Virus record (IMG/VR): IMGVR_UViG_3300042691_007854
Location: 1 to 22,327 of that record
Reading direction: 5' to 3' (one strand)
DNA: 22,327 nt
Origin: a virus
Part shown: in pieces, positions 1-22,327 of the stretch
Position numbering within the stretch: the stretch's first letter is position 1
How the letters are laid out: each line of letters starts with the position of its first letter
Made by a program: the position numbers and the translations under genes
The notes under the pieces: model-generated
Seen by the model: only the letters and a program-made list of their open reading frames with translations
What the model was told of the DNA's origin: nothing
Database searches by the model: none

Positions 1-1072
1 GTCCACCAAATGTGCCACCTTGTGTTCCACTAGTTCCGTAAATACCGAAACTATTAACGCATCCTCCTCCACCACCGCCACCATAATAAACTGGTAGACC
101 AGTGATTGAAGATATAACACCTATACCACCATCTCCTGCTCTTTCTGGGACTATAGAGCCACCATCAGTTCCAGGTGCTCCAGCACCTCCTCCACCACCA
201 GCAAGACCATATCCATTAGCGTTACCACCAGCAAATCCTAAACCACTGGTGCCCACAGCACCAGTCGCCCAACCATATCCACCTCCACCACCAGATGAGC
301 CAATTCCTGCAGCTGCTGGAGCAAGAGGACTTCCACCATAGTTTTGATGACTGATTACGCCAGATGCGCCATCTCCACCACCAAGTGCAGTGATACCAAA
401 AATAGAAGAGTCGCCACCATTTCTCGATTCTCTAAATGGAGCAGTGATAGTATTATCCCATCCTGAAGCACCAGTACCTACAGTAACTACCCAAGTGCCA
501 CTGGGAATAAAAATAGAACCTTGGACTACTGCTCCACCACCTCCTCCACCACCAGCAGAGTCTGTGCGAGTCCCATCTTTAACAGGAAAAGAAGAATTGT
601 ATCCTCCTCCGCCACCACCACCTGCACCAACTATAAGATACTCTACGTATCCACCAGTTTTAATGTAAAATGTGCTTGAAGATGTGAATGTGTGGATTTG
701 ATAGTCTGTCGGTGCACCATGAGATCTTCTCCAATAAGAAACACTACCACCTTCAGCTATGACCTGGGAATCTCTTAACTGATTTGTCATCTCATTCGTC
801 AAACCAGCTTGATTTCTACTTTGATTAAAGTAGTTTACATCGTTATCCCAACCACCAGCGACATTTTCGATTAACCATTTTTCCAAATGCCTAATGTTTA
901 CCTCGTCTAATAGTTCAACAGGTGCTCTTAGATTAAATGGGGCATATGGAAGTGGTGTTGTCCACCATCTTTCGACGTGCTCTTCGGTAGCCCCTTCTAC
1001 TAATTTTTTAGACCTCAAATAAAGAGCCGTTGCTTTAAATTTTGGATTTTTTAACTGATTCTGGTTGGACAT
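1..1072 (-). CDS. Glycine-rich tail-fibre/adhesin-like protein (C-terminus beyond window)
   Basis: The frame is open from ATG at 1072 to the window edge, about 357 residues, with no stop. Residues 1 to about 110 are non-repetitive and probably helical, with a WWTTPLP stretch followed by APVELLDE. Around residue 120 a segment reading YQIHTFTSSSTFYIK leads into VEYLIVGAGGGGGG, which resembles the start of glycine-rich domains in phage tail fibres and adhesins. The remainder is made of runs of 4 to 8 glycines separated by short beta-like segments. The start has an AAAGG ribosome site and lies 30 bases from a T4-type late promoter, which fits a virion protein made late. It probably acts in host recognition. 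The family is judged from composition and motifs, and the exact tail location is not visible. Confidence 0.75.
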   Translation of the reverse strand, partial: MSNQNQLKNPKFKATALYLRSKKLVEGATEEHVERWWTTPLPYAPFNLRAPVELLDEVNIRHLEKWLIENVAGGWDNDVNYFNQSRNQAGLTNEMTNQLRDSQVIAEGGSVSYWRRSHGAPTDYQIHTFTSSSTFYIKTGGYVEYLIVGAGGGGGGGYNSSFPVKDGTRTDSAGGGGGGGAVVQGSIFIPSGTWVVTVGTGASGWDNTITAPFRESRNGGDSSIFGITALGGGDGASGVISHQNYGGSPLAPAAAGIGSSGGGGGYGWATGAVGTSGLGFAGGNANGYGLAGGGGGAGAPGTDGGSIVPERAGDGGIGVISSITGLPVYYGGGGGGGCVNSFGIYGTSGTQGGTFGG

Positions 1073-1101
1073 GTTATGAGAAACCTTTTATAATTATTGT
1101 A

Positions 1102-1109
1102 TATTTATA
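1102..1109 (-). promoter_or_regulatory. T4-type late promoter TATAAATA
   Basis: The minus strand reads TATAAATA, an exact match to the T4 late promoter consensus recognised by gp55 with the gp33/gp45 machinery. It sits in a 41-base gap and ends about 30 bases before the tail-fibre ATG. It is the only exact match I found outside coding sequence in this window. Confidence 0.85.
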
Positions 1110-1113
1110 AGTC

Positions 1114-1503
1114 TCACTTTTTGTTGTCTAGCTCTTCTTTTTCTGTTAATTCTAAGTCTTCTGATAATGCGTTTGTGTCACCCATTCCAGTCATAAAATG
1201 AGGTATAATCATTTTTGACTTTTTTTCTTCTAACCAATGTTTTCTTTTTTCCAATTTCTCTAATAACTCTTTAGATTCTAGGACAACTGCTTGCATGTCT
1301 ACATAATTTATAGAAGCAAGAGCTACACACAATGCATGTAATTCATCTTTAGTTAAAGATATTCTCTTTAGATCTTCTATGTCTGCGTAAAAGAATAAAT
1401 CTAATCCTTGTTTTGAGTGCCATTCTGAAAATTCAACACACGCTTCTGTAGTGCCAATATCTTCTATTTTACCAATAATTCCATCGCTTCTAATATCATT
1501 CAT
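1114..1503 (-). CDS. Hypothetical protein, 129 aa
   Basis: I do not recognise this protein. ATG at 1503 directly follows the stop codon of the upstream gene, with GGAGG inside that gene's last codons as ribosome site, so the two are translationally coupled. The N-terminal half looks compact and mixed alpha/beta (GIIGKIEDIGTTEACVEF). Residues 70 to 95 form a charged helix rich in E and K, and the tail is acidic. There is no signal peptide, membrane segment or catalytic motif. It is cotranscribed with the 243-residue gene behind tRNA-Gly and is the last gene before the late tail-fibre unit. Confidence 0.75.
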   Translation of the reverse strand: MNDIRSDGIIGKIEDIGTTEACVEFSEWHSKQGLDLFFYADIEDLKRISLTKDELHALCVALASINYVDMQAVVLESKELLEKLEKRKHWLEEKKSKMIIPHFMTGMGDTNALSEDLELTEKEELDNKK

Positions 1504-2235
1504 TTATTTTCCTCCACTGAATGGGCATTTTCTTGCTTTTTTAAAAGTTCCAATAAAATAAGGTCTATGATTGCTAGAGTATTCTACCTTTCTATACTCA
1601 ATTTCATCTACCACAATAGGTTTCCACTCAACATCATAATCACTATCGAGACAAATCCATTGATACATAGGATAACAATAATCTAATTTAATCCTTCGTA
1701 TAATTGCTGGAATAAAAACATTAACATTTAATCCATGTTGATACTTGAAGTCAACTACTCCAGGAAGCATCTTTAAACCATAATCATTTAACAAATGATT
1801 GTATGATGGTTCAAATCCAAGAAATTTAACATCTTTATTACATTTAACTAGCCATGGAGATTCAAACTTAGCATGTCTCCAATTATTGAAGTTAAAATGT
1901 TCTGTTGCATATTGATTTTTTGGATGTTCGATAATAGGAGGCGAAAAATTATCAGCGAATTGCCATGTGTATGACTTTTCATTAACCTCAATTATTAGTT
2001 CAGACCACAATGGTTGTATATTTCCTTGTTGATATAGATCAATAAATCCAGCACAAGTTTTCATAGTATGTGTTGGCATTACCATCCCTTGCGGATTTGG
2101 CAGATTAAGTGCTTTGGGAACTGCTTTCCACCACTCAGGAATAAAAGCACTTGCTCTGGGTATACCAATTTCTGCTATTCTAGGAATTCTAGTAAAACAT
2201 TCAAGAATCAATTTTTTCTTTTTAAACAAAAACAT
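1504..2235 (-). CDS. Conserved phage-type hypothetical protein, 243 aa
   Basis: The frame could be extended upstream, but that would run through tRNA-Gly. ATG at 2235 has a good GAGGT ribosome site 5 bases upstream and is the likely start. The protein begins MFLFKKKKLILECFT, then has ASAFIPEWWKAVP, TCAGFIDLYQQGNIQPLWSELII, FESPWLVK and LPGVVDFKYQHGLNV. The pattern of an EWW motif near the N-terminus, then an SPW segment and a PGVVD segment, recalls a conserved hypothetical family of marine phages, and I know no function for it. There is no signal peptide. The C-terminus KKARKCPFSGGK is basic. It follows tRNA-Gly in the unit driven by the promoter at 2351-2379. Confidence 0.8.
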   Translation of the reverse strand: MFLFKKKKLILECFTRIPRIAEIGIPRASAFIPEWWKAVPKALNLPNPQGMVMPTHTMKTCAGFIDLYQQGNIQPLWSELIIEVNEKSYTWQFADNFSPPIIEHPKNQYATEHFNFNNWRHAKFESPWLVKCNKDVKFLGFEPSYNHLLNDYGLKMLPGVVDFKYQHGLNVNVFIPAIIRRIKLDYCYPMYQWICLDSDYDVEWKPIVVDEIEYRKVEYSSNHRPYFIGTFKKARKCPFSGGK

Positions 2236-2253
2236 AGATACCTCATAATTTGA

Positions 2254-2329
2254 TGGAGCGGGAAATCGGACTCGAACCGACGACATTCTGCTTGGCAAGC
2301 AGGCATTCTACCAACTGAATTACTCCCGC
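2254..2329 (-). tRNA. tRNA-Gly(GCC)
   Basis: The acceptor GCGGGAG pairs with TTCCCGC. The discriminator is U and CCA is encoded. The anticodon loop TTGCCAA reads GCC, the T loop is GTTCGAGTC, and the D arm is intact. It lies 21 bases downstream of a -10 box and upstream of the 243-residue gene. Confidence 0.95.
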
Positions 2330-2350
2330 ATGATATTACTTATATAAACA

Positions 2351-2379
2351 ATTATACGTCAGTTTTATTTGCAAGACAA
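2351..2379 (-). promoter_or_regulatory. Sigma-70-like promoter before tRNA-Gly(GCC)
   Basis: The minus strand reads TTGTCT (2379-2374), a 17-base spacer, then TATAAT (2356-2351). The -10 is perfect and the -35 matches 4 of 6. It lies just after a terminator hairpin and upstream of tRNA-Gly, so it starts the unit tRNA-Gly, 243-aa gene, 129-aa gene. Confidence 0.75.
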
Positions 2380-2390
2380 ATAAACGTGAA

Positions 2391-2415
2391 AAGGGCAGAG
2401 GATCACCCTGCCCTT
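2391..2415 (-). terminator. Intrinsic terminator after the YkuK-like gene
   Basis: AAGGGCAG pairs perfectly with CTGCCCTT around a 9-base loop. On the minus strand the hairpin is followed by TTCACGTTTATTT, a weak U tract. It closes the unit that ends with the gene at 2452-2928 and separates it from the promoter at 2379. Confidence 0.75.
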
Positions 2416-2451
2416 CTCTGGTATTTTGTAAAATATGTTTATTATGATAAA

Positions 2452-2928
2452 TCATGCTGCTCGATGCATAGCCCACTTTAATCTGTCTGCGGCATATGAC
2501 GCTGCGAATGCATTCGGTTTTACCATCGGCACGACATTACACATTCCACGAATGTAACCAACTGCTTCGTTTATCACACAAGATGATCCATGCATTTCAT
2601 TTGGATTAATATCTAAATGTACTTCTACGTATCTATCCTCTAAAACTTCATGTAATCTGTTGTACATTTCTGCAATTTTATAGACCTCGTTCATTAGACG
2701 CATCCGAGGACGATCTATTTTTTGATCATAATCTCTTTCTCGTTGAATTTCACCAAAGATTTTACATCCATTATTGCCATTAATATGAACAACTATAGCC
2801 ATTGTATAATCTGCATACCAAACATTACCAATTAAAAATCTCTCAGAATCTCCACCAATATAAATCTTTGTTTCAGGATTCTGCTTATCAATAAATGATT
2901 TCACTTCTTCGATGTCTAGTTGTTTCAT
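2452..2928 (-). CDS. YkuK-like RNase-H-fold protein (DUF458)
   Basis: The 158-residue protein resembles Bacillus YkuK and the DUF458 family of RNase-H-like proteins. It has YIGGDSE at 23-29 (family form IGTDS), VHLDINPNE at 103-111, and VGYIRGMCNVVPMVKPNAFAASYAADR at its C-terminus, which matches the family's ending of GRI.SMG..P.IKPDAFVAS..A.R. The acidic residues D27, E81, D106 and D148 are spaced like an RNase H metal-binding quartet. Family members are assumed to act on nucleic acid, but I know of no proven substrate. ATG at 2928 has AGGA 7 bases upstream, directly after tRNA-Gly(UCC). It is the last gene before the terminator at 2391-2415. Confidence 0.8.
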   Translation of the reverse strand: MKQLDIEEVKSFIDKQNPETKIYIGGDSERFLIGNVWYADYTMAIVVHINGNNGCKIFGEIQRERDYDQKIDRPRMRLMNEVYKIAEMYNRLHEVLEDRYVEVHLDINPNEMHGSSCVINEAVGYIRGMCNVVPMVKPNAFAASYAADRLKWAMHRAA

Positions 2929-2945
2929 TATATTTCCTAATAATT

Positions 2946-3019
2946 TGGAGCGGGATGCGAGAATCGAACTCGCAACAACAGATTGGAAATCTGTAGTTTT
3001 ACCATTAAACTAATCCCGC
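2946..3019 (-). tRNA. tRNA-Gly(UCC)
   Basis: The acceptor GCGGGAT pairs with ATCCCGC, with discriminator U and encoded CCA. The anticodon stem ACAGA/TCTGT encloses TTTCCAA, so the anticodon is UCC. It is the second glycine tRNA of the window and reads GGA and GGG codons. Confidence 0.95.
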
Positions 3020-3026
3020 ATTACTG

Positions 3027-3100
3027 TGGCTACCCAGCAGGGACTCGAACCCCGACCAACAGTTTTGGAGACTGGTATGCTGCCATTACACTACTGAGTA
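3027..3100 (-). tRNA. tRNA-Trp(CCA)
   Basis: The acceptor TACTCAG pairs with CTGGGTA, so it begins with an unusual U1-A72 pair. The anticodon loop CTCCAAA reads CCA, the discriminator is G as expected for Trp, and CCA is encoded. Seven bases separate it from tRNA-Gly(UCC). Confidence 0.92.
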
Positions 3101-3111
3101 AAAATAATAAA

Positions 3112-3657
3112 TTATTTTATCCATACAAATGTCTGATCGAATACAGACATATTGTTTATTATATTGTTTTCTTTTCTAAACTGATCAACAACATGTTTTA
3201 TAGAATTGTAGTCATGACCAGAGAATATGCCACCAGTTTTAACCTTAGGATACCATCTATTTAGTTCTTCAAGAGCATGTTTTTGATTTATGTATGAGTC
3301 TACAAAAATAAAATCTAATTCATTATTTTCAATAAGATCTACAGAGTTCTCTGAAGTATCTTCTACAAATAATACTTTATTCTGTAAGCCTGTTGACATG
3401 ATATTGGTTAATGCACGAATTTTAACCTGCATTATCATATCTGAATCAACCACCATTGATTCTTCATCAATAGTATCAACATAAGGTTGATATGGATCTA
3501 TACCGTATAATGTTTTGATTCTTGGACAACACTCCAATAAAGAACAGAATGTATGTGCTTCCCATAATCCAATTTCGGCACCAACAATATGTTCCTGTGG
3601 TAGTAAATTGATTAAATGAATTATACTTTGTCCATCGGATTCTCTATAATTTATCAT
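3112..3657 (-). CDS. Class I SAM-dependent methyltransferase (Methyltransf_24-like)
   Basis: A Rossmann methyltransferase of about 181 residues. Motif I is VGAEIGLWEAHTF, followed by LYGIDPY with an acidic residue after strand 2, LFVEDTSENS, then LDFIFVDSYINQKHALEELNRWYPKVKTGGIFSGHDY. That last block (FVDs.H....L..D...W...L..GG...GHDY) is typical of the Methyltransf_24 group often found with sugar or glycan modification genes. I chose ATG at 3657, which overlaps the upstream stop as ATGA; an upstream TTG at 3669 is less likely. It forms an operon with the two oxygenases upstream and ends 12 bases before tRNA-Trp. The methyl acceptor is unknown. Confidence 0.85.
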   Translation of the reverse strand: MINYRESDGQSIIHLINLLPQEHIVGAEIGLWEAHTFCSLLECCPRIKTLYGIDPYQPYVDTIDEESMVVDSDMIMQVKIRALTNIMSTGLQNKVLFVEDTSENSVDLIENNELDFIFVDSYINQKHALEELNRWYPKVKTGGIFSGHDYNSIKHVVDQFRKENNIINNMSVFDQTFVWIK

Positions 3658-4289
3658 ATTGGTATCCAATGATTTATATCAATTAGATGATGTTGTTTAA
3701 GGAAAAGAATTTCGGTAGGAACGATATCAAATGCTACCGTTATTCTCGGTTCGTCAGAATGCCATTCACTGCTTCTATGTTTATCTCTACCGCTTGAACT
3801 AAGAACTAATAAGTTATTTTTACTCTCTACATGAATATCATCTTCTGGAACCTTTCTTCCATCTATTCTGTAAATAGTTTCAGAATTTGGTTCTACATTA
3901 ACACAATAAAACCCATGCCATGAATGATCATTAGTTGGCCAATGGCTATGCCAGTTAATAGCGTTACCTTTTTGATAGAAATTTACCCAGCATTGAATAT
4001 GATACTCGTCGAACAGTTGGACATTATGTTTCTTTTCTCTAATTATAAAATGGAAAGAATCTTTTATATTTTCGTAAAGGTTTGTCATTCCTGGGATAGG
4101 AGACATCAAATAATTATATTTTGAGAAGTATTTTGTTATTAATTGTTGGTCTTCATCTAAGTCTGGTACATCTGGTATGAATGTATCCATAACATAATTA
4201 TACATTATGTTGGCATTTCGCTTTTGTTGATACAGATCTAAATCTAGAATTCTAGTGTAGACATAATCATCAATCTCATTTATATCCAT
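3654..4289 (-). CDS. Putative 2OG-Fe(II) oxygenase, 211 aa
   Basis: The C-terminal half has the layout of a double-stranded beta-helix dioxygenase. WHSH at 113-116 gives a possible HxH in place of the usual HxD metal pair. This is followed by HGFYCVNV, a segment of about 35 residues, then KHRSSEWH (H171 or H177 as distal histidine) and PRITVAFDI, where R182 would bind 2-oxoglutarate. The family resembles the putative 2OG-Fe(II) oxygenases common in T4-like marine phages. The N-terminal 80 residues are helical and unassigned. The start at 4289 lies 8 bases after the next oxygenase gene, and the stop overlaps the methyltransferase start. The substrate is unknown. The iron ligand set is the least certain point. 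Confidence 0.65.
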   Translation of the reverse strand: MDINEIDDYVYTRILDLDLYQQKRNANIMYNYVMDTFIPDVPDLDEDQQLITKYFSKYNYLMSPIPGMTNLYENIKDSFHFIIREKKHNVQLFDEYHIQCWVNFYQKGNAINWHSHWPTNDHSWHGFYCVNVEPNSETIYRIDGRKVPEDDIHVESKNNLLVLSSSGRDKHRSSEWHSDEPRITVAFDIVPTEILFLKQHHLIDINHWIPI

Positions 4290-4297
4290 AATTATCT

Positions 4298-4906
4298 CTA
4301 GTTATAAAGAAAAGTATAATTTACTTTTCTGTTATTTTGTCCATCTTTGAATCTCGCCAGCTGTGACTCATGTTCAATATCAGAATAGAATATCATCGCT
4401 CTGTTATATCTGTATGGAATATGTACACTTTTATCTTTCGATACATGGATCAATACTCCATTATAATCATCAGAGGTTTCCTCAATACATTCGTCTGGTG
4501 TGCACCAAATGTTAAAGGTGATTTTTGCTTTAGGATCTATATGTCGTTGCACACTACTAACTTGTTTATTGTCATGAACGAACATCCAACCACGAGTATA
4601 TTCTAAATCTTTTAGACAATTAAATTTCTCTTTTATTTCTTCTGAAACATTTGTTAAAAGAGGGAACCATATATTCATACCATCTTTTGAAAAATTTATG
4701 GCAGTATAATCTTCATACTTATCATCATATTCATCTGCGTGTAAACCAAAATTTCTCAATCGCTGGCAGTATTCTTCTTTTAAAAAATTATCAACTATGG
4801 CAACTTTATTCTTTAAGAACTCAGCTTCAACATGGCTAAAATCGTTATTATTTAATACTGTGTCATCTAGTTTTTTATAGTTAAAAATGTCTTCACTAAT
4901 TATCAT
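4298..4906 (-). CDS. 2OG-Fe(II) oxygenase, 202 aa
   Basis: A canonical iron dioxygenase signature is visible. RHID at 121-124 gives the HxD pair (H122, D124), the distal histidine is H179 in DIEHES, and R193 in NNRKVNYTFLY is the likely 2-oxoglutarate ligand. Between them, KITFNIWCTPDE and NRAMIFYSD look like beta-helix strands. It is preceded by AIVDNFLKEEYCQRLRNF, a helix seen at the start of prolyl-hydroxylase-like folds. ATG at 4906 has a GGGGT ribosome site next to tRNA-Leu(UAG). It heads a three-gene block with the other oxygenase and the methyltransferase. The substrate is not predictable from sequence. Confidence 0.8.
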   Translation of the reverse strand: MIISEDIFNYKKLDDTVLNNNDFSHVEAEFLKNKVAIVDNFLKEEYCQRLRNFGLHADEYDDKYEDYTAINFSKDGMNIWFPLLTNVSEEIKEKFNCLKDLEYTRGWMFVHDNKQVSSVQRHIDPKAKITFNIWCTPDECIEETSDDYNGVLIHVSKDKSVHIPYRYNRAMIFYSDIEHESQLARFKDGQNNRKVNYTFLYN

Positions 4907-4921
4907 ATTTTACCCCATAGT

Positions 4922-5004
4922 TGGTGCCCCAAGAGAGACTCGAACTCTCACGCTTAAGCACTGGCTTCTAAGACCAGCGTGTCTACCAATTCCACCATCG
5001 GGGC
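4922..5004 (-). tRNA. tRNA-Leu(UAG)
   Basis: A class II tRNA with a long variable arm. The acceptor GCCCCGA pairs with TTGGGGC. The anticodon stem CTGGT/GCCAG encloses CTTAGAA, giving UAG. The D loop has GG, and CCA is encoded with discriminator A, as expected for leucine. Confidence 0.93.
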
Positions 5005-5020
5005 ATAATGCTACTTATCT

Positions 5021-5098
5021 TGGTCCGAGTGGTAGGATTCGAACCTACGACCCTCTGCTCCCAAAGCAGATGCGCTAACCAGACTGCGCTACACTCGG
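5021..5098 (-). tRNA. tRNA-Pro(UGG)
   Basis: The acceptor CCGAGTG pairs with CACTCGG, the anticodon loop TTTGGGA reads UGG, discriminator A and CCA are present, and the T loop is GTTCGAATC. It begins three bases after the end of the AsnB-like gene, so the tRNA must be cut from that transcript. Confidence 0.95.
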
Positions 5099-5101
5099 CT
5101 A

Positions 5102-6637
5102 TTAAATTAAATTTCTATCTTTAAGATACTCTTCAAATTTAAATTCGTATCCATTGATTATAAATCTTTCTTTATTTGTAAAACTTACTAACTTCTGATT
5201 TCTAGTCAACCAATCTTCTATATGAAGATCTCCTCCACGTGTTTTTTCTACAAACTCTGTATCAGGATAAGCATCCTTGTATATTCTATCTCGTACATCA
5301 AATCCATTCATTTTAGTATTTTTATATTCTTCTAAGAATATAGGATTTCTGACGTATGACAATAGAGTCCTTGATGTAGTAAAATTATACCAGTCTGGAT
5401 TATGAAATTTAATAAACTCATTATTGTGTGGAATTGGTATTTTTCCATTAATCAATTTAAATTCTGATCCTGCCCCAGACAAGAATACTCCATTAAATCC
5501 ATTCTGTCTCTGACGATCCATTAACCAGTGCATATAATAGCTATTACATATTACATAAACTATGTTTTTATTTAATGACCAATCTAGAACTTGCGCATAG
5601 AATTTTGTTTCTTCGAGATAAATTGGTTCATGGGGTATTTTCCATTCTTTACAAAAACTAGTGCTCACTTCATTATTATAATCTGAGTAGTCAGCTGCAT
5701 GAACATAAGTTCCTGCATTAAATTTAATTCCCAATTCTATTAAACTTCTCGCTACAAATCTGCTATCATTTCCCCCACTAAAAATAACAAAAACATCTTT
5801 ACCTTTACATAAAGTATAAAAATGATCTAACACTTCTTGTTTAAAAGATTTCAAATTGTTTTCTACAGAAAAATCTATATCAATATCACATCTGTTAGTG
5901 TTCACAAAATAATAGTTTAATTTTTTATTTTGTTTAATATTGTCCAGATCTAACTCGAAATCTTCACTTATAAAAATGTTAGAATTAAGTTGTTTTAGTG
6001 TTGGTAAGACATTTTTATTAAAAGACTCTCTGATTTCTTTGTCGCTATCTTTAAGAGTTCTTCCATAATTTTCCTCTCTACATCTAGACAATAATAATCT
6101 ATTTGTAAATACATTAACAAATGACGTTCGTTCAGATAATAAAAATGGATCTGGTCTTAAATAAATTTTTTTATTTTCTATTTTATAATCTGAATTAAAT
6201 CCACTTAAAAATAATCCTACGTATCCAGTCTTTGATTTATGATCAATAAGATAATGTATGTAATAGGAAGTCAAAAGCTGGTAAATGACACCTCGGTGGG
6301 CATAATAGTTTATTTGGTTTAATATCGTTCTTCTACTAATAAAAACTATCTCGTAATCTATGTTATTTAAGATACAAAATTGTTTTTCGAGTCTACAATC
6401 AGAATTATCTCTTTTAAAAGATCCAATCAAACATGTGAAAGGTATGTTAAGTTCTAATAAGATATTTGCTAACAGTTTACTGTTTTGGTCACCATTAAAA
6501 AGAAGTGTTATATTATTTCTGTTGTAAATAGAATTTACGTAGACAAGCAACTCTTCTTTATATGATTTCAAATCATCAATATTAGAAGAATCTAATTCTA
6601 CAACAAATCTGTTATCGTGGACAAAACTATATTTCAT
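5102..6637 (-). CDS. Tandemly duplicated asparagine-synthase-like PP-loop protein
   Basis: This 511-residue protein consists of two homologous halves about 240 residues apart. The C-terminal half has an intact PP-loop SGGNDSR at 287-293 and an AsnB-like FLSGAGSE around S387. The N-terminal half carries the matching but degenerate NGDQNSK at 48-54 and LFLSGFNSD around S145. Other aligned pairs are SYYIHYLIDHK/SYYMHWLMDRQ and FTNRLLLS/TTSRTLLS. PP-loop ATP pyrophosphatases adenylate a substrate and then transfer an amide or sulfur group. No glutaminase domain is seen. The start at 6637 has no clear ribosome site and lies 13 bases from the 3' end of tRNA-Thr. The gene sits alone between tRNA genes. 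The acceptor molecule is unknown. Confidence 0.75.
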   Translation of the reverse strand: MKYSFVHDNRFVVELDSSNIDDLKSYKEELLVYVNSIYNRNNITLLFNGDQNSKLLANILLELNIPFTCLIGSFKRDNSDCRLEKQFCILNNIDYEIVFISRRTILNQINYYAHRGVIYQLLTSYYIHYLIDHKSKTGYVGLFLSGFNSDYKIENKKIYLRPDPFLLSERTSFVNVFTNRLLLSRCREENYGRTLKDSDKEIRESFNKNVLPTLKQLNSNIFISEDFELDLDNIKQNKKLNYYFVNTNRCDIDIDFSVENNLKSFKQEVLDHFYTLCKGKDVFVIFSGGNDSRFVARSLIELGIKFNAGTYVHAADYSDYNNEVSTSFCKEWKIPHEPIYLEETKFYAQVLDWSLNKNIVYVICNSYYMHWLMDRQRQNGFNGVFLSGAGSEFKLINGKIPIPHNNEFIKFHNPDWYNFTTSRTLLSYVRNPIFLEEYKNTKMNGFDVRDRIYKDAYPDTEFVEKTRGGDLHIEDWLTRNQKLVSFTNKERFIINGYEFKFEEYLKDRNLI

Positions 6638-6650
6638 AGTATGTATTTAT

Positions 6651-6724
6651 TGGTGCCCCGTGACAGAATCGAACTGCCAATAGATGATTACAAATCAACT
6701 GTTATACCATTTAACTAACAGGGC
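6651..6724 (-). tRNA. tRNA-Thr(UGU)
   Basis: The acceptor GCCCTGT pairs with ACGGGGC, with two G-U pairs. The anticodon loop TTTGTAA reads UGU, and the anticodon stem GTTGA/TCATC has one T-T mismatch. CCA is encoded. Confidence 0.9.
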
Positions 6725-6729
6725 AAATT

Positions 6730-6804
6730 TGGCTCCAGAGGCAGGGATCGAACCTACGACCAATTGATTAACAGTCAACTGCACTACCGCTGTGCTACTC
6801 TGGA
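6730..6804 (-). tRNA. tRNA-Asn(GUU)
   Basis: The acceptor TCCAGAG pairs with CTCTGGA, the anticodon loop CTGTTAA reads GUU, discriminator G matches asparagine, and CCA is encoded. Like the Trp tRNA it starts with U. Confidence 0.94.
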
Positions 6805-6809
6805 ACATA

Positions 6810-6883
6810 TGGTTGCGGAGGGCGGAATCGAACCACCAACTGAAGCATATGAAACTTCTGAGATACCGTTTCTCTACTCCGCT
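6810..6883 (-). tRNA. tRNA with CAU anticodon, atypical acceptor (Met or Ile)
   Basis: The anticodon stem GAAGT/GCTTC encloses TTCATAT, so the anticodon is CAU. Counting from the conserved T8-A9 and from TTCGATTC in the T loop, the acceptor is AGCGGAG against CTCCGCA, leaving A1 opposite A72 unpaired. The D stem GAGA/TCTC has A11-U24. Both features recall bacterial initiator tRNA, but the three G-C pairs of the initiator anticodon stem are absent. It could be Met, or Ile if the cytosine is modified to lysidine. CCA is encoded. Confidence 0.88.
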
Positions 6884-6889
6884 GTATTC

Positions 6890-6974
6890 TGGTGGGTTGC
6901 CAGGGAATCGAACCCCGTATGCCTGAGGCGACAGATTTACAGTCTGCTGAAGTCACCAATGCTTCTCGCAACCC
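6890..6974 (-). tRNA. tRNA-Tyr(GUA)
   Basis: A class II tRNA with a long variable arm, 85 bases. The acceptor GGGTTGC pairs with GCAACCC, the loop CTGTAAA reads GUA, and discriminator A and CCA are present. Confidence 0.94.
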
Positions 6975-6976
6975 AA

Positions 6977-7052
6977 TGGTACTCGGTGGGGGAATCGAAC
7001 CCCTCCTTACTGCCGTGAAAGGGCAGTGTCCTAACCGATAGACGAACCGAGC
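6977..7052 (-). tRNA. tRNA-Glu(UUC)
   Basis: The anticodon stem CTGCC/GGCAG encloses CTTTCAC, giving UUC. The acceptor GCTCGGT pairs with ACCGAGT, with a G1-U72 wobble. CCA is encoded. It is the first tRNA behind the promoter at 7164-7192, after a structured leader of about 105 bases. Confidence 0.94.
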
Positions 7053-7157
7053 AAATTGGTAGTTTTTATCAAGAACTACCAAACTCGCTTGCATGGGATG
7101 TGTTCCCTGCCTCATGCTTCGTATTTACCGTAGACTTAGAGAGGACTTTCAGAAGAG
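7053..7157 (-). ncRNA. Structured leader or possible small stable RNA before tRNA-Glu
   Basis: This transcribed gap between the -10 box and tRNA-Glu has no credible gene. On the minus strand GCAT, a six-base bulge and GGGA pair with the continuous arm TCCCATGC (about 7090-7116). A second hairpin has a perfect 9-bp stem, TTGGTAGTT/AACTACCAA (7056-7082), with a 9-base loop and TTT after it. It could be a tRNA-precursor leader, an attenuator or a small RNA like those in the T4 tRNA cluster. I cannot choose between these. Confidence 0.4.
7056..7082 (-). other. Perfect 9-bp hairpin upstream of tRNA-Glu
   Basis: TTGGTAGTT and AACTACCAA flank a nine-base loop. On the minus strand it is followed by TTTG, three bases before the tRNA 5' end. 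It may guide RNase P processing or act as a weak terminator or attenuator. Confidence 0.6.
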
Positions 7158-7163
7158 AATATA

Positions 7164-7192
7164 ATTCTACATTAAAAATAATTAAATGTCAA
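7164..7192 (-). promoter_or_regulatory. Sigma-70-like promoter for the tRNA-Glu cluster
   Basis: A perfect TTGACA (7192-7187), a 17-base spacer, then TAGAAT (7169-7164), one mismatch from consensus. It lies 9 bases after tRNA-Cys and should drive Glu, Tyr, CAU, Asn and Thr tRNAs and perhaps the AsnB-like gene behind them. Confidence 0.75.
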
Positions 7193-7200
7193 CAACTTTC

Positions 7201-7278
7201 TGGAACACACGACTGGATTCGAACCAGTGACTTTACAGTTTTGCAGACTGTTGCATTTGACCACTCTGCCACGTGTGC
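7201..7278 (-). tRNA. tRNA-Cys(GCA)
   Basis: The anticodon stem ACAGT/ACTGT encloses CTGCAAA, giving GCA. The acceptor GCACACG pairs with CGTGTGT, discriminator U73 fits cysteine, and CCA is encoded. Confidence 0.94.
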
Positions 7279-7285
7279 ATAATTA

Positions 7286-7360
7286 TGGTGGGTCTGCTAG
7301 GAATTGAACCTAGACTCAACCGATTATGAGTCGGCTGCTTTACCATTAAGCTACAGACCC
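7286..7360 (-). tRNA. tRNA-Met(CAU), possibly Ile(LAU)
   Basis: The acceptor GGGTCTG pairs fully with CAGACCC. The anticodon stem GCCGA/TCGGT encloses CTCATAA, giving CAU. Discriminator A and CCA are present. It is a normal elongator-type molecule. Whether it is charged with Met or, after lysidine modification, with Ile cannot be read from the gene alone. The T loop is TTCAATT rather than TTCGA. Confidence 0.9.
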
Positions 7361-7361
7361 A

Positions 7362-7437
7362 TGGCACGACTGGCAGGGATCGAACCTGCGACCCACAGCT
7401 TAGAAGGCTGTTGCTCTATCCACTGAGCTACAGTCGT
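7362..7437 (-). tRNA. tRNA-Arg(UCU)
   Basis: The acceptor ACGACTG pairs with CAGTCGT, the anticodon stem ACAGC/GCTGT encloses CTTCTAA, giving UCU, discriminator G is present and CCA is encoded. It reads AGA and AGG codons, a common choice of AT-rich phages. Confidence 0.95.
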
Positions 7438-7444
7438 AAAACTT

Positions 7445-7529
7445 TGGTGCGAGTAGCCAGAATCGAACTGGCATGACTTGCGTCGAGAGATTTTAAGTCT
7501 CTTGTGTCTACCTATTTCACCATACTCGC
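7445..7529 (-). tRNA. tRNA-Leu(UAA)
   Basis: A class II tRNA of 85 bases. The acceptor GCGAGTA pairs with TACTCGC, the anticodon stem AGAGA/TCTCT encloses CTTAAAA, giving UAA, discriminator A, CCA encoded. It is the first tRNA after the promoter at 7545-7573. Confidence 0.95.
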
Positions 7530-7544
7530 ATTTAACAAGTATCT

Positions 7545-7573
7545 ATTATACACCATACAACATTGCAAGTCAA
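7545..7573 (-). promoter_or_regulatory. Sigma-70-like promoter for the Leu/Arg/Met/Cys tRNA cluster
   Basis: TTGACT (7573-7568), a 17-base spacer ending in GGTG, then perfect TATAAT (7550-7545) followed by AGAT. The -35 begins on the base after the stop codon of the upstream oxygenase gene. The predicted start lies about 10 bases before tRNA-Leu. Confidence 0.85.
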
Positions 7574-8287
7574 TCACTGCTCATACAAAAATAATTTACT
7601 CTCTCCATCAATATCATTGCAAAAATACCTGCCATCATCATTTTTAAGTGGTGAAAGATAACGATGATTGTTTATCGGTAAGTTTAAATCTCTACAATAT
7701 ATTGGATCTATGTCAAATATTGTAGTTATTCTATCTATATCACCAATGTTCTCTGCTCCATGTAGCTGTTTGTTATCGAACCAAAACAATGTTCCAGGGT
7801 GTATCGTTATCTCTTCATCCGCAACATAATATTTGTATGTTCCTTGTAACGAAAAGTGAAAACGATTTTTCCTGTAAGATCTACCAACATCATGATGTCT
7901 AGCGACTTTGTCACCAGGATGCAATTTGGAAATAATTATTCTAACCAATTCAGTTCTCAAACTTGGAAATTTTGTATACAAATAATTTACAAGTAACGGA
8001 TGTTTATCAAAAAATGGAGTTTTTCTAAATTCGACAGATGGATCGTCATATATTTTATTGTTTGCGACCCATTGAGAATATGAATGTTTTTCTGCATCCA
8101 GCCCTACCTGATATGGTCCAGTAACTAAGATAATATCTTTCTTAAATTCAGATCTATTTGGTAAACAATGTATCTTAGATTGTTTAACTAATTGTGAATT
8201 CTGTTCCCAGTTGCTATCATTGAATAAAAGTTCTTTTTGTATATCTTTAACATCAATATTAGTTTCTATTATTTTTATATGTTTCAT
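7574..8287 (-). CDS. Aspartyl/asparaginyl beta-hydroxylase-like dioxygenase
   Basis: A 237-residue 2OG-Fe(II) oxygenase of the Asp/Asn hydroxylase (PF05118) type. IISKLHPGDKVARHHDVG provides the HxD pair (H131, D133), then NRFHFSLQG, ITIHPGTLFWFDNKQLHGAENIG with distal H176, and DRITTIFDID with R186 as the 2-oxoglutarate ligand. In this family PG, HxD, R.HF and LHG.EN occur in this order. It is the last gene of the long unit that starts at the promoter near 12252. ATG at 8287 is preceded by a weak GGTAGAAG site. The target is unknown; bacterial relatives act on peptides or small molecules. Confidence 0.85.
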   Translation of the reverse strand: MKHIKIIETNIDVKDIQKELLFNDSNWEQNSQLVKQSKIHCLPNRSEFKKDIILVTGPYQVGLDAEKHSYSQWVANNKIYDDPSVEFRKTPFFDKHPLLVNYLYTKFPSLRTELVRIIISKLHPGDKVARHHDVGRSYRKNRFHFSLQGTYKYYVADEEITIHPGTLFWFDNKQLHGAENIGDIDRITTIFDIDPIYCRDLNLPINNHRYLSPLKNDDGRYFCNDIDGESKLFLYEQ

Positions 8288-8324
8288 CTTCTACCAAGAG
8301 AGCATAACTTTTTCATTTTATTTT

Positions 8325-8819
8325 TCAATGATCCACTTTGGTTGTAACAATGTTGCACTTTTCAAGAAATTCTAGTCCTGCAGTATCACGATATGAATTC
8401 CTATAGTAAACTTTCTTTATTCCAGCCCCATACATTATCTTAGCACAATGGATGCAGGGAGCATGAGTGCAAAATATATCTGCACCATTGCCACTATCAC
8501 CACTCTTTGCTAATTTACTAATTGCATTTGCTTCGGCATGGATTACTTCATCTTTTGTTTTTAAACGATACCAACCATTGTCAGTACCAGTGAATCCCAT
8601 TCGTTTCATTTCATCTGGAGATGGGATTTGTTCGTCGCCACCGACATATTCAGTATATTCACATTCATTAGACCAACCAGATGGCATACCATTATATCCA
8701 ATTGAGATGATACGATTGTCTTTTACGACAACCGCACCGACCTTTAATCTTCTGGCACTGGAAAGTTGAGCAAACCTCTCTGCAGTGTCCATAAATGCAT
8801 CTATCCACTTCTGTTTCAT
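8325..8819 (-). CDS. cd: dCMP deaminase
   Basis: This enzyme deaminates dCMP to dUMP, feeding dTMP synthesis in the host cytoplasm during phage replication. The 164-residue protein has VGAVVVKDNRIISIGYNGMP near the N-terminus and the zinc signature HAEANAI (H94, catalytic E96) followed by THAPCIHCAK (C122, C125). The 40-residue insert between these blocks, with NECEYTEYVGGDEQ, is as in T4-type dCMP deaminases. ATG at 8819 overlaps the stop of the secreted-protein gene as ATGA. Its place behind a cassette of exported proteins is unexpected, but it is common to all members of this long transcript. Confidence 0.93.
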   Translation of the reverse strand: MKQKWIDAFMDTAERFAQLSSARRLKVGAVVVKDNRIISIGYNGMPSGWSNECEYTEYVGGDEQIPSPDEMKRMGFTGTDNGWYRLKTKDEVIHAEANAISKLAKSGDSGNGADIFCTHAPCIHCAKIMYGAGIKKVYYRNSYRDTAGLEFLEKCNIVTTKVDH

Positions 8820-9826
8820 TGTAGGAATACCTTCACTTCTTTCATATTCTTTGCAATTTTATTATCTACTTTAAATCTAGGATTTATATTCTGAGTCTCA
8901 TCTACGTATAAAATTAATGCAGGTTGATTAAAAGTTTTCTTGTACGATTTAAAGAAGTTGTGATATCTTCTTTCTCCTGGATATACAAACTCGTATCCAG
9001 AAAAATCTAATTCAGCTTTGTATAGCAAGTGGTTGGCTCCATCTGCAATACCAACAACTACTACTTTTGGTGTTCTAGGTAACTTAGCGAAATCAACTCC
9101 AATGTTATTACACTCAATGAAACTACCACGTCTCCCAGAAAAACAGACCATCATTTCTTCCTTCATTTGGATATATTCTGGTTCTCCAAAAGCACCAACC
9201 AATACTGCAGCGACAGGATTGCTTCCTATCAAAGAGCTAACAATGCTACCATGAATGCTAGAATATGTATTCGTAGTAGTTGACCCCTTCTCATCAATCA
9301 CATGTGCAAATGATTTTATATCAGAGACCCACTTCGGCTGCAACTTCAAAGAAACATCAATACTTACTATGGTTTCTTCTCTGCCTATAACATAGGAAGG
9401 TTTACTCACGCTAACAGAAACTGCCTGATTGACATTATCTAATCTGTCAACAACTTTTCTTCGTTCCTCAAATTCTACAAACATTGGGGTAAATTCAGCA
9501 GACTGCTTATTGTGTATCCTATTATCTTTTTTAGGTTCTACATCAGCTAAAATAGTCACATGATGAAGACCATAGTCATCTCTATTACGTTGTATAACTT
9601 TATGAGATTTTATGATTCCTGCATTATATTGATCTATACTCTCGCTGTACTGTTTTTGTTTATAGTTTTTTTCGGATATAATAAACGTACTTGCAACCTG
9701 CTCAATGGCTTCTTGTTTAGCGTTTTGTAATGCAGAGTCGTAACTGTTTCCGACACCAGTAACAGTTACTTCCACTGCAAAAGCCACGCTAGATGATAAC
9801 ATCAAAGCGAGGGCTAATGTTTTCAT
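8816..9826 (-). CDS. Secreted FlgT/LPP20-like protein, 336 aa
   Basis: The N-terminus MKTLALALMLSSSVAFA is a classic Sec signal with cleavage after residue 17. Residues 18 to 100 resemble the FlgT N-terminal or LPP20 fold: VTVTGVGNSYDSALQNAKQ, an EAIEQV helix, then the ILADVEP strand. The rest has beta-rich segments and PNPAVLVG-like small-residue turns near residue 205, with two cysteines (CFSGRRGSFIEC) that may form a disulfide. It should act in the periplasm or at the outer membrane of a Gram-negative host. It overlaps both neighbours by ATGA. The downstream gene is dCMP deaminase. The function is not known; a link to curli-like or pore-like assemblies is only a guess. Confidence 0.7.
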   Translation of the reverse strand: MKTLALALMLSSSVAFAVEVTVTGVGNSYDSALQNAKQEAIEQVASTFIISEKNYKQKQYSESIDQYNAGIIKSHKVIQRNRDDYGLHHVTILADVEPKKDNRIHNKQSAEFTPMFVEFEERRKVVDRLDNVNQAVSVSVSKPSYVIGREETIVSIDVSLKLQPKWVSDIKSFAHVIDEKGSTTTNTYSSIHGSIVSSLIGSNPVAAVLVGAFGEPEYIQMKEEMMVCFSGRRGSFIECNNIGVDFAKLPRTPKVVVVGIADGANHLLYKAELDFSGYEFVYPGERRYHNFFKSYKKTFNQPALILYVDETQNINPRFKVDNKIAKNMKEVKVFLQ

Positions 9827-10368
9827 TGTGCGAAGGAATTCTTTAGCTGAGAGGCAACATTCATGGATCGTTTATCAACTTGTACGCTGACTGCGACGTT
9901 CTTTCCATCAGTAGAAACTTTTCGTTCTACAATATATGCACCACGAACTATACCATTGGCTTCGACAGCAATCTTCTCTTGAATCTTGGTTGTTAAATCA
10001 GCTGCTTTGCGTTTTGCATTACTGTCGTTTTCTTTCATATCAGCTGCAAGAGCATTGGTGATAGTTTCACTAGCCTTAGATGACTTGAGATCTGTCTGAA
10101 TAAATTCAACGATGTTACGCTTTGCACGCATAGCTGCAACATTCATACCTTGTTCGACACCAGCATCGTTCTCGATTGGAACAAATGATGTAGCAGAAGA
10201 TTTGATAGTTTCCCAGTCACCTCTGTCATTAAATGTAACTTCAACTTTACCAAAATCTCTTGCGTACTTATTTCCTTCTGGAGTTTGATCTACAGCAACT
10301 TTGGTAGTGGTACTGCAAGCACTCATTGTAAGTGCTAAGATTGATACAAGAACTAATCGCTTATTCAT
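9823..10368 (-). CDS. LPP20-like lipoprotein, 181 aa
   Basis: The N-terminus has a lipoprotein signal with TMSAC, so C18 is the likely lipidated residue. The mature protein begins STTTKVAVDQT and contains GMNVAAMRAKRNIVEFIQTDL at about 95, a helix typical of LPP20-type lipoproteins, then IVRGAYIVERKV and VAVSVQVDK strands. It would be anchored in a membrane and exposed to the periplasm or surface. ATG at 10368 has AAGGA 9 bases upstream. Its partner in the same operon is the FlgT-like secreted protein, which shares this fold type. Phage-encoded lipoproteins often block superinfection, but nothing here proves that role. Confidence 0.75.
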   Translation of the reverse strand: MNKRLVLVSILALTMSACSTTTKVAVDQTPEGNKYARDFGKVEVTFNDRGDWETIKSSATSFVPIENDAGVEQGMNVAAMRAKRNIVEFIQTDLKSSKASETITNALAADMKENDSNAKRKAADLTTKIQEKIAVEANGIVRGAYIVERKVSTDGKNVAVSVQVDKRSMNVASQLKNSFAQ

Positions 10369-10383
10369 AATATATTTTCCTTA

Positions 10384-10695
10384 TTAACGTAATGTATATG
10401 AGTATACTACTGCATCTGGTTTGTTATATGCTTCTATAACACGTTTACGCATCTCAGGGTCTGAGAGTTTGTAACCTAACCTGTCTGGGGACTTAGGGTC
10501 AACCAATCCCTGTTCCTCTTGTTTAACTTCAACAGGTGTAACAACTGACACATCATCTTGCTTAACTACAACAGGCACAACTGGTACAACAACTGGCATG
10601 GTAAATCTCGACTTTATAGAATTCCACTCAGTATTAAAATCGAGTGCCACAGCATTAGTCGAAACCAAACACAAGACTACTAAGGTGAATCTCAT
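10384..10695 (-). CDS. Small exported protein with Val/Pro-rich segment, 103 aa
   Basis: I do not recognise the family. MRFTLVVLCLVSTNAVA is a Sec signal with cleavage after residue 17. The mature part is about 86 residues: LDFNTEWNSIKSRF, then a valine/proline-rich stretch (MPVVVPVVPVVVK), an acidic linker, and a C-terminus of SDPEMRKRVIEAYNKPDAVVYSYTLR. ATG at 10695 overlaps the stop of the 42-residue membrane protein, with AAGGAG upstream. The context of two more exported proteins downstream suggests a joint envelope function. Confidence 0.75.
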   Translation of the reverse strand: MRFTLVVLCLVSTNAVALDFNTEWNSIKSRFTMPVVVPVVPVVVKQDDVSVVTPVEVKQEEQGLVDPKSPDRLGYKLSDPEMRKRVIEAYNKPDAVVYSYTLR

Positions 10696-10820
10696 TTCAC
10701 GTTCTCCTTAATAATAACTTTAGCATTATCAATTTGTTTATCGGCAAAATTTGCAAGACCACTAAAACCAACTGTGGCAACTACCAGTCCAAGAACAAAT
10801 CCGATGAGTAAGTTTGTCAT
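10692..10820 (-). CDS. Single-TM small protein, 42 aa
   Basis: The gene is short but well supported. ATG at 10820 follows the upstream stop by one base and its TGA overlaps the next ATG. The protein starts MTNLLIGFVLGLVVATVGFS, one transmembrane segment at about 4-24, and ends with a charged helix DKQIDNAKVIIKENVK. Orientation and partner are unknown. It heads the four-gene exported/membrane block. Confidence 0.8.
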   Translation of the reverse strand: MTNLLIGFVLGLVVATVGFSGLANFADKQIDNAKVIIKENVK

Positions 10821-10821
10821 A

Positions 10822-11568
10822 TTACGCCTGACTATCAATTGATTCCTGTGCCTGCATTTCTTCACCATCAAGCATAGGCATATCGGATAGATAACCCATT
10901 TCAGTCAGACCTCTCCACTTAATTACATCTTTTGGATCGTAACAATCCCATGAGTCATTGGAGAATTCCATAAAGTGAGCAAACTCCCATCCAGTAGTAG
11001 AAACTTCATACCAACCATCTCGAATAGGAGGAGTTTCTGCAGAAATCCAATCAGTTCTCTCAGCATCACCCCAGTTTGATTCCAACTCGCTAATCATCCA
11101 TTCACGATGCGAGTTTTCCAAGCCAGCAAATTCTACGATATCAGATGGTAGGTTATCGATAGAGTCTTTATCACTAACATCATATTCATGACAATCATCA
11201 TTACCGTTGCTGTATATTCCAGCAAATCCCATTCCTGGTTCATGATAGAGTGCTTCCACATTCCAACCATTTTGAACTAGATAATCATACAATGCAATTG
11301 GTGGTCCCCATGCAGTGTCACAATAGATGGTTAATTCATTATCGTCATCACGAGACCAGTCAATAATATTTGCATCCCACTTTGTTCCCCAATTCGAAAC
11401 TGACCAATCGTACTCCCATTCGCCAGTAGGATTAGGATGCAGGTGTTGGAATGGCTGAGCCATTGAATGTCCATCGGCATTCTTTTTACTCATCTCTGCC
11501 TCAAGAGCATCGATCTTTGTTTTGTCTTCGTGATGAAGACGCATGCTGTTGTCACACCAGTTAGGCAT
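10822..11568 (-). CDS. Api92/YubB-like protein (DUF1281 family), 248 aa
   Basis: The start MPNWCDNSMRLHHED and the block NWGTKWDANIIDWSRDDDNE, then YCDTAWGPPIALYDYLV and YHEPGMGFAGIY, match the pattern of the Api92/YubB ferredoxin-like family (MPNWC.N, WGTKWD, TAW.PP, Y.E.G..F.G) known from phages and plasmids. The biochemical role is unknown. The C-terminal 100 residues are acidic and tryptophan-rich (RDGWYEVSTTGWEFAHF), a display-like extension that some members carry. ATG at 11568 has AAAAGGA upstream. It is the second gene after the strong promoter at 12224-12252. Confidence 0.8.
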   Translation of the reverse strand: MPNWCDNSMRLHHEDKTKIDALEAEMSKKNADGHSMAQPFQHLHPNPTGEWEYDWSVSNWGTKWDANIIDWSRDDDNELTIYCDTAWGPPIALYDYLVQNGWNVEALYHEPGMGFAGIYSNGNDDCHEYDVSDKDSIDNLPSDIVEFAGLENSHREWMISELESNWGDAERTDWISAETPPIRDGWYEVSTTGWEFAHFMEFSNDSWDCYDPKDVIKWRGLTEMGYLSDMPMLDGEEMQAQESIDSQA

Positions 11569-11586
11569 AATAATTCCTTTTCATAA

Positions 11587-12216
11587 TTAGTTAAAAAAAT
11601 CTTCAAGTGTTGCTGGCTTCATTTCAAGAAAAATCTTCATCTGTAATTCTGAATGAATCTTTTTCTTCTCCGACATTTCAAGTGCTGATTGTTCATCAGC
11701 ACAATTCATATCGAATCTTTTTACAATGATACCATAATGCTTGTATCTTTTTCTTGCTTCTGGTATTGTTGTAGCAGTTTTGTGTGTTGCATTAAGTTTA
11801 TCGTTTTCTTCAGAAGTAACAATAACAACTTTATTGTATCTAATTAAATAATCTTTAACTTGTTCAACAGTCTCAAATGCTTGGTTAACTACTTTTTCCT
11901 TAATAATTCCTAATGGAAACTGATGCTCAATATTAAAAACTCGTTTACCTGATTCATATGCTTCTCTTCTCTGTCGTTTGGTTCCACCTAAAGAATTAAA
12001 CTTTTCTATTGCTGATTCACTCCACCATTTACAATTGGCAAGGATGTGAGGTGTAGCATGAGAACAAAATTCGTTTTCACAAGAAATAAAATCAGAAACA
12101 ATTCTGCAATCAATATCAACTGCTTTCTTTTTGGCGTTGACGTGCACTGGTGCAAACTGCATATCATATATGCGTTTTGCAAAGTGATCTACAACATTTT
12201 TCACAGAATCGTTCAT
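11587..12216 (-). CDS. Hypothetical protein, 209 aa, probably leaderless
   Basis: I do not recognise this protein. Segments seen are DIDCRIVSDFISCENEFC, FNIEHQFPLGIIKEKVV, VKDYLIRYNKVVIVTSEEND and KHYGIIVKRFDMN; the last two look like strands of an alpha/beta fold. It has four cysteines between about 37 and 62 (C37, C46, C51, C62). There is no signal or membrane segment. ATG at 12216 lies only seven bases after a perfect TATAAT, so the mRNA should begin at or near the start codon, and no ribosome site is visible. No better downstream start with a ribosome site was found. Confidence 0.75.
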   Translation of the reverse strand: MNDSVKNVVDHFAKRIYDMQFAPVHVNAKKKAVDIDCRIVSDFISCENEFCSHATPHILANCKWWSESAIEKFNSLGGTKRQRREAYESGKRVFNIEHQFPLGIIKEKVVNQAFETVEQVKDYLIRYNKVVIVTSEENDKLNATHKTATTIPEARKRYKHYGIIVKRFDMNCADEQSALEMSEKKKIHSELQMKIFLEMKPATLEDFFN

Positions 12217-12223
12217 AATAACT

Positions 12224-12252
12224 ATTATACCTCAAAATGAAATAATTGTCAA
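12224..12252 (-). promoter_or_regulatory. Perfect-consensus sigma-70 promoter
   Basis: TTGACA (12252-12247), exactly 17 bases, TATAAT (12229-12224): both boxes match the consensus in full. The -35 contains the TGA stop of the gene at 12249-12686. It should strongly drive the unit from 11587-12216 down to the oxygenase at 7574. Confidence 0.92.
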
Positions 12253-12686
12253 GCACTTTTTGCAGAGGGTTTTTTCTCCTTCTCTGGGGCTGCAGGGATA
12301 ATTCCAGCATCAGATGCAAGTTTCCATGTAATCTTAGGAAACATCTTTTGCAACTTCTGGTCTTTAACTGCAATTACAATCTCAGCCTCAGTGGGGTGGA
12401 TACCTTCTAGCATACTAATGAATAAAGATTCTCTTTTTATTGGTGTTAAATCTTTCCTGCAAAAGATATAAAACCTTTTAATATCTGTAAATAAATTCGT
12501 TGGTGTCATACCCAATGGTTCTGCTGCAGGTTTAAATGGAGGGATTCCTTCTGGCAGAATCATTTTATAGTCAGGTAAAAATGAATGAGCAAAAATAACC
12601 TTTAACATAAAATCATCTTTATGCTCTTCGATCTTTTTAGGATCCTCGTTAATCTCTTTCAAAACTTCTGGCAGATACTTCTTCAT
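12249..12686 (-). CDS. Conserved T4-like phage protein (DUF6433-like), 145 aa
   Basis: It starts MKKYLPEVLKEINEDPKKIEEHKDD and has ILPEGIPPFKPAAEPLGMTP, then FYIFCRKDLTPIKRESLFISMLEGIHPTEAEIVIAVKDQKL. These blocks match a protein conserved in T4-like marine phages that I know as DUF6433. I know no function for it. The C-terminal tail PEKEKKPSAKSA is basic and disordered. ATG at 12686 overlaps the rnh stop by one base (TAATG). A longer frame would begin inside rnh and is rejected. Confidence 0.8.
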   Translation of the reverse strand: MKKYLPEVLKEINEDPKKIEEHKDDFMLKVIFAHSFLPDYKMILPEGIPPFKPAAEPLGMTPTNLFTDIKRFYIFCRKDLTPIKRESLFISMLEGIHPTEAEIVIAVKDQKLQKMFPKITWKLASDAGIIPAAPEKEKKPSAKSA

Positions 12687-13591
12687 TAAAAATCCTCCAA
12701 TTCTTCTAATAGTAATCGGCAACGATGCTCCATAAGATAGTTCATAACAGACATCTTATCGCCCTTTGGTTTACTACTTATGTATGTAGTAATAATACTT
12801 TCTCGAACATCAGTCGGAATGTTATCAAATGCAACTAATGTAGCATTTCGTTTCCAGTTTCTTCGCTCCTCATCATTGCGACATGCCTTTTCACCAAGTT
12901 CGATAAACTCAGCAAGTCGCTTTGCAGAACACACTTTCTGTCTTTCTCCGATAACAAACACATCATCTCTACTAAAGATATTTGGGATGCCATCTCCAGT
13001 ATCACCCTTAACAATATGTTCTATTGTAAATTCAAACACTTCCTGTTTTGTCGCAGTGATATATTTCTTCTGCATTGGTGACCACTGACGAACATTACCT
13101 GAAGAATATGGTGCTAGTTGTAACTGCTTGAAGTCTTTATCAGAAGATAAAATAAGAACTTTCTGTGGTTCCTCAACCAGTCCTTCCATGATCAAATCAT
13201 TTTGTTGCAGATATTCAGTCATTACAGCAATGATGTCATCTGCTTCAGCACGATCGACATGCATCACTCTCCATGGAAAGTGTTCCGCTATGTCTTGACG
13301 CATTTCATTTAAGGTATCAAAGATAAGATGCCAATCAAGATCACTATTATCACGATTCTTTTTACGTGATGCTTTGTAATGTTCGAAATATTCTCTCCTC
13401 CAATATTTGCGACCATCACAACATATGACTATGTCACCATATTCTTTACCATATTTTTTCTTGTATGATTTGAGGGTTGAAAGTGTCGCATGACGAATCA
13501 GATTCTTTACTTCTGACTCAGTACCTTTCAGTTCTCGTTGAAACGTGAGAATGGCAGCAAGAGCCACCTGAGAATAGTCTACTAAAATCAT
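12686..13591 (-). CDS. rnh: RNase H / 5'-3' exonuclease of the FEN family
   Basis: This is the T4 RNase H type, which removes RNA primers and adjacent DNA on the lagging strand. The 301-residue length fits T4 RNase H. Acidic metal sites are visible in ILVDYS (D5), VICCDGRKYWRREYF, VDRAEADDIIAV and LSSDKDFKQL. KGDTGDGIPNI is the helix-hairpin-like metal/DNA motif. SYKKKYGKEYGD and KRLAEFIELG give the helices expected around the arch. ATG at 13591 overlaps the upstream stop (ATGA). It belongs to the unit from the promoter at 14938-14966, near a DsbA-like gene, as in T4 where rnh lies next to dsbA. Confidence 0.93.
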   Translation of the reverse strand: MILVDYSQVALAAILTFQRELKGTESEVKNLIRHATLSTLKSYKKKYGKEYGDIVICCDGRKYWRREYFEHYKASRKKNRDNSDLDWHLIFDTLNEMRQDIAEHFPWRVMHVDRAEADDIIAVMTEYLQQNDLIMEGLVEEPQKVLILSSDKDFKQLQLAPYSSGNVRQWSPMQKKYITATKQEVFEFTIEHIVKGDTGDGIPNIFSRDDVFVIGERQKVCSAKRLAEFIELGEKACRNDEERRNWKRNATLVAFDNIPTDVRESIITTYISSKPKGDKMSVMNYLMEHRCRLLLEELEDF

Positions 13592-13800
13592 GATTTGTCC
13601 ATTTCTTTCACTAAACTTTTAAAAATATTCAAAAAGTTTTTCGTTTCGTGTTCAATATTAACAGGCTTCTTTTCAATACAATATGTTTCTCTCTGGACTC
13701 GTTGAACCACTTTCTCACAGTCAGCAAGATTTACGAATGTATTCGGTGCTTCAACTACACCATTCATAGTAATAATCATCAATGCATATACGCTAGTCAT
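13588..13800 (-). CDS. Small protein with hydrophobic N-terminus, 70 aa
   Basis: ATG at 13800 overlaps the upstream stop (TGATG). The N-terminus MTSVYALMIITMNGVVEAPN is hydrophobic and could be a weak signal or membrane anchor. It is followed by TFVNLADCEKVVQRVQRETYCIEKKPVN, with two cysteines spaced as in small proteins of the MNG/F.DL..C type seen in T4-like phages. I cannot give a function. It lies between the 369-residue unknown gene and rnh. Confidence 0.7.
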   Translation of the reverse strand: MTSVYALMIITMNGVVEAPNTFVNLADCEKVVQRVQRETYCIEKKPVNIEHETKNFLNIFKSLVKEMDKS

Positions 13801-14909
13801 CAGAATGCTCCCAACAGAACACACTCGGAATTAATCCTACCATTTGGTGTAGAAGATTTAGTTGTAAGTTTCTTAAGCGCACCATTCAACGCACGTTTGC
13901 CCATCGATAATCCTTTGAAGAATTCTTCTGGTTTACGTAGTGTCATAGATACAGAATCCTTAACATTGAATCCAATAATCGTAGTGCCTTTAACAGATAA
14001 TGTACCTGACTCTGCACGATATACCTGAACCTTACGATACTTGGTATTATATACCCACAACTCACTTGATGCAAGAATATCTTCTGGTTTAACAGACTTT
14101 AGATTTAGCTCTGCAAACTCTCGCATATATTTCATCTTGCTAACTACTTTAGCAGGAGAAGTTGCTTTGCGTTTGCGAGGTGCACGTGTAGCCTTAGCGA
14201 TTTGTACCATCTGATGGCAGTCATCGATAATGTCACCGACGAATTTATGAAATGCTTTTAATTCTCTCTTAGAGAAGTTTGAGTATCCTTCCACCAGTTG
14301 TTCATCTTCTTCATTGATAGCATCTGCTAGTTCATTATAAGTTGGAATGAACATGTCACCAATCTTTTTGGCGATAGGTGCTGATACAGAATTTGCTAAA
14401 AGAAAGTTCTTTGCTGTAAAGTTTGTTTTACCTTTATTGATAACAAAATCATCAATAGCACCCTCAATCTCACCAGCCAATTCTTTGGCTTTATCATCAA
14501 TTCTTTGCTGAATTGAAATGACATTAGATGGCTTGGCTTCTACCTTTTTCTCTTTGACGATTTTATATTTGTGGACAAGATCAGCAGCAGTTTCATTAAT
14601 GAAATCTATGTGCTTGTTTGTCAGATATTGCTCACGAGTTTTTAGACGACAGATAATTGCTAACTGTCGAATCTCAGTATCTGTGGCTTTACTGATTGCT
14701 AATACCTCATTTTTTTTACTGAGTTTAGCAAAATACTCGAGTGCAAATTTACGAAGCATCTTTTCGTTGGCATGTTCTGTATACCAAGTAAGTGCTACAC
14801 CAAGACTGGTGCTGTAATTATCCAGTGTGACCACTGGCTCATTGGCCATCGTTTCCTTGCGGGATTGCAAGATTGCATGACCCTTCATACGTTTTTTAGC
14901 TGTTGCCAT
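13800..14909 (-). CDS. Hypothetical protein, 369 aa
   Basis: I do not recognise a domain. The N-terminus MATAKKRMKGHAILQSRKET is basic, then come helical regions at 40-110, a lysine-rich segment VKEKKVEAKP, and a second basic stretch RAPRKRKATSPAKVVSKMKYM near 243. The C-terminal region (SSELWVYNTKYRKVQVYRAE, SVKGTTIIGFNVKDSVSMTLRKPEEFFKG) looks beta-rich. The two basic clusters suggest nucleic-acid binding, which is inference. ATG at 14909 has GGAGG upstream and follows the promoter at 14938-14966, so it is the first gene of the unit with rnh. Confidence 0.8.
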   Translation of the reverse strand: MATAKKRMKGHAILQSRKETMANEPVVTLDNYSTSLGVALTWYTEHANEKMLRKFALEYFAKLSKKNEVLAISKATDTEIRQLAIICRLKTREQYLTNKHIDFINETAADLVHKYKIVKEKKVEAKPSNVISIQQRIDDKAKELAGEIEGAIDDFVINKGKTNFTAKNFLLANSVSAPIAKKIGDMFIPTYNELADAINEEDEQLVEGYSNFSKRELKAFHKFVGDIIDDCHQMVQIAKATRAPRKRKATSPAKVVSKMKYMREFAELNLKSVKPEDILASSELWVYNTKYRKVQVYRAESGTLSVKGTTIIGFNVKDSVSMTLRKPEEFFKGLSMGKRALNGALKKLTTKSSTPNGRINSECVLLGAF

Positions 14910-14937
14910 AGGTTTGTAACCTCCATTAATAATATCT

Positions 14938-14966
14938 ATTATACATCAAGTTGGAATTAAAGGCAA
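14938..14966 (-). promoter_or_regulatory. Sigma-70-like promoter upstream of the 369-aa gene
   Basis: TTGCCT (14966-14961), 17 bases, then TATAAT (14943-14938) followed by AGATAT. The -10 is perfect, the -35 matches 4 of 6. The predicted leader carries GGAGG before ATG at 14909. Confidence 0.8.
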
Positions 14967-14975
14967 CACCTATTT

Positions 14976-15004
14976 TAATAACCCCATAGGTTGTAGGGTT
15001 ATTA
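14976..15004 (-). terminator. Hairpin terminator after the oxygenase gene
   Basis: TAATAACCC pairs perfectly with GGGTTATTA around an 11-base loop, directly after the stop of the gene at 15006. The following bases AAATAGG lack a U run, so termination may be partial, or it may protect the mRNA 3' end. Confidence 0.55.
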
Positions 15005-15005
15005 T

Positions 15006-15587
15006 TTAATAATGTTCTATATTAAATGCAATAGAAATTCTATCAGTATCTGTTTTGTTTGCAAAAACACCATGCCTAATCCACGGCTCAAATGTAATCA
15101 TCAATCCAGAAACTGGCGTGATTAAATGATGGTCTGCGACAGGAAGTTTATTTTGTATCCTATACTGATCCCTCTGCGGTATTTGATCAGGAATAGAAAA
15201 ACAACCAGAATCATTTGTATTATCAGAATTAACATAATAAGTTCCAGACAGCAGAGAACCAAAATGATAATGTTCCTGCTCTAAAGAATTTTTACCGAAT
15301 ACATTTAACCAAGAAACGATATAAAAGTCTCTAATATCATGCCCAATAGCGAACAAATGTGTTATAGCATTTGCTGTTATTAATTCTTTTAGTTCTTGCA
15401 AATTTGCAGTTTCTAGAAAGTTTTCATCTTTGGAAAAAGTAGTTCGAACATTTTCTGTTTTTGGATAATGTAAACTATTGTCTGGACTATTGATATAACT
15501 ATAGACCTTTTCTTTTGTTATGTCTCTAATATTATTAGGAATATTATCCATTCCAATCATCAATGGAGAATATTCCTGAAACATCAT
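15006..15587 (-). CDS. 2OG-Fe(II) oxygenase (PF13759-like), 193 aa
   Basis: The block SWLNVFGKNSLEQEHYHFGSLLSGTYYV is characteristic of this family, with HYH (H106, H108) in place of HxD. GLMITFEPWIRHGVFANKTDTDRISIAFNIEH supplies the distal H172 and R183 for 2-oxoglutarate. The family is common in T4-like marine phages; the substrate is unproven. ATG at 15587 overlaps the DsbA-like gene stop. It is the last gene of the unit and is followed by the hairpin at 14976-15004. It lies between the dsbA-like and rnh genes, which are neighbours in T4. Confidence 0.88.
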   Translation of the reverse strand: MMFQEYSPLMIGMDNIPNNIRDITKEKVYSYINSPDNSLHYPKTENVRTTFSKDENFLETANLQELKELITANAITHLFAIGHDIRDFYIVSWLNVFGKNSLEQEHYHFGSLLSGTYYVNSDNTNDSGCFSIPDQIPQRDQYRIQNKLPVADHHLITPVSGLMITFEPWIRHGVFANKTDTDRISIAFNIEHY

Positions 15588-15838
15588 TTTGCAGTAATCT
15601 TTTCGTATAAGATAACAAAGTCTTCATGATCGGCAACCTCTTGAGCAAGATTTTGCTTGTGATATGTTTTTGCTATTTTAGAAATAACTTTTTTAGGAAT
15701 TTGCAAATTATCAGATTGTTCTTTGACAATCTCTTTAATTAAATCTCGTTCTGCTTCTGTCCTTGTCATACTGTTACTAATTTCCTGTATAGCCTGTTGC
15801 AGATCTTTCTTCTGTTCTGGAGTTAGTGCGTAGTTCAT
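15584..15838 (-). CDS. dsbA: DsbA-like dsDNA-binding protein
   Basis: The 84-residue protein has a C-terminus IPKKVISKIAKTYHKQNLAQ, then EDFVILYEKI, that matches the layout of T4 DsbA (a helix, YHK, an acidic stretch, LYD/E). T4 DsbA binds DNA at late promoters. The N-terminal half LTPEQKKDLQQAIQEISNSM is helical and charged. I chose ATG at 15838, which overlaps the upstream stop (TGATG) and has GAAAGGTG upstream; the TTG codon before it is unlikely. The late promoter at 1102 fits a late-regulation system of T4 type. Identification rests on short similarity. Confidence 0.6.
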   Translation of the reverse strand: MNYALTPEQKKDLQQAIQEISNSMTRTEAERDLIKEIVKEQSDNLQIPKKVISKIAKTYHKQNLAQEVADHEDFVILYEKITAK

Positions 15839-16050
15839 CAATCACCTTTCGTAGTAATTTTAGCCTTGAATGCTGCTGGAATAATAAATGCAGCGAGCCA
15901 TGTTTCAATAGTATATGGAATCATAAGAATTGGAAATAGTGTATTAATTGCCCAGATTAATGCTATGGGCATACCAATAACAATTAATATGGCTATTACA
16001 AACATTATTCCAATGCTGGTTGGAGTTGGATACATCTTTAGGTTTATCAT
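15838..16050 (-). CDS. Two-TM membrane protein, 70 aa
   Basis: ATG at 16050 overlaps the upstream stop (ATGA). It starts MINLKMYPTPTSIGIMFVIA, has a first transmembrane segment at about 12-35 and a second at 43-58 (IETWLAAFIIPAAF), and a basic end KAKITTKGD. Similar short two-helix proteins are common in T4-like marine phages, and a role in the inner membrane is likely. Holin or other function cannot be decided. A longer frame starting at 16098 would lie inside the upstream gene. Confidence 0.75.
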   Translation of the reverse strand: MINLKMYPTPTSIGIMFVIAILIVIGMPIALIWAINTLFPILMIPYTIETWLAAFIIPAAFKAKITTKGD

Positions 16051-16337
16051 AATGTAAATTGCACCTTTGTTACTGAGTCCCAGCGGAATGATCTCCATTC
16101 TTGTTTTTCTGTATCAAAAACCCGAACTGCGGATCCAGTAGTCGTGCTACTTTCTGTTTTTGGGATTTTTTCTTTAGGGATGCTGGATTCGACGAGGGTG
16201 CAGAACATGTCTCTTTCTGTACCATCTTTTTTGGTAAAAGTAATGCACAAATTTTTTGTGTTTTTGTCATGGAGTAATCCTAGAGTCCAAGTTTTAAATT
16301 CTTCGAATTCTTTCTCGTTTTTAAATACTGTTTGCAT
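16047..16337 (-). CDS. SH3-like beta-barrel protein (DUF2693-like), 96 aa
   Basis: The pattern CITFTKKDGTERDMFCTL, a 30-residue loop, then VRVFDTEKQEWRSFRWDSVTKVQF is that of small phage SH3-fold proteins (F.K.DGT.R.M.CTL...V.D.E...WR.FR.DSI). The N-terminal helix is EEFKTWTLGLLHDKNTK. These proteins have no established function. The start at 16337 overlaps the upstream gene by 17 bases, and the stop overlaps the two-TM gene. Confidence 0.8.
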   Translation of the reverse strand: MQTVFKNEKEFEEFKTWTLGLLHDKNTKNLCITFTKKDGTERDMFCTLVESSIPKEKIPKTESSTTTGSAVRVFDTEKQEWRSFRWDSVTKVQFTL

Positions 16338-16554
16338 CTTTAAATTTCACCTGTAAATCATTAATAATTGGTTCAAAAAATTCTTTTAATTCTTTCGAAG
16401 TATAAAAATTAGTATAAGAACTATTGACTATATCTTTACCATTCTCATGTAAATACTGCTTAGTTGTAAACTCAACTAAGCCGTAATCTAAATCTTTAAT
16501 TTTAATAGTGGTCAATAAACCACCGCTGCGAAATAACTCATATGTCTTGTCCAT
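16321..16554 (-). CDS. Hypothetical protein, 77 aa
   Basis: ATG at 16554 has AAGGA five bases upstream and overlaps the 47-residue gene by 17 bases. The protein reads MDKTYELFRSGGLLTTIKIK, then mixed strands and a helix ELKEFFEPIINDLQVKF. I see no known motif. The longer frame to 16647 lies antiparallel to nothing but runs through the 47-residue gene and is rejected. Confidence 0.7.
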   Translation of the reverse strand: MDKTYELFRSGGLLTTIKIKDLDYGLVEFTTKQYLHENGKDIVNSSYTNFYTSKELKEFFEPIINDLQVKFKDANSI

Positions 16555-16681
16555 AGGATTCCTTCTTATGTTTAGGATTGCGAATGTACTGAACCTTACT
16601 CTCCACTTTTCGCATACGATACTTTGGAGTGCGAAGATCCTTTGCAACAGGATTTCTAGGTTTTAGGGTCTTATTATACAT
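16538..16681 (-). CDS. Small basic conserved phage protein, 47 aa
   Basis: A short gene easily missed. ATG at 16681 has AAGGA seven bases upstream; the stop is at 16538. The protein begins MYNKTLKPRNPVAKDLRTPKYRM and is strongly basic. The segment RNPVAKDLRTPKYR recurs in small proteins of many phages (RNPVAKH..). Function is unknown; basic character suggests RNA or DNA binding. It lies between the 77-residue genes on either side. Confidence 0.75.
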   Translation of the reverse strand: MYNKTLKPRNPVAKDLRTPKYRMRKVESKVQYIRNPKHKKESYGQDI

Positions 16682-16690
16682 TCTGATTCC

Positions 16691-16924
16691 TTACAAGACA
16701 AATTTATTTAAAAGTTCCTTCGTTTCTGTAAAATCTTGCGTTTGATCTAACTCTTGATCGATAGTTGCAAGAACTACCATCTCTTCTAAAACATCCACCA
16801 TGTTTTGAAGTTTAAGATTAAGTGCTTGTTTCCATTCTCCATAAACCTCTGGAGAATCAATAGACCACATAATATCCAACAGGATAACTTGTGCCTTGGA
16901 CAATCCATCTATCTGAATACTCAT
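16691..16924 (-). CDS. Hypothetical protein, 77 aa
   Basis: I do not recognise it. It is acidic and helical (AQVILLDIMWSIDSPEVYGEW, LQNMVDVLEEMVVLATIDQELD), without signal or membrane segments. ATG at 16924 overlaps the MazG-like stop (ATGA), so it is coupled to that gene. Confidence 0.75.
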   Translation of the reverse strand: MSIQIDGLSKAQVILLDIMWSIDSPEVYGEWKQALNLKLQNMVDVLEEMVVLATIDQELDQTQDFTETKELLNKFVL

Positions 16925-17190
16925 TTTATATTACTCCACTTAGCAAGTTTTGCTCGTTTATTTTTAGTGGCAATATGTACACCATATGCACTAATGATAT
17001 TACTTTCCATCATAAGATTAATCATGCACAACAAATCACCAACTTCTTCCTCTAATCTCTGTTTATTGGTAACATCATTGTGTGTGCCATCTAATCCAAA
17101 CCTAAACACTTTACTTATCGCTTGAGTAACTTCAGCACATTCTTCTTGTGCTATAAGAAGAATCTCTTTATTTCTTTCGTTATCAATCAT
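16921..17190 (-). CDS. MazG-like NTP pyrophosphohydrolase, 89 aa
   Basis: An all-alpha MazG-type fold in which EECAE at 16-20 and EEVGD at 48-52 supply the metal-binding acidic residues of EExxE and ExxD. It hydrolyses NTPs to NMP and pyrophosphate. In marine phages such proteins have been suggested to lower (p)ppGpp or clean the dNTP pool, but nucleotide choice cannot be read here. ATG at 17190 has GAGG upstream and overlaps the preceding gene by 8 bases. Confidence 0.85.
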   Translation of the reverse strand: MIDNERNKEILLIAQEECAEVTQAISKVFRFGLDGTHNDVTNKQRLEEEVGDLLCMINLMMESNIISAYGVHIATKNKRAKLAKWSNIK

Positions 17191-17371
17191 TATATTCCTC
17201 TGAATTTTGCATCATCTCGTATTGTTTTTCTTGTTCCAACTGCATTCTCTCTTCGATTGCATTTTGTGCCCATTCAAAGGGAATGTTCAAACTATAAGAT
17301 ATAAACTTAGCTGACATACCACGTTCGACTAGGTCATCAATTTGCATTGAAAGTTCTGCCATTTTACTCAT
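17183..17371 (-). CDS. Hypothetical protein, 62 aa
   Basis: ATG at 17371 follows the preceding stop by one base. The reading MSKMAELSMQIDDLVERGMSAKFISYSLNIPFEWAQNAIEERM suggests a small helical protein; the helix-turn-helix-like pattern ERGMSAKFISYSLNIPFEWAQNAI may bind DNA, which is inference. The C-terminus is acidic. Confidence 0.7.
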   Translation of the reverse strand: MSKMAELSMQIDDLVERGMSAKFISYSLNIPFEWAQNAIEERMQLEQEKQYEMMQNSEEYND

Positions 17372-17372
17372 T

Positions 17373-17609
17373 TTAACTCCAATCTTTCTTTCCACCGAAC
17401 TGCTCATTATATTCGTAACCCATAAAGTAAGCACGCATCTCAGCGATACTCATATCTTTAGGTTCAACTCTTTCACCATGACCAGTTCCTTCTGGCCACC
17501 AGTGTGGATCTTGTGGACGATCATAGTAAGAATCAGCACTACCACGATCAAATGGACTCCCATGCGTACGCAGAAAAGTTTGTCCACGATAAACAATTGT
17601 GTCTTTCAT
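17373..17609 (-). CDS. Conserved small phage protein, 78 aa
   Basis: The central block THGSPFDRGSADSYYDRPQDPHWWPEGTG is conserved in small proteins of many tailed phages. I know no function for it. Three start codons are possible; I chose ATG at 17609, which lies 4 bases after the upstream stop and leaves MKDTIVYRGQTF as N-terminus, the usual beginning of this family. Starts at 17621 and 17639 would overlap the upstream gene. The C-terminus GYEYNEQFGGKKDWS is also typical. Confidence 0.75.
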   Translation of the reverse strand: MKDTIVYRGQTFLRTHGSPFDRGSADSYYDRPQDPHWWPEGTGHGERVEPKDMSIAEMRAYFMGYEYNEQFGGKKDWS

Positions 17610-17613
17610 CACT

Positions 17614-17799
17614 TTACCCATTTTCTTTGTCCAATTCATTTAACATTTTATTCAGTCGGCGACGCACACTATCATTGTCATCAATTCCAGACAGCAAACC
17701 AGCCACTGTTGATTCTAGGTAACCAGCTGCATGAGCATAGGTTCCGTATTTGTTGTAGAGTTTACTCACAACTGTTTTTACCAATTCATCATCTTTCAT
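17614..17799 (-). CDS. Hypothetical protein, 61 aa
   Basis: The second ATG at 17799 has AAGGA at proper distance, while the ATG at 17805 would be too close to it. It reads MKDDELVKTVVSKLYNKYGTYAHAAGYLES, then SVRRRLNKMLNELDKENG. It is helical and charged, with no recognised family. Confidence 0.7.
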   Translation of the reverse strand: MKDDELVKTVVSKLYNKYGTYAHAAGYLESTVAGLLSGIDDNDSVRRRLNKMLNELDKENG

Positions 17800-17809
17800 A
17801 ATCATTTCC

Positions 17810-18052
17810 TTAAATTAAATCAACTTGCACACGATAACCACGTCTATCACCAGAAAACCCTGTCATCTTTAAACCATGACGCTGACGCATTGCGATCTCC
17901 ATTAGTGCTTCCCAAACTGCCACACGCTGATCAGTTTGACCGAAGGTATCAAAAGCCATACCTTTCACAGTGGTGTAAATATGGACATCGTTGATTATCA
18001 CACGAACCTTCTGACTATTTTTCAGACCATCAATAATTACTTTGGTTCTCAT
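17810..18052 (-). CDS. Hypothetical protein, 80 aa
   Basis: ATG at 18052 has AAAGGA upstream and lies 31 bases after the -10 box at 18083-18088, so this is the first gene of the unit ending at 15006. A longer frame would run back through the promoter and the terminator and is wrong. The protein starts MRTKVIIDGLKNSQKVRVI, has HIYTTVKGMAFDTFGQTDQRVAVWEALMEIAM, and ends GYRVQVDLI. No family is recognised. Confidence 0.75.
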   Translation of the reverse strand: MRTKVIIDGLKNSQKVRVIINDVHIYTTVKGMAFDTFGQTDQRVAVWEALMEIAMRQRHGLKMTGFSGDRRGYRVQVDLI

Positions 18053-18082
18053 AACAATATTCCTTTCATTCACTATACAACT

Positions 18083-18111
18083 ATTATACACCAACTCGCA
18101 ATAAAAGACAA
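18083..18111 (-). promoter_or_regulatory. Sigma-70-like promoter of the small-gene unit
   Basis: TTGTCT (18111-18106), 17 bases ending in TTGGTG, then TATAAT (18088-18083) followed by AGTT. The -35 matches 4 of 6. It sits 14 bases after the strong terminator at 18125-18152, separating two units. Confidence 0.82.
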
Positions 18112-18124
18112 CAACTTTTTTCAT

Positions 18125-18152
18125 AAAAAAACCCTGTGCAAGACAGGGTTTT
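18125..18152 (-). terminator. Strong intrinsic terminator
   Basis: AAAACCCTGT pairs with ACAGGGTTTT over a 5-base loop, a perfect 10-bp stem, and on the minus strand it ends in seven T residues. It closes the unit of the membrane/export module and SNase-like gene. Confidence 0.92.
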
Positions 18153-18157
18153 CCGTG

Positions 18158-18173
18158 GTTAGTAAGCACTAAC
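18158..18173 (-). other. Small hairpin after the 29-aa gene
   Basis: GTTAGT and ACTAAC form a 6-bp stem with a four-base loop, lying between the TAA of the 29-residue gene and the main terminator. It may stabilise the mRNA end. Confidence 0.5.
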
Positions 18174-18263
18174 TTACTTGTTGTTCATGTTTCCTATAAT
18201 TTTATAAGGCAAAAACCATAAATTTAATAAAACATATACCCAAATATCTATTGGGTGTTTCAT
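18174..18263 (-). CDS. Hydrophobic micro-protein, 29 aa
   Basis: ATG at 18263 overlaps the stop of the SNase-like gene (ATGA), so translation is likely coupled. It reads MKHPIDIWVYVLLNLWFLPY, then KIIGNMNNK: a single hydrophobic helix with basic flanks. The reading frame fills the gap up to the hairpins. A membrane micro-protein is likely; the role is unknown. Confidence 0.6.
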   Translation of the reverse strand: MKHPIDIWVYVLLNLWFLPYKIIGNMNNK

Positions 18264-18685
18264 GATTTTAGTTCACCACGTTCAATTAGTTTTTGTTTAT
18301 TATAACGATGCATTTCTTGCACCAACTCTTTGTTCTCACCATTATACAGAACAGCATAATTGTTATCAATCATCCACTGATTTAAACTCGTTCCGTCTTC
18401 CATAATGAATACAGCAAGAATGCGCCCAAACTTATCATCGTTGCTATCAGATTTCTGCGTTTCAATTCTAACCCAAGAACCAACTGGAAGTTTATCAGCT
18501 AATCTTTTCTTGGATAACTGACCACGTACTTTTTCTTCAGAATCTGCAGTTCTAGATTCTGGTGTATCTATGCCAGCCATACGAACACGCTGGTTTGCCA
18601 GAACGATATTGAAACCTAGATCTAGATCAATGTCAACTGTATCGCCATCAAGAACTTTTAAAATCTTTGCTTTATATTGATACAT
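18260..18685 (-). CDS. Staphylococcal-nuclease-like protein, 141 aa
   Basis: An SNase/thermonuclease fold, expected to cleave DNA or RNA in the presence of calcium. ILKVLDGDTVDIDLDLG gives the metal-binding acidic residues, VRMAGIDTPESRT gives R35, D40 and E43, and DKFGRILAVF carries R88, the second catalytic arginine. I chose ATG at 18685, with AAAAGGA upstream and one base after the preceding stop; a longer frame overlaps that gene. There is no signal peptide, so it acts in the cytoplasm or virion. It shares a transcript with the membrane module. Confidence 0.9.
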   Translation of the reverse strand: MYQYKAKILKVLDGDTVDIDLDLGFNIVLANQRVRMAGIDTPESRTADSEEKVRGQLSKKRLADKLPVGSWVRIETQKSDSNDDKFGRILAVFIMEDGTSLNQWMIDNNYAVLYNGENKELVQEMHRYNKQKLIERGELKS

Positions 18686-18686
18686 G

Positions 18687-18905
18687 TTATTCCTTTTTAC
18701 CAAATTTTTCAGAAGCTGTAAACCCTAGACCAGCAATAGCAATATACATCATACCTTCGTATACAGAATCTTTTACATCTAAATTCCAAAATAAATCTGC
18801 AACAAAAGCAGTAGCACAAAGTAAAAATGCTAAAAATGTGACTAATCTTTTGCTGCTAATTCTATCATCCGTTCCATCTGTAAAAATACTATGAAACCAA
18901 TTCAT
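18687..18905 (-). CDS. Holin-like two-TM protein, 72 aa
   Basis: MNWFHSIFTDGTDDRISSKR is followed by a transmembrane segment LVTFLAFLLCATAFVADLFW and a second one around YEGMMYIAIAGLGFTASEKF. Proteins with SSKR..... and GLGFTASEKF are common in T4-like phages and sit in the inner membrane. A holin-like role is possible but not shown. It starts two bases after the preceding stop and directly precedes the nuclease gene. Confidence 0.75.
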   Translation of the reverse strand: MNWFHSIFTDGTDDRISSKRLVTFLAFLLCATAFVADLFWNLDVKDSVYEGMMYIAIAGLGFTASEKFGKKE

Positions 18906-18907
18906 AA

Positions 18908-19354
18908 TTAATCGTTTCTAGTATTTCTTGCTACTGGATCTCCAGGTTCAAGACCAAAAGATGGTTGTGACATACCCATCGGCATTCCCATAGGTCTTGG
19001 TGGCATTCCCATGCCACTCATCGATGGCGCAGATGGAGTTGATGTAGATGCTGGTTTATTTGTCCAGCCAGCATTAGCAGCAGTTAATGCTTGTTTTTGC
19101 GCATCTTTATCATTTCCTGCTAACATAATACCAGATAATGTACCTGTTAAAAATGTAGCAATAGGAATAATCAACTCAAAGAATTTTTGATCTATAGGAC
19201 TGATAGCGTTCAAAGGTTGTGTTACAAAAATAATAGAGTAGAGAACAACAAAAACAATACCAGTTAATGTTAGTGCTAGACATACGCCAATAAAAAAGCG
19301 TAGACGAGCCATCAGCTGATCTTCACTATACATAAATGGTTGATTATTTTCCAC
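18908..19354 (-). CDS. Membrane protein with Met/Pro/Gly-rich tail, 148 aa
   Basis: I chose the GTG at 19354 because AAGGAG lies six bases upstream; the ATG at 19408 would overlap the upstream gene by 65 bases and the ATG at 19333 has no ribosome site. Two transmembrane segments at about 20-44 and 58-80 are followed by a cytoplasmic or periplasmic tail ASTSTPSAPSMSGMGMPPRP with repeated MGMP steps. No family is recognised. It overlaps the 92-residue gene by 11 bases. Confidence 0.7.
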   Translation of the reverse strand: MENNQPFMYSEDQLMARLRFFIGVCLALTLTGIVFVVLYSIIFVTQPLNAISPIDQKFFELIIPIATFLTGTLSGIMLAGNDKDAQKQALTAANAGWTNKPASTSTPSAPSMSGMGMPPRPMGMPMGMSQPSFGLEPGDPVARNTRND

Positions 19355-19622
19355 AGTTGGCTCCTTGAGAAACAAGTGCTGGATTTGCTCCAGTAGGTTT
19401 TTGATCATCTGGCATTCCTAATCTAGGGTCTCTTCCACCCTTAAAAACATGTTCAGGACAAGTTCTTGTCACATCACATAATGGTTTTTGACAAATATCT
19501 TTATCCCAGTTTGCTGGGTTCTGACATGGGTATCTGAACGAATCTCCACCGAAAATCGCAAGACCCAATGGTAATACGATAAGTACACCAAGCCATTTAA
19601 ATAATTTTATATCGTTCAACAT
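19344..19622 (-). CDS. Cysteine-rich membrane-anchored or exported protein, 92 aa
   Basis: MLNDIKLFKWLGVLIVLPLG is a signal or anchor. The remaining 65 residues contain C33, C44, C49, C55 and C90, in a YPCQNPANWDKDICQKPLCD pattern. They may form disulfides outside the cytoplasm. No family is recognised. It stands between two membrane proteins of the same module and ends in an 11-base overlap with the GTG start of the next gene. Confidence 0.75.
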   Translation of the reverse strand: MLNDIKLFKWLGVLIVLPLGLAIFGGDSFRYPCQNPANWDKDICQKPLCDVTRTCPEHVFKGGRDPRLGMPDDQKPTGANPALVSQGANCGK

Positions 19623-19641
19623 TACCTCAGCTTTCTTATAA

Positions 19642-20139
19642 TTATTTTGCTAGTGGGTTATCTAATGCTTTTTGTATCTTACTATCTATTTCTTTTCGAA
19701 TTTGACGTAGTTCTACATCTTGTTCTTTTTGAGCCTGAGATGCTTCTCTAGCCATTTGTTTTGAATTTCGTTCAACTTGTTCAACTACACCTTCTAAACG
19801 ACGAATATCATTCTTCAAATCGTTCTTAATATCACGAGTGTAATCTGTTGACTTTTGGCTATTTTCTTCGATAACTGCTAGTCGTTTATCAAATACTGAT
19901 AAATCTGGGGCAACATATTCTGCGATACGTTTCTTCATACTTTGATAGTCTTTATATACTTCAAATGCACCATAAAGACCACCAAGTGTTGACGATACTA
20001 TTGTAGCAGCTACCATTAGTTTCGCTGGTGTAAATTCATATCCACCAATGCTAATAACAGTATCTTTACTAGCATACTTTTTCATTGCTGCTTCGGCTTC
20101 GTCAATCTTTTTATTGACGTCTTTAATTTCTTCTCCCAT
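19642..20139 (-). CDS. Membrane protein with long coiled coil, 165 aa
   Basis: After a charged helix MGEEIKDVNKKIDEAEAAMK comes one hydrophobic segment (AKLMVAATIVSSTLGGLYGAF, about 39-59), then a long heptad-rich region to the end (FDKRLAVIEENSQKSTDYTR, LEGVVEQVERNSKQM). This is a single-pass membrane protein with a coiled coil on one side, seen in T4-like marine phages; a scaffold or spanin-like role is conceivable but not shown. ATG at 20139 has AAAGGA upstream. Confidence 0.75.
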   Translation of the reverse strand: MGEEIKDVNKKIDEAEAAMKKYASKDTVISIGGYEFTPAKLMVAATIVSSTLGGLYGAFEVYKDYQSMKKRIAEYVAPDLSVFDKRLAVIEENSQKSTDYTRDIKNDLKNDIRRLEGVVEQVERNSKQMAREASQAQKEQDVELRQIRKEIDSKIQKALDNPLAK

Positions 20140-20149
20140 TTTATTTCCT

Positions 20150-20353
20150 TTATACGTTTCTTTCTAGTTGTTTTGCGATACTTCGCATTTTAATTAAATC
20201 AGAGGCACTTGGACCATTCTGTTTTTTTTCCAATTCAACTTTAATTTCTTCCTGTTCTTTAATTTTGTAATAAAACAAATAGGCTGAAATTAATACCATA
20301 ATTTCCAAAAGATAAAATATTAAAAATGATTCAAAAAATAAAGTTATCTCCAT
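20150..20353 (-). CDS. Small membrane protein, 67 aa
   Basis: MEITLFFESFLIFYLLEIMV begins a hydrophobic region to about residue 29, then comes a basic/acidic helix KIKEQEEIKVELEKKQNGPS and MRSIAKQLERNV. ATG at 20353 overlaps the stop of the large exported protein by 10 bases. Function unknown. Confidence 0.7.
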   Translation of the reverse strand: MEITLFFESFLIFYLLEIMVLISAYLFYYKIKEQEEIKVELEKKQNGPSASDLIKMRSIAKQLERNV

Positions 20354-22327
20354 TGTTGATTAACCATTTCTTCGTGTAATCTATCAGAACCACTAAACAT
20401 TCTACGAACACTAGTTGATTTGTTGTCAATTACTTCTTTACCATATTGCCTTTGTAATTGTCTTTGTAAAACATCAGGAACATTTGCCTGTGCATAGGTA
20501 TTAAATCCTGGAACAAAACTCATAGCACTAATCACATTTGGTTGAATTGCCACTTGACTTTCAAATGTCTTAGCAGATTCTACTCTACTCATTTCTTGTT
20601 TTGCTTTTTCATTTGATGCTTGCTTCATTTCAATATTAGATTTACCTTCATTAGTTCCAGATTTTTGTTCTCCTCGCTCTGCTCTTGGTTCTGTTCTGGA
20701 TTCCTGTTTAGGTTCTGCTCTTGCTGATTGTTGTGGCTGTTGCCTTTCGTTTGTGGATGCTGTATTTCTGGTTTCTGTTTTATTTGTTTGTTGCGTTTGA
20801 GCAGATCCTTGATTATTAGTATTTGTGTTAGCACTTTGTTGTCCTCCTGCTGGCGCTAATTGAACAGTAGCAGTAGCGTCTGGTGCGACAGATGTTGTTT
20901 TTGTTTCAATAACACCATCAACATTACTATCACCTGTTTTTGAAATTTCTGTTTTTACTCTACCATCGTTAGAAACAGTTGTAGTTGGTTCTGTTCTTGA
21001 TGGTTTACTTTCTGTCGTTTGAGTAGTGCTTGTATTATTCAATAAGTTTTTCTTAGCATACGCTTCTGCATATCCTGGACACGATTGAGAATATAAAGGA
21101 TTTAATGTACACTGTTGTGTTAAGTATGCCGATTGATAACCAGCACATGACTGAGAATATAAAGGATTAATATTACATTGCGCTTGAGTATATCCAGGAC
21201 ATGCTGGGTCAAATAATGGATTTAATGTGCATTGTTGTGTTTGATATGCAGCTGCATAGCCAGCACATGACTGACTTGATAATGGATTTGATATGCATGG
21301 GTCTGGTGTATAGACAGCACTACTCCACATATTGTTTATGGTTGCTGTTCCTAAAGTCCATTCTGACATAGCAAATGCACCAAGAGATGATATTGGTAAA
21401 GAAGAACTTAATCTGTAATTATTTGTGTAGTTACCACTAACTACATTGTTACCACCATTATGTGTTGTAGTGTCAGAGTATATGGTTGCATTGTTGCTAT
21501 CTGTAATAACAGTAGCTACACCAGCATCAGAATAGTTCCATCCTGTTAGACATAATCCAAATAAATCAAACATTGCGCATTGTCTTCCAGGAACATTATA
21601 CGAATAGCCATAATCAAATCCGTGGATAGTAGCACCAGCACCAGCAAAAGATAAAGCAGACGCTATTGCATACGCTTGTGTTCCTGATGTTCCTGGAAGT
21701 AAATTCCCACTTATTATTGCATTATATCCAGGACATGAAGGTGAGTAGCCTGGATTAGCAATACATGGATCTACTGTATACTGTAAACTTAATGATGGAT
21801 TACGAACTTGTGGTCCATAATATCCTGCCCAAAATTTAGCATCTTTACCTGTAAATGATAGTTCTAAATTAGATAAATTTGATAATGGATAATTTTGAGG
21901 AAACCACTCAGTGCCAGAATAATTTATAAATCCACCTGATTGTTGTGGGTAGTTATAATTATATGTTTGAAGAGCATTTCCCCCAGAATCTTTTAATATA
22001 ACTTTACCTGTTAATGTTCCATACTGCCCAGTTGCTGGATCATTGTTAATATTCCAAGAGTAATTATATCCACCGACTTGTATTCCTGTTCCAGACAATG
22101 CTTGATTGATGGCAATTGTTTGTGCAGCAGTAGCCATTGTGTAACCAAAAATTATAGTGTTAGTTCCAGGATTAAATGCTGGTGTGGTGCCACCAGAGAA
22201 TCCACCATTTTGACCTTGAACAGTTCCAGTCCAAGCATTTACTGTTGGATTTAATAAATTTTGTGATTGTGTATATGTTGAAATAGGAGATTGTTGAGCA
22301 AACACGCTACTACTGATTAATAACAAT
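20344..22327 (-). CDS. Large exported protein with Cys-repeat and duplicated beta domain (5' end outside window)
   Basis: The frame is open to the window edge, about 660 residues visible. The first visible codons end in a signal peptide (ISSSVFA, then QQS), so only a few residues are missing. Two similar beta-rich domains, at about 50-185 and 215-340, end each in YT.DPC. After them come C-x2-N-P-x5-C-x-G-Y repeats, then a linker rich in Q, N, T, S, R and E (about 430-580), and a conserved-looking end with SFVPGFNTYAQANVPDVLQRQLQR. It is probably a surface or virion-associated adhesin-type protein. No homologous domain name can be given with confidence. Confidence 0.8.
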   Translation of the reverse strand, partial: LLLISSSVFAQQSPISTYTQSQNLLNPTVNAWTGTVQGQNGGFSGGTTPAFNPGTNTIIFGYTMATAAQTIAINQALSGTGIQVGGYNYSWNINNDPATGQYGTLTGKVILKDSGGNALQTYNYNYPQQSGGFINYSGTEWFPQNYPLSNLSNLELSFTGKDAKFWAGYYGPQVRNPSLSLQYTVDPCIANPGYSPSCPGYNAIISGNLLPGTSGTQAYAIASALSFAGAGATIHGFDYGYSYNVPGRQCAMFDLFGLCLTGWNYSDAGVATVITDSNNATIYSDTTTHNGGNNVVSGNYTNNYRLSSSLPISSLGAFAMSEWTLGTATINNMWSSAVYTPDPCISNPLSSQSCAGYAAAYQTQQCTLNPLFDPACPGYTQAQCNINPLYSQSCAGYQSAYLTQQCTLNPLYSQSCPGYAEAYAKKNLLNNTSTTQTTESKPSRTEPTTTVSNDGRVKTEISKTGDSNVDGVIETKTTSVAPDATATVQLAPAGGQQSANTNTNNQGSAQTQQTNKTETRNTASTNERQQPQQSARAEPKQESRTEPRAERGEQKSGTNEGKSNIEMKQASNEKAKQEMSRVESAKTFESQVAIQPNVISAMSFVPGFNTYAQANVPDVLQRQLQRQYGKEVIDNKSTSVRRMFSGSDRLHEEMVNQQWR
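21049..21303 (-). repeat. Tandem C-x2-NP-x5-C-x-GY repeats (4 units)
   Basis: Four units with first cysteines at residues 344, 366, 384 and 406 of the visible protein, 22, 18 and 22 residues apart. Each has C-x2-N-P, then a second C ten residues after the first, then A/P-G-Y. A fifth, isolated unit stands at 21721-21765 after the first beta domain (C188). The DNA shows matching 54-66 base spacing. Confidence 0.85.

Follow-up and report, generated by a model that had tools for sequence, protein, structure and literature searches.

Beta-lactam synthetase and carbapenam synthetase belong to the AsnB-like enzymes and work without glutamine; both retain an N-terminal glutaminase-like domain, and their products are intramolecular amides. 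Enzymes of the AS family use ATP to adenylate a carboxylate, which is then attacked by ammonia, and the bacterial AS-like enzyme PesC of the nitrilobacillin clusters acts on the carboxylate of a ribosomal peptide after hydroxylation (PMC13060819). An active and a diverged PP-loop protein are paired in the eukaryotic tRNA thiolase Ctu1/Ctu2 (Ncs6/Ncs2), where the catalytic member is accompanied by a paralog thought to orient the substrate (PMC10067955). On glutaminase-less asparagine-synthetase-like proteins in tailed phages, no paper was found in the literature searched.

In the present study an open reading frame (ORF) of 511 amino acids was analyzed, in which two such synthetase domains are fused and which comes from one metagenomic contig, a 22,327-base IMG/VR virus record (the whole of it is called the window here). 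The source virus is probably a T4-like phage, as judged from its RNase H-like protein, which shares about 40% identity with its counterparts in cyanophages and in the Methylophilales phage Melnitz. With the synthetase domain of AsnB and human ASNS (PF00733) the phage protein shares the predicted fold as well as two motifs in matching order, the SGGxDS PP-loop and a related second one, but it is without the N-terminal glutaminase domain, is duplicated with one copy dead, and belongs to a family in which the Glu of the AsnB motif SGEGSDE is replaced by Ala or Cys. Beta-lactam and carbapenam synthetase have the same fold (Z about 13) but are not phage enzymes. The closest viral structure match, A0A6J7WV94 (281 aa), is about one domain long, with no fused degenerate copy, and its name is a putative annotation. 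Ctu1 and Ctu2, unlike the phage fusion, are separate proteins of another PP-loop branch, with Fe-S and Zn cysteines and a tRNA substrate. PesC resembles the phage case in that an AS-like enzyme stands alongside hydroxylases or oxygenases; however, it uses glutamine or ammonia, its peptide substrate is proven whereas that of the phage protein is a guess, and no fused dead copy has been described for it.

Results

Structure of the fused gene

The original prediction, made from the letters of the window without database searches and without a statement of strand, described a tandem protein whose halves resemble each other over their full length. The ORF proved to be real and to lie on the minus strand (Table 1), the plus strand across the same positions containing many stops, and codon-position GC is coding-like and alike in both halves. 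Residues 1-238 and 239-511 indeed align nearly end to end, with 65 of 223 positions identical in BLASTP (29%, E 1e-26) and a Smith-Waterman score of 252, compared with a mean of 38 +/- 6 and a maximum of 71 in 2000 shuffles. At 29% identity the halves are too divergent for the repeat to be an assembly duplication. Since no ATG start is present at the junction, both halves are read as a single chain; the nearest alternative starts, GTG245 and TTG262, are without an obvious ribosome-binding site.

Table 1. Features of the fused gene and of its surroundings (window coordinates).
Feature	Position	Strand	Remarks
Fused two-domain AsnB-like PP-loop ORF, 511 aa	5102..6637	-	stop 5102-5104
N-terminal half, residues 1-238; degenerate (pseudo-catalytic) copy	5924..6637	-	
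C-terminal half, residues 239-511; intact AsnB-like synthetase domain	5105..5923	-	
Degenerate PP-loop NGDQNS, residues 48-53	6479..6496	-	SGG[NC]DS in four intact close copies
N-half second motif SGFNSD, residues 145-150	6188..6205	-	
Intact PP-loop SGGNDS, residues 287-292	5762..5779	-	
C-half second motif SGAGSE, residues 387-392	5462..5479	-	paired by hhalign with AsnB SGEGSDE
DVRDRIYKDAYPDTEFVEKTRGGD, residues 447-470, invariant Lys465; absent from N half	5228..5299	-	
tRNA-Pro(tgg), directly downstream of ORF	5021..5098	-	
tRNA-Thr(tgt), directly upstream of ORF	6651..6724	-	
Weak phrog_1644/phrog_274 match, probably 2OG-oxygenase-like	4298..4906	-	
2OG-Fe(II) oxygenase-like	3654..4289	-	phrog_81, E 4e-8
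Methyltransf_24 methyltransferase	3112..3669	-	
Aspartyl/asparaginyl beta-hydroxylase-like, also in L006 and L093	7574..8287	-	PF05118, E 3.8e-7
phrog_7084-family protein; close homologs in L006, L061 and L093 phages	1504..2235	-	
Start of glycine-rich tail-fibre-like protein (Gly_rich_2 in L093)	2..1072	-	

The joining of an intact to a degenerate half, likewise foreseen, is reflected in the motif positions: an intact PP-loop occurs in the C half only, the N copy having lost its catalytic motifs, while a version of the second motif is found in both. In the model of the C half the SGGxDS loop follows the first core strand (strand 44-48, SGGNDS, helix 52-64), an order confined to this half. Overlooked earlier was the loss from the N half of a segment of about 28 amino acids, sited around DVRDRIYKDAYPDTEFVEKTRGG in the C half, which holds an Asp, an Arg, a Tyr and a Lys that are invariant in the four intact close copies, the Lys being conserved in a distant copy (L035) as well. 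Four of the six invariant residues of the PP-loop region and the invariant Lys are lost from the N half, which retains 26 of 54 residues that never vary among the four intact copies, including FLSG. That the N half has the fold of the C half is suggested by their sequence similarity. The segment with Lys465 is a candidate for the catalytic-Lys region of AsnB and lies in a stretch that hhalign aligned with low confidence. Across the close family the second motif reads SGAGSE, TGCGSE, SGCGME or SGACSE, a related form of SGxGxDE in which the DE pair is not kept either; the change of the AsnB Glu to Ala or Cys makes the formation of asparagine from aspartate unlikely. A conserved set of cysteines is not apparent, only Cys91 of the C half being kept throughout.

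Fold and family placement

An AlphaFold (AF2) model of the C half, built with eight natural sequences (pLDDT 78.3, pTM 0.80), was ranked against known structures by VIA-align, and the best 50 matches were listed; a single-sequence model of all 511 residues reached a pLDDT of 34 and was left out of the analysis. Human ASNS headed the ranking (Z 14.9 over 225 residues), followed by beta-lactam synthetase (Z 13.5), E. coli AsnB (Z 13.4 over 230 residues) and carbapenam synthetase (Z 13.3), and these four matches extend over 214-230 residues at an rmsd of 3.5-4.3, including the C-terminal helical part. LarE (Z 11.0, 165 residues), NAD synthetases (about 10), the nitrile synthetase ArtA (10.0), NcsA (9.7) and Cap9 (9.6) ranked lower, so that the AsnB/beta-lactam synthetase domain comes before LarE, the NAD and GMP synthetases and the tRNA thiolases. 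TilS was not among the best 50 matches listed, which excludes nothing. In BFVD the best match was A0A6J7WV94, a protein annotated as 'Asparagine synthase' from an uncultured Caudovirales phage, at 28% identity and an E of 6.7e-17.

In hhalign the family aligned with AsnB and human ASNS PP-loop to PP-loop and SGAGSE to SGEGSDE, with a probability of 84-86%. Against single E. coli sequences TilS scored above AsnB (81-89% over 70-72 columns around the PP-loop, compared with 12-13%); TilS, AsnB, GuaA, NadE and ThiI all exceeded six unrelated controls around the PP-loop, and QueC matched outside it. The best PDB sequence match of profile A3 was an NcsA chain (E 0.006). None of the curated family models passed its cut-off for the fused protein or its relatives: the PF00733 profile search proposed with the original prediction gave no hit to the window protein, the best score among the relatives being that of L061 (residues 35-151, E 0.045, 13.8 bits at a cut-off of 21), and for the TilS, NcsA-TtuA and QueC families there was weak similarity around the PP-loop only. 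As the PF00733 cut-off was not reached, the protein is AsnB-like by fold and not a Pfam member. Membership in the PP-loop (N-type ATP pyrophosphatase) superfamily is secure, and the assignment to the AsnB-like branch rests mainly on the predicted structure. The asparagine-synthase-like fold initially proposed is thus corroborated for the C half by the structural ranking and the BFVD match. The proposed lack of a glutaminase domain also stands, as there is no glutaminase match, each half corresponds to a synthetase domain, and the protein starts with MKYS and not with the catalytic N-terminal Cys of the AsnB glutaminase domain.

Relatives and history of the halves

Three single-domain homologs were first reached via neighbouring genes. 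An IMG/VR scan with the phrog_11311 gene gave 80 loci, among them L006 (277 aa) and L061 (284 aa), and a scan with phrog_7084 gave L093 (273 aa), which is 54% identical to the C half; all three have an intact PP-loop (SGGNDS or SGGCDS). When IMG/VR and GTDB genomes were scanned with patterns from the protein or from its alignments, short patterns being used for cellular genomes, no close relative was added. A tblastn search of 50,697 phage records, with the full protein, the C half or L006 as the query, gave none either, the match of the C half to MT835587 being noise without a corresponding ORF. L035 (SNGGDS) and L145 (SGGLDS) are distant homologs and L096 is a weaker candidate; L090 was dismissed, as it shares only the motif FSGGNDSR (family profile E 0.09-0.19). 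The 163.6 kb phage record of L093 yielded no second copy of the gene.

With the long L035 row left out, the C half groups with L093 (support 100/99), and the N half is placed outside this clade, nearest to L006, which it resembles in, e.g., QFC..N.I and the VLPTLKQLN tail. A recent tandem duplication, i.e., a clade of both halves, was rejected by the AU test (p 0.0022 with L035, 0.0003 without). The halves thus separated earlier than the C half and L093, although the long N branch (1.2-1.5 changes per site, compared with 0.25-0.84 in the other close copies) calls for caution. Under this order of events, either two older paralogs were joined in the fused gene or L093 was simplified.

Gene neighbourhood

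The window carries 14 tRNA genes, all relevant genes being on the minus strand, and the fused gene lies among them as had been noted, with tRNA-Thr and tRNA-Asn on one side and tRNA-Pro and tRNA-Leu on the other. The gene at 4298..4906 is regarded as oxygenase-like because in L093 an unequivocal phrog_81 oxygenase has a phrog_274 match as well. Further window genes encode a dCMP deaminase, a phrog_11311 protein, a 129-aa protein and a nucleoside triphosphate pyrophosphohydrolase-like protein. The PP-loop gene lies within the tRNA array in L006 and outside it in L061, L093 and L035. It begins three bases past the phrog_81 2OG oxygenase gene in L093, and in L061 a DUF6445 gene directly precedes it and it shares four bases with the start of phrog_7084; in both, an oxygenase-type gene comes first, then the PP-loop gene, phrog_7084 and a gene for a glycine-rich tail-fibre-like protein. 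That phrog_7084 is generally linked to PP-loop genes was not supported: in a motif scan of about 80 loci with distant phrog_7084 genes, PP-loop genes came up in L096 and L145 only.

L061 has, within its tRNA array, a BPL_N/class I GATase-like gene (117-740), a possible ammonia supplier.

Discussion

The data are best explained by a glutaminase-less, carboxylate-adenylating amide synthetase of AsnB type, in which an active-looking C half is fused to a dead-looking N scaffold, and this we consider likely. The C half would bind ATP at SGGNDS and adenylate a carboxylate with release of PPi, SGAGSE and the conserved Lys presumably lying near the acyl-adenylate, which ammonia or an amine would then attack to form the amide; the donor could be free ammonia, an amine, or ammonia supplied by another protein. 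The dead N half may have been kept as a scaffold that stands in for a homodimer partner or helps to hold a large substrate, and the internal pseudo-dimer originally envisaged, with the dead half aiding substrate binding, is plausible. The setting is most likely a small modification cassette of 2OG oxygenases, a methyltransferase and phrog_7084, and because it lies just before the tail fibre gene, the substrate is, at a first guess, a protein, peptide or glycan destined for the virion, the tail-fibre link being a guess from gene order. That the dead paralogous half derives from a single-domain lineage older than the nearest relative of the active half, serves as a built-in substrate-binding subunit and, together with the 2OG oxygenases and phrog_7084, tailors the tail fibre or another virion protein is, taken as a whole, a very improbable chain of assumptions. 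If virion proteins were the substrates, phages would possess a post-translational amidation chemistry. Moreover, the fused active/dead pair offers a compact system for probing what a pseudo-enzyme half contributes to a PP-loop enzyme, with single-domain natural relatives available for comparison.

Position among tRNA genes had suggested tRNA modification as one option. A TilS-, TtcA/NcsA- or QueC-like protein might act on the phage tRNAs with the dead half orienting the tRNA, for which Ctu1/Ctu2 would be a precedent (PMC10067955). The location within the array in the window and in L006, the TilS score against single sequences and the NcsA match of profile A3 would fit, but the gene is situated outside the array in L061, L093 and L035, no conserved cysteine set is apparent, and ASNS, AsnB and beta-lactam synthetase stand about 4 to 5 Z above NcsA in alignments that span the helical C-terminal part, which renders tRNA modification improbable. 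An amide or amidine synthetase without glutaminase might also act on a small molecule or nucleotide (a sugar, nucleobase or DNA precursor) in place of a protein. The small-molecule substrates of the AsnB, beta-lactam, NAD and GMP synthetases, all of the same fold, and the dCMP deaminase and pyrophosphohydrolase-like protein of the window speak for such a role; however, the window has no recognised sugar-nucleotide or deazapurine gene, and the neighbours that recur are 2OG oxygenases, phrog_7084 and the tail fibre, and we hold this role to be rather unlikely.

Compatible with either function of the C half is the view that the N half is decaying and the fusion a transient, functionless accident. 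Its long branch, lost PP-loop and deleted segment are what decay would leave behind, yet its 238 codons have stayed open and in frame since before the split of the C half and L093 in a gene-dense phage, nearly half of the invariant residues including FLSG persist, and codon-position GC does not set it apart from the C half, so that mere decay of the N half seems doubtful.

Other loci and window genes

PP-loop genes were also encountered elsewhere in phages. One phage contig (L096:8076-14994) has four of them, 328, 288, 392 and at least 339 aa long, with no Pfam match above the cut-off; close by are genes that appear from sequence to encode a 2OG-type and a Rieske-type oxygenase. At L145:3544-5471 a larger and a smaller PP-loop frame overlap as an unfused pair near a phrog_7084 gene. 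Larger phage proteins (371-398 aa) with (S/T)GGSDS after YDYL occur at L015:11818-13011, L017:7864-9057, L018:3955-5148 and L037:975-2087; these are faintly PAPS-reductase-like and without a Pfam match.

In the window itself, a long secreted-looking protein (20344-22326, minus strand) has short repeat units built around CxxNPxxxxSCxGY and a charged tail rich in glutamine and threonine; it matches no Pfam or PHROG family. At 8816-10695 (minus strand) lie three ORFs of 103, 181 and 336 aa that look secreted or lipoprotein-like and have no strong Pfam or PHROG match; two of the three have homologs in L041 and L043, and the three may be the counterparts of the curli CsgF/CsgG genes of phage Melnitz (L003:29046-30858).

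Follow-up and report, generated by a model that had tools for sequence, protein, structure and literature searches.

Why lytic aquatic phages should export envelope proteins is a question raised by a cassette of four genes for membrane and exported proteins in an uncultured phage. The stretch of DNA that we analysed, referred to here as the window, is a 22,327-base IMG/VR record of a T4-like phage fragment with RNase H, DUF6433, dCMP deaminase and 14 tRNA genes. The RNase H of the window is at most ~42% identical to those of isolates, of which Synechococcus phages and the Methylophilales phage Melnitz come closest. A T4-type major capsid protein is encoded in long relative records (160-163 kb), and the capsid protein of the one that we compared shares ~63% identity with those of Synechococcus phages and Melnitz. 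The carriers of the cassette are uncultured T4-like (Kyanoviridae-related) aquatic phages.

Other features of the window, all on the minus strand, were recorded alongside the cassette. The 14 tRNA genes (2254-7529) fall into several clusters, the last of which has a near-consensus promoter, TTGACT-17-TATAAT (7573-7545), directly 5′ of it. Between two of the clusters lies a gene for a 511-aa protein (5102-6637) made of two tandem halves, the second carrying an SGGNDS motif typical of PP-loop ATP pyrophosphatases (asparagine-synthase-like); it had no Pfam or PHROG match at E 0.01. The protein encoded at 7574-8287 matches Asp_Arg_Hydrox (E 4e-7) and is 2-oxoglutarate/Fe(II) oxygenase-like, and by eye so are those at 3654-4289, 4298-4906 and 15006-15587. 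At the far end, a 660-aa protein (20344-22326), which may extend past the window end, has a signal-peptide-like N-terminus and repeated Cys motifs (DPCI.NP..S.SC.GY) and no match in Pfam or PHROG; two small membrane or exported open reading frames (19344-19622 and 18908-19408) adjoin its gene.

The cassette itself, also on the minus strand, comprises TM42 (10692-10820), a 42-aa single-pass membrane protein; EX103 (10384-10695), a 103-aa exported protein with the signal peptide ...NAVA/LDF; LP181 (9823-10368), a 181-aa lipoprotein with the lipobox MSAC; and FT336 (8816-9826), a 336-aa secreted protein with the signal peptide ...VAFA/VEV. It is flanked on the TM42 side by a gene for an Api92-like (MPNWCDN) protein (10822-11568, −), whose end is 1 nt from TM42, and is followed by its usual downstream neighbour, dCMP deaminase (8325-8819, −). 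A preliminary description, made from the letters alone, had all four genes overlapping and sharing a strong early-type promoter. All four open reading frames are indeed present, with 4-nt overlaps at TM42/EX103, LP181/FT336 and FT336/dCMP deaminase, but a 15-nt gap that contains a ribosome-binding site lies between EX103 and LP181. The promoter is likewise of the type described, a sigma-70 TTGACA-17-TATAAT (12252-12224, −) with 12/12 consensus matches, but it sits two genes further upstream, before a 209-aa protein gene (11587-12216, −) and the Api92-like gene. Since it precedes these two genes, it presumably serves as the early promoter of a longer unit of the 209-aa gene, the Api92-like gene, the cassette and dCMP deaminase. 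The 209-aa gene is probably an insertion in the window; its product has a weak PHROG match of unassigned function, and it had no relative among the other loci compared, being found at this locus in the window only.

To follow the cassette in relatives, we ran five sequence and profile scans of IMG/VR for LP and FT, the families of LP181 and FT336. The widest LP scan returned 107 relatives, and clustering of LP at 97% identity left 48 non-redundant loci with enough flank. We found that FT directly follows LP in 48/48 of these, mostly with a 4-nt overlap, and that EX and/or TM are present in 47/48, one locus having neither. EX103 is found in 30/48 loci and TM42 relatives, detected by HMM, in 27/48, with all four genes together in 10/48. 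The co-occurrence expected from the preliminary description was thereby borne out, and close relatives carry orthologues of all four genes in unchanged order. TM42 is mobile: it stands ahead of EX103, immediately ahead of LP, or in between LP and FT, and the module persists despite this shuffling. Where enough sequence was available, the cassette in most loci lies between RNase H/DUF6433 and dCMP deaminase, with the Api92-like gene of relatives upstream or downstream of it. A promoter with at least 11/12 consensus matches and a 17-nt spacer was present within 130 nt 5′ of the first cassette gene in 17/48 loci, against 1.4 expected from the overall rate; no late-type TATAAATA was found just 5′ of the cassette in the loci scanned. 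Wherever computable, dN/dS of the four genes was 0.11-0.39, a sign of purifying selection. The existence and conservation of the cassette are confirmed. A second LP subtype of 217-225 aa with a longer insert occurs at four loci (L067, L071, L080 and L090), where TM42 is present and EX103 absent. Sequence searches with LP181, FT336, EX103 and divergent members gave no match in 50,697 isolate phages, and TM42 gave chance-level matches only. The LP profile found no homologue in 84,980 bacterial and archaeal species (one genome each), so no host source is evident.

LP181 and 33 other aligned members all have a lipobox, and the residue at position +2 is Ser (as in LP181), Ala or Gly, never Asp. Under the E. 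coli sorting rule, a +2 residue other than Asp is that of outer-membrane lipoproteins. The +2 residues are thus as expected for outer-membrane sorting, and LP is probably directed there. An AlphaFold model of LP181, built on a shallow alignment of 34 LP proteins from the loci, reached moderate confidence (pLDDT 74.4) and showed an alpha/beta Lpp20-like fold with a helical insert. In Foldseek against the PDB, its best match was the Helicobacter pylori lipoprotein Lpp20 (5ok8; E 2.7e-4, probability 1.00), with Tip-alpha, HP1454 and 9hmf lower down the list. The TM-score to 5ok8 was 0.50 by target length, and scores near 0.5 speak of fold similarity, not of assembly. LP181 thus resembles Lpp20 and Tip-alpha in overall fold but differs from Lpp20 in its long helical insert, in an identity of 15% and in lacking a match to the Pfam LPP20 model (PF02169).

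The FT336 model, built on 39 FT proteins from the loci, was of higher confidence (pLDDT 84.5, pTM 0.72). It has an N-terminal SHS2/FlgP-like domain (residues 18-98) and a beta-rich C-terminal remainder. Within the domain, a helix (29-44) is followed by strands 47-56 and 59-68 and then by strand 70-82, such that the two ten-residue strands form a beta-hairpin insert (47-68) between the SHS2 helix and the second strand; in the LP181 model the corresponding stretch is helical. The best Foldseek match in the PDB was 9hmf_A, from the Campylobacter flagellar periplasmic scaffold (E 2.8e-3, probability 1.00), which from its 106-residue length is probably FlgP. The second-ranked match had a probability of 0.11, dodecin appeared further down at 0.96, and FlgT lay outside the top 50. 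The paper that describes 9HMF (PMC12222027) places FlgP, dodecin, Lpp20 and FlgT in one SHS2-like fold and links ring oligomerisation to an insert that follows the helix and precedes the second strand. The FlgP basal disk of Campylobacter jejuni and FT336 share export and an SHS2-like domain with a beta-hairpin insert at the same place. FT336 differs in its large extra C-terminal region, the lack of a canonical lipobox and of sequence similarity, and in being phage-borne with an early-type promoter, and it is a putative ring former only. Among viral predicted structures, the sole convincing matches of FT336 come from uncultured phages and are uncharacterised, apart from one named ‘lipoprotein’. 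FT members also carry two kinds of Cys pair, neither of which is ever found with one Cys missing (14/14 and 24/24); most members carry one kind and just one protein has both. Such complete pairs fit disulphide-bonded proteins of the oxidising periplasm.

The preliminary description had called two of the proteins LPP20/FlgT-type. Structure prediction upheld folds of LPP20/FlgP type (AlphaFold models against 5ok8 and 9hmf_A), while sequence membership failed. FT336 scored 11.6 bits against PF02169 (E 0.4), under the curated cut-off of 25.9 bits, and no member of either family fell below E 0.1, nor did consensus sequences do better. FlgT had no sequence-profile support in LP or FT, and with its structure outside the top 50, the likeness of FT336 to FlgT would be just that of a shared N-terminal fold. 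Searches of Pfam, NCBIfam, PHROGs, PADLOC and PDB sequences gave no credible family. Because LPP20 membership fails, the likeness of the modelled LP181 and FT336 to LPP20 and FlgP is one of fold and not of family. Of the profiles proposed for comparison, then, Lpp20 and FlgP were recovered as structures, LPP20 stayed below its cut-off and CsgG was absent from the ten relative records and the window proteins scanned. Nor are LP and FT detectable paralogues of each other, as their profile-profile match covers the signal peptide alone.

The accessory proteins and the pattern of divergence bear on how these parts might fit together. TM42 is probably an inner-membrane anchor with its C-terminus in the periplasm. 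In EX103, a variable linker rich in Val and Pro joins conserved blocks at the N-terminus (LDFNTEW) and the C-terminus (VDPKSPDRLGYKLSDPEMRKRVIEAYNKPDAVVYS); the protein is a possible periplasmic tether. Between loci whose RNase H is 70-80% identical, mature LP is ~55% identical, the FT N-domain ~46% and the remainder of FT ~23%. A more constant FT core with a fast C-terminal part would suit a protein that touches a partner which itself changes. Beyond locus phylogeny, the distances of LP and FT showed no correlation (partial Mantel 0.02, p 0.36), and so offer no coevolution evidence for direct contact between the two.

Gene co-occurrence, export signals and the early-type promoter are directly supported, as is, by prediction, the similarity of folds. 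From here we infer ring formation, membrane topology and function. We propose that the cassette is an early-expressed envelope module in which FT and LP would form a ring under the outer membrane, and we give this reading, including its use in envelope takeover and above all in exclusion of competing phages, a probability of about 0.42. Its constant core would be the outer-membrane-sorted Lpp20-fold lipoprotein and the secreted SHS2 partner. FT would oligomerise via its N-terminal SHS2 domain, and LP would hold the resulting ring or sheet beneath the outer membrane. TM42, in the inner membrane, and EX103, as a flexible periplasmic link, would join it to the inner membrane, and FT would touch a variable partner through its fast-evolving C-terminal part. 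The cassette may plausibly form a ring. That this would be the first phage-encoded periplasmic ring or disk that is anchored in the outer membrane, has a flagellar basal-disk fold and is made early to close or remodel the envelope is a more tentative suggestion.

The use of the module would come soon after infection, and exclusion of rival phages appears its most likely function, being favoured by the early-type promoter and by what other envelope proteins of phages do. T5 Llp, Cor and T4 Imm and Spackle are likewise phage-encoded envelope proteins, and lend the exclusion role by analogy. The cassette proteins are nonetheless distinct from them. The match of LP to Cor (phrog_1119) is confined to residues 1-23, the signal peptide, and that to Llp (8a60; E 0.15-0.59) spans residues 1-49 at most, with none in the mature protein. 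Matches of some LP members to Spackle were sub-threshold and, where located, in the N-terminal signal region. In the relatives' long records, which are possibly incomplete, neither Imm (PF14373) nor Spackle (PF25676) was over its cut-off.

The alternative that fares best, although we consider it unlikely, is that the proteins are envelope factors without a ring, for example a lipoprotein together with a secreted inhibitor, both monomeric, that target an enzyme of the host periplasm. In its favour, many proteins share SHS2-like folds and the similarity is at fold level only; the FT model, on the other hand, has the insert associated with ring formers.

Somewhat less likely still is a pore in the outer membrane, for taking up nutrients or for secretion, that functionally replaces the CsgGF of pelagimyophages and Melnitz. 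CsgG and CsgF are carried by related T4-like phages, where they are read as a pore whose proposed roles are uptake, the export of fibres or the timing of lysis (PMC7029224, PMC9004378), and like the cassette this operon consists of exported envelope genes of T4-like aquatic phages that are functionally unexplained. In the sample tested, CsgG and FT never occurred in the same phage, though this comprised one CsgG phage, and the FT records are possibly fragments: Melnitz has CsgF and CsgG (PF03783, E 4e-50) and lacks FT. A link to curli-type pores, raised in the preliminary description, was not sustained, as the CsgG domain that is present in the Melnitz control is absent from ten cassette-bearing relative records and had no match among the window proteins scanned. 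The cassette differs from CsgGF in proteins, fold and genome neighbourhood. In addition, the FT hairpin (e.g. TFIISEKNYKQKQYSESIDQYN) is polar and shows none of the hydrophobic alternation of membrane strands, which favours a periplasmic ring over a membrane pore. Perhaps the cassette fills a need related to that of CsgGF.

We think it improbable that the cassette acts on the outer membrane to bring about lysis or to time it, either in the manner of spanins or in the way suggested for CsgGF of Melnitz. A small membrane protein and a lipoprotein do recall holin/spanin sets, and some LP members match a PHROG of Rz-like spanins, but these matches are confined to the signal-peptide region (residues 1 to ~35), the promoter is early-type, the cassette lies next to genes of nucleotide metabolism, and FT, unlike spanins, is predicted to be a folded SHS2 protein. 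No GH108 endolysin was over the cut-off in the long relative records, a negative of little weight since these may be incomplete. Equally improbable is mimicry of, or interference with, a host ring such as the flagellar H-ring or basal disk (FlgO/FlgP/FlgT) that disables motility or a surface receptor: an Lpp20-type lipoprotein with a secreted, outer-membrane-associated FlgP/FlgT-type (SHS2) partner resembles flagellar disk and Vibrio H-ring sets (PMC12222027, PMC6375700), but the host may be non-flagellated and the ~85,000 species genomes hold no LP-profile homologue. Compared with the Vibrio set, FlgT lay outside the top 50 FT336 matches, and no flagellar genes were seen near the phage cassette.

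Our strongest claims are thus that the core of two exported proteins is conserved, has an early-type promoter and is predicted to adopt ring-protein folds, and that two small accessory proteins accompany it. The cassette represents a second, CsgG-free envelope module in a broad group of aquatic T4-like phages with reported curli-type pores. If the ring is true, it would be a case of a phage using a scaffold of flagellar-disk type, and two or four genes would be enough to test directly why envelope proteins are exported by lytic aquatic phages.
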